Of a stretch of 50,102 nt of DNA, positions 1 through 50,102 are shown in pieces; the first letter of the stretch is position 1, and every line of letters begins with the position of its first letter. The stretch comes from a virus. Where the stretch lies: the IMG/VR virus record IMGVR_UViG_3300049460_000097, positions 1 to 50,102 of that record; one strand, written 5' to 3'. Under the pieces are notes generated by a model. The model did not search any database. It had not been told where the DNA came from and saw only the letters and a list, made by a program, of their open reading frames with translations. The position numbers and the translations under genes were made by a program.

Positions 1-135
1 AGGAACGTGCTCGTGAAGCTAAAAGGCATTCATAAGGTCAAGCGCAAGCTGGCGAACGAGGATATCCGCGTCCACTATTACGCTTGGCGCGGCGGTCCCA
101 GAATGGTGTCCGCCCCAGGCACAGAGGCATTCTCG
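1..135. repeat. Left copy of 135-bp terminal direct repeat
   Basis: Bases 1-135 recur at 49968-50102 with a single difference (C at 114, G at 50081). The repeat spans the end of a 79-residue gene (its stop is at 33-35) and the first part of the integrase gene. The simplest reading is a circular or circularly permuted genome of 49,967 bp whose ends overlap. A true short terminal repeat of the virion is possible but less likely, because the repeat falls inside coding sequence. Confidence 0.95.
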
Positions 136-1071
136 GCTGAGCTTGCGAAACACAAGGCCGAGAGCGCGCCGGTCGAAGTGAAGACGATAGACAGCCTGAT
201 CGACGCCTTCAAGGAAAGCCCTGCGTTTGCAGCCCTTGCGGAGACGACGCAAGACAGCCACAAGCACGCCTTCAAGGAAGTCCTTAAAGAATGGCCAAAG
301 CTTTCACTCAAGCTCACTCAGCAGCGCGGCATGAAGGCCATGATCCGGAAATGGCATCATACCTTTGCGGCCAATCCTCGCACGGCCGACCAGATGTTAT
401 TCTCCCTCTCCCGCGTTTTCACCTTCGGGATCGATGAGGAGATCATCGACAAGAACCCATGCACCGGCATCAACAGGCTTTATACCGGATCTCGCAAGGA
501 AAGCGTCTGGACGCCAGAACTGATCTCGCTGTTTCGCGCTAAAGCGCCGGCTCATCTTCGCTTGGCTTTCGAGATGGCGATCCACACCGGTCAGCGCCAA
601 GGCGATCTCCTGCTCCTGACCTGGAAACAATATGACGGGACGCACCTTTCGTTTGAGCAGGGCAAGACGAAGAAGCGGGTTCGGGTAAAAGTCCACACCA
701 CGCTCAAGGCAATGCTGGACAAATTGCCGTCGGACAAAATGCGTGTCCTGAACAACTCGCGCGGACGCCCATGGACAAAGGACGGATTCAAGACGTCTTG
801 GGGGAAAGAGTGCGCCAGGCTGCACATTGAGGGGGTGACGTTCCACGACTTGCGAGGGACGTTTATCACCGAACGGCGGCGCGAGGGAGCGACTGCAGAA
901 CAGATCGCTCTAATCACCGGACACTCGATTGCCGAGGTCGGGCGCGTGCTTGAAAAGCACTATCTGGCGACTGACCAGCAGACCAGTGATGCCGTGATTT
1001 TGCGGATGGAAAAGAACACTACGAGAATAAAAAAAGTAAACGGATCGAAAAAACCTGTAAACGGGGTCTAA
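13..1071 (+). CDS. int: Tyrosine-family site-specific integrase
   Basis: Catalyses integration and excision between attP, just downstream, and a host tRNA gene. Counting from the GTG at 13 (352 aa), the catalytic set is complete: Arg195 in HTGQRQGD, His278 and Arg281 in HDLRGTF, His304 in ITGHS and the nucleophile Tyr317 in KHYLATD. The N-terminal ~60 residues are basic and suit arm-site binding; residues ~50-150 look like a SAM-like core-binding domain. GTG 13 is preferred because AGGAA sits about 8 bases upstream; GTG 7 lies too close to it. In the circular genome the start overlaps the end of the 79-residue gene at 49763-50002, so int is the last gene of the rightward operon. The attP next to its 3' end is typical. 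Confidence 0.96.
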   Translation: MKLKGIHKVKRKLANEDIRVHYYAWRGGPRMVSAPGTEAFSAELAKHKAESAPVEVKTIDSLIDAFKESPAFAALAETTQDSHKHAFKEVLKEWPKLSLKLTQQRGMKAMIRKWHHTFAANPRTADQMLFSLSRVFTFGIDEEIIDKNPCTGINRLYTGSRKESVWTPELISLFRAKAPAHLRLAFEMAIHTGQRQGDLLLLTWKQYDGTHLSFEQGKTKKRVRVKVHTTLKAMLDKLPSDKMRVLNNSRGRPWTKDGFKTSWGKECARLHIEGVTFHDLRGTFITERRREGATAEQIALITGHSIAEVGRVLEKHYLATDQQTSDAVILRMEKNTTRIKKVNGSKKPVNGV

Positions 1072-1250
1072 TCAAGCAATGAGGAAAGCCCGTAACTATT
1101 TGAAATTATTGGTGACCCCTGCAGGATTCGAACCTGCGACCACCTGCTTAGAAGGCGGAAAGCAAAGTCAGGGTTTGCAGGCTATCTAGCCGATCCGTTT
1201 ACAATCACCGACCCGAAAATCATTCGATAATCTTGGTTCGATGTAAACGG
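1036..1250. other. attP: attP region with candidate integrase arm sites
   Basis: The octamer GTAAACGG occurs at 1036-1043 and 1057-1064 on the plus strand, inverted at 1195-1202, and again at 1243-1250. The first and third copies extend to a perfect 12-bp inverted pair, GTAAACGGATCG (1036-1047 and 1191-1202). Two copies lie on each side of the tRNA-derived core at 1110-1155, as expected for P and P' arm-type sites of a tyrosine integrase. The two left copies lie inside the 3' end of int. The arm-site role is inferred from arrangement only. Confidence 0.7.
1110..1155 (-). other. tRNA-Arg(UCU) 3' half: attP core
   Basis: On the minus strand this reads as the 3' half of a tRNA: anticodon loop CTTCTAA (anticodon TCT), stem GCAGG, five-base variable loop, T-stem GCAGG/CCTGC with loop TTCGAAT, acceptor strand AGGGGTC, discriminator A and CCA. 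The 5' side of the anticodon stem does not pair fully (CCTGC expected, TCCGC present) and no D-arm follows, so it is not a working tRNA. Phage integration at such a site restores the host tRNA, so the host attB is predicted to be a tRNA-Arg(UCU) gene. Confidence 0.9.
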
Positions 1251-1319
1251 TTTTGGTCAATCTTGACTCTACCCCACCATAGAACATAATCGGAACATCG
1301 AAAGCCTATGGAGGTAGCC

Positions 1320-1784
1320 ATGAACAGCTACGGCACGCTCACGCTATTCGATTTTCGGGGGAAGCAGGTCGAGACCGAATGTGATGTCTGCCAGCAGAAG
1401 CACACCTTCGATGGCGACTGGCTGATAGACAAGCGCGGCGACGAGGATATGCCAGGGCTGCTGAAGACGCTCGCCACGATGCTGGAATGTCCCCGTGTCG
1501 TGAACGTCTACAAGGATCGCTGCATGCTTCGCTATGCGGCAGGATCGCGGCCGCCGCCAGCGCCAGAGATCGAGCGGCCGCCGATTACCAAATTATCCGA
1601 CCTGGCCGAAAACGAAGGCTTGACCGCAAGATGTCTTGGGTGCGGAAGGAAGCGCGATCTGGCCCGCTGGGCGCTCGTCGGGAGGTTTGGCGGGGGAATA
1701 GAGATCAAGACGCTAGAATCGCGTATGCGGTGCCTGTGTGGACACAAGGGCGCGCGGTTGACCGTGGGGCGGATGAAGCGCTGA
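1320..1784 (+). CDS. Hypothetical zinc-ribbon protein
   Basis: A 154-residue protein of unknown function. It has an N-terminal CDVC pair and, in the last third, CLGC and CLC motifs, which suggests one or two structural zinc sites. ATG 1320 is chosen because GGAGG lies five bases upstream; an in-frame ATG at 1308 contains that ribosome binding site. It stands alone on the plus strand between attP and the minus-strand lysis genes. It could be a small regulator or nucleic-acid binder, but nothing shows this directly. Confidence 0.75.
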   Translation: MNSYGTLTLFDFRGKQVETECDVCQQKHTFDGDWLIDKRGDEDMPGLLKTLATMLECPRVVNVYKDRCMLRYAAGSRPPPAPEIERPPITKLSDLAENEGLTARCLGCGRKRDLARWALVGRFGGGIEIKTLESRMRCLCGHKGARLTVGRMKR

Positions 1785-1822
1785 ACTGTAGTGGGGGAAG
1801 TTGTTGCTCCATGTCGGAGCGC

Positions 1823-1841
1823 AGCGCCTATCCTAGGCGCT
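1823..1841. terminator. Hairpin between convergent gene blocks
   Basis: A perfect 8-bp inverted repeat (AGCGCCTA / TAGGCGCT) with a 3-base loop lies between the plus-strand gene ending at 1784 and the minus-strand lysis operon ending at 1938. Position fits a bidirectional terminator, but there is no clear T-tract on either side. Confidence 0.4.
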
Positions 1842-1937
1842 TGGCGATTATCCCTCTGTCAGCGGGGAGCTGATCGTTTGGGGATAATGCGGGCGATTCA
1901 ACGGTCTTGCCGTGATCGCAGACGGAGAATTTTCCGG

Positions 1938-2282
1938 TTACGGCCAAAGCCGCGCAATGAGATAGCTTAAATATTGAGTGATCAGAAACGTCACAGCCGA
2001 TGCCCCGATGCCGACAATAAACAAGCCCCCTATCCCGCGCTGTTTCCAGGCCTTCACCTCATCAACGATCGGGGTCATATCTTTGATGTCGTCCTGAACG
2101 GTGACTATGGCCGTTTCAACCTTCCCCACCCGGTTGACCATCTCGTCCATCCTGCGATGAACAGAGGCCCGACTGGCGTCTGACTTGTCTTCAGAGCGCC
2201 GCATGGCATCCTGAAGGTTCTTGACCTCAGCCAGAAGAGTTCCAAGCTGCGTGTGGACGATGGCGTCGTAATCAGGGGCCAT
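1938..2282 (-). CDS. Coiled-coil membrane protein, DUF1515-like
   Basis: A 114-residue protein with a helical, probably coiled-coil N-terminal two thirds (residues ~10-80) followed by one membrane segment (~86-108, GGLFIVGIGASAVTFLITQ). This layout and the region around DMTPIVDEVKAWKQRG resemble the DUF1515 family of rhizobial phages and prophages. It is the last gene of the lysis cassette on the minus strand. It could assist holin or spanin function; the role is not established. Confidence 0.65.
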   Translation of the reverse strand: MAPDYDAIVHTQLGTLLAEVKNLQDAMRRSEDKSDASRASVHRRMDEMVNRVGKVETAIVTVQDDIKDMTPIVDEVKAWKQRGIGGLFIVGIGASAVTFLITQYLSYLIARLWP

Positions 2283-2292
2283 TTCAGATCTT

Positions 2293-2385
2293 TCAATGCG
2301 GGATGGTCATCAGGCCAGCGGTGATCGCGCATGCGAGCGTGCCGGCCAAGAGCAGGAAGAGGGTGAAGAGGACGCGCTGGCTCAT
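2293..2385 (-). CDS. 30-residue membrane peptide in lysis cassette
   Basis: A short frame of 30 residues beginning MSQRVLFTLFLLLAGTL, almost all hydrophobic. Its ATG overlaps the Rz1 stop codon as ATGA, the arrangement used throughout this operon, which suggests translational coupling. No strong ribosome binding site is seen. It could be a pinholin-like or accessory lysis peptide; it may also be fortuitous. Confidence 0.45.
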   Translation of the reverse strand: MSQRVLFTLFLLLAGTLACAITAGLMTIPH

Positions 2386-2675
2386 TTGGGTTTCACCAGT
2401 CGGCTGTCGCGATCGGCGTAGAAGTCCCGCAGCGCACCCTTACCGCGCCGGCATTCAATGAGTGCCTTGCGGTCATCGATCCAGAAGCCTTCCGTCTGCT
2501 CCTGCGTCAATGCTTTGTCGCCGATATCGATCGGCAGATCGCAATCTTTGATCAACGCCGAATCCGGCTGGGCCAATCGAGGCGCTGGAGGCGGGCTAAC
2601 GTACCTTGTTGACGCGCTGCACGCTGGGAGCACGAAGAGCAGGCTGACCAGCATCGGGATCTTGATGAGCCTCAT
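2382..2675 (-). CDS. Rz1: Rz1-like outer-membrane spanin lipoprotein
   Basis: A 97-residue protein with a lipoprotein signal: MRLIKIPMLVSLLFVLPAC, lipobox LPAC, predicted acylated Cys19, then a proline-rich stretch (SPPPAPR) typical of o-spanins. It starts inside the Rz gene in another reading frame, the classic nested Rz/Rz1 layout, and runs past its end. Together with Rz it should link the outer and inner membranes and disrupt the outer membrane after the endolysin has cut the peptidoglycan. At 97 residues it is longer than lambda Rz1 (60). Confidence 0.85.
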   Translation of the reverse strand: MRLIKIPMLVSLLFVLPACSASTRYVSPPPAPRLAQPDSALIKDCDLPIDIGDKALTQEQTEGFWIDDRKALIECRRGKGALRDFYADRDSRLVKPK

Positions 2676-2982
2676 TCCTGAGTTCCTTGATTTGATCTTG
2701 TAGGGATTGGTTGTCGGCCTGCATCTCTGCGATGCGCTGCGCCTCTGTGGCCTTGGCGGCGTTGTTCGCCGCGTCCTGGCGCTCGATCTCATCAGCGCGC
2801 GCCTGAGCGGCGTCGGCCTTCATCTGGGCAATCTGGGCCGTGTATTTCAGCGCGGCGCGTCCATAGCCCCGGTGATCGCCATAGGCATAGGTGCCACCGA
2901 ACGCGGCGGCGACGATCAGAGCAATCACGGCCCATGCCGCGAGTTCACTGCCGCCAAGCAGTTTTGCGAGGATGCCGATCAT
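2596..2982 (-). CDS. Rz: Rz-like inner-membrane spanin
   Basis: A 128-residue protein with an N-terminal membrane anchor (residues ~13-34, SELAAWAVIALIVAAAFGGT) and a long charged alpha-helical periplasmic part (residues ~45-110), as in i-spanins. The ATG at 2982 overlaps the endolysin stop (TGATG), with a purine-rich AAGGGGG upstream. The Rz1 gene starts within it in a different frame. It is the partner of Rz1 in the last step of host lysis. Confidence 0.85.
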   Translation of the reverse strand: MIGILAKLLGGSELAAWAVIALIVAAAFGGTYAYGDHRGYGRAALKYTAQIAQMKADAAQARADEIERQDAANNAAKATEAQRIAEMQADNQSLQDQIKELRNEAHQDPDAGQPALRAPSVQRVNKVR

Positions 2983-3485
2983 CACGCCCCCTTCAAGCAG
3001 TACATCTGCTCAAGCGCGCGGCGCTTCGTCAGGCCGGGAAGCTCGACGAGAACCCCGTTCTTCCGAGCCTTGTTGTAGAGCGTGATCCGGCCACAGGCGG
3101 CGCGGACGTTTCCGGCTTTGAGGAAGGTTGCTGCGGACGATGCGCAAAACGCGCCGTTGCCGAGGTTGTAGCTGAAGTCGTTGAACGCCATCTGGACGTA
3201 TGGCGACAGGTTTTCATAGCCTGGAACGCACTTTGCATTACCCTGCTCATAGTGAGCCATGCGGACCTTTAGAAGATCCATGCATTCCTGCTGGCTGAAG
3301 GTGCGCCCCTTCATGTCCTTGGCATTCTGTGTCTCGCCGTAGCAATATGTCAGGATGCCGACCGGGTCCTTGTAGACGTAGCCGTAGAAGCCCTCGGACG
3401 GGGCCGCCAGCGTCGTGACGGCCATTGCGATGCCGGCGGCGACCGCAGCCGTGCCGCCCTTCTTAACGTTGCTCTTCATTGCCAT
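2982..3485 (-). CDS. Endolysin, GH24 lysozyme with signal-anchor-like N-terminus
   Basis: A 167-residue phage lysozyme that cuts the glycan strands of peptidoglycan. Glu31, Asp40 and Thr46 in PSEGFYGYVYKDPVGILTY keep the E-8x-D-5x-T spacing of the T4 lysozyme catalytic triad. Residues ~10-29 (GGTAAVAAGIAMAVTTLAAP) form a weakly hydrophobic, Gly/Ala-rich segment like a releasable signal-anchor (SAR) sequence, so export may be Sec-dependent and the holin may act mainly by depolarising the membrane. Several cysteines (48, 68 and further on) could control activation, as in P1 Lyz. GAGG lies six bases before the ATG at 3485. Confidence 0.93.
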   Translation of the reverse strand: MAMKSNVKKGGTAAVAAGIAMAVTTLAAPSEGFYGYVYKDPVGILTYCYGETQNAKDMKGRTFSQQECMDLLKVRMAHYEQGNAKCVPGYENLSPYVQMAFNDFSYNLGNGAFCASSAATFLKAGNVRAACGRITLYNKARKNGVLVELPGLTKRRALEQMYCLKGA

Positions 3486-3756
3486 ATCGCGCCTCTATCT
3501 GCCGCTTGACTTTAGCGGCTGTGATCTTTTGCTGAAGTTTGGATTGAAAGGTGACGCGCGCCCAGATCGCCAGAACACCCACGGCGGCGATCAGGACCTG
3601 CACAATTTCGCGCGTCCACCATGAATAGCCGGTTATCCATTGCTGAATAGCGTCGACAATCGGCTGCTCAAGCAGTTGCAAGAGCACACAGATCACCATC
3701 AGCCTGGATGACCACGCGTGGATCAGAACTGTTGCCGCCTCCGGTATCAGTTTCAT
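3463..3756 (-). CDS. Holin-like protein (DUF7940-like)
   Basis: A 97-residue protein starting MKLIPEAATVLIHAWSSRL, which resembles the MKLI-start holin-like proteins found next to GH24 endolysins in proteobacterial phages. Two hydrophobic helices are visible (~17-33 and ~50-68). It overlaps the endolysin gene by 23 bases and is the first gene of the lysis cassette. The start at 3756 has AAGGA eight bases upstream; an upstream extension to 3831 lacks this. The role as holin is inferred from position and topology. Confidence 0.7.
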   Translation of the reverse strand: MKLIPEAATVLIHAWSSRLMVICVLLQLLEQPIVDAIQQWITGYSWWTREIVQVLIAAVGVLAIWARVTFQSKLQQKITAAKVKRQIEARYGNEEQR

Positions 3757-3835
3757 GGGGTTTCCTTGAACGGTTAGACGCGCGAAAGCACCCGGAGAGC
3801 GTCGGGGATAACAAGAAGCGACTCTTGTCACAGCG

Positions 3836-3858
3836 ATACAATCTGTAGTATTGTCGCC
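3836..3858. promoter_or_regulatory. Inverted repeat between holin and methyltransferase genes
   Basis: ACAAT and ATTGT form an inverted pair separated by seven bases in the AT-rich gap between divergent genes (holin on minus, methyltransferase on plus). It could be an operator or promoter element for either side. No convincing -35/-10 pair was found. Confidence 0.3.
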
Positions 3859-3881
3859 GTTTATATGTTGGGGTTGTGGAA

Positions 3882-4682
3882 ATGGATGTAACTGAGAACG
3901 CGCGCTTAACGGATATTCGAAATGGACGGCCCGTTAAGATGGAAAAGCTGAAACCGTTCCTGCGTAATGATATGCCGCATACTGTCAGTGCCGGCGTATA
4001 TAATTATCTTTCCAAAGAATTGCGGGATCTTTCCGGCATCGTTGATACTAATGCCGTCTCGGAAATGGGGTATGATCATCACGGGCTAGGTCTTGTTGAG
4101 AAATATAAGGACGGTCTTGTCCTCGACTGTGGCGCAGGAAAGCGAGACATTTATTTCAACAACGTCGTCAACTTCGAGATCGTTGACTATGATTCCACTG
4201 ATGTTGTAGGCGTCGGCGAAGAGCTACCATTCAAAGATAATACGTTCGACGCAATTATCTCCGTTGCGGTGCTGGAACACGTCAAATACCCATTCCGTTG
4301 CGCTGCGGAGATTATGCGTGTTCTAAAGCCGGGCGGAGAACTTTACTGCGCCGTGCCATTCTTGCAGCCTCTTCACGGCTATCCGCACCACTATTACAAC
4401 ATGAGCCATCAGGGTCTTAGGTCTCTGTTCGATCCCCTGGAGGTTATCGAGCAAGACGTCCTCGGTTCCACCGGCCCGATATTTTCACTGACATGGATTC
4501 TGGAACGTTGGGCTAAGCAGCTTCCGGATGAGGACCGCGCAGCTTTCGAAAATCTCAAAGTGAAAGACTTGATCGATTCCCCATGGAACCTTCGGGATAA
4601 ACCGTGGGCGGCAAATCTCCCGAAGGCTGCGCAATTCGAGCTTGCGAGCGCAACAATCCTTCGCGCCCGCAAGCCCGGGTAA
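3882..4682 (+). CDS. Class I SAM-dependent methyltransferase (moron)
   Basis: A 266-residue methyltransferase of the Methyltransf_11 type. The SAM-binding loop is LVLDCGAGKRD (residues ~83-93); the following acidic strand end, FEIVDYD, and PFKDNTFDAIISVAVLEHV with MRVLKPGGE give motifs II-IV. Such enzymes usually act on small molecules or surface sugars, not DNA. The gene is on the plus strand inside a minus-strand block, ends one base before the tailspike stop (4682/4683), and looks less GC-rich than its neighbours. These are signs of an acquired moron. It might modify the host surface after lysogeny, for example the receptor used by the adjacent tailspike; that is inference. Confidence 0.85.
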   Translation: MDVTENARLTDIRNGRPVKMEKLKPFLRNDMPHTVSAGVYNYLSKELRDLSGIVDTNAVSEMGYDHHGLGLVEKYKDGLVLDCGAGKRDIYFNNVVNFEIVDYDSTDVVGVGEELPFKDNTFDAIISVAVLEHVKYPFRCAAEIMRVLKPGGELYCAVPFLQPLHGYPHHYYNMSHQGLRSLFDPLEVIEQDVLGSTGPIFSLTWILERWAKQLPDEDRAAFENLKVKDLIDSPWNLRDKPWAANLPKAAQFELASATILRARKPG

Positions 4683-6959
4683 TCACCGGTCGATAATCTC
4701 CACGTTCATGGCCTCGCAAATAATGTCATTCGCCGCGGCAACAGCGTTTGTAGCATTTACGGCAATTGCCAAGCCGCTTGCAAGATTGTTGCTTGGGAGG
4801 GTTACCGCTGATGTGATTGTTGTCGCCCCGACGGTACCCTTTAGCGTGGCCTTCTGCGAAGTCGACGATATGATATCAATCGTTGCCTCCAACTCCCAGC
4901 TTGCACCTGACGTGGTTGTTGTGAACCCGCCCATGCTTATAGTTGCTCCTGTAAGAAGAACCGTCTTGCCATTGGCGTTAGCTGCGGTCCGTCCATAAGC
5001 TTTTATTCTTATGCGCTTGCCAGCATGCATATATTCGGATGGGATAGTTACCGACATAAGGTTAGTGGCGGTCGTATTAGCGGCGGTAGCAACTGCTGTC
5101 GTGTTTTTGAAGACGGAGTCGCCGACAAAATTCAAGTTGGCCTGATCCTGAACATCGATCGTGCATCCGGCAAACCTGTTGCCCGCGCCCACCTTGTAAT
5201 TACGGATGGTAGAAGCGAGAACGATACCCGATGCGCAATATTGGATAACGTTCGCGTCAATCACAGAGGCGCGCAACAGATTGGTACTAGCCCCATACGT
5301 TACTGCTGTTATTGATATACCTGTTCCGACGCTGACATTACTGTCGGTAGCTGCAATCTCATTTCCAATTATGGTCTGAGAATGTGCGTCGATGCAGTTG
5401 ATAACGGCATTACCTGATCCTGACGTCCACAGAAGATTACCCGTGATCTGGCTATCAGCTACCCTTTTAAGATATATCGCATTATTCGTAGTATTTATAT
5501 GGCAGCCATGCATAACCAATTGTGATTCGTCTGAGGACGTGCACTCGTAAAATATTCCATATGTACCTGAGACAAAATCACAATCAGAAACATGGATGCC
5601 TTCAATATAGCTTTCGCCCTGAACTGCTATCTGGAAGTAATAAGCATAGCAATTTGTAACGTGGTATGGCGACGCATCCTGGCCCGATGCAATAGCCCGA
5701 AACCAGATGAACTTCCCTATCGTTGGGAACGCCGGCGATCCGTACCATTGGCAATAATTGATTTCTACGTCGCTTGCCGAAAGCGTCTGAATGCCGACAG
5801 ACCAGCAATAATTTGGGCTATCTGAGGCAAACATGCAATCATGAACACGAAACGATGGGGTCTGGCGCCCTACAATGTCATTGCCGTACATGGTCAAGGC
5901 TGCGCCGGCGGCTACGCCAGAAGTTCCGCCAGTAGCAATGAAATCTATACCTGCAATTGTCGCGGTATTCGTCGGCTTTGTTGCGTCACCAAAATACCAC
6001 CAGTTGCCATTTGAACGAGTGATATAAAGGCCATCACCGGCCGGGAACAGGAAGCGCGTCTTACCGTTGCCCTGGCCTTCGATGTGCAATGCATAACCAT
6101 TGCCATTAATAGCAACATTGAGAGTTCCAGAGAACGTAAAACTTCCGTCTCTGACATGAAGCTTACCCCATGTCTGTTTCGCTAAATTGCAAGCCGCCAA
6201 GAAAGCGGTATTGTTGACAGATCCGATATTGCCTGGCGCAAGTCCAAACCAATTTGCCCACACCTCGCCATCAGTATTGCGCACCCAGCAGCCCGTGGTG
6301 ACCGGAACACTTGAAGATGCGCAATAAATGCCCTGGCTGGTATCGATGCCTGTCAACGTTGTAAAGTCGCCCAGAACCCAGCGCCAAACTCCTTCACGAC
6401 CGCTTTCCTTGAGGGCCGCTGAAGTCCATACCGAGGTATTGAGTGCAGCCATTGCCGTTCGATCAGCAACAGGAATGGTGCCAGGTAGAATGGTAGCTGC
6501 CGCAGCTTCAGCCTCTGCCGCCGCTGCCTCGGCCGCAGCCTGTGCGGCTTGTGCCGCTACCTTCGCGGCTTCGGCAGCGGCAGAGTCCGTGAGATGGATC
6601 AACTCGAACTGGATATCAGTCGTACCAACCACAACAGGATTGGCGGTCGTAACAGCGTAGAGAACGTTATCATCGAGGTTGCCGTTGACGATCAGGACCT
6701 GCGTCCCAGTAACGACATCCCTCGTCTTGTTGAAATCCTTCGATCGGCGCCATTGGCCGGTGTCGGCGACATAAAGGCCGTTCTCATAGCCAGCCGTCTG
6801 GTTCTTGACGAGGACCCGATCACCAGTAACGACCGCAATACCGTCAATAGTCTGCTCGCCATAGAGCGCAATGTTGGCCGTAGTGGCAACTCGGCATGGG
6901 CCTTTGATAGCTGTGGAGGAAGACAGGCCGTCGGTACGGTCAGTGGCGATCGAAGTCAT
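4683..6959 (-). CDS. Tailspike / receptor-binding protein with beta-helix
   Basis: A 758-residue structural protein. Residues ~20-125 form the N-terminal virion-attachment domain common in rhizobial phage tail fibres (GEQTIDGIAVVTGDRVLVKNQ and the following NGLYVADTGQWRR). Residues ~127-160 are an Ala-rich coiled coil. Residues ~250-620 carry the Gly/Asn/Ser-rich, strand-turn pattern of a right-handed beta-helix with repeated INY/GNxI-type rungs, followed by a beta-rich C-terminal domain. It probably binds, and may depolymerise, a surface polysaccharide. AGAGGA precedes the ATG. Codon use is more AT-rich toward the C-terminus, as expected for a frequently exchanged host-range gene. Confidence 0.88.
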   Translation of the reverse strand: MTSIATDRTDGLSSSTAIKGPCRVATTANIALYGEQTIDGIAVVTGDRVLVKNQTAGYENGLYVADTGQWRRSKDFNKTRDVVTGTQVLIVNGNLDDNVLYAVTTANPVVVGTTDIQFELIHLTDSAAAEAAKVAAQAAQAAAEAAAAEAEAAAATILPGTIPVADRTAMAALNTSVWTSAALKESGREGVWRWVLGDFTTLTGIDTSQGIYCASSSVPVTTGCWVRNTDGEVWANWFGLAPGNIGSVNNTAFLAACNLAKQTWGKLHVRDGSFTFSGTLNVAINGNGYALHIEGQGNGKTRFLFPAGDGLYITRSNGNWWYFGDATKPTNTATIAGIDFIATGGTSGVAAGAALTMYGNDIVGRQTPSFRVHDCMFASDSPNYCWSVGIQTLSASDVEINYCQWYGSPAFPTIGKFIWFRAIASGQDASPYHVTNCYAYYFQIAVQGESYIEGIHVSDCDFVSGTYGIFYECTSSDESQLVMHGCHINTTNNAIYLKRVADSQITGNLLWTSGSGNAVINCIDAHSQTIIGNEIAATDSNVSVGTGISITAVTYGASTNLLRASVIDANVIQYCASGIVLASTIRNYKVGAGNRFAGCTIDVQDQANLNFVGDSVFKNTTAVATAANTTATNLMSVTIPSEYMHAGKRIRIKAYGRTAANANGKTVLLTGATISMGGFTTTTSGASWELEATIDIISSTSQKATLKGTVGATTITSAVTLPSNNLASGLAIAVNATNAVAAANDIICEAMNVEIIDR

Positions 6960-6981
6960 AGGGGATCCTCTCGGGAAAGCC

Positions 6982-7011
6982 TTGCTTTTCCGGGTTGGGT
7001 GGAGTTTTAAT
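6982..7011 (+). promoter_or_regulatory. Candidate promoter for plus-strand membrane gene pair
   Basis: TTGCTT (6982-6987) and TTTAAT (7006-7011) are separated by 18 bases, upstream of the GTG at 7036. An own promoter would be needed because the two genes oppose the surrounding operon. Assigned by eye only. Confidence 0.4.
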
Positions 7012-7035
7012 CTTCGGTGTGTTTTGGAGGCCGAC

Positions 7036-7230
7036 GTGGCGTTTAAGTTTATTCCCGGCCCGGATGGGGCAGCCCTGACCGACGAGCAACTTCTTGCGTC
7101 GTCGCTTCACCAAGCTGCTGATAAGCAAGAGCACGCGAATGATCAGATGTTTTGGACGGGTGCCGTTATCATCGCCGTAGTGGTCCTAGCGGCGGTAGCT
7201 TTGTTCGTTAAAAGGATGATCCGAGCTTGA
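7036..7230 (+). CDS. Small single-pass membrane protein (moron candidate)
   Basis: A 64-residue protein. Residues ~41-57 are a strong membrane helix (TGAVIIAVVVLAAVALF) followed by basic KRMIRA, so the C-terminus is probably cytoplasmic. GTG 7036 is chosen because GGAGG lies five bases upstream. It stands on the plus strand within the minus-strand virion block together with the next gene, which suggests expression independent of the late genes, perhaps in the lysogen. Function unknown; superinfection exclusion is one possibility. Confidence 0.6.
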   Translation: MAFKFIPGPDGAALTDEQLLASSLHQAADKQEHANDQMFWTGAVIIAVVVLAAVALFVKRMIRA

Positions 7231-7508
7231 GCAAAGACGCCCGCCAGTTCTTCCAATTCCTCTGTGCCGTTCTTGGCCTCGGGCTCATTGGTGGTCTTTT
7301 CATCAAGAGCAACCCATCACCATCGCTTGCCCTGCCTGTCGGGATCGCATGGATCATTGTCTTTCTCGGCACGGTCGGCTTCATCTTCGCCGGGAAGGAA
7401 GGCGCTAATGATCTGATATCCCGAACCGTCCTCACATGGGGCGCTATGATCCTATGCGCCGCCTTTATAACGTGGCTGGTAATAGCGAGCGCTGGCCATA
7501 ATCTTTGA
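7227..7508 (+). CDS. Three-helix membrane protein (moron candidate)
   Basis: A 93-residue protein with three hydrophobic helices (~8-26, ~33-55 and ~68-89). The likely start is the TTG at 7227, whose last bases overlap the previous stop (TTGA); AAAGGA lies about ten bases upstream. Its 3' end overlaps the convergent internal virion gene by 44 bases. It is paired with the 64-residue membrane protein just upstream. A role in lysogenic conversion or superinfection exclusion is possible but nothing in the sequence proves it. Confidence 0.6.
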   Translation: MSKDARQFFQFLCAVLGLGLIGGLFIKSNPSPSLALPVGIAWIIVFLGTVGFIFAGKEGANDLISRTVLTWGAMILCAAFITWLVIASAGHNL

Positions 7509-10017
7509 GCCTACCGCGCTGCTGCCGATTGACGTAGCCAGGGCTTGCCCAATTCCTCAAAGCATTCAGAAACAGGACATCCAGCACCGGCCGGGCGTAG
7601 CTGAGATTGATCCATGGCGTGTTTTGAAGCGCAAGGTTCAGCACATCGCCGGCAATCTGAGGCCGCTTGCCTTGTTCAAGTGCCGTGCGTGCCTTGAGCG
7701 GGACATTGATCAGATCGCTGAGCGTCCCGATGAACGGGCCGGAGAACGTCTCAAGGGCGCCAGAGCCGAAGCGGTTAGCTTGCCCAAACAGGAAGTCACC
7801 GTAGATGCCGAGCGCACCGCCCTGCGTCAGGGCCGCCGTCAACACCTTTGGGTCGAGCGGATTACGTGGCGGCCAATAGCCCTTGGCGGCATCCTTCATC
7901 GTCATCGCCATATATCCGGCCACCGTAAGGCCGGCGACGAGAGCACCGATATGCGGGGCATTGTTCATGATGCGCTCGTACTTCGTCGCCCCTCGCCCGC
8001 CGAATAGCGCTCTGCCAAGGATGCGCTGGGAGAAAGCGATAGGGAATCCCTTGAATTGCATGACAAAGCGAGCCGCTTCACCGGCAAATGTCCCAGGCCG
8101 CGTGCCAAGCGACGAGATGCGCCGGCTGGCTGCATCCGTCTCGACGATGGCATAGTTTGTCTCGTCTGCCACATAGCGCAGCAAGGAAAGCTCGAGTTCC
8201 CTCCTGGCATCATCAGCCGTCTTCGACCCCTGCCCGATCAGATGTGCCACGGCCTCGTCAGGAAGATCACGGATAGCATCCGGCGTGATGTAACTGCTAC
8301 CGTTCACTTCGCGGCGTGTGGCCTGCCTGATGGCGTTCCATTTGCCTTCATCGATGCCGTGCAGCCCGAGGACATGCGAGAAGTTCGCCGGCAGTTCCGA
8401 GAAAGCCTTGTCAGCCCGCATGCCGATCTCGGCGGCGACCGTGCGCCCGACGACCGACCGACCGACATCGGTCCACCAGTTGAGACCAGACCACTTGAAG
8501 AACTGCTCCGTAAGTTTGCTCATCTTGCCCACCGGGCCATCATTGGCGAGGCCATGCGAGACGATCTCGCCGACCATGCTGTCGAAGCCTTCGCCGAAGA
8601 GATAGGAGATTTCGGCTTGCTCGCCCTTTGGCCGGCCTTTGAAAACGCCATCGAGTTGCTTGACCATGCCATTGAAAAAGCCATCGCCGCGGAACATCGA
8701 TGCGGATGCGGCTCCGACAACATCCGTCGGCATCGCCGTCAAGACGGCGGCGCCAAGCTTTGCCATGCTCTGGACGGCTCTGATATCATTGCCCACCTTG
8801 GCCGCGGTGACATTGCCCGGGCGAGAGATGACACCGGACATGACATCGAATGCGCCCTTGAGCGGCCCGGCGTCTGTCGTCAGCTTTTGGATTGCCTTGA
8901 CCTTCTCCTCCGGCGAAAGGGTCTCGCTGTCTCTCAGTTTACGGCGCTCCGCCTCGACCAGGCTATTGAACATGATTTCCGGGTTTGGCCCGAGGGTGTC
9001 CATCTGAGCTGCCATGCTTGCGGCACGGCGCTGGTGGGCCATGATGCCATAGATCGAATTGCCATAGCCGAAGGCATCCCGATAAGCGATGGCGTTCTCT
9101 GCGTCCTTGAAATGCAGTACGCGGGTCTTGCCAAGCGACTTCGCCAGATTGGCCGGGTTCACCCGCTGGCCCATTTCCTTTGCGGTTGCCTTGTTCGGAA
9201 CGCCAGTGATGACCGTGTCGTAGATGTCGCCAAGGATCTTCTTTACCTCGTTGGCCGATGACGCATCAGGGAAGGTCCGGTTGAGATCGAGCAGCGGTGC
9301 GGTACGCGCGATCCACGCTTCCTTGCCTGCCTGCATCATCTTCATGTCATCATGGACTTGGGCGCCTGCCCATCCGTCAAGCTTGCCGATCGATGCGCCG
9401 AACTTGTTCAGTTCCGTGCGGCTCGCCTCGATGTGCTTGGCAAAGACCCCAGCCAGATATTTGGCGTCGTCGTTCCCGGTGATCCCAGGCTTGCCGCCTT
9501 CCTTGAGTTCGCCCATCTCGCGAAAGACGTCATCCGATAGACGCTTGTCGGCCAAGGTGTGGATGAGATGCGGCCGGTCTTTCTGGATTTCCGACATCAT
9601 GCCGCCGACATAGCGGGCCTCATAGCCAAGACGACGGGCGAATACTGAGTCACGCGCGCCGGCAATGCCCTGCTGAGAACCTTCCATGATGGCGAGAAGT
9701 GCATCCCGAGGCGAAAGACCTGCTGCCTTGAAGGCTTCAATGGTGCTGTCGAGCCTGTCCCTTGCGAGAATGTTCAAGGCGGCATGGCGCTTCTGAAGCG
9801 CGGCCGCAATCCTTGTCTTCTCAGCGATGTCTTCGGCTTTGGCCTTTATCCGATCCTCGACGTTGTCGGTTACGCCAGCCGCCTTGAGCTTGGCACGCTC
9901 TTCCATGGCCGCCCTGTAGGCAGCGGCAAGGTCGCGATCGCTCAGTTCTTCGCCGGCAACCTTTGCCGCTTCCTTGGCAGCGCCATAGCAGGCGGAATTC
10001 TTGAAATCATCAGCCAT
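7465..10017 (-). CDS. Large internal virion / ejection protein
   Basis: An 850-residue protein starting MADDFKNSACYGAAKEAAK. Its size, mainly alpha-helical charged character, and position as the third large gene after tail tubular protein B match internal virion proteins of podoviruses, which are ejected to form a channel across the cell envelope. Several Gly/Ala-rich amphipathic stretches occur (for example ~655-685, NAPHIGALVAGLTVAGYMAM). The ATG overlaps the preceding stop as TGATG. No enzymatic motif was recognised. Confidence 0.7.
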   Translation of the reverse strand: MADDFKNSACYGAAKEAAKVAGEELSDRDLAAAYRAAMEERAKLKAAGVTDNVEDRIKAKAEDIAEKTRIAAALQKRHAALNILARDRLDSTIEAFKAAGLSPRDALLAIMEGSQQGIAGARDSVFARRLGYEARYVGGMMSEIQKDRPHLIHTLADKRLSDDVFREMGELKEGGKPGITGNDDAKYLAGVFAKHIEASRTELNKFGASIGKLDGWAGAQVHDDMKMMQAGKEAWIARTAPLLDLNRTFPDASSANEVKKILGDIYDTVITGVPNKATAKEMGQRVNPANLAKSLGKTRVLHFKDAENAIAYRDAFGYGNSIYGIMAHQRRAASMAAQMDTLGPNPEIMFNSLVEAERRKLRDSETLSPEEKVKAIQKLTTDAGPLKGAFDVMSGVISRPGNVTAAKVGNDIRAVQSMAKLGAAVLTAMPTDVVGAASASMFRGDGFFNGMVKQLDGVFKGRPKGEQAEISYLFGEGFDSMVGEIVSHGLANDGPVGKMSKLTEQFFKWSGLNWWTDVGRSVVGRTVAAEIGMRADKAFSELPANFSHVLGLHGIDEGKWNAIRQATRREVNGSSYITPDAIRDLPDEAVAHLIGQGSKTADDARRELELSLLRYVADETNYAIVETDAASRRISSLGTRPGTFAGEAARFVMQFKGFPIAFSQRILGRALFGGRGATKYERIMNNAPHIGALVAGLTVAGYMAMTMKDAAKGYWPPRNPLDPKVLTAALTQGGALGIYGDFLFGQANRFGSGALETFSGPFIGTLSDLINVPLKARTALEQGKRPQIAGDVLNLALQNTPWINLSYARPVLDVLFLNALRNWASPGYVNRQQRGRLKDYGQRSLLPATL

Positions 10018-11765
10018 CAGATGGTGCAACTCGCAAAGGATTTAAGGGCTTCACTGTAGGCGTTCGCGGATTTCACCGTCTCATCTGCAGTGTCGAGCGC
10101 GGCCAGGTCATCTTCCGTCAGTCGGCCCGAGGCGCGTAGCTGTTCAATGTCGGCCATCTCCGGGAACTCACCTGTCTCTGGATTGACGCGAAACTGTTCC
10201 GCCATCTCACGGCTTGCTTCCGGACGGGCAACGCGCTTTGCCGCCTGCACGACCGCAGGGTCGCTTTCGACCGGTGGAGAGAAGTTGTCCACCGACGGAC
10301 GCGATACCGCGCTGGTGGGGCGCTGTGTTGCGTCTATAGGCTGCTCAGTCCCCGGCGTTGGTGTGGCATCCGTCATGACCGGCTGATCCGGCTGAGCAAA
10401 GCGGTTCTGCCAGAACTCGTCGCGCTTCTGGGCGAAAAGCTGATCAGCCCTCTGCTGAAGCTGCGCACGTTCCGTTGCAACCGGCTCGGCTACCGCGCGT
10501 CGAGCCGCAAAGCTGTCGTCGATGTTCTCGATTTCCTTCACGACATTGTCGTCTATGCCGGAGAGATGGTCGCGAAGCTCTTGGCGGGCTGCATCGCGCC
10601 GGACAGTTGCCGCCGCGCGCTCCGCATCATTCGGGGCATTGGCAATGGCTTGCTCTGCGGACTGCAAGCGTTCGGCCATCTGGTCGGCCTGGATCATCTG
10701 GCCGCGCGTCTGGCCGTACTTCTCATTGTCGAGCGACTGCGATTGAAGTCGGGCTATCTCTGTCTGATTGATCTCATGCGTCTTGTTCAGCGCATCGAGG
10801 CGATCGAACGTCCCCGGCTCGGCCTCGCGCGCCATGCGATTGATGACGACCTTTGGCAGATCCTGATCCGCAACCCGTGCCACCATGTCTGAACTGGCCG
10901 GCGAAAGGTTGACCTCGGAATTGTTGATCATGCCATCGATGGCGTCGTTCAGCGCCACTCGCGAGGTCTGCACGTTGTTCAGTGTGGCAAGGCGATTCTC
11001 TGCGTCTGCCTTGAGAGTTGGCGATACGTCCCGGCCGAACTTGCCATGCAGCGCACCGAACGCGCCGCCGATAAGACCGGCCATGGCGATCTGTGAGACA
11101 GTCGATTGCCATGAGGTATCGTCGCCAAGCTCGGTTCTTGTCGGCGCTGTGACCAATGCACCAAGAGCTGCGTTACCTGCGGCATCGATAGCGCCGGATA
11201 CTGCCCGGCCTCCCACCTGGCCGAAGCGCGCGACATTGGCGCCGACGACCGCTTCACCGGCCACGGGAATGTAATTGAGCGGATCAATGGCAGATCCTGC
11301 CAGATTGCCGATGAACGATGTAACCGGCCGCTTTTGGCCGTAGAAGTCACGAACCTTGCGGCGGTCATCCATCTCGGCAAGTGCCGCGGCGCGATCCGGC
11401 GTCATGCCCTGCTGATATGGGATGTCCTTGCGGAACGATGGCGAGGTTTCGTATTGATCCTTGGTTAGCGGCTCTGAACCGTCATAGGTCGTGCCGGCCG
11501 CTCGCCTGATGAGCACGGCGGGATCGATGGCGCGATTGATGGCGCCGAGAACGCCAGAGACTGCACCGCCATCATCGGCGGGCGCGGCCTCTGGTATCGA
11601 CAGGCTGCGAGCAGCTGTGCCAAGCCCGAAGCTTTCCAGCGCGCCGCCCTTGGCCTGATCCCAGAACGTCGAGCCTGCCGACATCGGCTGATCGAGCGCC
11701 GATGTCACGAAGTCCGTATCGCTGAGACTTGCGCCGGTAGGATTCGAGATGAACTGAAAGCTCAA
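10017..11765 (-). CDS. Internal virion protein
   Basis: A 582-residue protein. The N-terminal part (~140-265) has alternating hydrophobic stretches (FIGNLAGSAIDPLNYIPVAG; SQIAMAGLIGGAFGALHGK) seen in podovirus internal virion proteins; residues ~300-460 are a long Gln/Glu/Ala/Arg-rich helical or coiled-coil region. The start is a TTG at 11765 with GGGG about nine bases upstream; no ATG fits near the N-terminus. It lies between the transglycosylase-containing internal protein and the 850-residue protein. It may form part of the ejection apparatus. Confidence 0.65.
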   Translation of the reverse strand: MSFQFISNPTGASLSDTDFVTSALDQPMSAGSTFWDQAKGGALESFGLGTAARSLSIPEAAPADDGGAVSGVLGAINRAIDPAVLIRRAAGTTYDGSEPLTKDQYETSPSFRKDIPYQQGMTPDRAAALAEMDDRRKVRDFYGQKRPVTSFIGNLAGSAIDPLNYIPVAGEAVVGANVARFGQVGGRAVSGAIDAAGNAALGALVTAPTRTELGDDTSWQSTVSQIAMAGLIGGAFGALHGKFGRDVSPTLKADAENRLATLNNVQTSRVALNDAIDGMINNSEVNLSPASSDMVARVADQDLPKVVINRMAREAEPGTFDRLDALNKTHEINQTEIARLQSQSLDNEKYGQTRGQMIQADQMAERLQSAEQAIANAPNDAERAAATVRRDAARQELRDHLSGIDDNVVKEIENIDDSFAARRAVAEPVATERAQLQQRADQLFAQKRDEFWQNRFAQPDQPVMTDATPTPGTEQPIDATQRPTSAVSRPSVDNFSPPVESDPAVVQAAKRVARPEASREMAEQFRVNPETGEFPEMADIEQLRASGRLTEDDLAALDTADETVKSANAYSEALKSFASCTI

Positions 11766-11778
11766 AAGGATGCCCCGA

Positions 11779-14700
11779 TCATTTAAGGATTATCTTCACG
11801 GGAACGCCCGGCTTTGAATCTGGCGCGATCTTGCGCCCGATAGCCGCCGCAAGGTTCTTCGGGCTGGTGAAGGCCCCCAGAGCCTGGACCAGCGAGTTGT
11901 CATCCCAACTTCCGCCCTTGGATTTGTTGAAGTCATAGGTATCGGTGATGTGCACCGCGCCATTCTCGACTTTGTAGCGAAAGCCACCAAGGATATCCTC
12001 AGGCATGCCGCTGCCGACATAGTCCTTGTAATCGATCTTGCCTTCGGTCTTGCCCTGCTTGAGGACAAGGGCCTTGAGCTTTTCCTGCTCGTCAGGCTGA
12101 AGATCGTTTTCAGTGATCGGTGCGGTTCGACCGCGCTGGATAATGTCGTTGTAAAGCTTGAGCTTCGTTCCGCCGATGCCCGCGCTTTCCGCCGTTGAAA
12201 GTGCGCCTAGAAACCCGCGCTCCACCGAACTCAGATTGCTTAGGTCGGGGGAGCCTTGGTCAGGGGTTGAGTTTTTTTTTACGTCAGGCTGCGCGTCTAC
12301 AGGCTGGCCGCTCATCCACCGGCTTACTTCCGGCGAAACCTCGTTGCTGTTAACGCTGCCACCCTTGAGGTACTGCTGGACCGCCGTCGGTTGAACCATG
12401 CCGGTGTTCGCTTGCCCGGATGAATAGCGGGCTCCCGGTTCATTGCCGCCGATCGGATTGGTGCGGCCCATGTCGAGCACCTTGTCAATTGAAAGCGTCA
12501 ATGGTTGCCCATTGCTCCCAGTTACGAAGGCGCCGGTATAGGGATCACGCAAGCCAACGCCATTGCCGGCCGGAACAAAGACGCCATTCTCAAGGATATC
12601 ATCCATACGATTCTGAACGGTTGCGTCGAGAACAGCGCGGCCGCCATCAGCTAGCGTGGACGTCGAACCTGCGACAATCCTTTCGCGCTGCTGATCAAGC
12701 GCTGCCTTGAACGATGTCTTGGACGCTGAAAGCCCGGCGGTGAGCAATGACGTGTCTGTGCCCGACGGAACAGGGAGGTTCGCCGTGATACCGCCAGACC
12801 CATTGTAGACCTTGTTGTCGCCGAACAAATCCTTGCTCGCCCCGGCCACGGCCGATTGCAGATCCTGGCCCTGAGAGATGCGAACCTGGACGGCCTTTTT
12901 CATCAGATCGCCGCCGCGCTGCGCCCGTTCGAGCGAAGATGTATCGCCATAGCCGACGCCATAGGATGCATCACCGATCTGACCCGGGGCCCAGATGGAG
13001 GAGTAAAGCGCGTCGTCGATGTCGGTCGGCTTGATTTCGCCGCTCTTCGGAAGCTTGGCAGGATCAACAAGGGCAGCTTGCAGGAGGCGATTAGCCGCGC
13101 CCTGGTCACCGCGCGCCGCCGCCTCGACCACGCCTTCAGTCATTGCCGGAAGGCCGGCATCCACCAATTGCTTGAAGACGGCTTGCCTCTGGCCTTGATC
13201 CGGCGTCGAGAGTATCAGTCCCGTCACCGCGCCAAGGCGCTGCTGATCGGTGGCATCTGGGTTCTTAAAGGACGCCACGGATTGATCGGCAACGCTCTTC
13301 GGCAGAAGCTCAAGCTTCGTCATGCCCATTTGCTGCTGTGCCGCTGCCGTAGCAGCCATGGCAGACTGATAGTTGCCGCTGGTCTGCGCATCCGCCCATG
13401 CCTGCTGTACGCTTGGGAAAGCCTGCATAGTGTAGGTAGCAGGGTCTGCCTTGCGGGCGGCTAGCGTCTGACTGGCAGCCTGCGACAGCGCATCGTACTT
13501 CTTGCTCTCAAGCGCCGCGTCATTGCCGGATGAAGTCGGGATGGCCGCCTGAACGGCCTTCTGGATATCGTCTGACGACATGGTGCGGAAGTTATAGGAC
13601 GACTGCGCGACATCGAGCGAAGCAGTGAACGCGTCGTACTTCTGCGGGCCTTCCTGTGGGCCGTAGGCGTCAACGAACTGTTGCTGCGTTGGTGTGGCGC
13701 CTGAATATGTCCCGGTGTTCTGAATAGCCGACGGCGCGTTCTGGATGACGGTTTCGATGTTGCCGCGCGCTTCGACCTGATTTTGCTTCAGCTTCGTCGT
13801 GGCGAGCTGATAAGCGACCTGCTGATCTTCAGGCGAGATGCGCTTGACCCAATCCGGCGCCGTCGAAACCGGTGCAGCCTGAGCGCCGCCAGCGCCACCG
13901 CGCGTTGAGGCATCCTCGATATGCCAATTCTCATTCGCTAGCGGGAACTTGAGGCCGAAGGTGGGGGCGTTCTGATGAAGCCAGTCAACAACTTCCGGCG
14001 GCGCGTTCTTCAGGCTCTTGCCATCGTACCCGAGATCGGCGGCATTCCCATCATTGTGTTCTGATTTTCCAGGCGGCGCGACCCATTTGCGAGCCTCTTC
14101 AACAGACCCATATTTTTTGAGAGCGCCCTGCCACAACTCGGCCTGATGCTCTGGGCTACGATAAGCAGAATAAACCCCGAGCTTTTCACGGATACCGGGA
14201 GGAGCAGCCTGTAGAAGTGCAGCAACCTTGTTGCCGAAACCTTCCTGTAAACCATCAATGGCCGCCTCACCTTTGTCAGTCACGCTTAGGAGAAAAGCGC
14301 GGGCATCGGAAGGGCCGGCCTGTGCCATGGTGCGGCCGGGAACTGACGGCGTGCCAGCGCCGGTTCCGGCCAGGACCTTCTTGTAATAATCTGCAGTCTC
14401 TTTCGGGATTGCGGAATCATCGCGGCCGGCGGCAAGCCATGCATCGGCGCGGGCCGGGCCGCCATTGTAGGCGATCAGCGCAGCTTCTTGATCGCCGCCA
14501 TATTTCTGAAGCTGCTTGTCATAGTAATAGGTGCCATATTTCTTGCTGACATCCGGGTTCTTCAGATACTCGATCTTCTGTGCATCGGTCCCGTTGACCG
14601 GGAAGTTTGCATCTCCGAGCTCCTGAGCGATTTCCGTGCCAGTGTTTGGCGTGACCTGCATGAGGCCAGCCGCACCCTTGGCGGAAACCGCATTCGGATT

Positions 14701-15411
14701 GCCATTGCTCTCGACCTGCATCATGGCGCCGTGAACGGGGTTGCCGTTCATGCCCCAGCTTGCCACCTCTGCCGGGTTGGTGTCGGCCAGCAGCTTTAGG
14801 CGGTTGGTGTCGGCGCCCTCGATGTAGGCTTTCTTGCGAGCGTCGGCCTCATCAGGTGTCAAGAGGCCGGTCTTGAGGGCCGTATCGATCGTCGCGATAT
14901 TGTCGGCGCGTGCGGCGTCTCGCTCCTGATCGTTCGATGTGGGGTCGACATAGATCCGGCGCTGCATTTCAAGAGCGTCATCAAGCGATGTCTTTTGCGC
15001 CTGCTGACCGAGCTTGAAGCCCACGTCATCAATGCTATCGTTTGCACTCGCAACCGTCGGCGTCGATACGGCTTTGAACTTTTCACGCAAGGAAGGATTG
15101 CTAATAAGGGAGGCCGCATCATCCAGGGCCTTCGATGTCTGCTGCGGGGCGCGTTGCCCAAAGGTGCTATAATCACCATCCTGCCGGAAGTTATTCTTTA
15201 CATCAATGAGTCCTTGAGCAAGCTTGGCCTGCGCCTTAGCAATCCCAAGTGTGTCTCGCTGCTGCTGGATATCATCACCAATCGACGCAACGCTTTGCCC
15301 AAGGCTGGCGATACCCCTGCCGATCGCGGTCGTGTCCTGTGTGGCGATAGGGCGGCCACTGACAAAGCTCGACGGCTGCGACAGGTTGAACTTGGTTGGA
15401 AGGACCGCCAT
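11779..15411 (-). CDS. Internal virion protein with lytic transglycosylase and M15 peptidase domains
   Basis: A 1,210-residue virion protein carrying two peptidoglycan-cutting domains. Residues ~222-345 form an SLT-type transglycosylase: catalytic Glu234 in MMQVESNGNPNAVS, then GAAGLMQVTP and ALIAYNGGP. Residues ~368-500 form an M15 (VanY-like) peptidase with SAYRS, zinc ligands His452 and Asp459 in SEHNDGNAADL, and His497 in ENWHIED. One enzyme attacks glycan strands and the other stem peptides, opening the wall for DNA entry. The remaining ~700 residues are Gln/Ala-rich and probably structural, comparable to T7 gp16. The ATG overlaps the previous stop (TAATG). Confidence 0.9.
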   Translation of the reverse strand: MAVLPTKFNLSQPSSFVSGRPIATQDTTAIGRGIASLGQSVASIGDDIQQQRDTLGIAKAQAKLAQGLIDVKNNFRQDGDYSTFGQRAPQQTSKALDDAASLISNPSLREKFKAVSTPTVASANDSIDDVGFKLGQQAQKTSLDDALEMQRRIYVDPTSNDQERDAARADNIATIDTALKTGLLTPDEADARKKAYIEGADTNRLKLLADTNPAEVASWGMNGNPVHGAMMQVESNGNPNAVSAKGAAGLMQVTPNTGTEIAQELGDANFPVNGTDAQKIEYLKNPDVSKKYGTYYYDKQLQKYGGDQEAALIAYNGGPARADAWLAAGRDDSAIPKETADYYKKVLAGTGAGTPSVPGRTMAQAGPSDARAFLLSVTDKGEAAIDGLQEGFGNKVAALLQAAPPGIREKLGVYSAYRSPEHQAELWQGALKKYGSVEEARKWVAPPGKSEHNDGNAADLGYDGKSLKNAPPEVVDWLHQNAPTFGLKFPLANENWHIEDASTRGGAGGAQAAPVSTAPDWVKRISPEDQQVAYQLATTKLKQNQVEARGNIETVIQNAPSAIQNTGTYSGATPTQQQFVDAYGPQEGPQKYDAFTASLDVAQSSYNFRTMSSDDIQKAVQAAIPTSSGNDAALESKKYDALSQAASQTLAARKADPATYTMQAFPSVQQAWADAQTSGNYQSAMAATAAAQQQMGMTKLELLPKSVADQSVASFKNPDATDQQRLGAVTGLILSTPDQGQRQAVFKQLVDAGLPAMTEGVVEAAARGDQGAANRLLQAALVDPAKLPKSGEIKPTDIDDALYSSIWAPGQIGDASYGVGYGDTSSLERAQRGGDLMKKAVQVRISQGQDLQSAVAGASKDLFGDNKVYNGSGGITANLPVPSGTDTSLLTAGLSASKTSFKAALDQQRERIVAGSTSTLADGGRAVLDATVQNRMDDILENGVFVPAGNGVGLRDPYTGAFVTGSNGQPLTLSIDKVLDMGRTNPIGGNEPGARYSSGQANTGMVQPTAVQQYLKGGSVNSNEVSPEVSRWMSGQPVDAQPDVKKNSTPDQGSPDLSNLSSVERGFLGALSTAESAGIGGTKLKLYNDIIQRGRTAPITENDLQPDEQEKLKALVLKQGKTEGKIDYKDYVGSGMPEDILGGFRYKVENGAVHITDTYDFNKSKGGSWDDNSLVQALGAFTSPKNLAAAIGRKIAPDSKPGVPVKIILK

Positions 15412-15863
15412 TAACCGAATGCTCCACTGGTGACGGCCTTGCTGATTCCGCCGGCGGCCTGTCCGAACCCACCAAGAATACCGCCGAGAAGCGATGCCTT
15501 GCCGGAACGACGGGCGGCGGCGGCTTGGTCAGTCAAACCAGCGGCACGGGAATAGCCGGTGTAAAGCTGAGTATTTGCATTGAGTTCGCCCTGCCCTGCC
15601 GTGTCTGACATGAGCTTGACGATGGTTGGAGCATCCGAGCCAGCACCGCCGCCCGATGAAGCCGCGAGAGCCTGCGCTCGCGAGTTGGCAAGCGTTGCCT
15701 GATCCGTGGATTGCGCCGCCTCGCGCTGGGAGGATGCCATCTCTTCCTTTGACTTGGCGTCGAGTTGCATCGCCTGGAAGTCGCTGTCCTTCTTGGCTGC
15801 AACCCCGCTTGCAACGGTGCCGACTGCTGAGACGATAGAGCCGATTGCTGCTAGAGCTGCCAT
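15411..15863 (-). CDS. Internal virion protein, T7 gp14-like position
   Basis: A 150-residue protein with a hydrophobic N-terminus (~1-25, MAALAAIGSIVSAVGTVASG), a helical middle part rich in Gln and Ala, and a Gly/Ala-rich C-terminus (SLLGGILGGFGQAAGGI). This composition and place in the order (tail tubular B, small protein, this gene, large internal proteins) match T7 gp14-type proteins thought to insert in the outer membrane during ejection. The start at 15863 has GAGG upstream. Confidence 0.6.
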   Translation of the reverse strand: MAALAAIGSIVSAVGTVASGVAAKKDSDFQAMQLDAKSKEEMASSQREAAQSTDQATLANSRAQALAASSGGGAGSDAPTIVKLMSDTAGQGELNANTQLYTGYSRAAGLTDQAAAARRSGKASLLGGILGGFGQAAGGISKAVTSGAFG

Positions 15864-16216
15864 TTCCACACCTCATGCCCTTCTTCGATGCCATGCATCT
15901 GAAACCCTAGGAACCGCAAAAGCTTCTCCGATGTCTGATAGTGGGCGTCTCGCGGGGTGTAGACCTCGCGCTCGCCAAGCTGTTCGGCTTTCAGCATGAG
16001 CCGCTTGAACCGCCTCACGACAGTCAGCGCATAGGAAGGCTTGCCGTTTTCAAGGCGAAGCCATGCCCAGCACCGGCCGCCGCCCCATGCAAGACCGTAT
16101 GAACAGACGACTTCGCCATCATCGATCGCGACATAGGCCACGGCCGGAAGATCGATCTTGATCCCCTCCATGGCCTGAGCCGCGGAAGCCTCGACCTGAA
16201 TAATGGTGAGGCTCAT
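15851..16216 (-). CDS. GNAT-like protein in virion module
   Basis: A 121-residue protein. AVAYVAIDDGEVVCSYGL, WAWLRLENG and the C-terminal KLLRFLGFQMHG look like the strands and C-terminal turn of a GNAT acetyltransferase fold, as described for gp13-like proteins of T7-type phages. A clear acetyl-CoA loop (R/QxxGxG/A) is not visible, so catalysis is uncertain and it may be an assembly factor. It overlaps both neighbours by a few bases and begins as ATGA with the tail tubular B stop. Confidence 0.5.
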   Translation of the reverse strand: MSLTIIQVEASAAQAMEGIKIDLPAVAYVAIDDGEVVCSYGLAWGGGRCWAWLRLENGKPSYALTVVRRFKRLMLKAEQLGEREVYTPRDAHYQTSEKLLRFLGFQMHGIEEGHEVWKWQL

Positions 16217-18930
16217 CCGTTTGTGGTTATTCCCATAACGATCCCGAGGAACGTCGCCGTATATGGGCTGGAAACCTGAAGGCAGAGCCGGCTGTCCGTA
16301 TTCCACTCGCCTGGGAACGGGAATGATTCCTCATCCCTTATCGTGCTCAGAACCACGTTGGGCTGTATCTTCCCATCAGCCATCTGTGGCATTGGAAACA
16401 ACCCGCGATAGGGGTCATCGAACGAATGCCCATAGCGGATGCCGGAGCGGACGAAGTCGGTCAGGATGAGCCCCAAGGAATCGATCGTCTTTTTCTGCAG
16501 CATCGCGGTACCGCCTTGAGCACCATATGCTAGCCTGGCTGATTTATATTGAGCGGTATATGGCAAGCCGGCCACCCAGTTTGTGACGGCAGACGGCACG
16601 GTGATATTGCCACTTCCGTTCACGGTGAATGTCGCCGGGACACCGGGTGATGTTTCAAGCGGTGCACCATCGGCCCAGACAACCACGCTGGCGCCGACCA
16701 GATGCATACCGACATTGACCGTGGTGGAGGCCGGAGAATTCACGCCGGCCTTGAAGGCATCCATGACCTTACAGAGCGTGGCTGGCTTAACCTCGGAATC
16801 CATCGCCATCTTCTCGATATATCGAACGCTTGATCCACTGATTGTACGATTGACACAGAAATAAACGCGGTCCTGTGTCAGCGCCGGTAGCACCGCGACA
16901 CTTTCTATCAATCCATCCGTAGTGATCGGTATGAACGCCGCAACCTTGTCATCGGCTTCATAGACAAAGCAAACAGCGCTGCCATCATTGAGAACTATCC
17001 AGATGCGGGTATCGGGCCGGCGCTGAACAGCGAGCTGCTTAATGCCAGAGGCAAAGATATCGGTTGTTAGCTTGCTGATCTCGCTCGCTACATAATCAGC
17101 GCTTCCGCCGTCGAATGTGAGTTCCAGAAGCGCTGTGCCAGACCGCTCCACAAATATGCCGCGCGTATCGATTTTCGCGGGATCGATCGCCGCCGCGCCC
17201 GTCGTGGAGGAATCTTTGACGCCAAGGTTGGATGGCGTCAGCGGTTCGTCCAGGGACGAAGATTTGACCGTTGCCACAACGCCCTCGGTGCCGGCTAGCA
17301 ATCGCTGCAGCGATAGCAACCATTGCGTAGCGTTCACCCCACCGGTGGCAATGGATCTGGCAATCGGACCGCTATCACCTTCAACTTCTTCATTGAAGCT
17401 CGCGAATGCATCCGAGACAGAACCCCACAGGCGGTCATCCCCTGACCACCACAGACGGCCATCCGATAGCGTGACGGCAGAAGGCCACCCATTATCGTCA
17501 GACCACTCACCTTCCCGCCAATCGCGTGTCGGCCCTTTTTTCAGAAAGGGTTTTAGAATTTCGATGGAAACCTGTGTAGGGCCAATATATGCCGTTACGC
17601 GGCATATGCCATATCCACCGCCACCATCATATCCAAGGGCGACAAGCGCCGCTCCACTGGTGAAATTCCCTTCAGCAAAGCCGAGACGATACCAATAGAT
17701 CGAATTATCATCATCATCGGAATAGCTCTTATCGGTGACATTTGCCGTCTCTGTATCGACTTCCTTGAACCCCGTAGTAGCACTGTCAAATGACCGCTGA
17801 AGGCTGATAGTGCCGGACCATGTCCCTGCGATGGTGTAGAGAAAGTCTCGATCATTCTCTCCGCCGGCAGAGGTGTTGTTGACACCCGTCACGCGGATCG
17901 GGTCCGAGAATGAATCCTCGGAGGAAAGCGATTGCTGAATGTATTGCCCGGACTGATCTAACCTAAAAATTCCGCCAACATGCCCCGTATTGAAAAATGG
18001 GGTGTCGGAAAACAGATTGGCGTTTCCATTTAGCCCATCGGTCGTAAGACGGATCGTCTGTGTTGTAGGGGCAACGAATGGGCCGTCATCCGATAGATAG
18101 AATGCGACCGACCACGACCGCCTGCCGCGTCTCTCGATACGTCGAGGAGAAACGCCATTGCACGCAATGAAGCATACGTCTGCGGATTGGCTGATGCGTA
18201 TATTGCCCAAATCCCCTGTTGTCCACGGGGAGGGAAGCGCCATTATCCCACTTCCCTCCACCATGATGCTATCGACCACAGAGTCATAGATATTCGTGGA
18301 GGAGAATCGAATTGAATAGGCCGTCGAGGGAGGAGTAAAGGCAAGCGAATGATAGCCGGTAGGTAGCGTAGTTTCTGGTATAAGATCCTGTCCACCAACC
18401 GCAACACCGCACCTGAATTGCACAGGTCCATGTGAGACGAAAATCCGTAGGGCATGTTCGATGCCTGGAGAAGCCGTTGCTACCGTCTGGTTGCACATAG
18501 CCGTAGCATTGACGAAAACAGCGTTTAGCGTCAGCACGCCGCCCGATATCGTCGCTTGCCCGCCATTGCTGCCGACCGTGTTCCATCCCGTTGCGGATGA
18601 AAAGTCACCATTGGTAATCGTGCTCGAAACAGAGACGCGAGTAAGCGGTTCGTCATCAAGGATGATGCTCAGGCTATTATTCGAAAATGCCAAGAGGGCC
18701 GCATCCGTTGCGCCAAACACGAATGGTTTCAGCAAGCATTCACCGCTGCCGAGCGCTGATCCGATATATCCGAGGCCGGGGCGCATGAAAGCAGGACCTG
18801 TAGCCTTGCAAAGGAAATTTGTCTGGATCTCGGCGGCAAGCCTCATGCGCTCCAGATCGGTGCGCGGCAATGCGGTCTTGTCCTGCACGCCGGTATTGAA
18901 CGATTGCGCATAGATATTCTGCTTAGCCAC
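16213..18930 (-). CDS. Tail tubular protein B / tail nozzle
   Basis: A 905-residue protein starting at GTG 18930 (AKQNIYAQSFNTGVQDK), eight bases inside the tail tubular A gene. It opens with the QSFNTGVQD...PRTDLERM segment typical of podovirus nozzle proteins, which begin by describing how they meet the adaptor ring, and is otherwise beta-rich with repeated SG/DG turns. Size and position directly after tail tubular A match T7 gp12 or P22-type nozzle proteins. It should form the distal tube of the short tail. Confidence 0.8.
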   Translation of the reverse strand: MAKQNIYAQSFNTGVQDKTALPRTDLERMRLAAEIQTNFLCKATGPAFMRPGLGYIGSALGSGECLLKPFVFGATDAALLAFSNNSLSIILDDEPLTRVSVSSTITNGDFSSATGWNTVGSNGGQATISGGVLTLNAVFVNATAMCNQTVATASPGIEHALRIFVSHGPVQFRCGVAVGGQDLIPETTLPTGYHSLAFTPPSTAYSIRFSSTNIYDSVVDSIMVEGSGIMALPSPWTTGDLGNIRISQSADVCFIACNGVSPRRIERRGRRSWSVAFYLSDDGPFVAPTTQTIRLTTDGLNGNANLFSDTPFFNTGHVGGIFRLDQSGQYIQQSLSSEDSFSDPIRVTGVNNTSAGGENDRDFLYTIAGTWSGTISLQRSFDSATTGFKEVDTETANVTDKSYSDDDDNSIYWYRLGFAEGNFTSGAALVALGYDGGGGYGICRVTAYIGPTQVSIEILKPFLKKGPTRDWREGEWSDDNGWPSAVTLSDGRLWWSGDDRLWGSVSDAFASFNEEVEGDSGPIARSIATGGVNATQWLLSLQRLLAGTEGVVATVKSSSLDEPLTPSNLGVKDSSTTGAAAIDPAKIDTRGIFVERSGTALLELTFDGGSADYVASEISKLTTDIFASGIKQLAVQRRPDTRIWIVLNDGSAVCFVYEADDKVAAFIPITTDGLIESVAVLPALTQDRVYFCVNRTISGSSVRYIEKMAMDSEVKPATLCKVMDAFKAGVNSPASTTVNVGMHLVGASVVVWADGAPLETSPGVPATFTVNGSGNITVPSAVTNWVAGLPYTAQYKSARLAYGAQGGTAMLQKKTIDSLGLILTDFVRSGIRYGHSFDDPYRGLFPMPQMADGKIQPNVVLSTIRDEESFPFPGEWNTDSRLCLQVSSPYTATFLGIVMGITTNG

Positions 18931-19543
18931 GACGACGGTCTCCCGGATATCCTTGGCTTCGCGAGCGCGTCCAGCAACCGGGCGGCTTTTCTCTCACGCG
19001 CTCATCCACAGCGTCCTTGGTCTTGGCGTCCTGAAGCCGAGACTTGAACAGGTTATGGAGATCGTTGCGGTTGCCCTTGTCGGACGAGATCGGGAGTCCG
19101 CACTCAAAGGCGAGATAGGCCTCAAGCGCCTTGGCGAAGTGCTGGCGCCAAGCCCCGATGTTCCAGCCATATGCCTCGTCATTCGAGATATAGCGGACAT
19201 AGATCGCGCTGTAGGACGTGTGCCAGTATTGTGTCTCATCCTCGAATTCACGGATGCCCTCGCGATAGGCCGGCTCATAGGAAATCGAGACGGTTCGCAC
19301 CCAGTCTTCCGGCTTGGAATAGGTATAGTCGAAGCCAAACAGCGGCTCGACATCCTCGTCAGGCTGCATCTGAGCCGCCCGGATCGCGAAGTGCCATAGG
19401 CCTTGCTCAAGCATGAAGTTGACGGCATCGTCCCATGCAGCATCCAAGGCGTGCTTTTCGGGCCTGTCCTCGGTCAGAGACGCAAGGTTTGATGGCCCGA
19501 GGAGCCGAAGGGCGCCGCGGTAAATTGCAAGCCGGTCTGCCAT
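18923..19543 (-). CDS. Tail tubular protein A (head-tail adaptor)
   Basis: A 206-residue protein. The N-terminal half (ADRLAIYRGALRLLGPSNLA, then LDAAWDDAVNFMLEQGLWHFA) is the helical-bundle core of T7 gp11-like proteins, and residues ~65-130 form the beta insertion (YTYSKPEDWVRTVSIS). It should form the ring joining portal and nozzle. The start at 19543 overlaps the preceding stop as TGATG and has GGGG upstream; an earlier in-frame start (19552) lies on top of that site. Confidence 0.85.
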   Translation of the reverse strand: MADRLAIYRGALRLLGPSNLASLTEDRPEKHALDAAWDDAVNFMLEQGLWHFAIRAAQMQPDEDVEPLFGFDYTYSKPEDWVRTVSISYEPAYREGIREFEDETQYWHTSYSAIYVRYISNDEAYGWNIGAWRQHFAKALEAYLAFECGLPISSDKGNRNDLHNLFKSRLQDAKTKDAVDERVREKPPGCWTRSRSQGYPGDRRRG

Positions 19544-19839
19544 CAGCCCCAATCTCCAACTTCGATTGCCATTTCACGGACGGCGTCTGCTACAAATGAT
19601 GGCAGCATTCTGACGCCAACCATTGCGTTCTCATCAATGAGATAAGCGACACTGGACGTTCCATCTCGGCCCCAGCCGAACACGACGTAGCCCACGAGTT
19701 CGCCCGGCTCGTAGAAGCCAGCGATCATCGCGGCACGACTGACGATGTTCCGTTGAACTTCATCGCGCTCAGGGACCGGCAGCTTATGGATTTCGCCGCC
19801 GGCTTTAAACTTGACGCGGCCAATCCGGTATCCGCTCAT
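19543..19839 (-). CDS. Hypothetical protein in virion module
   Basis: A 98-residue protein with mixed alpha/beta character (REVQ-type helix at ~25-40, then GYVVFGWGRDGTSSVAYLID). The repeated pattern of strands resembles a small modification or adaptor domain, but no family was recognised. It is coupled to its neighbours: the upstream gene ends at 19836 within its start codon and tail tubular A begins on its stop. It is probably a virion or assembly protein by position. Confidence 0.6.
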   Translation of the reverse strand: MSGYRIGRVKFKAGGEIHKLPVPERDEVQRNIVSRAAMIAGFYEPGELVGYVVFGWGRDGTSSVAYLIDENAMVGVRMLPSFVADAVREMAIEVGDWG

Positions 19840-20300
19840 GCGGCAAGGCCCTGTGCACGCTGCGAATGCGCGATGGCCGACTGGATGGCCTCAACCTTGG
19901 ACTTGTGATTGCGGCTGAGCTCGACAGCGCCATCTCTCAGGCGCGCGCGCCAGCCGGTCTTCGGCGTGTGGTCGATATAGTAGCCGTCGGGAATGGTTGC
20001 CTCGATCGCAGCAACTTCCTCGGCCGATAGCTTGGCGGACGGCGCGTCCGATTTCCACTCGCGCAGTGCGCGGGTTTCAACGAAGCCGATGCCCTTGCCG
20101 GTGACGCGGAGTTGGATGTCGAAGGTCTCGCCGATGACATCGATAAGATCGTCAACGTTGAGGCGATCGACATGATGCGTCCAGTAAGACGGCTTGAGAA
20201 TGTCTTCGATCGTGTGGTCAGGATCGACCTTGACGTGATGAATGGTGCGCAGATATTCGGCCGGCTGGCGCAGCTTGGTCGGGTGGAGAGTTTTCGTCAT
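19836..20300 (-). CDS. Hypothetical virion-module protein
   Basis: A 154-residue protein starting MTKTLHPTKLRQPAEYLRT. Residues ~25-65 (DPDHTIEDILKPSYWTHHVDRL...DLIDVIGETFDI) form a compact acidic domain that probably folds as a small alpha/beta unit; the C-terminal ~70 residues are basic and helical (WRARLRDGAVELSRNHKSKVEA). An upstream extension to 20399 is rejected for lack of a ribosome binding site and unnatural composition. It lies between a putative head protein and tail genes, suggesting a head-completion or assembly role. Confidence 0.6.
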   Translation of the reverse strand: MTKTLHPTKLRQPAEYLRTIHHVKVDPDHTIEDILKPSYWTHHVDRLNVDDLIDVIGETFDIQLRVTGKGIGFVETRALREWKSDAPSAKLSAEEVAAIEATIPDGYYIDHTPKTGWRARLRDGAVELSRNHKSKVEAIQSAIAHSQRAQGLAA

Positions 20301-20344
20301 GTTTGCCTCTGACAATTGGAGAAGGGGTCCACAGCGGTCAGACA

Positions 20345-20377
20345 GCGAGCGGCAACAGGAGGATTGCTGCCGCTCGC
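20345..20377. terminator. Strong hairpin downstream of head genes
   Basis: A perfect 10-bp inverted repeat (GCGAGCGGCA / TGCCGCTCGC) with a 13-base loop lies in the 130-base gap between the genes at 20431-20700 and 19836-20300. A second, shorter palindrome (CGCGACCGAAGTCGCG) follows at about 20406-20421. There is no T-tract, so this may be an RNA-stability or processing element and not a terminator. Confidence 0.45.
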
Positions 20378-20430
20378 ATCCGATCAACGGTGGAGGCAAG
20401 ACACCGCGACCGAAGTCGCGATAGTCGATA

Positions 20431-20700
20431 TTAGGTGATGGCTACCGGCGCGGTCACGGTCGACAGACCAGTGGTCACGCTCGACGTGGTGCACTGATAC
20501 AGCTTGTACTTCGGGCCGGTCGTGGCGATGACGTGAACGATGTCACCGACGCGCATGCCCTTGGCGTAGCCGTCCGAGAAGTAGCCGGCGGCGACGATGG
20601 TTGCGTCGGCATCGGCTGCGGTCGTGTAACGCCAGACGCGCGGCTGGTAGCCGCCGATCTGGGTATCGAGTAGTGCGAGGTTGTCAGGTACATATGCCAT
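20431..20700 (-). CDS. Putative head-decoration-like protein
   Basis: An 89-residue protein directly after the capsid gene, starting MAYVPDNLALLDTQIGG and continuing with a strand-rich domain (GMRVGDIVHVIATTGPKYKLY). Proteins with this MAYVPDNL start occur next to podovirus and siphovirus capsid genes; a decoration or head-stabilising role is possible but not shown. A good ribosome binding site (AAGGAG) precedes the start. Confidence 0.6.
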   Translation of the reverse strand: MAYVPDNLALLDTQIGGYQPRVWRYTTAADADATIVAAGYFSDGYAKGMRVGDIVHVIATTGPKYKLYQCTTSSVTTGLSTVTAPVAIT

Positions 20701-20712
20701 GTTCTGATCTCC

Positions 20713-21555
20713 TTACGTGGCAACGAACGCGGAGCCGTCGTGAAGGATTTTCACGATGCCGTTGTTCTGGAGGATCTTGGCGCCGTGGTAGACGGTAGCG
20801 CGGGACCACGAAGTGTCCTGCTTGTCGTCATATCCAGCAGCGATCTTTTCTTCGCCCACGTTGACCGCATAACCGATGGAATTGCGATGATACATGTAGC
20901 AAACCTCGGCCGCAGTCCCGAGGCCGGTAAGACGGCTGGAGACCAACCAGTTGATGCCCATCCAACGGAACATCTTGCGGACAGGACCGCCGAAGGGCTT
21001 CATCTCCACGTAGTCGCCGGAAGCAAATTCCGTCGTCTGCATCAGATACCCACGGAAGGCCGGGGAAATGATCGCGAACATGTTGTCTTCTTCTTCGACA
21101 TCAACATCGTTGTTGCCGAGGATGGCCTGCGCACCGGTAACCATCGACAGCGATGCTGTCTGGGCCACGGTCGGGAAGTCCTGCGTTGCATTCGCCAGTT
21201 CGGCGAGGAGCGTCAGGTCGATGTCACGATTAATGACGGCAATCGAAGAATTGCGCATCACCTGGATCTGGTTGCCCTGCGACGCAAAGACGTTGAAGCC
21301 GGTCAGCTCATAGGGAGCGTGCTTCTCAACCAGCGTTGCAGTGGTCTGGTTGTTCGTCGGATTGCCGTAGGGAATCTGACCGTTGGTGCCGCGAGTGACG
21401 GCGGTATCGCCACCGGAACCGGAGACAAGGAACGTCGCCTGGTTGCCGGAAACGACAGTTTCCTTGGTGGTGGTAAGCTTGAGAAGGCTCTGCTTCTGCT
21501 CGAAGGCAGGGATGAAGTCCTTCTTATACTGGATCATTGCAGCTTCGATGCTCAT
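20713..21555 (-). CDS. Major capsid protein
   Basis: A 280-residue protein starting MSIEAAMIQYKKDFIPAFEQ. It follows the scaffold gene and has the overall make-up of an HK97-fold capsid subunit of podoviruses: N-terminal helix (~1-30), an extended loop with DTAVTRGTNGQIPYGN, a long spine-like helix region (NRDIDLTLLAELANATQ) and a final strand with the IKILHDGSAFV end. The gene has a strong ribosome binding site (AAGGAAGAG) and sits behind a terminator, so its expression may be set separately from the scaffold. Confidence 0.85.
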   Translation of the reverse strand: MSIEAAMIQYKKDFIPAFEQKQSLLKLTTTKETVVSGNQATFLVSGSGGDTAVTRGTNGQIPYGNPTNNQTTATLVEKHAPYELTGFNVFASQGNQIQVMRNSSIAVINRDIDLTLLAELANATQDFPTVAQTASLSMVTGAQAILGNNDVDVEEEDNMFAIISPAFRGYLMQTTEFASGDYVEMKPFGGPVRKMFRWMGINWLVSSRLTGLGTAAEVCYMYHRNSIGYAVNVGEEKIAAGYDDKQDTSWSRATVYHGAKILQNNGIVKILHDGSAFVAT

Positions 21556-21627
21556 GATCTCTTCCTTTTCAAATGGTGAAGGGAGGGACTGGAGCCGGAG
21601 CAGTGCGAGGGAGGCCGATAGACATGC

Positions 21628-21721
21628 GGGGCCGTTGCCGGGGTGGCCGCTGTCGAACCGGGGCTTTCACGCTTGGCGGATATGCTGGAAACTGCAGTCT
21701 GGGGCCGTTGCCGGGGTGGCC
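21628..21721. repeat. Two 21-bp direct repeats in scaffold-capsid gap
   Basis: The 21-base sequence GGGGCCGTTGCCGGGGTGGC+C occurs at 21628-21648 and 21701-21721, 73 bases apart, in the 232-base gap between the scaffold and capsid genes. No convincing gene lies between. It may be a duplication scar or an RNA control element. Confidence 0.7.
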
Positions 21722-21735
21722 ATCATGCAGGCATT

Positions 21736-21757
21736 AAAAAACCCGCTCGGAAGCGGG
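21736..21757 (-). terminator. Rho-independent terminator after scaffold gene
   Basis: On the minus strand CCCGCT and AGCGGG pair around a four-base loop and are followed by six Ts (21736-21741). It lies 31 bases beyond the scaffold stop and before the capsid gene. It would lower or gate read-through unless an antiterminator acts. Confidence 0.85.
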
Positions 21758-21787
21758 CGAACACTGACTGTGATGTCAGAATGGGGT

Positions 21788-22735
21788 TCAGCGCTTGCCG
21801 CGCTTCATGTCCTTATCGAGGATCTCACGATATTCGGCGGCGTACTCACGCTCGTATTTCTCGAAGTCGGTATCGCGGATCTTCTCGATCTCAGCGCGAC
21901 GGCTGCTATGCTTGGTCTCGGCATCGCTGGACGCGAACACCACGTCGCCGAAGGAGTTCCGGCCCTGGTCCGATGCCCACTGGACGAAGCCAGGGATGTC
22001 ACCGAGACGCCGGCCGTCGGGAAGTCGAGCTTCCGTCCATGCATCGCCGATATCACCGGCTCCTGACATGAAGCGCTTGGCGAGCTGCATATTGCCTTTG
22101 TATTCATCGCGGGACCATGAATCCCGAAGAGCGTCTTCCGCTGTCTCGCGGGCCGTATTGTCCTGCTGGCCTTGGGCTTCAGCGGCCTTTTCGGCCATGT
22201 CGACATACCATTCGGCTGCCATCTCGACGAATGCCGGCGGTGCGTTCTTGGCATGGGCGAACTCGGTGAAGCTCGACAGCACCGGCTTGTCCGCATCGAC
22301 GAGGCGCTTTGTGACCGGCTCCGGCAGCTTGTAGCCCTCGGCCGTATCCGGAATACCCTGATCCTTCCGCCATTCCGCCATGGCCTTATCGTCCTTGGGA
22401 TCAGGCATATCGCGCTTGATCTTGCCGGAGCGGATGGTGGTTTGGGCTTCCTGCAATGCCTTGACGACGCCAGCCAGGGAGCCGTAGCGCTTCAGGAGCT
22501 TGAGCTGGTCTTCGTTGTCGCCGGCAGCCAGCTCACGCCAGTTATCCGGTAGAGCGGCGACCTTTTCATCGGTCTCGGTGCCGTCCGTCTTGGTCGTATC
22601 GGCCGTAGTGGTATCGGCGACCTTGTCGGTTGGGGTCTTATCGGTGGCCGTAGTATCGGTCGCCGTGGTGTCCGTCGTCGTGTCGGCGGTCTTGTCGACC
22701 ACGACCTCATCGATATTCGCTGTTGCCTCAGTCAT
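21788..22735 (-). CDS. Capsid scaffolding protein
   Basis: A 315-residue, highly charged protein. Residues ~12-58 are a Thr/Asp-rich low-complexity tail (repeats of ADTT and ATDKT), the middle is helical and rich in Ala/Glu/Lys, and the C-terminal ~40 residues are basic (YEREYAAEYREILDKDMKRGKR), as in scaffold proteins that bind capsid through a C-terminal helix. Position directly before the major capsid gene supports the call. A protease domain is not seen. Confidence 0.8.
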   Translation of the reverse strand: MTEATANIDEVVVDKTADTTTDTTATDTTATDKTPTDKVADTTTADTTKTDGTETDEKVAALPDNWRELAAGDNEDQLKLLKRYGSLAGVVKALQEAQTTIRSGKIKRDMPDPKDDKAMAEWRKDQGIPDTAEGYKLPEPVTKRLVDADKPVLSSFTEFAHAKNAPPAFVEMAAEWYVDMAEKAAEAQGQQDNTARETAEDALRDSWSRDEYKGNMQLAKRFMSGAGDIGDAWTEARLPDGRRLGDIPGFVQWASDQGRNSFGDVVFASSDAETKHSSRRAEIEKIRDTDFEKYEREYAAEYREILDKDMKRGKR

Positions 22736-23018
22736 TCTTTGCCTCTGGGTTTCTCTCTGCTCTCGACTTGCCTTCGATCAGCTTCAAAGCCTCAGGCTCG
22801 CGCAGCTTGGCGATCTGAAGCCCGATAGAGCGCTGCCCTTCCATGAAGGAGGTTTCCCGTTCGGTGGGCATGAAGCTCGGCATGCCTATATGGCAGGCAT
22901 TGAACAGCAGCCACTCCATGAACCGCTTCTGCTGGCCGTCATTGGCTTTGCCATCGAACAGCGCGCGGGCGGCGTAAAGCACCTCGCGGTCATATATGGC
23001 TGGCTCTGTCGACTTCAT
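22728..23018 (-). CDS. Hypothetical protein upstream of scaffold
   Basis: A 96-residue, mainly helical protein (YDREVLYAARALFDGKANDG, then FMEWLLFNACHIGMPSFMPT). It overlaps the scaffold start by eight bases and the preceding gene's stop by four. No family recognised. It belongs to the portal-scaffold block and could be a small head-assembly protein. Confidence 0.6.
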   Translation of the reverse strand: MKSTEPAIYDREVLYAARALFDGKANDGQQKRFMEWLLFNACHIGMPSFMPTERETSFMEGQRSIGLQIAKLREPEALKLIEGKSRAERNPEAKND

Positions 23019-23293
23019 GCGACATGATCCGGGAAGATGATCCGGCTCGACGCCGCGCTACCGGTGATCGCCTGTGTCCCTAGATCGACATTGGCATCCG
23101 CCATCTTGCGAAGCTGGAAGCGCTCGCCTCTGGTCTTTGCCTGCCCGATTGCCGCGCCGGTCGCGAACGCCATACAGCCGACAATCATTTCATGCGTCAT
23201 GGGCGATTGCTGCGTGAAGCGCTGGATTGTCTCGCCAATGGCAAGCATCAGGCGCTCATGACGTTCATCAACCTTTACTTTTGAGATAGACAT
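23015..23293 (-). CDS. Hypothetical protein in portal-scaffold block
   Basis: A 92-residue protein with an N-terminal basic helix (ISKVKVDERHERLMLAIGET) and a Gly/Ala-rich second half (IVGCMAFATGAAIGQAK). No family recognised. The start overlaps the stop of the 43-residue membrane peptide (TGATG). Confidence 0.6.
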   Translation of the reverse strand: MSISKVKVDERHERLMLAIGETIQRFTQQSPMTHEMIVGCMAFATGAAIGQAKTRGERFQLRKMADANVDLGTQAITGSAASSRIIFPDHVA

Positions 23294-23424
23294 CAGGCGG
23301 CACCGAAAATGTAGCCCACGACAAAGAATGCTAGGAAAATGATGACAAGAACGAGCTTTGCGTGAATGCCATCAATCTCAAAATGGTAATTCAAGGGGGA
23401 CGTCTTTGTGATTTTCATGCTCAT
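23293..23424 (-). CDS. 43-residue single-pass membrane protein
   Basis: A short gene after the portal gene: MSMKITKTSPLNYHFEI, then a membrane helix (residues ~23-40, KLVLVIIFLAFFVVGYIF) and a short tail GAA. The stop overlaps the next start (TGATG), and GAGGC lies upstream of its ATG. Small membrane proteins at this place are unusual in the virion block; the role is unknown. Confidence 0.55.
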   Translation of the reverse strand: MSMKITKTSPLNYHFEIDGIHAKLVLVIIFLAFFVVGYIFGAA

Positions 23425-23450
23425 AGATTTTGCCTCTCTATGTCGGTTGG

Positions 23451-25091
23451 TTACTGCAAGCCTGCCTGCTGAAGCGCCACACTGGCATCGGCGACGTTCT
23501 TGCCGACCATGGATGCGTCATTAAGTGCCGAGGCCGCCTGCGTGATGCCCTGAACCTGCTTCTGCTGGTTCTGATCGGCCGTAGCCTGCGTCTCGTCCTT
23601 GAACCAATCGGCGGGCGCTCCGGTGCCCTTGACGGCATCCTTGGTCATCTTCTGCAGATCCATCGTGGCCGGCAGGGTCTCATCGTACTGAGCGCCGGCT
23701 GCGATGATCTGAACGCTCTCTTGGAAGGCGGAGACAAGCGCCCTGCCCTCGGCCGTATTGAGCGGGCTTTCGAAAGTGAATGTCACCTCCTGGCCCTGCA
23801 ACTCGTCCGGCATCTCGCCGATTTCGAACTGGCGATTGTGCAAAGCGATCTGGAAACCGGCATCAAGCAGCGGCAGATGATACTCGCTTTCGATCGGGCC
23901 GAAGAACGGCAGCGCGGCGCGGCGGAATTCTGCCACGCGCTGGCTGGTCTCATAGGCTGTCATCTCCCGTGTGTCGGGCAGGAACAGCTTGTTCAGCAAG
24001 AAAGCCTCGGCAATCATGCTGCGAACGTCGTTCTTCAGCTCAAGGCCTTGTGCGATGTTGCCGGATTCGATGGTCTGAAGCACCTTGCGGATATCGTCGG
24101 TGTCTTCGAGATCCACATAAGTCATGCCGCCGGCATACATGTTGACCGCATCGCGGAACATCGCGCCCTTGGCAACCATCGGCGGATCGACGGCCTTCTC
24201 ACCCTGCTCGAGGATGATGCGGGCCATCTGTTGGATCATGCGGCCATCGGGCAGCGAGTTGATCGTGGCCGGAGAGAACCCTTGCGGGAAGTTCGACAGC
24301 GTGCGCCAGCGCGGAACGACGTAATTGAATACCGGAAGGCCAGCCTCTCCAAGGATCTGCTCATGGTCCATGTCCATGTAGATCGAGAGGAACGGGAACT
24401 TGGCGTACTTGCGGCGCATCACCTTGTCGTCGCCGTAGATTTCATCGGTCGGCATGACGATGTGGCGGCAGTTAAACTCCTTCGACGGCTCCTCTGTGGC
24501 GGCCATCTTGATGTCCGAATGAACCTTGTCCTTGTAGACCTTGACCAGATTACGGGCGGTCTTCTTAATCTTGCGCTGGAGATGGTCGACCGTGCCGACC
24601 TCATTGATCATCCATGCGCAGTTCTTCGGATGCCAGGCGCGGAAGAGCATGTGATCTCGCGTCGGGCTTTCCTCGACCGATATGACGCCGTTACCGAACG
24701 CCACCCAGTCATGATCGACCTCGATCGTAGCTGCCGTGAATTTGGCGCGACGGTCATAAACCAGCCGGCGATAGCGCTTCGTGGCATATTCCAGCCAGCG
24801 CGCAGGGCCTGGAGCGTCGTCGATCTCTTCGCGTCCGGTCTTGATCTCGAACCAATCGCCTTGGCGAAGCATGGCAGACGGCGCATTGCCGAGCGTTTCG
24901 CGGGCCTGAACCGGATAGCTTTCCATCAGGTTCGTGCTGAAGTCATCGCCAAGGGTCAGCTCGCGCGTGAAGTCCGAGCGCATCGGGTAGTAATTGTCGG
25001 CGATATCCTGACACAGGCTATCCCACGGCTGCTTCTTGGTGAACAGCGCGTTGCCGATGCGGCAAAGCTCCTTGGCCTTTGCGTCATCCAT
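23451..25091 (-). CDS. Portal protein (podovirus head-to-tail connector)
   Basis: A 546-residue protein matching podovirus portal (head-tail connecting) proteins. It opens with MDDAKAKELCRIGNAL and a segment ending IADNYYPMRSDF; it has the conserved WLEYATKRYRRLVYDRR and VPRWRTLSNFPQGFSPA regions, and a Gln-rich C-terminal barrel region (residues ~495-546). It forms the dodecameric ring through which DNA is packaged and ejected. The start overlaps the preceding stop (TGATG). Length is typical of the family. Confidence 0.9.
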   Translation of the reverse strand: MDDAKAKELCRIGNALFTKKQPWDSLCQDIADNYYPMRSDFTRELTLGDDFSTNLMESYPVQARETLGNAPSAMLRQGDWFEIKTGREEIDDAPGPARWLEYATKRYRRLVYDRRAKFTAATIEVDHDWVAFGNGVISVEESPTRDHMLFRAWHPKNCAWMINEVGTVDHLQRKIKKTARNLVKVYKDKVHSDIKMAATEEPSKEFNCRHIVMPTDEIYGDDKVMRRKYAKFPFLSIYMDMDHEQILGEAGLPVFNYVVPRWRTLSNFPQGFSPATINSLPDGRMIQQMARIILEQGEKAVDPPMVAKGAMFRDAVNMYAGGMTYVDLEDTDDIRKVLQTIESGNIAQGLELKNDVRSMIAEAFLLNKLFLPDTREMTAYETSQRVAEFRRAALPFFGPIESEYHLPLLDAGFQIALHNRQFEIGEMPDELQGQEVTFTFESPLNTAEGRALVSAFQESVQIIAAGAQYDETLPATMDLQKMTKDAVKGTGAPADWFKDETQATADQNQQKQVQGITQAASALNDASMVGKNVADASVALQQAGLQ

Positions 25092-25315
25092 CAGTTGGAC
25101 TGTCCAAGCAGGCTATTCCCATACGCTGTCGTGCCAGCGCTTGGCGCAGCGGAGCGCGTGGCCGGCGTCGTCAGAACGGTGGACGTGCGGCCAGACCGCT
25201 GCTGAACCGCTGCGGCTGCGCGCTTCTGGGCTTCCTTGACCGCCGGGTCTTCAGTGTCCGGCATAGGCTGGACAGGCGTAGGCTTTGGCGTGGAGCCACC
25301 GAATAGACCGCCCAT
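25091..25315 (-). CDS. Hypothetical protein between terminase and portal
   Basis: A 74-residue, disordered-looking protein, rich in Pro, Thr and Ala (MGGLFGGSTPKPTPVQPMPD). Similar short MGGLFG-type proteins occur between terminase and portal genes in podoviruses; the function is unknown. It is separated from the terminase by two bases and overlaps the portal start. Confidence 0.6.
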   Translation of the reverse strand: MGGLFGGSTPKPTPVQPMPDTEDPAVKEAQKRAAAAVQQRSGRTSTVLTTPATRSAAPSAGTTAYGNSLLGQSN

Positions 25316-25317
25316 GG

Positions 25318-26901
25318 CTATCTCCTTGCTTTGTGCTTTGCATGCCCGAGATTGACCACGGGACGAATATGATCGCGGCGCTCTTGAGCCGCCTTTGGTC
25401 GCTTGAGGCCGCCAAGCCCAGAGGCGGAAAGCATGATGGTCGTGTCGCCCTTGTCAGGCGATCGGCCTAGCCGCTCTCTCATCTCTTCCTTTGGACCGAC
25501 GAGGATATCGCCGCCGGTCTTCTTGTTCGGCTTGACCTCGTAGCGATACGCGGCAAGATCAGCGGCTAGTTCAGGATCTGGCGGCAACGCAACGGTCGAC
25601 CCATATTCAGGATCAAGTTGCTCGCGGAACTGCCAGACGACTTGCGCCCTCAGGTTATAGAAGCGGAACATCCCGTCCCTGCTTGCGCCGGACGCTGTCT
25701 GGCTTCCCTTGAAGCCGTAGCAATCGACATCAGCATGGGCGAGCTGCGTCAGCGTATCGCCGCCGTAGCCGCCGCCAGCATCGACCACGACACGACAGCG
25801 GTCGCGCATGACCTTGACGATCTCGGCTGCGACGGTAGGGCCGTCTGGCGTGTCCTTGCCATCGAAGCTCTTGAACTGGCTGTACCAGAAATCGTATCGC
25901 GCCTGGATCTGCGTCTTGTCTGCTCCGCCTTGCGCAACGTCAGCCGCGACAGCAGTCATCGGCGTGTTGACCGGCGGCGAGGAAATCCACCTGATCTGCG
26001 CCTGCCTGATCCATTCGGACGGGATTACCTGCCATTCGTGATCGGCTCGTCCAGCATTGAAGTCACCATAGAGGAGCTGCGAACGAAGCGGCTCCGGCAA
26101 TGACTGAAGCTTGGCGCGATATCCTGTGTCCTTCAGATATGGGTTGTCGTTCAGACTGGCCGGGATGAAGGTCCGAGACATCGCCTCATATTCTTCACCA
26201 TTGCGCTCATACATGCCGGGTCCATCGACCCATTCCGTTTCGCTTGCGACGACGATTGCCCATCGAAGCTCGCCCGGAAGGGCCTTATTCGGGAATGACG
26301 GGTCCAACCATGGGGCAAACTCAACGATCATCCATTCGCCATCACCACCTCGAGGCGGGTTCGACCCGAGGATAACGCGGCATCGCTGCCCTTCCCTTGT
26401 CGACCGAAGCCAGCCGATCAGGGAAAAAACCTGCTCCTTTAGAAACTCGCCTGCCTCGTCAAAGGCTAGATAGTCCTTCGCGTTACCAGCGTGCTTGCGC
26501 CAGTCGTCCGGCTGGTTGAGACCCGCGAACTTCAGCCTGCCGCCGTCATTGCGCTTGAAGACGTTTTCATTGCCGCCGACGAACTTGCCGTAGTGCGGCT
26601 CTCCGACTTCCTTACAGAACTCTATCAGGCCGTCGAGCTGGACGGCTTCGCGTCGAAGGATCAGCCCATTGAAGTGGCCAGTGAAGTAAGCACCGATCTC
26701 CAATGCCGTCTTGCCGCCGCCTGCCTGCCCGCCGTAAAGCAGGATGTCAGCCTCGCTGAGCATCGCTGTCGTCTGCGGGCCAGGGTTCGGAAGGAACGGT
26801 CTATCCAGTTCTACCGCAGCCAGAGCCTCAAGCTCCTTGCGCTGCTCACCCGTCAGGTTCGCAATGACAGCCTCAAGCTGGCTTAGCTCAAGAGTTTGCA
26901 T
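25318..26901 (-). CDS. terL: Terminase large subunit (ATPase and nuclease)
   Basis: A 527-residue packaging motor. Walker A is GGQAGGGKTA (residues 57-66), Walker B YLAFDEAGE (144-152), followed by a coupling motif around LGSNPP (~180). The C-terminal nuclease domain shows AVAADVAQGGADKTQ (~311-325) and VVVDAGGGYGG (~362). It cuts and translocates phage DNA into the procapsid. It starts 14 bases inside the small terminase gene. All ATPase motifs are intact. Confidence 0.95.
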   Translation of the reverse strand: MQTLELSQLEAVIANLTGEQRKELEALAAVELDRPFLPNPGPQTTAMLSEADILLYGGQAGGGKTALEIGAYFTGHFNGLILRREAVQLDGLIEFCKEVGEPHYGKFVGGNENVFKRNDGGRLKFAGLNQPDDWRKHAGNAKDYLAFDEAGEFLKEQVFSLIGWLRSTREGQRCRVILGSNPPRGGDGEWMIVEFAPWLDPSFPNKALPGELRWAIVVASETEWVDGPGMYERNGEEYEAMSRTFIPASLNDNPYLKDTGYRAKLQSLPEPLRSQLLYGDFNAGRADHEWQVIPSEWIRQAQIRWISSPPVNTPMTAVAADVAQGGADKTQIQARYDFWYSQFKSFDGKDTPDGPTVAAEIVKVMRDRCRVVVDAGGGYGGDTLTQLAHADVDCYGFKGSQTASGASRDGMFRFYNLRAQVVWQFREQLDPEYGSTVALPPDPELAADLAAYRYEVKPNKKTGGDILVGPKEEMRERLGRSPDKGDTTIMLSASGLGGLKRPKAAQERRDHIRPVVNLGHAKHKARR

Positions 26902-27376
26902 TCATGCCCTTGGCGAGCAAAAGCGCTACAGCCTTTGCCAGATCTCTATCGGAAGTGGATTCCGTCTTGATCGGCTCACCGTCCTTGCCAGTGATTTCCC
27001 GCTTGTTGGTGTATGCGTTCCCGACTTCCTCGGCCGCCTGCTTGAGCAGCGACGACACCAGAACCATGTTGCCACGATCTTCAGCCTTCTCGGCCATGCG
27101 CTGCAGCGTGCGAAGACGAACCGCGCGATGGCTGATGGCGATAGAAGCTGTGTCCTCTAGGAAGGACTTGCGGGTCTTCTCGAACAGCAGCCGCCACTTG
27201 TCTGAGAGGTTGCTGCCGGCCTTCTTCGTAGGGTCGTACGTCTCGACCAGTTGCCTGCTGATATCGACGCCGAATTCCTTCTTGACTGAAGCGGCAGCGA
27301 TGGAAGGGCTATCGAAGCATGCCAGAGCCTGGACGACATAGGTTTTCACCTCATCGGTGAGCTTTGCTTTCGCCAT
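26888..27376 (-). CDS. terS: Terminase small subunit (DUF2280-like)
   Basis: A 162-residue protein starting MAKAKLTDEVKTYVVQALAC. This LTDEVKT...ACFDSPS...VKKEFGVDISRQLVETYDPTKKAG pattern and the C-terminal YTNKREITGKDG are typical of DUF2280 small terminases in proteobacterial phages. Residues ~1-45 form a helix-turn-helix for DNA recognition. It should pick the packaging start and regulate the large subunit, with which it overlaps. Confidence 0.88.
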   Translation of the reverse strand: MAKAKLTDEVKTYVVQALACFDSPSIAAASVKKEFGVDISRQLVETYDPTKKAGSNLSDKWRLLFEKTRKSFLEDTASIAISHRAVRLRTLQRMAEKAEDRGNMVLVSSLLKQAAEEVGNAYTNKREITGKDGEPIKTESTSDRDLAKAVALLLAKGMNANS

Positions 27377-27401
27377 GGTATCGTCAAGACCCCGTCAAAT
27401 T

Positions 27402-28040
27402 TCAGGCGACACGCAGATTGCAGGTCCCGCACGCATGATCGATGCGAGCGTGGGCTATCTCTGGCGGGCGGTTGGCAGCTTCGACCATCTCACAAACACC
27501 TGAGGCATCAGCCCCATATCGACGGACAACGCCGATGAACTGTTCGACATCATGTCCCCGGATGGTGAATACTGGCTCGCCCGTCATCTTGTGGAACTTG
27601 GGAGCGCCGAATTCATCCACGTCCTGTGCGGCGTGATAAAGCTCGTGCTCGACCAGCGCCATGAACTCAGCGTCTCCGCATTGGAGGCAATACCCAGCAT
27701 CGAGCGTGATGATGAAATCCGGAGTGGTCCCGAACCATTCGATTACCTGTTGCTCAGCGCGGGCGCGGGACCATTTGCCCATAGCGCCTTGAGGTTTCCC
27801 CTCTTCGCACTGGCCGATGACCTGCTTGCCCTTGCGGGTGTTCTCGACGATCGTCCAGAGGTAGCCGATATGGGCTTCGGCCAGGTGCGCGTGATCTGGA
27901 TTGTAGACCCGCGAAGATTCGTCGAAGAATGTTGCCTTTATCCATTCAGCCATACCGACGGCCGGGATGAAGGTAGCAGACGCGCCGATGTCGAATAAGC
28001 TCTCTGGCGGCATCGGTCGTTTCGACATCGTGGCCGCCAT
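27402..28040 (-). CDS. Putative metallopeptidase-domain protein
   Basis: A 212-residue protein with a zinc-peptidase-like motif HELYHAAQD near residue 133 (HExxH with H in the fifth place), preceded by FMALVE, as in the putative phage metallopeptidase domain family. Four cysteines (CLQCGD, and CGTC near the C-terminus) may bind metal too. AAGGTAATCTG precedes the ATG. The neighbouring small terminase starts 25 bases beyond its stop. Substrate is unknown; a virion-assembly or anti-host role is possible. Confidence 0.7.
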   Translation of the reverse strand: MAATMSKRPMPPESLFDIGASATFIPAVGMAEWIKATFFDESSRVYNPDHAHLAEAHIGYLWTIVENTRKGKQVIGQCEEGKPQGAMGKWSRARAEQQVIEWFGTTPDFIITLDAGYCLQCGDAEFMALVEHELYHAAQDVDEFGAPKFHKMTGEPVFTIRGHDVEQFIGVVRRYGADASGVCEMVEAANRPPEIAHARIDHACGTCNLRVA

Positions 28041-28056
28041 CAGATTACCTTCCGGT

Positions 28057-28164
28057 TCAGTGAACAGTCAGCCACAGGTCATTGCCGGGCGGCTGGTATG
28101 TCTGGCATGAGGAGAGCATGAGCAGCGCGAGGAGAACGAATGTGCTGCTCATGATCGTTATCAT
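28057..28164 (-). CDS. 35-residue lipoprotein
   Basis: A short frame of 35 residues: charge-poor N-terminus, hydrophobic core (SSTFVLLALLMLSSC) and a lipobox-like LSSC, with predicted acylated Cys20, then a short polar tail (QTYQPPGNDLW). Lipoprotein peptides of this size can act in superinfection exclusion or in lysis. It starts at 28164 and is followed by the metallopeptidase-like gene after 16 bases. Confidence 0.5.
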   Translation of the reverse strand: MITIMSSTFVLLALLMLSSCQTYQPPGNDLWLTVH

Positions 28165-28169
28165 CCGTG

Positions 28170-28562
28170 TTATGCCTTCTGGACGGTGAAGCTGATGATC
28201 AGCGTGCCGCTAAGCGCCACTGATGCATGGATGTTCTGGATGACGATGCTGGCCGACCCAGCGGCGCACTTGGCCGTGGCTACCGCTGGCGTGCCAACAG
28301 CGTTGGTGCCATTGGCAACGGAGACGAAGATCAAATCCGAAGCCAGCAGCTTCGTATTAGTCAGCGTGAGGGTGTAGGTTGCCGCTGCCGCCGTCGACAG
28401 AGCTTCCGTCGTGATCTTGCCGGAGAGCTTGGACAGCGTGACGGCGCCAGCGACAGCGGTTGCCGTCTTCGTGCCTTCATCGATTGCAAGCGCGCCCTGG
28501 CTGCGAAGAACGCCGTTTTCGTCGATGCCGAGCTTGCGGCCATAGAGGGAGTGATAAGCCAT
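28170..28562 (-). CDS. Putative virion surface protein
   Basis: A 130-residue protein starting MAYHSLYGRKLGIDENGVL. The rest is beta-rich with many Ala/Thr/Ser (GAVTLSKLSGKITTEALST; YTLTLTNTKLLASDLIFVSV), like an Ig- or jelly-roll-type fold. Proteins with this MAYHSLYGRKLG start appear among phage late genes; a decoration or fibre role is inferred. AAGGAG lies before the ATG. Confidence 0.6.
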   Translation of the reverse strand: MAYHSLYGRKLGIDENGVLRSQGALAIDEGTKTATAVAGAVTLSKLSGKITTEALSTAAAATYTLTLTNTKLLASDLIFVSVANGTNAVGTPAVATAKCAAGSASIVIQNIHASVALSGTLIISFTVQKA

Positions 28563-28612
28563 TTTACTGCTCCTTTGTGATTGCTATTCGCTTGTTGCTT
28601 GGGGAGAAGTCG

Positions 28613-28876
28613 CTAGTACATGCCAACGATGCCTGTCGCCGTCGTGCCTGTGGCGCGAACAGCGACGATCGAGATGTTGTATTCCACGCCAGACAGCAGG
28701 GTCAGGGAACGGTCGGCCGTATCATTGGCAAACCGGACAGCAAGCGTGCCGCCAGCGGCGCAGATGACCTTGCGTGTGCCCGTGAAGGTGTTCGTTGCAT
28801 GGGGCGCAATATCGAAGGAGCTCGCCGCTGGGCCAATCCATTCGACCGATGCGCGGGATATTGGGTTGGCTGCCAT
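28613..28876 (-). CDS. Hypothetical beta-rich protein, possibly virion-associated
   Basis: An 87-residue protein (MAANPISRASVEWIGPAASS) that is strand-rich and resembles its neighbour in composition. A strong AAGGAG ribosome binding site suggests high expression, as for a virion protein. No family recognised. Confidence 0.55.
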   Translation of the reverse strand: MAANPISRASVEWIGPAASSFDIAPHATNTFTGTRKVICAAGGTLAVRFANDTADRSLTLLSGVEYNISIVAVRATGTTATGIVGMY

Positions 28877-28888
28877 GTCGTGATCTCC

Positions 28889-29026
28889 TTAAACCTTGAT
28901 GCCGGCCGACTTGAGGACGGAGGTCGCGGCATTGATGACGCGCTGCCATTCCCGCTTGTTTGTCGGCTTGGCCTTCTTTGCCGCTTCGATCTTCTTCTTG
29001 GCGGTGGTGAGTTGCTTGTCAGGCAT
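28889..29026 (-). CDS. 45-residue basic protein
   Basis: A short, lysine-rich protein of 45 residues (MPDKQLTTAKKKIEAAKKAK), mainly helical, with good coding character between two well supported genes. It may bind nucleic acid or be a small head component. It stops 12 bases before the next gene starts. Confidence 0.55.
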   Translation of the reverse strand: MPDKQLTTAKKKIEAAKKAKPTNKREWQRVINAATSVLKSAGIKV

Positions 29027-29029
29027 GGG

Positions 29030-29836
29030 CTACGCCTTTCCGGTGAAGGTCATATCGTGCTCGGCGCAATAGCGGCGGAAGGCTGCTTCGTGCAGTTCGC
29101 CAGCGGTCATGTCGATCGAGTGACCCATCGTGCCGCCCTTCCATGATCCCTTGCGCTTTCCGGTCTCGCCTGAGAACTCTATATCGAGAGAGCGCCTAAC
29201 TTTTGCGCGGCGGAAGAGCGATAGCCACTTGAAGTAGCCAGTGCCGAACCGCCACTCCATCTCTCCGACGTGGGTAGTCGCCGTCAGTCCCTCGCCATCA
29301 AAGTCCTTGAAGGCAAAGACAGCCCTTGGCATCGCGTCTTGGAATTCGCGCTGGATGCGCCAGGCATTGCGCCTGACTTCGATGTCGCTGCTTTCCCAGT
29401 CGGTGCGCAAATGCTCGCCATCGAGGCCATACCAAGACTTGCGGACATAGCGCCACTGCGTCCAGGGCAGGAAGCAGCTCCAGCTTTTGGTTGTCTCGCT
29501 GTCGTGCGTCTGGCGTCCAAGCCTGAGCGACAAGTGCCCTTCGCTCAGGGAGAAGCCGTATTCGCGCTCATCAACCTGATAATACCAGTCACGGCCCAGG
29601 CGCTCGACGGTCGCTGCGTCCCAAGAGACAGGGTGAACCTTCTCCATATATGGCTTAATGATCTGAGGCAGCCCGACGATCACCGTGAACCCATAGCAGC
29701 TAAAGCGAAGGCTGCAGCCGGGGTCTTCGTCATCGCCAGAACCCAGAACTAACGCCAGGTGCTTGAAGCTCTTGTCGCGGGCGAAGAGAAAAGGGCCGAG
29801 GTGGCGATCATTGTCGCCCCAGCGTCTTACGTGCAT
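29030..29836 (-). CDS. Hypothetical phage protein, tryptophan-rich
   Basis: A 268-residue protein starting MHVRRWGDNDRHLGPFLFAR. It has many aromatic residues (WTQWRYVRKSW, WESSD, GYFKWLSLFRR) and ends with a segment on milk-white-like GxW turns (GKRKGSWKGGTMGHSIDM). Similar proteins with this start are common in phages of alphaproteobacteria, but no function is known to me. AAGGA lies nine bases before the ATG at 29836; an in-frame extension to 29899 has no such site. Confidence 0.65.
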   Translation of the reverse strand: MHVRRWGDNDRHLGPFLFARDKSFKHLALVLGSGDDEDPGCSLRFSCYGFTVIVGLPQIIKPYMEKVHPVSWDAATVERLGRDWYYQVDEREYGFSLSEGHLSLRLGRQTHDSETTKSWSCFLPWTQWRYVRKSWYGLDGEHLRTDWESSDIEVRRNAWRIQREFQDAMPRAVFAFKDFDGEGLTATTHVGEMEWRFGTGYFKWLSLFRRAKVRRSLDIEFSGETGKRKGSWKGGTMGHSIDMTAGELHEAAFRRYCAEHDMTFTGKA

Positions 29837-30033
29837 ATCGGAATCCTTTGTCGGAAGGATGGACGAGCGGGACCGACATCCCGCCCGCCCGTTGCGCAAC
29901 TTCTCTCGATCTGTCGGGATCGATCTATTGATTCATCACTGATGAGAGGCCGGCTGGCCCACTTGGCGCTGTAATAATGAGGCTGGCGAGCCCGGAGCGG
30001 CAGCGCGGCGTCTTCTGCCACGAATGAGGCCAT
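29827..30033 (-). CDS. Possible small gene overlapping next start
   Basis: A 68-residue frame (MASFVAEDAALPLRARQPHY) in the 246-base gap between the genes at 30083 and 29836. It overlaps the start of the next gene by ten bases. Composition is basic and Arg/Pro-rich, which could be chance in GC-rich DNA; the ribosome binding site is weak, and a hairpin (CTTGTC...GACAAG) lies upstream of the start. Uncertain. Confidence 0.3.
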   Translation of the reverse strand: MASFVAEDAALPLRARQPHYYSAKWASRPLISDESIDRSRQIERSCATGGRDVGPARPSFRQRIPICT

Positions 30034-30082
30034 GGTCTTGTCGCCGGGGACAAGTCGAAATACCCGCTCCCTACAGAATGGG

Positions 30083-30334
30083 TTAGGAGACCTTGTCGAA
30101 GGTCAGCTGATATACGGCGCCGATTTCGAACTGATCGATGGCGGCCGGGTTGGTGATCGTCATGGCGATGTCACCGGACGGCGTCCACTTTGACCAATCG
30201 CCATTGCCTTCGGGCAGGCCCTGCAGATAGGTGCCGAAGGCCGCGCCGAGCTTGACCTCGACATTGACGGCATCAGCCTGACCCGTGGCGCGGTGATTGA
30301 TTTCCTTCACGTAGAACATTGCTTGGACGGACAT
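30083..30334 (-). CDS. Hypothetical phage protein
   Basis: An 83-residue, strand-rich protein (MSVQAMFYVKEINHRATG, then VNVEVKLGAAFGTYLQGLPEG and a final QFEIGAVYQLTFDK). Proteins of this size ending in a YxLTFxK-type strand occur in rhizobial phages, function unknown. AAGGAG precedes the start. It overlaps the preceding gene by 28 bases. Confidence 0.6.
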   Translation of the reverse strand: MSVQAMFYVKEINHRATGQADAVNVEVKLGAAFGTYLQGLPEGNGDWSKWTPSGDIAMTITNPAAIDQFEIGAVYQLTFDKVS

Positions 30335-30570
30335 TCGTCTTCTCCTTTGTTGGCCCGGTTACCGCCGGACGCGGATGGAATTTGGCCAAGATCATGGCGC
30401 TGGACGTATCTGCCGTTCTCGATCGTCACCGATCGCATCGCGCAAGGACAAACGGGCTGACCGTTCTGCGGGCCAATGCAGTTGCAAGCATGCGTGCCTG
30501 CGCCAATCTCATGATCCCCTTCAAGAGCAGCCTGGCGCATGAACCAATCCTTGACGATGTTCATTTGCAT
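30307..30570 (-). CDS. Cysteine-rich small protein
   Basis: An 87-residue protein starting MQMNIVKDWFMRQAALEG. The motif HACNCIGPQNGQPVCPC around residue 35 has four cysteines, suggesting a metal site or disulfides. GGAGAG lies before the ATG at 30570; an upstream extension reaches through the terminator hairpin and is rejected. It is the first gene after the putative late promoter and terminators. Confidence 0.6.
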   Translation of the reverse strand: MQMNIVKDWFMRQAALEGDHEIGAGTHACNCIGPQNGQPVCPCAMRSVTIENGRYVQRHDLGQIPSASGGNRANKGEDECPSKQCST

Positions 30571-30586
30571 GGCTCTCTCCAAAACG

Positions 30587-30604
30587 AAAACCCGCCGACC
30601 GGGT
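30587..30604 (-). terminator. Terminator just before the late genes
   Basis: On the minus strand ACCCG and CGGGT pair around a five-base loop and are followed by TTTT then CGTTTT. It sits about 20 bases before the first late gene start (30570), so read-through or antitermination would be needed for late expression. The stem is short. Confidence 0.6.
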
Positions 30605-30780
30605 GACAATCCGGTGACGGGGTCTCTGGCGCTAAACTGAATTGGTCGGGTAGGTGAGCAAGACACCTACGCAGCGATCCTCTTGCCGGCAACACGCTGC
30701 GCTTCCCGATTGATGACCCGTAACGGTGCGCTTCTACGAGAGGCGGAGCGGGTGCTGTTGTCGTTGAGGCGACAAGGATT

Positions 30781-30809
30781 GGCGAGACATCAAAGCCTGT
30801 AGTCTCGCC
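30781..30809. other. Stem-loop in control region
   Basis: Perfect 8-bp inverted repeat GGCGAGAC / GTCTCGCC with a 13-base loop. There is no T-tract, so it may be an RNA element such as a site for an antitermination factor, or chance. Confidence 0.45.
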
Positions 30810-30827
30810 GGCATTCGCCTCGAATAG

Positions 30828-30846
30828 AAAAACCGCCCGGTGGCGG
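30828..30846 (-). terminator. Rho-independent terminator (tR'-like)
   Basis: On the minus strand CCGCC and GGCGG pair around ACCG and are followed by TTTTT (30832-30828). It lies about 40-50 bases downstream of the promoter candidate at 30917-30889. Confidence 0.8.
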
Positions 30847-30888
30847 CTGGTTGAGTGTGCGATCTTCGCAAATCACCACTATAGTTAA

Positions 30889-30917
30889 TCTATAGCTATT
30901 TCGCTTAACCGGAGCAA
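30889..30917 (-). promoter_or_regulatory. Candidate late promoter with palindrome
   Basis: On the minus strand TTGCTC (30917-30912) and TATAGA (30894-30889) are separated by 17 bases. The -10 overlaps a 17-base palindrome-like element, CTATAGATTAACTATAG (30895-30879), whose halves are identical CTATAG boxes. It lies right after the end of the 185-residue gene and before a terminator, as in a Q-dependent late promoter. Confidence 0.55.
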
Positions 30918-30924
30918 TAGCGCG

Positions 30925-31482
30925 TCAAGCACTTTTTCGCTTAGTCCCCCGGTTTGCATAGCCCCATGTCCGCGCCAGTTCGTCAAGCCCATCCTTTAGA
31001 TAATCTGTAAGCGTGTGGCGTTCCCGCTGCGTCTTCGCCAGCTCCTGGATCGCATAGCCTTGACCAGCAATCTTGCTCATGATGTCGTAGGCGCGAACGC
31101 CGAGAATTTCTTGCGCTCTCTTCAGTTCTTTTCCTGCGCGGATTTGACGCTCTGTCAGAGGTTCGCGCGCGCCGCCGCCATCGACGTGCTCACGGCTATA
31201 GTCGAACGATCCGGAACCGGCCCCGCCCATAGCCTCCCATAAGCCGCGGAACTTGTCGGCCGCCGCCTTCTGGGAATCGTCTATGAGTTTCCGCGCCGAA
31301 AGCGTGGTGATAGCGCTCTCCCGGATATTGATCTGCGCCTTGGTCTTGAGCGGATTGGCGCCCTCACCATCATGGGCTTTGGAATAGTAGGGATTGTCGA
31401 CGTAGACCGACTGCAGTTTTGCCTTTTCCTGCCACCCATCGATGATCTTCTTTTTCTTCTTCGCTACCTTATCGTCCGCCAT
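30925..31482 (-). CDS. Possible late-gene regulator (antiterminator position)
   Basis: A 185-residue basic protein (MADDKVAKKKKKIIDGWQEK). The C-terminal third (residues ~105-172: REPLTERQIRAGKELKRAQE, then KIAGQGYAIQELAKTQRERHTLTDYLKDGLDELARTWGY) looks like a helical, sigma- or DUF6456-like DNA-binding region. It is the last gene before the control region that has promoter, terminators and late genes, the place lambda Q occupies. Function as antiterminator is inferred from position and basic character; a transcription activator is equally possible. Confidence 0.55.
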   Translation of the reverse strand: MADDKVAKKKKKIIDGWQEKAKLQSVYVDNPYYSKAHDGEGANPLKTKAQINIRESAITTLSARKLIDDSQKAAADKFRGLWEAMGGAGSGSFDYSREHVDGGGAREPLTERQIRAGKELKRAQEILGVRAYDIMSKIAGQGYAIQELAKTQRERHTLTDYLKDGLDELARTWGYANRGTKRKSA

Positions 31483-31513
31483 TTCATTGCCCTCGTGTTC
31501 GAGCCGCCGCTCG

Positions 31514-31735
31514 TTATCGAAAATTCGGGTGGGTGATCGCCGATAGGATCATGTCCATGGCGATCGCCTTGTTTGTGTGCTGGGAGCGCCCGATATCGAC
31601 GTAGGCATGGATGCCGCTCGGGATATGAGTGATGCGGACGCCGGGGCACGTTCCAACATGCTGGCCGCCGCGCTGGTGGATGCCGGGGATCGGCCACACC
31701 TCGATCTTCAGATCTTCGATAGGAATGTCGCTCAT
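31514..31735 (-). CDS. Stand-alone GGQ release-factor-like domain protein
   Basis: A 73-residue protein that is essentially the catalytic domain of class-I peptide release factors: GGQ at residues 23-25 in QRGGQHVGTCPGVRITHIPS, then GIHAYVDIGRSQHTNKAIAM, matching the RF signature regions GGQHVN...AVRITHxPTG and RSQHxNKxxAM. In release factors GGQ triggers peptidyl-tRNA hydrolysis on the ribosome. No decoding domain and no ArfB-type C-terminal tail is present. The Asn that follows HV in most RFs is Gly here. It is translated from ATGA-coupled genes. Possible roles are ribosome rescue, modulation of host termination, or something unrelated. Confidence 0.8.
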   Translation of the reverse strand: MSDIPIEDLKIEVWPIPGIHQRGGQHVGTCPGVRITHIPSGIHAYVDIGRSQHTNKAIAMDMILSAITHPNFR

Positions 31736-32013
31736 CGTGCCGCCACCATTCGAAACAGGCTCTCAGCCCGCGCGAACTTCGCTTCCTTGACCGACGGGCC
31801 GTCGAACATCTCGCCTCTGATTGGCTTGCCGTTCATGAAGTTCAGCATGTGCTTGAGGCACTCTTCAGCAGCTTCGCCTTTGCTGCCGAACACCTTCGGC
31901 TTGCCGCCCGCGTCCATGATCGGAGACGGATGAGCGTCCCGGCAAAGGCGGATCATCGCCAAATATTTTCCGTTCGGTAGGCGATACGGATCTGCTGCGT
32001 ATCGATTGGTCAT
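31732..32013 (-). CDS. Hypothetical protein coupled to GGQ gene
   Basis: A 93-residue protein starting MTNRYAADPYRLPNGKYLAM, mainly helical in its second half (AAEECLKHMLNFMNGKPI). The start at 32013 overlaps the stop of the LuxR-type gene (TGATG); two further upstream in-frame ATGs are possible. The stop overlaps the GGQ gene start (ATGA), so the two proteins are likely made together. No family recognised. Confidence 0.6.
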   Translation of the reverse strand: MTNRYAADPYRLPNGKYLAMIRLCRDAHPSPIMDAGGKPKVFGSKGEAAEECLKHMLNFMNGKPIRGEMFDGPSVKEAKFARAESLFRMVAAR

Positions 32014-32216
32014 CAATGAATCCATCCGCATCGAAGAGCTGTTGCGACAAAGACCAATGTCGAATTGCCGGCCCCTACCCGTTCTCGGGCTCGCTCCATC
32101 CTGTTGCTTACCGCTGCTTCGCTGATGCCAGCGTCATGAGCTATCTGCTTGAGGACGTGGCCATCGGCGATCTTCTGAAGGATCTCGATTTCGACTTGCT
32201 TGAGAGGGCACGTCAT
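32013..32216 (-). CDS. LuxR-type helix-turn-helix protein
   Basis: A 67-residue protein that is only a LuxR/sigma-4-type DNA-binding domain: TCPLKQVEIEILQKIADGHV, then KQIAHDAGISEAAVSNRMERARERVGA, the last being the recognition helix. Without a sensor domain it probably acts as a small transcription regulator. It starts as ATGA with the upstream gene's stop. Confidence 0.75.
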   Translation of the reverse strand: MTCPLKQVEIEILQKIADGHVLKQIAHDAGISEAAVSNRMERARERVGAGNSTLVFVATALRCGWIH

Positions 32217-32710
32217 GCCGAAGCCCTCCCTGCCGGGGGCGCCCACATCTCGCCGGTCGCCCAAAAGAAAATCGTGCCAGTTGGAACGTTGCTGTATCGA
32301 GCCTTCAACTCTGCCCCTTCGGCAATGAGGCGATATCCTTGGCGCTGAAGCTCCTTGGCGCGGTCTTGGTGGATGATGCGCCAATCCTTGAATTCGTGCG
32401 GCGAAGGGAGATAGCTGACCCTTGGACGGCTCATCTCGGCGATCATGGAAGCCTCGCGACGAACCATGCTCGCAAGCTCCGGCGGACGTGGGCAGAACCT
32501 CACCTCTTCAAGCCAAGTACCCTTTACCAGCTTGGAGACTACGCTGCGCAGAGCCTCGATAGGCTGGTCAGCCAGAGCGTAGTGATACTGCCGAAGCAGT
32601 GCATCACCATCGACGCCCTTGGGCAGGGGAAGCGATACGAAGATCGGCTGAAGAAGCCGATCGAGTGATGGGTTCGTGGTCGATTGTTGGGTGTTCGTAG
32701 CGTGCTGCAT
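32213..32710 (-). CDS. Hypothetical protein, replication-module candidate
   Basis: A 165-residue protein with a helical core (DALLRQYHYALADQPIEALR) and the segment VRFCPRPPELASMVRREASM, which resembles parts of phage helicase-loader or replication accessory proteins where FxPxPxEL motifs are common. It overlaps the upstream gene by 107 bases in another frame; AGAAGAAG precedes its start. A role as helicase loader (lambda P-like) is a guess. Confidence 0.5.
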   Translation of the reverse strand: MQHATNTQQSTTNPSLDRLLQPIFVSLPLPKGVDGDALLRQYHYALADQPIEALRSVVSKLVKGTWLEEVRFCPRPPELASMVRREASMIAEMSRPRVSYLPSPHEFKDWRIIHQDRAKELQRQGYRLIAEGAELKARYSNVPTGTIFFWATGEMWAPPAGRASA

Positions 32711-33326
32711 CTTCTTCTCTCAAACGATCGTTGACGGCATCGAGGACGGTGCGTTCTCGTGGCGGCGCTTGGGATTGGCGGCCAGATCGGTTTTCCAGCC
32801 ATTGCGGATCAAACCCTTGCCAGCCGTTGGCAATCATGGCGTCGGCGGCTTCGTTGGGGTTGGGGCATTGGGCGAACTTGGCAGCTAGGAGCTTGGCCGC
32901 ATGCACCGAAATCGGCTTCCGGATTTTCTGGCGATGATCGATCACCGCTGCGGCATGCTCCTCGTCGAGAACCAGCAGCAATTCGCTTCGAGGCGTCGGC
33001 TTCGAAGGTGCTTGCGCCGGATCATCCGAACGAAGTGAGGATGTTTGGGTAGTAGTTAATTTCTTTAGGGGGTGTGGGGGATTTTCTTTATCAGAAGAAG
33101 GGACAGCACCGCCGTCTGAAACGTCTGAAAGGTCTTGATTGTCTGAATTAAGACGCTTTTCAGATGTTTTTTTGCTGTCATAGTACCGCTTGTTGCGAGC
33201 CTGACGCGCTGTGAGCACCGGGGTACCAGCCTCATTTGCCGCCTCAAATGCCTCAGCAGCAATGAGCGCATGCTCGATTGAAAGACCGGCGTCGAGCATG
33301 CGGCGAATAGCGGCTGATACGCTCAT
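32604..33326 (-). CDS. Replication-initiator-like protein
   Basis: A 240-residue protein. The first ~50 residues (MSVSAAIRRMLDAGLSIEHA, then EAANEAGTPVLTARQARNKRYYD) are a helical domain, followed by a disordered Ser/Asp-rich linker (~55-110). A second helical domain (residues ~115-175) has AVIDHRQKIRKPISVHAAKLLAAKFAQ and ADAMIANGWQGFDPQWLENR, a segment typical of phage replication initiator or DnaT-like proteins. No ATPase motif is seen. It probably helps host replication proteins onto phage DNA, with its 3' neighbour as partner. Confidence 0.55.
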   Translation of the reverse strand: MSVSAAIRRMLDAGLSIEHALIAAEAFEAANEAGTPVLTARQARNKRYYDSKKTSEKRLNSDNQDLSDVSDGGAVPSSDKENPPHPLKKLTTTQTSSLRSDDPAQAPSKPTPRSELLLVLDEEHAAAVIDHRQKIRKPISVHAAKLLAAKFAQCPNPNEAADAMIANGWQGFDPQWLENRSGRQSQAPPRERTVLDAVNDRLREEDAARYEHPTIDHEPITRSASSADLRIASPAQGRRW

Positions 33327-33694
33327 TTCACCACCTCAATCTCAATCTTGTGGCAAGCGCGCATAAGCTTCTGCTTGAGACGGAATACTGGCGTCATGAC
33401 GCCCTTGATATCGATCACGCGCCGACGGCGAAGCGAGATATCCCAGAACACGAAATCAGCGCGGTACGTGGCGACGAGAACACCGTTGACGGTCAAGGTA
33501 TACGGACGCTGCAGTTCAACGTCAGCGACCTCCCCTGCCCGCTCACGAAGCTTCAGGGCGGCGTAGTATGATGCCTCGCGCTTGCTGTCGAAGCAGATGC
33601 CGTCGATGAGCGTGCGCTTGGCGCGGAACTTGTTCCCGCGCTTCGGCTTGGCGATGGCGGCCTGATATTCCGCGCGGGTCATGACTTCGCTCAT
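33323..33694 (-). CDS. DUF1064 family protein, nuclease-like
   Basis: A 123-residue protein of the DUF1064 type found in phage replication and recombination regions: RGNKFRAKRTLIDGICFDSKREASYY, then RADFVFWDISLRRRRVIDIKG, which has the D-(x)n-D/E-x-K type pattern of the PD-(D/E)XK superfamily (Glu in KREA, Asp in ADFVF, Asp-Lys in IDIKG). It may be a small resolvase-like nuclease. The start at 33694 couples to the previous stop (ATGA). Confidence 0.75.
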   Translation of the reverse strand: MSEVMTRAEYQAAIAKPKRGNKFRAKRTLIDGICFDSKREASYYAALKLRERAGEVADVELQRPYTLTVNGVLVATYRADFVFWDISLRRRRVIDIKGVMTPVFRLKQKLMRACHKIEIEVVK

Positions 33695-33912
33695 GCGTTC
33701 CTCCCGGTGCGGATCTCGCGCAGATTGGAGCGGGTCTTCGCCATCCATTCACGCTGGTAGGCTTTGCGGGCTTCCCGCTTTATCTTCTGCGTGTGTATGG
33801 CTTCCATCGTTTCGTTGATGAGGCGGTCGGCTTCAGCCGGATCTATGCCAAGCTCTTGGGCTATTGCTTCAACGTCAGGGCCGAATAGTGCGTAGGCTTC
33901 AGCGAACGTCAT
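33691..33912 (-). CDS. Hypothetical helical protein
   Basis: A 73-residue protein starting MTFAEAYALFGPDVEAIAQE with an HTH-like segment (AQELGIDPAEADRLINETMEA) and a basic C-terminus (KIKREARKAYQREWMAKTRS). It may bind DNA or be a small regulator. ATGA overlaps exist at both ends. The longer upstream frame belongs to noncoding sequence in this frame and is rejected. Confidence 0.55.
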   Translation of the reverse strand: MTFAEAYALFGPDVEAIAQELGIDPAEADRLINETMEAIHTQKIKREARKAYQREWMAKTRSNLREIRTGRNA

Positions 33913-34568
33913 GCTGCCACCTCGCGATAAGCAGCATAGTCCTCGGCGCGCTCCAGCATCTTGCGGCACGGCGGGATCCAAACTAGCTTTGTTGTGGTGA
34001 CGCCATTGATCCAGACCAACCAGCAATAAGACGTGGCAGTCGATCCGGTCGCGGTCAGTCGGCCCTTGACCATCGGGACACGCTCGGAGAACTGAGCGAC
34101 GATAGATGGCGGGTTCTTGCTGAATAGGTTCTGGTATCGCCCAATGCCTTCCAGGAATGATGTGCGGACGATCATGGCCACACCTTCGGTTGCCAGATCG
34201 CGCGCCTTGGCAATAAACTGCTCGGCAAGGCGGAAGGGCGGATTGCTGATGATCCAATCTGAGTTGACGATAGGAGACGGACCCATGAAGAGAAAATCGT
34301 ACTGGAATGGGAACCCGTTCGTGTCCGGCTCTATGCCGTAGTCGTGCACATCGCTTGATGCGACATACCGGAAATACTCCCCAAGGGGCTCGGCCATGTG
34401 CATGCGATTGCAGGCAGGTTCCCAAACCGTCTTGCTGGTCAGATGGCATCCGACCAGAACGTGCTCGCATAGCGCCCGCGTCGCCCACGGCTGCGTTGGG
34501 AAGTCGTCGAGACTATCGTGCGGCTCGCTGCGCTGCTGCATCACTGCGGAAGAGGTATTCTGGCTCAT
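33909..34568 (-). CDS. Adenine-specific DNA methyltransferase-like protein
   Basis: A 219-residue enzyme with the N6-adenine motif IV NPPF in DWIISNPPFRLAEQF (residues ~108-111). DDFPTQPWATRALCEHV at the N-terminus is a typical start of phage-encoded adenine methyltransferases, and VWEPACNRMHMAEPLGEYFR with SSDVHDYG gives the SAM site (the usual E-P-A-x-G-x-G is EPACNRM). It probably protects phage DNA from restriction or marks it. No matching endonuclease was seen. ATGA overlap with both neighbours. Confidence 0.75.
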   Translation of the reverse strand: MSQNTSSAVMQQRSEPHDSLDDFPTQPWATRALCEHVLVGCHLTSKTVWEPACNRMHMAEPLGEYFRYVASSDVHDYGIEPDTNGFPFQYDFLFMGPSPIVNSDWIISNPPFRLAEQFIAKARDLATEGVAMIVRTSFLEGIGRYQNLFSKNPPSIVAQFSERVPMVKGRLTATGSTATSYCWLVWINGVTTTKLVWIPPCRKMLERAEDYAAYREVAA

Positions 34569-34750
34569 GCCGCCTGCCCTTTCCGCTCAAGAGCCTTCAG
34601 CCACCTATCGCAGCGATCCCGAATGCGGTTGATGATTGCGAGCTTCGAAAGCTTCACGCCGTTGTCGCCCTTGTTCATGCTCCCCTTGAGGCGGAAGATT
34701 TGAGCGTCTAGCTCGGCTATTTCTTCGAGGAGGAGATCGGATTCGGTCAT
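34565..34750 (-). CDS. Hypothetical helical protein
   Basis: A 61-residue protein starting MTESDLLLEEIAELDAQIFR, predicted as a short coiled coil followed by a basic helix (DRCDRWLKALERKG). It is coupled to the methyltransferase gene by ATGA. No family recognised. Confidence 0.5.
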   Translation of the reverse strand: MTESDLLLEEIAELDAQIFRLKGSMNKGDNGVKLSKLAIINRIRDRCDRWLKALERKGQAA

Positions 34751-34923
34751 GCTGACAACTCCCGCTTGGTCTTTTCCCACGCGTCCTCACACTTCCTCTG
34801 TATCAAATTGAAGCACTCGACCTTGATGCCGAAGTCAGTCGGCATTTTTTCGGAAGCTTGAAATGCATCTCGGAAAGGCTGCGCTTCATTGGACTTCCGG
34901 AGCCATTGAGAAAAGTTGATCAT
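34747..34923 (-). CDS. Hypothetical small protein
   Basis: A 58-residue protein starting MINFSQWLRKSNEAQPFRDA, helical and highly charged. It overlaps both neighbours by four bases as ATGA. No family recognised; translation is supported only by the coupling pattern and by reading-frame quality. Confidence 0.5.
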   Translation of the reverse strand: MINFSQWLRKSNEAQPFRDAFQASEKMPTDFGIKVECFNLIQRKCEDAWEKTKRELSA

Positions 34924-35579
34924 TCGGCGGCCTCCAATGCGGCCGCGCCGCGCGCAGAACGTGCTATCGAAATCAGAAGGTCGCGGAATGGCTCCGGCGT
35001 ACCGATCCGCGGCGAACTGTCCGTTCCGCCGCCGCGCGCGCCTACTTCTCCGAGGCGCTTGGCTCGCTGTAGCCCCATGCGAGCGACAACTGCCGGGTCG
35101 AATCTTGGCTCGCTGTAGCCCCATGCGAGCGACGGGAGATCGTCAGCGCTTATCCCCCAGGTGCAGAGCAGGGTGGGCTTTCTGGCATAATGCCCGTATC
35201 GCCCTTGCTCGACGCAGCAAGTCCAGCCGCCAAAATAATCGGCCATGATCCAGCCGCCGGCACGATCGGGCGTATTCAGATCGAAGTGCGGCCACGCCAG
35301 AGAACCCCAAGGGTGTTCGATAACCCCGCCGTAGGTCCGGGCTGAATTCAAGGCAGCTTCGAAGCATCCGCCATCATCACCGAGACGCTTGCGCTCGCCG
35401 GTAAGCTTCACGGCCAAAGGCTGTCCGAACCACATCTTACCCCAGCGCTGGCATGGAGGATGAGCGACGACCGGCCATGGGCCGGCGTATTGGCGTGCAT
35501 CACGCTCCTCATCCCAAGGAACAACGCCATCGAGACCGTAATAAGATCCGTCCTTTTGCACGTAGAGGGCCGCGATCAT
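34920..35579 (-). CDS. Hypothetical phage protein with PPC motif
   Basis: A 219-residue protein starting MIAALYVQKDGSYYGLDGVV. VVAHPPCQRWG (residues ~37-47) resembles the catalytic PPC motif of C5-cytosine methyltransferases, and GVIEHPWGSLAW has an ExP pattern, but the SAM-binding FxGxG motif is missing. It is known to me only as a recurrent phage protein of uncertain function, possibly a base-modification or cytosine-methyltransferase-like enzyme. Its C-terminal part contains a 30-bp sequence duplicated in a second frame (35058-35133). Confidence 0.5.
   Translation of the reverse strand: MIAALYVQKDGSYYGLDGVVPWDEERDARQYAGPWPVVAHPPCQRWGKMWFGQPLAVKLTGERKRLGDDGGCFEAALNSARTYGGVIEHPWGSLAWPHFDLNTPDRAGGWIMADYFGGWTCCVEQGRYGHYARKPTLLCTWGISADDLPSLAWGYSEPRFDPAVVARMGLQRAKRLGEVGARGGGTDSSPRIGTPEPFRDLLISIARSARGAAALEAAE
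35058..35133. repeat. 30-bp direct repeat read in two frames
   Basis: The same 30 bases occur at 35058-35087 and 35104-35133, 46 bases apart. Because 46 is not a multiple of three, the copies are translated differently within one protein: SLAWGYSEPR from the right copy and VARMGLQRAK from the left copy (minus strand). Both readings stay open. The duplication is real in sequence; its biological meaning is open. Confidence 0.8.
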
Positions 35580-35582
35580 TGC

Positions 35583-36014
35583 TTAGTCCTTTTTTCCCAA
35601 GCAAGACGAATCCATTCCCACGCCCGCCGAAGCAGACTTTTCGTCAGCCGTTTCATTATTGCTCCGCATCTGCCGGCGTTCGGCCTCGTACCGATCCGCC
35701 GCGCTTTCGTTCGCTACGCAGGCATGCTCGTAGTAGAGCTTCAGCCGGCGGTAATATTCTCCTGCTACGTCCTTCATCTCACGCGACTTATATTGAAGCC
35801 GGTAGAGGTAGCTTTCTGGGACACCGCTGTTTTCTGAAAGGCGATGCCTGATCAAATATTCCTTGTCGCCACGGCCCCGGAATTCGAGGCTCATAAGCTT
35901 GTCGGTCCAGTTGATGGCCTCTTTTAACGCTACGCTGCTCATCTCTTCCTCGGACTGTTTCTTTCCAAATCGTGAGTCATTATTGGTTTTTCGGAACCTG
36001 TAATTTCCGTACAT
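35583..36014 (-). CDS. Hypothetical protein, possible DNA or RNA binder
   Basis: A 143-residue protein starting at 36014 with AGGAG seven bases upstream (MYGNYRFRKTNNDSRFGKKQ); an internal start at 35942 (MSSVALKEAINW) is the alternative. The core, with INWTDKLMSLEFRGRGDKEY and SGVPESYLYRLQYKSREMKD, resembles a conserved rhizobial protein type with a winged-helix-like segment (VPESYLYRLQ). Function unknown. Confidence 0.55.
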   Translation of the reverse strand: MYGNYRFRKTNNDSRFGKKQSEEEMSSVALKEAINWTDKLMSLEFRGRGDKEYLIRHRLSENSGVPESYLYRLQYKSREMKDVAGEYYRRLKLYYEHACVANESAADRYEAERRQMRSNNETADEKSASAGVGMDSSCLGKKD

Positions 36015-36060
36015 TCCTGTGCTCCTGTGCGATCACTTGTCTCGTTCGAAGGAGACACCA

Positions 36061-36333
36061 ATGCGCAGGACCGATATTGAAGGAGAGGGAAAAGGCACTG
36101 ACGCCAATCAGGCTAAATCCCTCTCCGGAGGCCCGCCGTCGGGACCGAAGATCATTCAATTTCCGCGAGATCGGCGCGCCGCCTCGGTCGATCTTGCTGC
36201 TGGCGACGACAGCGGATCGTCGCCAGCCTCATTCGAAAGTCTTGGTTCCGTTACTCAAGCCGTCGTCATGCGACTGGCGAATAAGCGGATCCGGGTGAAA
36301 GTTCAGGTCCAGACCACCGAGGGGACGGAGTGA
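36061..36333 (+). CDS. Small hypothetical protein on opposite strand
   Basis: A 90-residue protein starting MRRTDIEGEGKGTDANQAKS with an excellent AAGGAG ribosome binding site seven bases upstream. It opposes all its neighbours for several kilobases, so it needs its own promoter. The first ~65 residues look disordered (Gly/Pro/Asp/Ser-rich), followed by a short possibly folded end (VTQAVVMRLANKRIRVKVQV). A moron or regulatory role is possible. Confidence 0.6.
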   Translation: MRRTDIEGEGKGTDANQAKSLSGGPPSGPKIIQFPRDRRAASVDLAAGDDSGSSPASFESLGSVTQAVVMRLANKRIRVKVQVQTTEGTE

Positions 36334-36388
36334 TCTGGACCTTCTTTGAGCGCGCGGAGCTTTGGAGGGGGACGCGCTCAATTGAAAT

Positions 36389-36565
36389 TCAATAGCTGTC
36401 AGGGTTGCGCCGAGGACGGCATCGGAAATTAAGACTGTCACCCTCAGGCGCTCCGGATTCGTCGGATGAACCGCGCGGATTAAGCCGCGAGATCATGATG
36501 AGCCCAGCAAGGAAGAAAGCCCCGGTCGCAATGGTGATGAGGAAGACGACGAAGGCCGTGCTCAT
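36389..36565 (-). CDS. Small single-pass membrane protein
   Basis: A 58-residue protein: MSTAFVVFLITIATGAFFLA forms a membrane helix with a short basic C-terminal tail (RRNPDSY). Its ATG overlaps the stop of the preceding gene (ATGA). Lies in the early-left block. Function unknown; small membrane proteins near the switch may exclude superinfecting phage. Confidence 0.5.
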   Translation of the reverse strand: MSTAFVVFLITIATGAFFLAGLIMISRLNPRGSSDESGAPEGDSLNFRCRPRRNPDSY

Positions 36566-36690
36566 TCGCTGTCTCCCCGCTCGCGGCTGATCCGCCCAGA
36601 GAGGCAGCAAGCGCAGGCACAGAGAAATGTGGCGGAGAAGCAGATGACGATCACGGCGACGAATGATGCTTCAAACATTGTTCCGCTCAT
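36562..36690 (-). CDS. 42-residue cysteine-rich membrane protein
   Basis: Short gene of 42 residues (MSGTMFEASFVAVIVICFSA, then TFLCACACCLSGRISRERG) with one membrane helix and a CACACC cluster. Both its start and its stop overlap neighbouring genes by four bases. Good frame continuity supports translation. Confidence 0.45.
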   Translation of the reverse strand: MSGTMFEASFVAVIVICFSATFLCACACCLSGRISRERGDSE

Positions 36691-36848
36691 GCCGCCCTCC
36701 CCGCCCGGATTTCTTCAGGCTGAACGTCCATCATGCATTCTTCGCAGTGCCGCTCGATCTGCTCAGCGATCGACAGCGGCTTCCAGCATTTGGGGCAGCC
36801 GATGTAATGGCTTTGGATTAGTTTTCGGTTTGGAGCTGATTGCGTCAT
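36687..36848 (-). CDS. Small zinc-finger-like protein
   Basis: A 53-residue protein ([20 protein letters not shown]) with CPKC and HCEEC cysteine pairs separated by 14 residues, which should form a zinc ribbon. It may bind nucleic acid or protein. Coupled to both neighbours by ATGA. Confidence 0.6.
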   Translation of the reverse strand: MTQSAPNRKLIQSHYIGCPKCWKPLSIAEQIERHCEECMMDVQPEEIRAGRAA

Positions 36849-37159
36849 TCGGCTGTCCTCCGCTTGATATTGAGGCGATCCGCGACGACGGGATGATTTT
36901 CGAGGAGCCACACATGATGATCGTGCTCGCTGTCATCCATGAACTGGAACCAAGGATAATCCTCAAACCAAAGATCGTTCAGTTCAGCATATGCTTGGGC
37001 GGCACCTTGGCATTCAGGATGGGTGTAGGTGCCGAATGGCTCGCCTTCCCACACGCCGAAGGCGTAATGAGCAGACTCGCCAACCGCGATATCTGTGTTG
37101 CATTGCTCGCATCTATGAGCCTTGCGGACAGCCTTGATATTCTTCGAGGTCAGGTTCAT
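36845..37159 (-). CDS. Hypothetical zinc-binding protein
   Basis: A 104-residue protein starting [20 protein letters not shown]. The cysteine pair CEQCNTD and the later HPEC suggest a zinc finger; the rest is acidic ([20 protein letters not shown]). Proteins of this type are common in phage early regions, function unknown. Overlaps the GapR fusion gene's stop. Confidence 0.6.
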
Positions 37160-38127
37160 GCCACTTCCCTTTCCCGCATCGCGACCTTGCACGAGTGGCA
37201 ATGGTCAACCGTGCCGCTTCCGCACATCTTTGGAGTTCGGCAATGAGGTCTCAGAAGTTTGGCCGGTGCGACCTGAACAGAGGCACCGGCCTGTGCGGCG
37301 AACGACTGATGATCGGTTACATGATCGCCTCCTGTGTTGGCGGCGGCGCTGCCTGTATTGGTCTCAGCTGGACTTACGCGCTCGACGCTGGGGGCTTCGG
37401 CTTCGCCTTGAGAGGCCGTAGCAATCTCGGAATTGGCGACGGTTCCGCTCTCGGGGCCGACAACTGTCTCGCTCTCTTTATCGGACGCGTTTCCCCGACC
37501 AGCCAATTCGGACGCGAGGGCAGACTGGCGCGACCCCTCGGAACTTGCGGCGCTCTCTCCGCCCGTCACGCCTGCGCTTTCGGCGCCGTCGACGTTCACG
37601 CCGGGAAACTGCCCGGTCAGAGCTGGGATCATCTCAGGTTGCCCCGATACTCCAGCCTCAGCCAAACCACTGGCGTGGTCGACCATGGTTGCGGCCCTCT
37701 CGGATACCGCCTCCGCCGCCTTGCGCGGGGATTGAAGTGGCATTGCTGCCGATTTGCTGAGGATCGCTGCGACGCGGGCGTCAACGGTCACCGTCAGATG
37801 GTTGCCATCTTCGTCGTCGCGGTCGATGATGGTTATCTCGCCGGTCTCGCGATCATGCGGCTCATCGAAAAAGCTCGGCTGATCGATCATTCCGAGCGCG
37901 GCCATATAGGTGTCGAGGATTGCTTCCTCTTCGGCGCGCTCGTTTGCATCCTTCTTGCGAAGCTTGATGATCGTGTTGATCGCGCCGACGTCATAGCCAC
38001 GGCCTTTGGCCTCGCCCTTCACGTCCTTGATGTCGCCGGAAATTGCGGCCTTTTCCTCTTCAAGTCTCTCTATCCGCTCTATAAAGGAGCGGAGTTCGGC
38101 GCGGGCTACGCTGTTTACGTCTGTCAT
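37156..38127 (-). CDS. GapR (DUF2312) domain protein with long C-terminal extension
   Basis: A 323-residue protein. Residues ~3-80 ([20 protein letters not shown], with [28 protein letters not shown]) are a near-canonical DUF2312/GapR domain; GapR is an alphaproteobacterial DNA-binding protein that holds overtwisted DNA. Known GapR proteins are about 80-90 residues. Here a further ~240 residues follow: a short basic/acidic linker, a long low-complexity Ala/Gly/Ser/Glu-rich stretch (~130-280), and a basic C-terminus with four cysteines and two histidines ([14 protein letters not shown]), possibly a zinc knuckle. It may remodel phage or host DNA topology. Starts ATG 38127 with GAGG upstream. 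Confidence 0.85.
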
Positions 38128-38136
38128 GGTCAAACC

Positions 38137-38433
38137 TCAGAATGGAAGGTAATCGTCGTCGATGGCGGGCATCGGCGGCTTGGGAGGTTTTGGATTGCGG
38201 ATCTCATCGACGAGAGCGCTGCAGGCGTAATAGCCAGACCCGTCGCTCTCGGTTTCGAGGCAGGCCTGCGCGTAGTATCCGGCGATCAAAGCGCAACGCT
38301 CACGCTCGGCGAGGAGCGCCTTGGCGACCTCAATCGTGATCTTCCGCCAACCAAAAGCCTGCGGCATGGTCTTGGTGACGGCCTCTGCCGCCTTCATGAT
38401 GTCTTCGGGGATGGTCTGGGCTTCGGCGCTCAT
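38137..38433 (-). CDS. Hypothetical early protein
   Basis: A 98-residue protein starting MSAEAQTIPEDIMKAAEAVT. Residues ~45-75 (ERERCALIAGYYAQACLETES) resemble a recurring phage protein type with ERCA motif common in rhizobial phages; function unknown. The last residues are proline-rich (PKPPKPPMPAIDDDYLPF). Overlaps the Cro-like gene by four bases. Confidence 0.55.
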   Translation of the reverse strand: MSAEAQTIPEDIMKAAEAVTKTMPQAFGWRKITIEVAKALLAERERCALIAGYYAQACLETESDGSGYYACSALVDEIRNPKPPKPPMPAIDDDYLPF

Positions 38434-38633
38434 GCTGCGGTCTCCGATTGGCCGAAGACATCGGGGCGAAGATCACGTCTGGAAATGCCAGTGATGCGCT
38501 CAACGTCGAGAACGCGCTCGGCAGGAACCTTTTTCCATTGGGATACAGCTTGGGATGTTATCCCACCCAGCGCTTTTGCGAGGGCGGCGGGGCCACCGGC
38601 TTTTTCTTTGGCGATATCACAGACGTTTTCCAT
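38430..38633 (-). CDS. Cro/YdaS-like regulator
   Basis: A 67-residue DNA-binding protein. MENVCDIAKEKAGGPAALAK and ALGGITSQAVSQWKKVPAER are the helix-turn-helix of a YdaS/Cro-type repressor, ending with the recognised RDLRPDVFG tail. It is transcribed away from the CI gene, its start lies four bases from operator O1-PL, and CI faces it across the switch, so it plays the Cro role. The leader is extremely short, so the mRNA could be nearly leaderless. Confidence 0.85.
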   Translation of the reverse strand: MENVCDIAKEKAGGPAALAKALGGITSQAVSQWKKVPAERVLDVERITGISRRDLRPDVFGQSETAA

Positions 38634-38637
38634 GCGC

Positions 38638-38670
38638 CTATTGAAAGCATATCTTTCACAAAAGCGCAAG
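38638..38670 (-). promoter_or_regulatory. Left early promoter/operator module (PL)
   Basis: On the minus strand a block reads CTTGCGC TTT TGTGAAAGATATGCTTTCA A TAG and recurs almost exactly at 39544-39575 on the plus strand. TTGCGC is a possible -35; a -10 near TTTCAA would place the start at the cro-like ATG. The block contains operator O1. Confidence 0.6.
38642..38658. promoter_or_regulatory. Operator O1
   Basis: 17-bp palindrome TGAAAGCATATCTTTCA, half-site TGAAAG with five-base centre. Exact reverse complement of operator O4. Confidence 0.8.
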
Positions 38671-38682
38671 CACCTCTTTCGA

Positions 38683-38699
38683 TGAAAGATCGGCTTTCT
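38683..38699. promoter_or_regulatory. Operator O2
   Basis: TGAAAGATCGGCTTTCT, one base off the TGAAAG-N5-CTTTCA consensus. Starts 41 bases from O1 and ends 17 bases before the CI start codon at 38717, so it should control CI transcription. Confidence 0.75.
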
Positions 38700-38716
38700 T
38701 GATGCATATTCTAGCT

Positions 38717-39424
38717 ATGACAACTGCGCGCCGAGTCGATGAAGAGAGGGGCAACAGAATTCGGGAGGTTAGAACCGAAATTCTGAAGCTCGGATCACAA
38801 CAAGCCCTCGCCGACCTCTTAACCCGTGAGGGTAAAGGGGTGACGCGCGGCGCTGTCGGAAATTGGGAGCTTGGAAAGGAAGTTGGGCTGGACGCCCTTA
38901 CAGTTCTATCGCGCATTGCAGGCGTACGTATTGAATGGCTTGCGTACAACGATGGCGAGAAGCTATTATCTTCTATCGCTGGTCCAATGGAACCAGCGAA
39001 CGCCAGACAGACGGGGGAATTTCTCCGGAGCCTGGTCAAGGTTCCTCAATATGGCTCCGCCGTTGGCGGGGAGGATGGCGAGTTTGTTTTGAATGGTAAC
39101 CGCCTAGATGATGTTTTTGCCCCACCAAGCTTGAACGGCATTCAGAATGCCTATGCTGTGCAAGTATCAGGCGACAGTATGTATCCGCGATATGAAGATG
39201 GTGAGACAGTCTTCGTGAACCCGAATCGCCGTACCGTTAAAGGTGATTACGTTATTGCTGAAATACATCTGATCGAGAATAACCCGCCGTTGGCCTATAT
39301 AAAAAAACTGGTGAGACGAACCGATAAAGAATTGATCCTTGAGCAGTTCAATCCTCCGAAAATATTGAAGTTCGAAGGCGACAGGGTGAAGAGCGTCCAC
39401 TACGTTTTGAAATCCGGCGAATAA
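38717..39424 (+). CDS. CI-type repressor, XRE HTH plus S24 peptidase
   Basis: A 235-residue lysogeny repressor. The N-terminal helix-turn-helix includes REVRTEILKLGSQQALADLL and GVTRGAVGNWELGKEVGLDA. The C-terminal S24/LexA-like domain has the nucleophile Ser in VQVSGDSMYPRYEDG and a matching Lys in AYIKKLV 42 residues later, as in LexA, so RecA-stimulated self-cleavage is plausible; a canonical Ala-Gly cut site was not identified. ATG 38717 is preferred because a TATTCT box (38707-38712) ends four bases before it, and no ribosome binding site is present, so the mRNA may be leaderless. ATG 38702 is the alternative. Confidence 0.9.
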   Translation: MTTARRVDEERGNRIREVRTEILKLGSQQALADLLTREGKGVTRGAVGNWELGKEVGLDALTVLSRIAGVRIEWLAYNDGEKLLSSIAGPMEPANARQTGEFLRSLVKVPQYGSAVGGEDGEFVLNGNRLDDVFAPPSLNGIQNAYAVQVSGDSMYPRYEDGETVFVNPNRRTVKGDYVIAEIHLIENNPPLAYIKKLVRRTDKELILEQFNPPKILKFEGDRVKSVHYVLKSGE

Positions 39425-39466
39425 CCCTCACTCACCTTCCCTATTCCTGACGTCGCACAGTTAGCC

Positions 39467-39505
39467 GCCCTCGCAGCGTTGATTCGCTTCGGGGGCTTTC
39501 TTTTT
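39467..39505 (+). terminator. Rho-independent terminator after CI gene
   Basis: GCCCTCGCAGCG and CGCTTCGGGGGC pair (one mismatch and one G-T pair) around TTGATT and are followed by TTTCTTTTT. It closes the CI transcript before PR. Confidence 0.85.
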
Positions 39506-39520
39506 GCCGACGATTAAAAT

Positions 39521-39537
39521 TGAAAGCAGTGCTTTCT
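39521..39537. promoter_or_regulatory. Operator O3
   Basis: TGAAAGCAGTGCTTTCT, same half-sites and five-base spacing as the other three. Starts 35 bases before O4. Confidence 0.75.
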
Positions 39538-39543
39538 TTTTCT

Positions 39544-39575
39544 CTTGCGCACATGTGAAAGATATGCTTTCATAG
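39544..39575 (+). promoter_or_regulatory. Right early promoter/operator module (PR)
   Basis: CTTGCGC ACA TGTGAAAGATATGCTTTCA TAG matches the PL block in reverse orientation, differing only in three bases and one spacer base. TTGCGC may be the -35; the -10 is poorly defined near TTTCAT. Contains O4 and precedes the XRE gene at 39612. Confidence 0.6.
39556..39572. promoter_or_regulatory. Operator O4
   Basis: 17-bp palindrome TGAAAGATATGCTTTCA, identical to O1 read on the other strand. Confidence 0.8.
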
Positions 39576-39611
39576 TCCTCATACCAGCCAACCGGCAATG
39601 AGGACGAGACG

Positions 39612-39929
39612 ATGGCAAAGCGCATTGAAAATATCGACATCGAAGTTGGCATCCGAGTTCGGGACTTCCGCCGCATCCGTGGCGTGACGCAGACCGGCCT
39701 TGCCAAGGCTCTCGATGTCACCTTCCAGCAGGTTCAGAAATACGAGAAGGGCGTGAACCGGATTTCGGTCGGGAGCCTTGTCGCCATCTGCCACGCGCTC
39801 AACATCGAGCCGATGGATTTGCTCGGCGTTTATTTCGGCCATAGCGAAAGCCCGGCGACGCCGATGTTGCTCGCCGAAGTCAAAACTCTTCGCACCAAGA
39901 TTTCCGACATTCAGCAGCTCTGCGCTTAA
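39612..39929 (+). CDS. XRE-family regulator, first gene of rightward operon
   Basis: A 105-residue helix-turn-helix protein of the kind widespread in alphaproteobacteria: IDIEVGIRVRDFRRIRGVTQ, TGLAKALDVTFQQVQKYEKG, VNRISVGSLVAICHALNIEP. The C-terminal tail is a short helix (LLAEVKTLRTKISDIQQL). It follows PR and its operators, has AGGA eight bases before its ATG, and probably regulates early genes or the switch. This makes a third regulator besides CI and the Cro-like protein. Confidence 0.85.
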   Translation: MAKRIENIDIEVGIRVRDFRRIRGVTQTGLAKALDVTFQQVQKYEKGVNRISVGSLVAICHALNIEPMDLLGVYFGHSESPATPMLLAEVKTLRTKISDIQQLCA

Positions 39930-39955
39930 CGCGCCGGCTTTGGAGGATAACGGCA

Positions 39956-40348
39956 ATGACGACCCACCAATTCACATTCGAGCAACTGACGATCCCGCTC
40001 TACGGCGAAGGCGCTCTCTTCTATGGAGAAGCCACGCTGGAAAGCGCCTGCGAAGGCGACGATGAATTCTACGTCTCGTTCATCCAGATCGGCAAGACGC
40101 GGATGGGACGCCCGAGCCGCATCAATAGCTCCGATCCGGTTGGCGGGTTTCTCTTCGCTGAGATCGTCAAGCAGATCGAGAACGACAAGACGGTCGTCGG
40201 CGCTCAAGCCGCGAATGAATGGACTGACGCCGTCTCCGGTCAGGTTTCGGACTTCGTCCCTGCCCTTCGCCGTCGCCACGGCATGCCGATGGCTCGCATC
40301 CCCGAGATCAGCCCTCGCGGCTCCGTTCACTCTGTTGCGGCTGAGTAA
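39956..40348 (+). CDS. Hypothetical early protein
   Basis: A 130-residue protein starting MTTHQFTFEQLTIPLYGEGA. It is strand-rich in the first half (DDEFYVSFIQIGKTRMGRPS) and helical in the second (LFAEIVKQIENDKTVVGAQA). GGAGG lies nine bases before the start. No family recognised. Confidence 0.6.
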   Translation: MTTHQFTFEQLTIPLYGEGALFYGEATLESACEGDDEFYVSFIQIGKTRMGRPSRINSSDPVGGFLFAEIVKQIENDKTVVGAQAANEWTDAVSGQVSDFVPALRRRHGMPMARIPEISPRGSVHSVAAE

Positions 40349-40377
40349 GCCACCAACCCACCACAAGGGGCATGAAC

Positions 40378-41706
40378 ATGAACAAAATTATCAGAACCAA
40401 GACGCGAGCTGAAGGCGGAATTACGCCGGAGGAAAAGGCTCGCATGGATTCTCACAGCAAGCTCTGGATCGCTCGTGGCATGCGCACCGATCCTATCGAA
40501 CCGGAGAAGATCATCCCAGCCATCGAAGGGCTTTACAAGGTAGCCGGACTGAAGGCACCGCGCGTTGTCATCGTTCCTTCGCCTCTTGTCATGGCCTTTG
40601 CTTACGGTGCTTCTGCAGCTATTTTGTATGGTCGTAAGCACGCCGCCACCGACGCCGCCACCGACGCCGCCACCGACGCCGCCACCGACGCCGCCACCCG
40701 CGCCGCCACCCGCGCCGCCACCGACGCCGCCACCCGCGCCGCCACCCGCGCCGCCACCGACGCCGCCACCGACGCCGCCACCGACGCCGCCACCCGCGCC
40801 GCCACCGACGCCGCCACCGACGCCGCCACCCGCGCCGCCACCCGCGCCGCCACCCGCGCCGCCACCGACGCCGCCACCGACGCCGCCACCTACGCCGCCA
40901 CCCGCGCCGCCACCTACGCCACCACCTACGCCGCCACCGACGCCGCCAGAAAGCCTAGCGCCAAAGGCGCAAAAGCTCTCGCAGAGAGCGAAGCGGCGCG
41001 CGTATGCCGAGAGCTAGGCGGCGACCTCGGGATTCAATGCGCGCCGCGCTGGTATGACGCCTATCAGGGCGGCAACATGTGGGCTGGGTATGACTGCTAC
41101 CTCACCGCCTGCCGCGATATCCTCGGCTTGGAATTGCGAGAGCATGAAGGTTACGCACACTGGGAACAGGCTGCGATCCACGGTGGCTTTCGTGTCATGC
41201 ACGAAGAATTCTGCCTCGTATCGGATTTCCCAGAAGTCTTGAAGGTTGATGATCAAAACCGACCGCATTGCGAGAACGGCCCGTCGCATCGGTGGCGTGA
41301 TGGATGGTGTCTTTATTTCTGGCATGGCGTGGAAGTGCCGGCGCATTGGATCGAGGATCGAGAAAACCTTGATCCGAATGAGGTCATCAAGGCGGCGAAT
41401 GTCGAGCAGCGAGCCGCAGGCGCGGCAATCATCGGCTGGCCGAAGATGCTCACCGTCCTGAAGGCCAAGACGGTCGACAAGCACGCAAGCCCTGACATCG
41501 GCGAACTTATCGAGCTGACATTGCCGGGCCTTCCAGAACCTGGGCGGTTTCTGAAGGCCGTATGCCCTCGCAACGGAGTCATCGTTGAGGGCGTACCCCG
41601 CGTCTCCGACATTGATGGTCTTCCGATCAACACTGCCTTGGCCGCTCAGGCCTGGCGGATCGGCGACCCACAATCCGAATACATCCACCCCGAGCGTAGA
41701 ACCTGA
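40378..41706 (+). CDS. DUF6745-like protein with 26 XAAT repeats
   Basis: A 442-residue protein. N-terminal residues ~20-85 (HSKLWIARGMRTDPIEPEKI, KVAGLKAPRVVIVPSPLVMA) and the C-terminal ~160 residues (DQNRPHCENGPSHRWRDGWC, LYFWHGVEVPAHWIEDRENL, AANVEQRAAGAAIIGWPKML) match the DUF6745 plan. Between them are 26 tandem four-residue units XAAT, where X is Asp, Arg, Tyr or His. The repeats could form a long solenoid or helix with X on one face. DUF6745 proteins elsewhere also carry four-residue repeats, but with other residues, and no function is known to me. Start 40378 is preferred because AAGGGG lies seven bases upstream. Confidence 0.75.
   Translation: MNKIIRTKTRAEGGITPEEKARMDSHSKLWIARGMRTDPIEPEKIIPAIEGLYKVAGLKAPRVVIVPSPLVMAFAYGASAAILYGRKHAATDAATDAATDAATDAATRAATRAATDAATRAATRAATDAATDAATDAATRAATDAATDAATRAATRAATRAATDAATDAATYAATRAATYATTYAATDAARKPSAKGAKALAESEAARVCRELGGDLGIQCAPRWYDAYQGGNMWAGYDCYLTACRDILGLELREHEGYAHWEQAAIHGGFRVMHEEFCLVSDFPEVLKVDDQNRPHCENGPSHRWRDGWCLYFWHGVEVPAHWIEDRENLDPNEVIKAANVEQRAAGAAIIGWPKMLTVLKAKTVDKHASPDIGELIELTLPGLPEPGRFLKAVCPRNGVIVEGVPRVSDIDGLPINTALAAQAWRIGDPQSEYIHPERRT
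40639..40950 (+). repeat. 26 tandem 12-bp repeats
   Basis: Twelve-base unit of the form NNC GCC GCC ACC repeated 26 times within a coding region. Changes among units are nearly confined to the first two bases (GAC, CGC, TAC, CAC); one unit has ACC in place of GCC. Frame is kept throughout. Confidence 0.97.
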
Positions 41707-41719
41707 AAGGAAAGTGCAT

Positions 41720-42067
41720 ATGAAACAGGTAATTGGACAGCAGGGCGAATGCAGGATCGTCAAGATCGATGCTCTACCCGTAGACATGGAGACGAAGACG
41801 GTCGATCGCGTTGCGAAAGGCTTCGTCATCTCCCACTCCGAAAGCGGACATCACCATGTTTTGACCGGCGGCAACGTGATGGAGCGCACCAACAACGTTC
41901 CGGTCGGCATGCAGATCTTCTTCGCAATTTTGGATGAACCGCAGTCGTTCATTCAGGACGCAGCGAACCCGCACGGCGGCTACGACCTTGATCCCGGCAT
42001 CTACGAATTTCGTGTCTCGCGTGAATTCGACCCGTTTTCCGAAATGGCGCGTCGCGTCGCCGACTAA
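41720..42067 (+). CDS. Hypothetical early protein
   Basis: A 115-residue protein starting MKQVIGQQGECRIVKIDALP. It has a beta-rich core (GFVISHSESGHHHVLTGGNV) containing HSESGHHHV, possibly a metal site. Preceded by AAAGGAAA. Proteins of similar size and pattern occur in phage early operons; function unknown. Confidence 0.6.
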   Translation: MKQVIGQQGECRIVKIDALPVDMETKTVDRVAKGFVISHSESGHHHVLTGGNVMERTNNVPVGMQIFFAILDEPQSFIQDAANPHGGYDLDPGIYEFRVSREFDPFSEMARRVAD

Positions 42068-42083
42068 CCGACTGCTTCGGTTT

Positions 42084-42101
42084 CCGCATCTCCGGATGCG
42101 G
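42084..42101. other. Perfect hairpin in early operon gap
   Basis: CCGCATC and GATGCGG pair around TCCG. It lies in the 67-base gap of the rightward operon. There is no T-tract; it may stabilise or process the transcript. Confidence 0.45.
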
Positions 42102-42134
42102 CTTCCCAATCAGCCGACACTCAAGGGGCTAATC

Positions 42135-42371
42135 ATGGAAAAATGCGATTTCAGAAGAATGAGGGAATGCGACTGCAAGGCCGGCCAATGCCAGCAGGAG
42201 ATTGCGCTTGCCGCCCCTCTCATCACCTTCACCGCCAAAGAGCAGTTCTTTGCCATGGCGATGCTTACCCTCTTCATGATCTCGATCAGCTATTGGGCGC
42301 TGTCCAGTGCGAACGAAGCTTATCGGAAGCAGGCTCTTATCAATCAGGAGGATGTCGCATGGAAAAGGTAA
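42135..42371 (+). CDS. Small membrane protein with N-terminal cysteines
   Basis: A 78-residue protein starting MEKCDFRRMRECDCKAGQCQ. Three or more N-terminal cysteines precede one membrane helix (~38-60, EQFFAMAMLTLFMISISYWA). AAGGGG lies before the start. It overlaps the next gene by 13 bases. Function unknown. Confidence 0.55.
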   Translation: MEKCDFRRMRECDCKAGQCQQEIALAAPLITFTAKEQFFAMAMLTLFMISISYWALSSANEAYRKQALINQEDVAWKR

Positions 42372-42898
42372 AATCTCCCATGCCGGCCGACCGCATGGTC
42401 ATGATCCAGACTGAAGCGGCCAAGCGCCTGATCCAGAACCTGCATGATCAAGGTTTCTCGGAAGATGCCGACCTAGTCACCGACAGCATCGAAGGCCAGA
42501 CGAACCTTGCTGAAGCGCTTGAAGAAGCGCTTTCCGAGATCGACGAGTGCGAGATACTGATCATCGGCCTGGATGAGAAGATCAAGGCATTCGATGCTCG
42601 CAAGAAGATGCAGGCTGATCGGGCCGAGCGCATCCGCGCACTGATCGAGCAAGCGCTTGTCGCTACTGAGCAGAAGTCGATGAAGCTGGCTACGGCAACT
42701 ATCTCGCTAGCCACACGCGCGCCGTCCCTCATCATCGAGACGGAATCCGACATTCCGGCCCGGTTCTGGGTCGAGCAAGAGCGCCCTGCTCCCAAGCTCG
42801 ACAAAAAAGCCCTTAGCGCCGCGCTCAAGGCGAAGGAAGCCATTCCCGGCGCTACCCTCGATAACGGCAGTGTAAGCCTCACTGTAAGGAGACGATAA
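42359..42898 (+). CDS. Gp157-like protein (recombination-associated)
   Basis: A 179-residue protein matching the Siphovirus Gp157 type: long N-terminal helical region (DEKIKAFDARKKMQADRAER, LIEQALVATEQKSMKLATAT) then the conserved RAPSLIIETESDIPARFWVE and LSAALKAKEAIPGATLDNGS. Such proteins are almost always next to RecT/Bet genes, as here, and one is linked to phage resistance in Streptococcus thermophilus. Start 42359 has AGGAGG ten bases upstream. It probably supports phage DNA recombination. Confidence 0.85.
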   Translation: MEKVKSPMPADRMVMIQTEAAKRLIQNLHDQGFSEDADLVTDSIEGQTNLAEALEEALSEIDECEILIIGLDEKIKAFDARKKMQADRAERIRALIEQALVATEQKSMKLATATISLATRAPSLIIETESDIPARFWVEQERPAPKLDKKALSAALKAKEAIPGATLDNGSVSLTVRRR

Positions 42899-43797
42899 TG
42901 AACGCCATAACCCGCTTTGATATGACCTCACGGCAGATCGCGCTCGTCAAGACTACAGTCGCCAAGGACACCAACGCCGAAGAGTTCAATCTCTATCTTG
43001 AGGTTGCCAACGCCAAGGGGCTCGACCCATTCCTTGGGCAGATCATCCCCATGGTCTTCAACAAGGACAAGGCCGACAAGCGGAAGATGACAATCATCAT
43101 CAGCCGCGACGGACAGCGTGTGATTGCGCAGCGGTGCGGCGACTATCGCCCCGCCAGCGAGCCGGTGATCTACGATACCGACAAAACGCTGATGTCGCCA
43201 CTGAACCCGCAGGGCATCGTCTCGGCTACGACATATCTCTGGAAGCAGGACCAGAAGTCCGGCGAATGGTTCAAGGTCGCTGGACAGGCCTTCTGGGAAG
43301 AGTTTGCGCCCGTCTCCGACGAATGGGTTTATGACGAGGCCGCCGGCAAGCGCAAGCCGAGCGGCAAGAAGGTTCTGGATAGCTCCGGCAACTGGTGCCG
43401 CATGCCGCGCCTCATGATCGCCAAGTGCGCCGAGATGCAGGCATTGCGGGCCGGCTGGCCTGAACAGTTCACCGGCATGTACGATGAAGCCGAGATGGAC
43501 CGCGCGAAGGTACTGGACCTGTCGGCTTCCGAGATCGTCGAGCATGAAAAGACGCAGAGCCGTCTTCAGGCCATCGGCGGCGCGGATACGATCACCGTTA
43601 CCTGGGGTGACAATTGGGCGCTGGAAAACGTCAAGGTTGGCGAGTTTGCCGACCGGGTAGCCGAATTCATCAAGGCTGAGCCGAAGGAAAAGATCCTCAA
43701 GTGGCGCGATGCCAACCGCGAGCCGTTGCGGCAGTTTTGGGCGCGCCATCCCGGAGATGCTCTGGAAATCAAGAAGATGCTTGAGGCTGTCGCATGA
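42898..43797 (+). CDS. bet: Bet/RecT-type single-strand annealing protein
   Basis: A 299-residue annealing protein. MTSRQIALVKTTVAKDTNAEEFNLYLEVANAKGLDPFLGQ and MTIIISRDGQRVIAQRCGDY are typical of phage recombination protein Bet; FWEEFAPVSDEW and WCRMPRLMIAKCAEMQALRAG belong to the family's core. Anneals complementary strands during phage replication and repair. No lambda-Exo or YqaJ partner was recognised nearby. Start overlaps the Gp157 stop (TAATG). Confidence 0.92.
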   Translation: MNAITRFDMTSRQIALVKTTVAKDTNAEEFNLYLEVANAKGLDPFLGQIIPMVFNKDKADKRKMTIIISRDGQRVIAQRCGDYRPASEPVIYDTDKTLMSPLNPQGIVSATTYLWKQDQKSGEWFKVAGQAFWEEFAPVSDEWVYDEAAGKRKPSGKKVLDSSGNWCRMPRLMIAKCAEMQALRAGWPEQFTGMYDEAEMDRAKVLDLSASEIVEHEKTQSRLQAIGGADTITVTWGDNWALENVKVGEFADRVAEFIKAEPKEKILKWRDANREPLRQFWARHPGDALEIKKMLEAVA

Positions 43798-44240
43798 GCC
43801 AGAAGAAACAACGCTTCATCCTCATCAATGATCGAGTGCGTGAGAACGCCATCGCTGCACTAAGATCAGCGTCCGAAGGAAGCGCCGTCATGGTCGGCCC
43901 GGCGACGCGCAGCCTTGATCAGAACGCCAAGTTCCATGCGATCTGCACTGATATTGCCAACTCACAGATGACGTGGGCCGGCAATCGCCGGGATGCCGAA
44001 TCTTGGAAGGTGCTGCTGGTCTCCGGTCATACCGTGGCAACGGCCGGCGAAGTCGAGATCATCCCCGGCCTTGAAAACGAGTTCGTCAACATTCGCGAGA
44101 GCACGGCCCGGATGTCGGTAGGGCGTGCCGCTAGCCTCATCACCTATGCAATCGCCTTCTGCGACACGAACGGCGTTCACCTTACCGAGACAATTCGCGG
44201 CGGCTTCTATGACGGCGCAAACGATAGGAGCGCGGCATGA
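43794..44240 (+). CDS. NinB-like recombination protein
   Basis: A 148-residue protein. SEGSAVMVGPATRSLDQNAKFHAICTDIA and SWKVLLVSGH are typical of NinB (Orf), a DNA-binding mediator that can replace RecFOR functions in phage recombination. It is coupled to bet by ATGA. With Gp157 and Bet it forms a recombination cassette. Confidence 0.85.
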   Translation: MSQKKQRFILINDRVRENAIAALRSASEGSAVMVGPATRSLDQNAKFHAICTDIANSQMTWAGNRRDAESWKVLLVSGHTVATAGEVEIIPGLENEFVNIRESTARMSVGRAASLITYAIAFCDTNGVHLTETIRGGFYDGANDRSAA

Positions 44241-44593
44241 GCGTGGATAATCTCCCAATTCAGACCGACCAATGGGACGAGACGACGCGCGGCAAGAAGA
44301 TGTCCGATGCAACCGGACGTGTGATCTTCAAATACCAGATGCCAGTTCTTGAGCGCTTCACGATGTCTCTTCCGGTCGGCGCCAAAATCATCCGCATGGA
44401 GGATCAGGGCGGAATGTTCTGGCTGTGGGCATTGGTCCGCACGGATGTTCCAGACGAGGATCGCCATTTCTGGGCATTCAAGTGCGGGGGCAAAATACCT
44501 GACGATATCAACATCCGGTATGTCGGCTTCTGCGCCGTGTTTGTGCAGCAGGAGCTTGGCCTCTACATTTTCGAGGACATAGGCAATGAGTGA
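44237..44593 (+). CDS. Hypothetical early protein (DUF7352-like)
   Basis: A 118-residue protein with segments FKYQMPVLERFTMSLPVGAK, LWALVRTDVPDEDRHFWAFK and YVGFCAVFVQQELGLYIFED. The pattern W-ALVD..., then a second AVF/VYHLYE-type strand, is common in phage hypothetical proteins of the DUF7352 type. Function unknown. Confidence 0.6.
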   Translation: MSVDNLPIQTDQWDETTRGKKMSDATGRVIFKYQMPVLERFTMSLPVGAKIIRMEDQGGMFWLWALVRTDVPDEDRHFWAFKCGGKIPDDINIRYVGFCAVFVQQELGLYIFEDIGNE

Positions 44594-45221
44594 GATTTAT
44601 GGCGCGCCACCGATCGACCTTGGCCTGATCGACATCAGCCCGCGCGAGATGATGTTTTGGCTTTATTGCCCGATCAAGCTTCCCGGCGACTATCATGCAC
44701 AAATGCCGCTCAACCTTTTCCCGTTTTGGCCAATCGTCAGGGCCGTTAAGGAAGACTGCGGAACCAACCGGTGGAAAGACAACTACGTCTATATCACCGC
44801 CAAGACGCTGTTTGTCACCGCTGACAACCCTGGCAACCGGCCCGGCTGGCACTCAGACGGCTTCATGACAGACGACCTGAATTATGTCTGGTCGGACTGC
44901 AACGGCACCATGTTCTGGGAGCCACGAAAGCGCATCAGTTTCGTTCAGGACCATATGGCGTCTCTCGCCGAGATGGAACAGGCAGCCAACGTCGGGCCAC
45001 ACACGGTCTATCCTGACAAGCATCTCCTCCGTCTCGACCAGTCCGTCATCCACCGCGTGGCAGATGTCCACACGTCTCGCGTCCGCACCTTCGTGAAGGT
45101 CTCGGTCTCGACAGATCGGTATGACCTGATCGGCAATTCCGTGAACCACTCCTTGGCCCCCGACTGGAAATACCTTGAGCGCAGCGAAGAGCGCAATCAT
45201 CCGATCGGCGGTGCATCATGA
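44586..45221 (+). CDS. Fe(II)/2-oxoglutarate dioxygenase-like protein
   Basis: A 211-residue protein. GWHSDGFMTDDLNYVWSD gives an HxD motif (His, Asp), and about 70 residues later SVIHRVADVHTSRVRTFVKV gives the distal His and an Arg that could hold 2-oxoglutarate; the surrounding strands fit a double-stranded beta-helix. Phage enzymes of this fold can oxidise nucleic acid bases or other substrates. The substrate cannot be told. The start overlaps the previous gene by eight bases. If the family is wrong, it is an unknown cupin-like protein. Confidence 0.5.
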   Translation: MSEIYGAPPIDLGLIDISPREMMFWLYCPIKLPGDYHAQMPLNLFPFWPIVRAVKEDCGTNRWKDNYVYITAKTLFVTADNPGNRPGWHSDGFMTDDLNYVWSDCNGTMFWEPRKRISFVQDHMASLAEMEQAANVGPHTVYPDKHLLRLDQSVIHRVADVHTSRVRTFVKVSVSTDRYDLIGNSVNHSLAPDWKYLERSEERNHPIGGAS

Positions 45222-45397
45222 GGACCACCGAAGAATATCTCCGCGACAAGCCCTTTGCCCGGTCAACCACTATCGCCTTCAGAGAGAAGCAAGCCGGAGT
45301 GATCGAGCAACTGAATCGAGGCATCGAGGCCAAGAAGCGCGCGAGCCGAAAATCTCTGATTGAGCGGTTCCTGCCTTGGAATTGGAGGCGGGGATGA
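45218..45397 (+). CDS. 59-residue basic protein before Arr-like gene
   Basis: A short basic protein of 59 residues (MRTTEEYLRDKPFARSTTIA, then KKRASRKSLIERFLPWNWRR). The start is ATGA-coupled to the dioxygenase-like gene and the stop (TGA) overlaps the next start (ATGA). Helical and positively charged; may bind nucleic acid. No family recognised. Confidence 0.55.
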   Translation: MRTTEEYLRDKPFARSTTIAFREKQAGVIEQLNRGIEAKKRASRKSLIERFLPWNWRRG

Positions 45398-45744
45398 CCT
45401 ATTTCCACGGCGGCTACGGACAGTTGAAGGTTGGCGACTTGGTGTTGCCACCCATCCAGACAAAAGTCCCGTCACTCGCCCGCTTTGGCGGCCACGCAGT
45501 TTGCGACCGCTCGAAGGTCTATGTCTGCACCTTACAGGAAGGTGCTCTGCTCTACGCCTGCATGCATCCATCTGGACACGGCAAGGTCTACGAGGTCGAG
45601 CCGATCGGTGAGCTTCAGGAAGACCCAGACGCCAAATCGGAAGGTTTTTCCTTCTCCTGCGACCGTGCACGCGTTGTCCGCGTTATTCGGGTGAAGGGCA
45701 AGACCATCAAGCGCGTCCAGAAATATATGCTGGAGGATGCGTGA
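45394..45744 (+). CDS. Rifampin ADP-ribosyltransferase (Arr)-like protein
   Basis: A 116-residue protein resembling Arr enzymes along its length: FHGGYGQLKVGDLVLPP (His5, compare YHGT...AIGDLL), SKVYVCTLQEGALLYA (Tyr43), GKVYEVEPIGELQEDPD and SFSCDRARVVRVI (compare YIVEPTGPFEDDP and SYRTCEPLRIVGV). Arr proteins transfer ADP-ribose from NAD to rifampin; the His-Tyr-Asp/Glu NAD site looks largely kept. In a phage the target may be a host protein, tRNA or small molecule rather than a drug. Coupled by ATGA to its neighbour. Confidence 0.75.
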   Translation: MTYFHGGYGQLKVGDLVLPPIQTKVPSLARFGGHAVCDRSKVYVCTLQEGALLYACMHPSGHGKVYEVEPIGELQEDPDAKSEGFSFSCDRARVVRVIRVKGKTIKRVQKYMLEDA

Positions 45745-46118
45745 TGGCGAACCGTCTCGAATTCAACCGTAAGACCAAGGCTGCGATCATCGCCCGCGCC
45801 GCCGGCAATTGCGAAAAATGCCACGCCGTTCTGAAACCTGGCGAAGGGGAAGTTGACCATGTACTCCCCTGCGCCCTTGGCGGCGAACCGACGGTTGCCA
45901 ATGGCCGCTTGATCTGCCGCGCCTGCCATAAGGAAAAGACGGCGGCTGATATTCGCCAGATCCGCAAGTCCGACAGACAAAGGGACAAGGCGTCCGGCGC
46001 TGTGCGGCCAACCGGCAAGATCAAGTCTGCCGGCTTCCCACGAACCGAGAAATCCGAGAAGCGCCAGACGAAGCAGCCTTTGCCGCCGCGCCAGCTCTAC
46101 CGAGAGGAACAGCCATGA
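45744..46118 (+). CDS. HNH endonuclease
   Basis: A 124-residue HNH nuclease: zinc pair CEKC, EVDHVLPCALGGEPTVANGRLIC with the catalytic DH and N, and second zinc pair CRACH. The last ~50 residues are basic and disordered-looking. Start 45744 overlaps the previous stop (TGATG). As it is far from the terminase genes, a role in host DNA degradation or recombination is more likely than packaging. Confidence 0.85.
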   Translation: MANRLEFNRKTKAAIIARAAGNCEKCHAVLKPGEGEVDHVLPCALGGEPTVANGRLICRACHKEKTAADIRQIRKSDRQRDKASGAVRPTGKIKSAGFPRTEKSEKRQTKQPLPPRQLYREEQP

Positions 46119-46645
46119 CCACCGCCAAGGAACTATCCGACCAGATCACGAAGGCCATGGAGGGCGTGACGCCGGGAGAATGGAAAGTCGAAACTGATTT
46201 TTGTTTTGGCACTGCGCCGCGCCTCTACGGCCCTGACAAGCTCATCTGCGAATTCGGCAATGCTGAAGATCCTGCCATCGCACAACAGGAATGGGAGGAC
46301 AATGCGGCTTATGTCGCAGCCACCCAGCCAGACAACATGCGCGCCATCCTCTCAGCTCTGGCGAATGCCGATATCCAATCCACCGCCGACTCCCGCATAG
46401 CCGAGCTTGAGCAGCAAATAGCGAATGGCAAATTGAGGGAAGCCGCCGAGCGCTACATGCTGGCTGTTAAGCGGCTTAGCGAAGAGAGCGGTTTCAACCG
46501 CCTGACTTACTTCGAGGCCCCTATCAGCAACATGCCGACCGTCGAGATGGAGCAGGAAGCGTCTTCCCGTTGGATAGAGCTTAATGATTCAGGGAAGGCT
46601 TTGTCCGCTGTCCTGCAGGTTAAGGAGGTCAGTCATGTCCGGTAA
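46115..46645 (+). CDS. Ead/Ea22-like hypothetical protein
   Basis: A 176-residue protein. TPGEWKVETDF near the start and EDNAAYVAATQPDNMRAILS are the conserved parts of a frequent phage early protein type, followed by a coiled-coil segment (RIAELEQQIANGKLREAAER). Function unknown. Coupled to the HNH gene by ATGA. Confidence 0.65.
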   Translation: MTTAKELSDQITKAMEGVTPGEWKVETDFCFGTAPRLYGPDKLICEFGNAEDPAIAQQEWEDNAAYVAATQPDNMRAILSALANADIQSTADSRIAELEQQIANGKLREAAERYMLAVKRLSEESGFNRLTYFEAPISNMPTVEMEQEASSRWIELNDSGKALSAVLQVKEVSHVR

Positions 46646-46991
46646 ATATCGCGCCGAACAAGTCATCTGCATCAGCGGCTTTGATTGCGGGACCGAGATC
46701 GAGTTGAAGATGGTCGTGATCTTCACGGTCCATCCCGGATCGAAGGCTACCGAGATCGATCCGCCGGAAGAGCCGATCGCCGAAGTGATCGAGGTTCATT
46801 TCTTCGAAATCAGGGAAGGCAAAGCATCCACAGACGAACGATCAATGCCCATCTGGCTTTTCAATCGCCTTACTGAGGGCGATGCCTTCTATGCTTGGCT
46901 CCTTTCCGAAGCTGCCGAAACCGAGGAATACGCTCGAGAGTGTGCTGCTGAAGCTCGGGCCGAGGATATGCGCATGGAGTCCCAATCATGA
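46635..46991 (+). CDS. Hypothetical early protein
   Basis: A 118-residue acidic protein starting MSGKYRAEQVICISGFDCGT. It has a strand-rich N-terminal half (EIELKMVVIFTVHPGSKATE) and an Ala/Glu-rich end. It overlaps the previous gene by 11 bases; AAGGAGG precedes its start. No family recognised. Confidence 0.6.
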   Translation: MSGKYRAEQVICISGFDCGTEIELKMVVIFTVHPGSKATEIDPPEEPIAEVIEVHFFEIREGKASTDERSMPIWLFNRLTEGDAFYAWLLSEAAETEEYARECAAEARAEDMRMESQS

Positions 46992-47194
46992 CGGATGCTC
47001 AAATCTATGCCGCAGCCGGGCGCATCATGCAGATCGCCATGGGCAAAGAAAAGGTCAGCCGAGGACGCGGGCGCAAGTCCATCATCAACTGGAAGGCCGA
47101 TGAAGACCCGCTTGCATATTGGTGCGGCGTCGAGGCCATTGTGTCTCTGGTCGACCTCTCCAAACTGGAGGGCTCTTCCCATGCAAAAGATTGA
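46988..47194 (+). CDS. Small hypothetical early protein
   Basis: A 68-residue protein starting MTDAQIYAAAGRIMQIAMGK. The basic run VSRGRGRKSIINWKADEDP may contact nucleic acid. Coupled by ATGA to the previous gene and overlapping the next by 14 bases. Confidence 0.55.
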   Translation: MTDAQIYAAAGRIMQIAMGKEKVSRGRGRKSIINWKADEDPLAYWCGVEAIVSLVDLSKLEGSSHAKD

Positions 47195-47639
47195 AGAGCT
47201 CATTGCAGCGCTTGAAACAGCCGATGGGCCGAGCCGGGAGTTGGATGCACAGATCTGGTTGCTCTTCACCGAGGGCGCGACCAGACGCACGCAACATGTC
47301 GTCTCTGCCACGGGGGCATGGGCTCCATATGATATCGATGAAACTCGCGATAGCACTGGTCGATTGATCATCGGCCCAGCCTACACCTCCTCCATCGACG
47401 CCGCCGTTGCTCTGGTAGGGCGCGCGTTGCCTGACTGGCGCATCGAAAATCTCTGTGAATGGGACGCCGAAATCCTTCGAGATCAAGGCCCCTGGATGTG
47501 TGACCTCGTACAGCGCCGGCTCGAATTCTTCGATCGTCAATCAGCCAAATGCTCGCACGCACCGACTGCCGCGCTCGCCCTCATCATCGCCCTCCTCAAG
47601 GCTAAGCTCTCTCAGGAGAAGAACAATGCCGATAAGTGA
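47181..47639 (+). CDS. Phage ABA-sandwich domain protein
   Basis: A 152-residue protein with PAYTSSIDAAVALVGRALPD, the mark of the phage ABA sandwich domain common in early operons; SRELDAQIWLLFTEGATRR fits its beginning, and the final ~25 residues (HAPTAALALIIALLKAKLSQ) the usual end of this protein type. Role unknown. Confidence 0.75.
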   Translation: MQKIEELIAALETADGPSRELDAQIWLLFTEGATRRTQHVVSATGAWAPYDIDETRDSTGRLIIGPAYTSSIDAAVALVGRALPDWRIENLCEWDAEILRDQGPWMCDLVQRRLEFFDRQSAKCSHAPTAALALIIALLKAKLSQEKNNADK

Positions 47640-48393
47640 AAAGCCTATAGCTCACCTTGTTTGGCTTCAGGGCCGTCTCGCGCCAGACGATGTCGAAGAC
47701 TACTACGAGGTGGCTCGCCCTGGCGACACATCCGTTGATGGTTCGGACCCGTTTCCGGTTTACCGTGCCTCCCCCTCCGATGCTGAACGGCATGAGAGGG
47801 CGGTACCGGTCGGATGGTTCAATCTTCCCAATGAGCAGCACGGCTATCAGCAAGTCTCTACAGAATTCAATGGTGCGTCCGGAACGGTCCCGCTCTACGC
47901 CGCCCCATCCATACCCGCAGGGGGACAAGAGCCGGTGGCCGTGAAGGAGTGCGACAAGCTTCGCATATTGTTGTCTGACGCGTACGTCTGCGGCGCGACT
48001 TGGTACAGCACCCACCATGGTTTCGGCGCAGATCTTCGGCAATCTGCCATTGATTACGCACAGAAGTGGTCGTCGGAACCAATCCTCTCCACCTCCCAAA
48101 GCGACCCTGCACCCGAAACAATAGTGAGCGGGATTGAAGCGGAGCGCGTCCGCCTGTGGAATGAGAACCGCGATATCCGCGCCTCAATTGATGTAGAGAG
48201 ATCTGTCACCGACAGCATGCGTATCGAGCGGGATATCGCGCTTACGGCGCTACAATCGATAGCCTCCGCTCATGATTGCGGATGCAAGCCATCTTGCAAG
48301 TGCAATACGCAGGAAAGCTTGGAGATAGAGGTTGAGGCGTTGCGTGACATCGCCAAGTCAGCCATTGCGCGCCTTGCAACGGAGGGCAATTAG
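47626..48393 (+). CDS. Hypothetical early protein, modular
   Basis: A 255-residue protein starting MPISEKPIAHLVWLQGRLAP. The first ~100 residues follow a pattern of phage proteins that end in VPLYAAPSIPAGG, with segments VARPGDTSVDGSDPFPVYRA and GWFNLPNEQHGYQQVS. The C-terminal part is helical with a small cysteine cluster (CGCKPSCKC). The overlap with the previous gene is 14 bases. Function unknown. Confidence 0.6.
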   Translation: MPISEKPIAHLVWLQGRLAPDDVEDYYEVARPGDTSVDGSDPFPVYRASPSDAERHERAVPVGWFNLPNEQHGYQQVSTEFNGASGTVPLYAAPSIPAGGQEPVAVKECDKLRILLSDAYVCGATWYSTHHGFGADLRQSAIDYAQKWSSEPILSTSQSDPAPETIVSGIEAERVRLWNENRDIRASIDVERSVTDSMRIERDIALTALQSIASAHDCGCKPSCKCNTQESLEIEVEALRDIAKSAIARLATEGN

Positions 48394-48897
48394 ATGCGCG
48401 TGCTTGAAAAACGACGCGGCTACTTCCGTGGCACCCATAAGGGTGGCGAGATTGAGATTGAACGGGATTACGACATTCCGGAGCGCAAGTTCTACATCCG
48501 TGTCATATGGAAGGATGGCGGCTATCTTTACGACGGATACTCGCCTGTTGGTGTAGAAACCATGGCCGAGGCCAAGCGGGAAGCCATCAGAGGCGCTTGC
48601 CTTGACGCACCCACGCCCGCACCGAGGGAAGACCACGCACCCGAGATAGCCGCGCTTAGGGCTGAGAACGAGCTCCTAGGCTATGCGAACGTCTACCGCA
48701 TCAAGGGCGCCCTTGAGCTTGGGTCTACTGATATCGACAATCTCGAAGATGTCGAACCTTGGGCGAAGGACTTTGAAGAGCATGTGGGCATAGCCGAGAT
48801 TAGGCTTCTGCCCGACACGGCCGGAAAATCAGGCCCTGAAGTTCGCGCCGCCCTCCGCACCACAGATGAACAAGAGGGGCGGAATGATGGATATTGA
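48394..48897 (+). CDS. Hypothetical early protein
   Basis: A 167-residue protein starting MRVLEKRRGYFRGTHKGGEI. The first ~70 residues form a beta-rich domain (IERDYDIPERKFYIRVIWKD, GGYLYDGYSPVGVETMAEAK), the rest is helical and acidic. It begins right after the previous stop. No family recognised. Confidence 0.55.
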   Translation: MRVLEKRRGYFRGTHKGGEIEIERDYDIPERKFYIRVIWKDGGYLYDGYSPVGVETMAEAKREAIRGACLDAPTPAPREDHAPEIAALRAENELLGYANVYRIKGALELGSTDIDNLEDVEPWAKDFEEHVGIAEIRLLPDTAGKSGPEVRAALRTTDEQEGRNDGY

Positions 48898-49111
48898 ACC
48901 CACCGATGAAGAACGCAGAGCGATTGCTTCGTTGCGTCGCCTAGCCCGTCGATGGCCAGAGAGCCTCTGGTTATTCTCCGCTTCAGGAAATCTGATGGTA
49001 ATGCGTGCGAGACAGGACGGTTCCCACGCAAAGTTGTCAAACAACGGCGTTGATCCCGATTACATCCTTGGTCAGATATACGGCATACCAAACGACGGGG
49101 GAGATTGGTGA
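48884..49111 (+). CDS. Small hypothetical early protein
   Basis: A 75-residue protein starting at the double ATG 48884/48887 (MMDIEPTDEERRAIASLRRL), with AAGAGGGGC upstream. It has a helical first half and LWLFSASGNLMVMRARQDGS. It overlaps both neighbours. No family recognised. Confidence 0.55.
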   Translation: MMDIEPTDEERRAIASLRRLARRWPESLWLFSASGNLMVMRARQDGSHAKLSNNGVDPDYILGQIYGIPNDGGDW

Positions 49112-49386
49112 TGGTTGATATCGTGAACCGACTACGCGAAGTGGCCGAGATCGAAACCGGGTTGCTCTATTCTCGCCGGCAGATGCTGAAAGATGCCGCC
49201 GACGAAATCACCAGTCTCCGCTCCGAACGCGATGCAGCCGAGGCCATGTGCGACGAGATGGCGAAGGCAATTGAGGAAGCCAAGTTTGCGCTTTTCTCCG
49301 GCGATATGACAATCAAGGATCGAGCCGACCAATCGATGCGCGTGGCCCTCGACGCGTACCGCAAAGCGCAGGAGGTGGGGAAATGA
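49111..49386 (+). CDS. Coiled-coil early protein
   Basis: A 91-residue protein starting MVDIVNRLREVAEIETGLLY, probably a helical, coiled-coil protein (ITSLRSERDAAEAMCDEMAK). This type occurs as a short hypothetical protein in many phages. It begins on the previous stop (TGATG) and is coupled to the MazG-like gene. Confidence 0.6.
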   Translation: MVDIVNRLREVAEIETGLLYSRRQMLKDAADEITSLRSERDAAEAMCDEMAKAIEEAKFALFSGDMTIKDRADQSMRVALDAYRKAQEVGK

Positions 49387-49766
49387 GCATTACCCTTTGG
49401 AAGCCAGAGCCCGACGTCATCATTCACCAGGCGCTCGGTAAAGCATGTGAGGAAGCCAGCGAGCTTGCGAACATTCTCGCCCGATGCCTTATTCAGGGCC
49501 TTGACCAAAGCGAGCCTGTCAGCGGTAAGCCTAACCGACAGGCCTTGTTCGAAGAGATCGCTGACCTTGATGCGGCAGTCCAGTGGCTGCGCGAGTTGGT
49601 CAACGATGAGTATGACGGCAATCGAGCAGATCGCAAGCTGAACGGGTTTCGGCGCTGGCAGCGCATGCTTGAAGAAGACATGCAGCCCAAGCCTTTCTCC
49701 CTCTCCGAATCCTCCCCCAATCCTTTGCAAGAACAAATAGCCAACATCGGCAAGGAGGGCGGATGA
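49383..49766 (+). CDS. MazG-like nucleotide pyrophosphohydrolase-like protein
   Basis: A 127-residue all-alpha protein. KACEEASELANILARCLIQG and EEIADLDAAVQWLRELV match the metal-binding ExxE...ExxD pattern of MazG-like NTP pyrophosphohydrolases. Phage MazG homologues may adjust nucleotide or (p)ppGpp pools in the host; the substrate here is not known. It is coupled by ATGA on both sides. Confidence 0.6.
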   Translation: MSITLWKPEPDVIIHQALGKACEEASELANILARCLIQGLDQSEPVSGKPNRQALFEEIADLDAAVQWLRELVNDEYDGNRADRKLNGFRRWQRMLEEDMQPKPFSLSESSPNPLQEQIANIGKEGG

Positions 49767-50002
49767 CAGCCTCAGCCCTCGTCAAGCAATCGGATCTGAA
49801 ACGCATGGCCCAGATCGCCAAGCGCGAGGGAGTCACAGTGTGGATCGAGAAAAACGGCCAGCGCATCGGGGTTTCCCCCGATATCCAAGATATCCACAGG
49901 CAAGAGCCTGTTGACCCGAACCCAGAAGACTTCACGTCATTAGCTGAATGGCAGGCGTGGAGAGACCAGGAACGTGCTCGTGAAGCTAAAAGGCATTCAT
50001 AA
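49763..50002 (+). CDS. Small protein overlapping integrase start
   Basis: A 79-residue protein (MTASALVKQSDLKRMAQIAK, VTVWIEKNGQRIGVSPDIQD, DFTSLAEWQAWRDQERAREA). It is basic and resembles recurring short proteins found just before integrase genes; an excisionase or regulatory role is possible but there is no clear winged-helix motif. Its end overlaps the integrase start by 23 bases; the stop is at 50000-50002, equal to 33-35 in the left copy. Confidence 0.6.
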   Translation: MTASALVKQSDLKRMAQIAKREGVTVWIEKNGQRIGVSPDIQDIHRQEPVDPNPEDFTSLAEWQAWRDQERAREAKRHS

Positions 50003-50102
50003 GGTCAAGCGCAAGCTGGCGAACGAGGATATCCGCGTCCACTATTACGCTTGGCGCGGCGGTCCCAGAATGGTGTCCGCGCCAGGCACAGAGGCATTCT
50101 CG
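49968..50102. repeat. Right copy of 135-bp terminal direct repeat
   Basis: Identical to bases 1-135 apart from G at 50081 in place of C at 114. Joining the copies gives a circle of 49,967 bp. The difference changes one codon in the integrase (Ala GCC at 112-114 versus Ala GCG), so it is silent. Confidence 0.95.
49980..50102 (+). CDS. int: Integrase 5' end, partial (same gene as 13-1071)
   Basis: First 41 codons of the integrase, starting at GTG 49980, equal to GTG 13. The gene is cut by the end of the window and continues at position 136 of the circular genome. It is not a second gene. Confidence 0.93.
   Translation, partial: MKLKGIHKVKRKLANEDIRVHYYAWRGGPRMVSAPGTEAFS

Follow-up and report, generated by a model that had tools for sequence, protein, structure and literature searches.

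What switches on the late genes of a temperate rhizobial phage, and does the small gene in front of them encode a Q-type antiterminator? The window (the whole stretch analysed, 50,102 nt of virus record IMGVR_UViG_3300049460_000097) carries integrase, S24-type repressor, and RecT genes, together with O-like replication and Holliday-junction-resolvase (HJR) genes and, among its late genes, those for terminase, head-tail adaptor, and major head protein. The minus strand holds both the late genes and the replication genes examined, and ORF 30925-31482 sits between the two groups, where a Q-type gene is found relative to replication/recombination and late genes. A preliminary description had proposed a Q-like order of gene, promoter, terminator, and late genes for this region. 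That order is conserved across many of about fifty phage loci, with a predicted pause element present as well. The late genes past the terminators share one strand and comprise small ORFs followed by the terminase large subunit, the head-tail adaptor, and the major head protein. We consider it very probable that a temperate rhizobial phage uses this locus as a Q-type switch for its late genes, one that works like lambda Q or AlpA; we infer the antitermination function from the anatomy of the locus and from homology to GafZ. Coordinates are collected in Table 1.

Table 1. Features of the putative late-gene switch and of neighbouring late genes in the window.
Feature	Position	Strand	Basis or remark
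Q-like antiterminator gene (putative), 185 aa, GafZ/DUF6456-related	30925-31482	-	Sequence, homology
−35 element TTGCTC (most relatives: TTGNNN)	30912-30917	-	
Putative binding element (QBE/ZBE-like), near-palindrome CGGTTAAGCG	30902-30911	-	Clade-specific in relatives
−10 element TATAGA, 17 nt past −35	30889-30894	-	
Inferred transcription start (+1)	30882	-	From −10 spacing
−10-like hexamer TATAGT at −1 to +5, predicted sigma-dependent pause element	30878-30883	-	
Near-invariant GGTGATTTGCG at +6 to +16	30867-30877	-	
5' leader RNA hairpin (+3 to +29)	30854-30880	-	
First intrinsic terminator (tR'-like), stem 30848-30831, then T-rich tail	30823-30848	-	
Second, weaker terminator-like hairpin before first late ORF	30580-30604	-	
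First ORF downstream of terminators, product unknown	30307-30570	-	
Acb3-family CBASS inhibitor gene, inside presumed late operon	29030-29899	-	Pfam match
DUF2280 protein directly before TerL; probable small terminase, by position	26888-27376	-	
Terminase large subunit	25318-26901	-	
Head-tail adaptor (portal-type) protein	23451-25091	-	

The ORF is a real gene: its product matches PHROG 21451 (8.5e-66), a family annotated as 'unknown function', and is conserved in many phages. The protein is basic, as first described (21 K and 14 R against 14 D and 12 E), with a C-terminal helix-turn-helix predicted at about residues 129-173. Scans of IMG/VR and GTDB genomes gathered relatives from dozens of rhizobial phages and prophages, with Rhizobium, Allorhizobium, Mesorhizobium, and Bradyrhizobium as named hosts. 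Identity is 69-89% for the close relatives, 42-57% for the broad set, and 25-33% for the distant members (L002, L079, and L080). The neighbourhood is shared as well. In many loci HJR- and RepO-like genes lie upstream. Downstream, at 1-3 kb, many of the loci tested have a metallopeptidase gene and then the terminase genes (TerS/TerL), and the intervening genes vary.

Several neighbours are worth recording in their own right. In many relatives a 99-aa ORF without a Pfam or PHROG match (orf31732; 31732-32031 on the minus strand of the window) lies just upstream of the antiterminator gene; it is 52-80% conserved and a possible partner. The metallopeptidase-type gene (27402-28040, minus strand) is a transposase according to PHROG and a phage metallopeptidase according to Pfam (PF18894, 124 bits), and its place before the small terminase is syntenic in many relatives. 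The presumed late operon also encodes, just past the late promoter, a 289-aa protein matching Acb3 CBASS inhibitors (PF25187, 268.9 bits), an odd position for an early-acting anti-defence gene.

The protein was thought to be unlike lambda Q, and this applies equally to the 21Q and 82Q families: none of forty members matched lambda Q (PF03589), 21Q (PF06530), or 82Q (PF06323) at E≤1. Single-protein searches of Pfam and of PDB sequences gave nothing useful, and an NCBIfam search for the family gave no match. An AlphaFold model (two alignments) reached modest confidence (pLDDT 67), and Foldseek found no significant match for it to 21Q, lambda Q, or sigma region 4 in the PDB. A family-wide Pfam scan, the only Pfam search in which the domain appeared, matched thirty-two of the forty members to DUF6456 (PF20057; best E 2.1e-5), with members shown singly falling under the curated cut-off. 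Alignment with hhalign to DUF6456 proteins of alphaproteobacterial genomes gave a probability of 99.1% over 135 columns, and 97.3% when only strong members were used; reversed and shuffled controls reached at most 1%. By these comparisons, the 185-aa protein is homologous to DUF6456, i.e. to the GafZ/GafA regulators of gene transfer agents (GTAs), over about 135 residues of their C-terminal domain. Experiments support GafZ as an antiterminator, one that depends on an inverted repeat within the −35/−10 spacer of the structural-gene promoter; its authors found that it resembles no known antiterminator in sequence or structure, and they left the mechanism open (PMC11150451).

One chromosomal DUF6456 gene, in Rhizobium sp. 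Root1203 (L081), lies behind mucR and a DnaA_C-domain gene, with a SufE-like ORF nearby on the opposite strand (seen by eye). A mucR/DnaA_C/SufE-type neighbourhood has been described for split gafA in Hyphomicrobiales (PMC9638019), and the L081 gene, whose surroundings match it, is therefore gafZ. Chromosomal GafZ-type proteins make up a clade of their own (support 98), the phage proteins lying outside it, in a tree that is unrooted in effect and therefore gives no direction of descent. Weak DUF6456 proteins from alphaproteobacterial genomes (L084 and L095-L099) do not fall within that GafZ clade and are possible additional antiterminators of prophages. The phage protein (P0001) differs from GafZ/GafA in having no fused DnaA-like part. 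A DnaA-like GafY partner adjoins the chromosomal gafZ in L081; none was found with the window protein, the two upstream ORFs tested having no DnaA_C match. Also unlike gafZ, the phage gene stands directly before its own putative target promoter, and the tested chromosomal DUF6456 genes have no such promoter and pause block behind them. A search for the GafZ site motif across alphaproteobacterial genomes was swamped by chance matches, and a search for promoters ahead of putative GTA terminase genes gave no clear loading site.

We compared the block behind the gene across fifty distinct, non-redundant loci, which are related, so that the counts given here are not independent. It is in register at all fifty, with its core 24-50 nt past the stop codon of the gene, and runs in the order −35, clade-specific and mostly palindromic spacer element, −10, second −10-like hexamer, and GGTGATTTGCG. 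Forty-one loci score 12-13 of 13, and background windows never exceed 10/13. The minus strand of the window has TTGCTC, CGGTTAAGCG, AAATAGC, TATAGA, TTAAC, TATAGT, and GGTGATTTGCG in order. The promoter proposed earlier (TTGCTC, 17 nt, TATAGA, start at about 30882) is borne out by this conservation, from which it draws its significance; consensus alone would not single it out, and a strict promoter scan, whose total was below that of shuffles, did not list it. What had been read as a CTATAG palindrome is not an operator: it is the −10 followed by the −10-like hexamer TATAGT.

Q and AlpA systems require a −10-like pause element in the initially transcribed region (PMC6606751, PMC9371919). The hexamer in our loci has A+1 kept in 48/50 and T+5 in 49/50, with the middle base (+3) free. 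Such rigidity at A2 and T6 with freedom inside is the pattern predicted for recognition by sigma region 2. In AlpA of Pseudomonas aeruginosa, the −10-like element occupies the identical −1 to +5, substitution of A+1 or T+5 impairs antitermination, and a spacer element and a downstream terminator are likewise present (PMC9371919). The likeness does not extend to the proteins, for which no sequence match was found; Foldseek lists an AlpA chain only at E 6.8, which is not significant. In one clade the gap between the −10 and the −10-like hexamer is 3 nt instead of 5, and the distance from hexamer to GGTGATTTGCG is constant.

Mean information is 1.8 bits at +6 to +16 and falls beyond that to 0.36 and then 0.11. 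GGTGATTTGCG matches the elemental pause consensus G-10 Y-1 G+1 (PMC7057261), and this fit places the RNA 3' end, by prediction, near +15. The conservation of GGTGATTTGCG is stricter than an elemental pause ought to need and suggests additional contacts, with protein, DNA, or RNA, beyond pausing. The locus resembles bacteriophage Q systems in having the gene before the late genes, the position of the putative binding element, the −10-like element, and the downstream terminator, and differs from them in the near-invariant GGTGATTTGCG after the −10-like element. We know of no comparable near-invariant element at that position in the lambda Q, 21Q, or 82Q systems, and we regard the conservation of GGTGATTTGCG as the most novel feature of the locus.

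An IMG/VR scan found fifty-five exact TATNGTGGTGATTTGCG matches in viral contigs, thirty-seven of them with a family member directly upstream. One of the others (L161) is cut off at a contig edge; the rest have no promoter context and are, by a rough estimate, about as many as expected by chance. In viral contigs, TATNGTGGTGATTTGCG with promoter context was found only behind this gene family. A near-invariant block that several phages carry no more than a few kb from their terminase genes might be conserved for some other reason, for example as a packaging or integration site beside a gene of unrelated function. We give that account almost no weight: the block has promoter spacing and a −35/−10/−10-like register, the terminase genes are 1-3 kb away with variable genes between, and the neighbouring gene is a GafZ homologue. 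At the equivalent place, the distant members L079, L080, and L002 have a different conserved promoter-like sequence, TTTGCTGGTCCAGCAAATCACCTG. It contains a 17-bp palindrome, TTTGCTGGTCCAGCAAA, in L079 and L080 and is followed by a terminator-like hairpin in L002 and L079; a search with it returned only the two contigs already known.

Between −35 and −10, where GafZ has its site, the phage loci have a putative spacer element whose sequence changes by clade (CGTTACAACG, CGCTTAAGCG, CGCGTACGCG, CAAGGTTAACCTTG, and others). Its palindrome score averages 2.9 against 0.8 in shuffles, with 16/50 loci individually at p <0.05; the window's own copy is an imperfect palindrome, and several relatives show no clear one. 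Spacer divergence tracks the predicted recognition helix (residues 152-173) after correction for the remaining protein (partial Mantel r 0.49, p 5e-4). Because region 61-88 correlates as strongly (r 0.51), this is supportive but not decisive for the spacer as the putative binding site of the 185-aa protein.

A palindromic site adjoining a promoter could instead belong to a conventional activator or autoregulator that acts only on initiation, the terminator and pause motifs then being incidental. An activator role, exerted through RNAP omega, was the first one described for GafA (PMC9638019), and a terminator-free reporter fell about fourfold on GafZ deletion (PMC11150451). Yet an activator site inside a 17-nt spacer would be unusual, and activation needs neither a −10-like hexamer, nor a near-invariant transcribed block to +16, nor a positioned terminator. 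We judge pure activation very improbable and prefer a Q-type switch.

The first terminator is where the preliminary description had placed it, a stem followed by a T run, and a terminator at this spot is common among relatives. In 24/50 loci, the window included, one lies at about +35 to +52, shortly downstream as in Q systems; random 150-nt stretches from the same loci contain one in 1.1% of cases. The other 26/50 loci have no terminator within 150 nt and carry other sequence there. Across the scanned region, terminator-like sites are not clearly enriched overall (20 vs 14.7 expected). Read by eye, tRNA-like sequences seem to replace the first terminator in L004, L017, and L068. The second terminator stood in part: its hairpin is present (30604-30590) but weaker, with a region z of −1.5, and similar sequence was seen only in L016 and L039.

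Folding of the entire leader gives −22.5 kcal/mol (z −3.1). Within its 5' hairpin, GGUGAUU pairs with a locus-specific partner, and in 23/50 loci the hairpin is stabler than versions with the 3' strand shuffled (p<0.05). RNA covariation analysis of the hairpin gave no support, and covariation cannot be shown here because the 5' strand is nearly invariant. A favoured 5' hairpin followed by a terminator might suggest that a leader RNA or DNA element attenuates the late genes without the adjacent protein, as a riboswitch-like or host-factor site would. We think this very unlikely: hairpin and terminator fold together and are not mutually exclusive, covariation support is absent, and the viral-contig scan turned up the element in promoter context nowhere but behind members of this family.

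For a Q-type switch we propose the following sequence of events. RNA polymerase would start at about 30882, and sigma region 2 would make −10-like contacts at −1 to +5, giving a pause with an RNA of ~15 nt at GGTGATTTGCG. Without the protein, polymerase would escape the pause and stop at the terminator ending near +52. Once the 185-residue protein had accumulated, its C-terminal helix-turn-helix would bind the element between −35 and −10, and the protein would be handed over to the paused polymerase. The modified polymerase would then read through both terminators into the terminase, head, and tail genes.

A broader proposal, to which we assign an even chance, is that GafZ-type phage proteins are a fourth family of late antiterminators that load at a sigma-dependent pause built on GGTGATTTGCG and the leader hairpin, with GafZ/GafA being domesticated relatives of a phage Q protein of this type. 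Formed outside the loaded polymerase, the hairpin might hold the factor to the RNA or prevent backtracking. No Q system of rhizobial phages turned up in the literature searched. New here are a GafZ-type family of probable Q proteins in phages, with candidate loading sites located by sequence, and a near-invariant transcribed element and a leader hairpin, neither of which is known from other Q systems. If the reading is right, it would add a further independent solution to Q-type antitermination, give the conserved 'unknown' family PHROG 21451 a named and testable function, and tie a regulator of alphaproteobacterial GTAs to phage late-gene switches. The set also supplies about fifty natural, putative loading sites for GafZ homologues, in which pause element, spacer element, and terminator keep a fixed spacing, a collection useful for in vitro work and for the question of GTA domestication. 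Rhizobium sp. Root1203 has both a prophage copy of the family (L019) and the chromosomal gafYZ (L081), and in this strain the control of the prophage and that of the GTA could conceivably cross-talk.

Follow-up and report, generated by a model that had tools for sequence, protein, structure and literature searches.

The XAAT array at positions 40639–40950 of a 50,102-base viral record (G000), analysed over its whole length and hereafter called the window, is a real, selected and fast-evolving element within a widespread, uncharacterised phage module. More than a curiosity of sequence, it seems to be an evolvable module of wide occurrence. Arrays with the same four-residue period recur in related DUF6745 proteins, one residue of the unit (X) varies in a strongly biased manner, a small partner gene is linked to the array gene, and some phages encode arrays as separate genes.

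Identification of a four-residue array in a DUF6745 protein

The array lies in an open reading frame at 40372–41706 (+ strand) that encodes a protein of 444 amino acids. Reading of this frame and Tandem Repeats Finder confirmed exactly the 26 in-frame units of 12 bases described by the first-pass annotation, a count that comes from a metagenomic contig assembly in which the 312 bp array is longer than a typical short read. Over the whole window, Tandem Repeats Finder detected this single array (period 12, 25.8 copies, score 464), and the two-unit pattern GCCGCCACCNNCGCCGCCACC matched 22 times in the window versus 0 times in 100 dinucleotide-preserving shuffles. GC content is 85% in the array versus 58% in the window. 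The lag-4 score of the array is 71.4 versus 2.0 for lags 3, 5 and 7; since the score peaks at lag 4, a pentapeptide or other period-3, -5 or -7 repeat protein was rejected. Two other open frames, at 40565–41017 (+ strand, with TPPP units) and 40602–40889 (− strand), cross the array, as fits with a stop-free GC-rich repeat.

AAT had been described as fixed, with X switching among Asp, Arg, Tyr and His. This holds for 24 of the 26 units but not for unit 24 (YATT) and unit 26 (DAAR); the X residues are 13 Asp, 9 Arg, 3 Tyr and 1 His. Near-invariance of the units except for their first two bases likewise stands in 24 units: leaving units 24 and 26 aside, variation is confined to bases 1–2 of the X codon, which is NNC throughout (third base C in 26/26).

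On the + strand, the array (predicted helical with low confidence) separates an N-terminal domain kept in relatives (aa 1–89, 40372–40638), whose final helix continues into the array in the AlphaFold2 model, from a C-terminal region (aa 194–444, 40951–41703). The PF20530 (DUF6745) match falls in the latter, outside the array, at aa 260–372 (41149–41487). With 42.2 bits against a cut-off of 27 (44.4 bits in a six-frame search), it establishes the DUF6745 membership that had been proposed. The match spans profile positions 28–140 of 206 in the window and 33–201 in the genomes of L003 and L004.

The array gene is flanked upstream by a CI-like repressor (38699–39424; phrog_4, 8.6e-34) and a small HTH regulator (39612–39929; phrog_8, 4.1e-10), and downstream by a Mu Gam-like end-protection protein (42359–42898; phrog_253, 1.7e-27) and a RecT-like annealing protein (42898–43797; phrog_2780, 5e-24), all on the + strand. 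An integrase at the window start, a terminase, a head-tail adaptor and tail proteins are also encoded. This gene content, integrase and CI-like repressor among others, indicates that the phage is temperate.

We know of no function for any DUF6745 protein, and the term DUF6745 was absent from the openly licensed literature searched. PADLOC assigned no family to the array protein. When a profile of 40 sequences was compared with solved structures, only weak matches were obtained (best E 0.023), mostly to designed helical proteins and to lysozyme or lysozyme-fusion chains. Structural comparison with the PDB gave no chain at Z ≥ 5 among 290 aligned, and of the two BFVD matches at E ≤ 0.001 one was a DUF6745 protein from a Microcystis phage, the other an uncharacterised fragment. 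These results are not evidence of a new fold.

A period of four residues is common to related DUF6745 proteins

Searches of genomes and of viral contigs gave 5 and 12 loci respectively, and a profile of the C-terminal region identified 247 relatives among 267 candidates in IMG/VR, of which 80 were listed. We read 87 loci, window included, with repeat copies of one contig omitted and some near-duplicates retained; these loci do not sample the whole of DUF6745, because they were selected for likeness to the window protein. At least five period-4 units were found in 73 of the 87 loci, and lag 4 beat lags 3, 5, 6 and 7 in all 73. The gene is uncut by a contig end in 54 loci and the array is in frame with DUF6745 in 47 of them, with 7–75 units (median 28). 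L002, at about 10 units, exemplifies a short natural array and L028, at about 53, a long one. This, together with the conservation of both flanking domains, supports translation of the frame. L004, a Pararhizobium locus on the same contig as L016, is counted among the 47 despite a frame break inside its array (about 6275–6310), on the side of the N-terminal domain. Full-length proteins without an array were found in L064, L065, L076, L099 and L105. L104 was also scored as array-less, yet a second open frame holds an array and the gene is broken.

The units differ among relatives: XAAT, XSAT, XNAT, XQAT, X[AD]QV, X[AD]NL and others were observed, as well as X[GD]QL in a bacterial DUF6745 protein (L024) and in an annotated M. 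abscessus prophage (L147), and XSSL in an environmental phage. The Pfam DUF6745 match was confirmed for L139, L146 and L147. No array was present in the Microcystis phage DUF6745 proteins of the 7 records read. Proline accounts for 1 of 8347 array residues. The first-pass annotation had suggested that DUF6745 proteins share the repeat period and not its sequence, and the 73 loci with their differing units bear this out. As read from predicted translations, period 4 rather than sequence is common to related DUF6745 phage proteins, which is a new finding.

Several individual loci deserve mention. The arrays of L034, L035 and L038 contain occasional three-residue units, which shift the four-residue register and keep the reading frame. 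L005 and L015 are near-identical to the window at the protein end and differ in N-terminal part and array type, as in a mosaic gene. A bacterial DUF6745 protein (L166, G718) has apparent membrane helices in place of the array, and a weak match to the partner (3.9e-8) stops some 0.9 kb short of its DUF6745 match. In another bacterial genome (L025, G118), DUF6745 matches a protein with leucine-rich-like repeats. The XAAT DNA pattern was found in 33 IMG/VR stretches. They were rejected as arrays outside DUF6745, many having no DUF6745-like motif and reading as other low-complexity sequence, often out-of-frame proline runs; L123 and L127 appeared DUF6745-like on full reading, by eye only.

Array length and order differ between near-identical genes

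Comparison of unit number and X order among relatives, a check proposed with the first-pass annotation, revealed that both differ between near-identical genes. The DNA of the C-terminal domain is 100% identical, and the arrays differ, between the window and L007 (726 bp), L034 and L035 (687 bp), and L060 and L061 (654 bp); in the pair L040/L041 this DNA is 99.7% identical. All these sequences are assemblies, in which contig ends truncate several of the arrays. The 26 units of the window compare with at least 32 in L007, which is cut by the contig end, and their order differs. L034 and L035, both uncut, share 133 front and 295 end residues and total 493 and 474 residues; the gap of 19 residues is no multiple of four, three-residue units being included. 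L060 and L061 share their last 29 units exactly and diverge beyond. In these assemblies, array length and order thus differ between otherwise identical genes. This need not be the case for every pair, since the proteins of L092 and L093 are identical and those of L055 and L056 agree at 295 of 296 residues compared.

Alignment of the window and L007 arrays gave 23 identical, 0 substituted and 12 gap units under a heavy substitution penalty, and 21 identical, 3 substituted and 10 gap units with equal costs; on re-scoring, two of three schemes were degenerate (free ends, cheap gaps). Pure whole-unit insertion and deletion without substitution was rejected as it holds only under the heavy penalty. 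The longest run shared by the two arrays is 9 units, a length reached in 57 of 1000 shuffles. We infer that arrays change in a unit-wise manner.

The X codon carries a signature of selection

Codon statistics were computed on 58 arrays (1705 units) out of the 67 with at least 40 array residues. L007, L041, L056, L061 and L093 were dropped as near-duplicate genes, L034, L035 and L038 as near-duplicates with register breaks, and L087 for its mixed register; the register-slipping L084 was kept. Departures from the commonest residue (N) and codon departures within a residue (S) were counted over units, not events. At X, 1049 residue versus 18 synonymous departures were found, i.e. 58:1 compared with a rough yardstick of 3.8:1 from random single-base changes, N at X being inflated by construction because the X column is picked as the most variable of the four. 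For the other three codons, the counts were 376 and 84 (4.5:1, expected 2.4:1).

Variability within the X codon is 0.11 at the third base versus 0.61 and 0.43 at bases 1 and 2. One third base occupies at least 95% of X codons in 43 of the 58 arrays (C in 28, G in 11, T in 4), and third bases are mixed in some arrays. Owing to this uniformity per array, CGT/GAT/TAT and CGC/GAC/TAC arrays encode the same residues. The main X codon sets are NNC (D, R and Y plus H, G and A) and NGG (G, R and W, often with GAG for E). Scaffold codons are mostly uniform inside an array and differ across arrays (GCC-GCC-ACC, GCG-GCG-ACC, GCA-GCA-ACC), in agreement with the homogenisation that had been proposed. The selection on X proposed alongside it is likewise supported, both by the N and S counts and by the recurrence of the same residues on different synonymous backgrounds. 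The X set is conserved in relatives: R is present in 53, D in 46 and Y in 43 of the 58 arrays, and by class an aromatic residue in 57, R/K in 53 and an acid in 49. The order of X is near random and net charge is near zero (mean −0.03 per unit over the 58 arrays), and neighbouring X residues are of opposite charge slightly more often than in shuffles (231 versus 205, SD 10.7).

The array is probably a long helix around which X winds

AlphaFold2, run with 40 sequences, modelled both domains well and drew most of the array as helical with a block pLDDT of 41–71; for the X[AD]QV array of a relative, pLDDT was about 50. The structure prediction called for in the first-pass annotation thus yielded a helix, at low confidence only. 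Block pLDDT is 92–96 for aa 11–80, 85 for aa 81–90 and 64 for aa 91–100. The model has one helix entering the array from the N-terminal domain (H71–132) and another leaving it (H197–230), and suggests that the array is probably a long alpha-helix.

An ideal alpha-helix turns by 100 degrees and rises by 1.5 angstrom per residue. A four-residue unit therefore adds 40 degrees and 6 angstrom, X circles the helix in 9 units, and the X stripe over 26 units would make about 2.9 turns, assuming a straight alpha-helix. The claim of a tuned surface on one face is consequently unsupported: 4 × 100 makes 400 degrees, so that X winds round the helix with a shift of 40 degrees per unit. A face-specific X code along the helix was rejected as well, the lag-9 autocorrelation of X (z = 0.8) indicating no 9-unit periodicity. 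Over the 58 arrays, the largest departures among the 16 lags were at 1 (z 2.2), 5 (2.0), 8 (3.2) and 14 (−4.2).

A small downstream gene is conserved with the array gene

The array gene is followed at 41720–42067 (+ strand) by a gene for a 115-aa protein with an HSESGHHH motif. A homologue of this partner is predicted on the same strand in 83 of the 87 loci, and in 76 no more than 150 nt separate it from the stop of the array gene. Three of the 4 loci in which it is missing have less than 520 bases of contig left; L017 gave no partner match in the 5.7 kb left on its contig. Of 394 genomes from the family of G002, 5 carry DUF6745, and the partner is confined to 4 of these 5; two of them, G001 and G002, had been found via DUF6745. 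A search of the annotated phage collection with a relative of the partner gave 8 records, all within the 11 with DUF6745, and the window's own partner used as query found none. No partner was found in the bacterial DUF6745 genomes G118 and G292, or directly downstream in the L147 prophage. That a 115-aa downstream gene is conserved in 83/87 loci, as judged by homology, is new.

Pfam, NCBIfam, PHROG and PADLOC assigned the partner to no family, and its profile matched only dom34 among solved structures (0.022, over 30 positions). Its histidines lead us to guess that it could bind metal. At L121:11976–12365 (− strand), a DUF6745 protein (53.6 bits) has a tail with a partner-like GHSH motif (hhalign probability 19, E 0.0012). 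A DUF6745-partner fusion was not accepted for L121, as the tail fits the partner profile over 37 columns round GHxH only, and this putative fusion is kept as a lead.

Some phages encode arrays as separate genes

In the 40 kb of the L065 record that were examined, seven array-only genes of 61–78 aa surround an array-less DUF6745 gene and its partner. The L076 record has five array-only genes near an array-less DUF6745 gene, the last one cut by the contig end, and in L195, where the DUF6745 gene is cut, a single one lies on the far side of the partner. Three phage lineages thus encode array-only genes in the same locus, with array-less DUF6745 visible in two, which is a new observation. Neighbouring array-only genes overlap by 11 bases and have similar heads (e.g. 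MSNKTKDAT) and tails (e.g. RELEHVE). Such genes were seen in L064/L065, L076, L195 and L156:15171–18924. Arrays of either kind, fused or visibly separate, were not found in L099, L105, L172, L183–L188, L191, L193 and L194, in a scan that sought A/V-T/I units and may miss other unit types.

An array that is fused in most phages and separate in some suggests that array, DUF6745 and partner act jointly and that the role of the array goes beyond spacing. Physical contact between the three may be involved.

Discussion

The reading we prefer, which we hold tentatively and by analogy, is that the array is an evolvable, frame-keeping interaction or tuning element of a phage conflict protein. DUF6745 and its small HSExGHHH partner would form a core acting early in infection or in lysogeny, with the four-residue array placed between the N-terminal domain and DUF6745 or supplied as small genes beside both. 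Slippage or recombination would gain, lose and shuffle units, so that length and X order change fast while the frame survives; selection would fix the scaffold residues and hold X as an acidic, basic and aromatic mixture. A likely use, by analogy with gp54 of phage Tweety, would be to retune the protein as its defence target in the host or a prophage changes, and we infer a counter-defence function on the same basis.

An unlikely but serious alternative is that the array is a rigid spacer or ruler that only sets how far apart, and at what angle, the N-terminal domain and DUF6745 lie, X being solubility filler. The same idea has been proposed for Tweety gp54 as a juxtaposition model, in the available wording of a mycobacteriophage review, and it would account for the predicted helices running into and out of the array, for the varying array length between near-identical genes and for the balanced X charges with their mild excess of opposite-charge neighbours. 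However, the separate array proteins of L064/L065 and L076, encoded beside an array-less DUF6745, cannot space the two halves of a DUF6745 protein, and the residues at X are far from random, synonymous changes there being very rare.

A further reading, which we regard as speculative and rather unlikely, would have the two-gene core use the hypervariable array as a swappable specificity cassette, either fused or multiplied into an array-gene cluster, unit recombination then providing a repertoire of binders with no dedicated mutator.

It is less probable that the array acts as a multivalent sticker in condensates or self-assembly, with Arg and Tyr/Trp together with Asp/Gly driving homotypic assembly. 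The X alphabet (R, Y/W, D/E, G, H), the near-zero net charge, the conserved composition in near-random order and the low pLDDT would suit such a role, but proline is nearly missing and a helix is predicted for two different arrays. We disfavour, as quite improbable, a mostly neutral GC-rich minisatellite expanded by slippage and tolerated between domains: the high GC content, the differences between near-identical genes and the array-less members are in its favour, but the N:S ratio at X, the recurrence of the same X residues on different synonymous backgrounds, the presence of arrays in AT-rich sequence too (L064) and the retention of the array in 73/87 loci argue against it. Finally, it is very improbable that short-read assembly made the array length and X order, even though a contig end truncates the gene in 33/87 loci (at the array in 31 of the 33), the L004/L016 contig has a frame break in its array and the near-identical pairs are metagenome contigs, for arrays also occur in named-strain genome assemblies (L001, L002, L004 and L005, themselves drafts) and in the annotated prophage record L147, Tweety-type arrays occur in many annotated phages, and an artefact could alter length or order but would not create the X pattern.

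Phages need proteins that switch target fast with the frame kept, and a 12-base, four-residue unit with one free residue would be a very simple route to this. If the proposed tuning element works as reported for gp54, the same trick would serve two proteins whose backgrounds share no detectable homology. Whether the array binds something or only sets a distance can be tested thanks to the separate array genes and the conserved partner, and the 247 IMG/VR stretches encoding a relative of the C-terminal region offer a large uncharacterised module for anti-defence screens.

Comparison with known systems

Within DUF6745 (PF20530), period-4 arrays are likewise present in a bacterial and a mycobacterial-prophage member; the unit of the window is XAAT, as opposed to the X[GD]QL or XSSL of other members. 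Variable regions of diversity-generating retroelements have changes focused on few codons, often of NNC type, and variation in the array is similarly focused on few codons. Retroelement-targeted mutagenesis was nevertheless rejected: no PF00078 reverse transcriptase match was obtained in the 50,102-base record, a fragment that could lack the gene, and adenines of neighbouring codons are unmutated. The Thr codon of the window is ACC in 25 of the 25 units counted, and Gln CAG or Asn AAC scaffold codons are near-fixed in other arrays. As described in the available text of PMC2884959, VR2 of bbp36, a gene of unassigned role in Bordetella phage BMP-1, also consists of short repeats whose number varies; by that description, its element differs in being 24 bases long.

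In the openly licensed literature on phage tetrapeptide repeats and repeat number, only the work on Tweety was pertinent, the rest being apparently unrelated. According to the accessible part of PMC2884959, Tweety gp54 contains 48 tetrapeptide repeats, each encoded by 12 bases, in which third bases never vary; when recomputed, its array varies only at bases 1–2 of two codons. In the portions available of two reviews (PMC9262239 and PMC8549241), defence-escape mutants of Tweety gained or lost gp54 repeats, repeat number is said to tune how gp54 counters the systems of the prophages Phrann and MichelleMyBell, and wild-type gp54 is inactive against Phrann. Tweety-type arrays are present in many annotated phage genomes, and in 9 of 9 phages with a whole-gene gp54 match, among the 60 of 119 records listed, the length offset is a multiple of 12.

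Both gp54 and the window protein are encoded by a non-structural phage gene and have 12-base in-frame units with an Ala pair, invariant third codon bases and variation only at bases 1–2 of the variable codons; in both, repeat number differs between close relatives, which for the window are assemblies. Unlike the window protein, gp54 has no DUF6745, and its variable residues are G/W/Q and S/Y at two positions. The role of gp54 rests on escape mutants, whereas the window protein is known from its sequence. The gp54 flanks aligned with the window protein at an hhalign probability of 20 over 12 columns, and no Pfam family was found in gp54; with flanks of no detectable homology, it is the array that carries the analogy. 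By this analogy the window protein may function as gp54 does, and is not shown to belong to the gp54 family. Tweety gp54 is the closest known system, and the principle of such an array is already in print for it.
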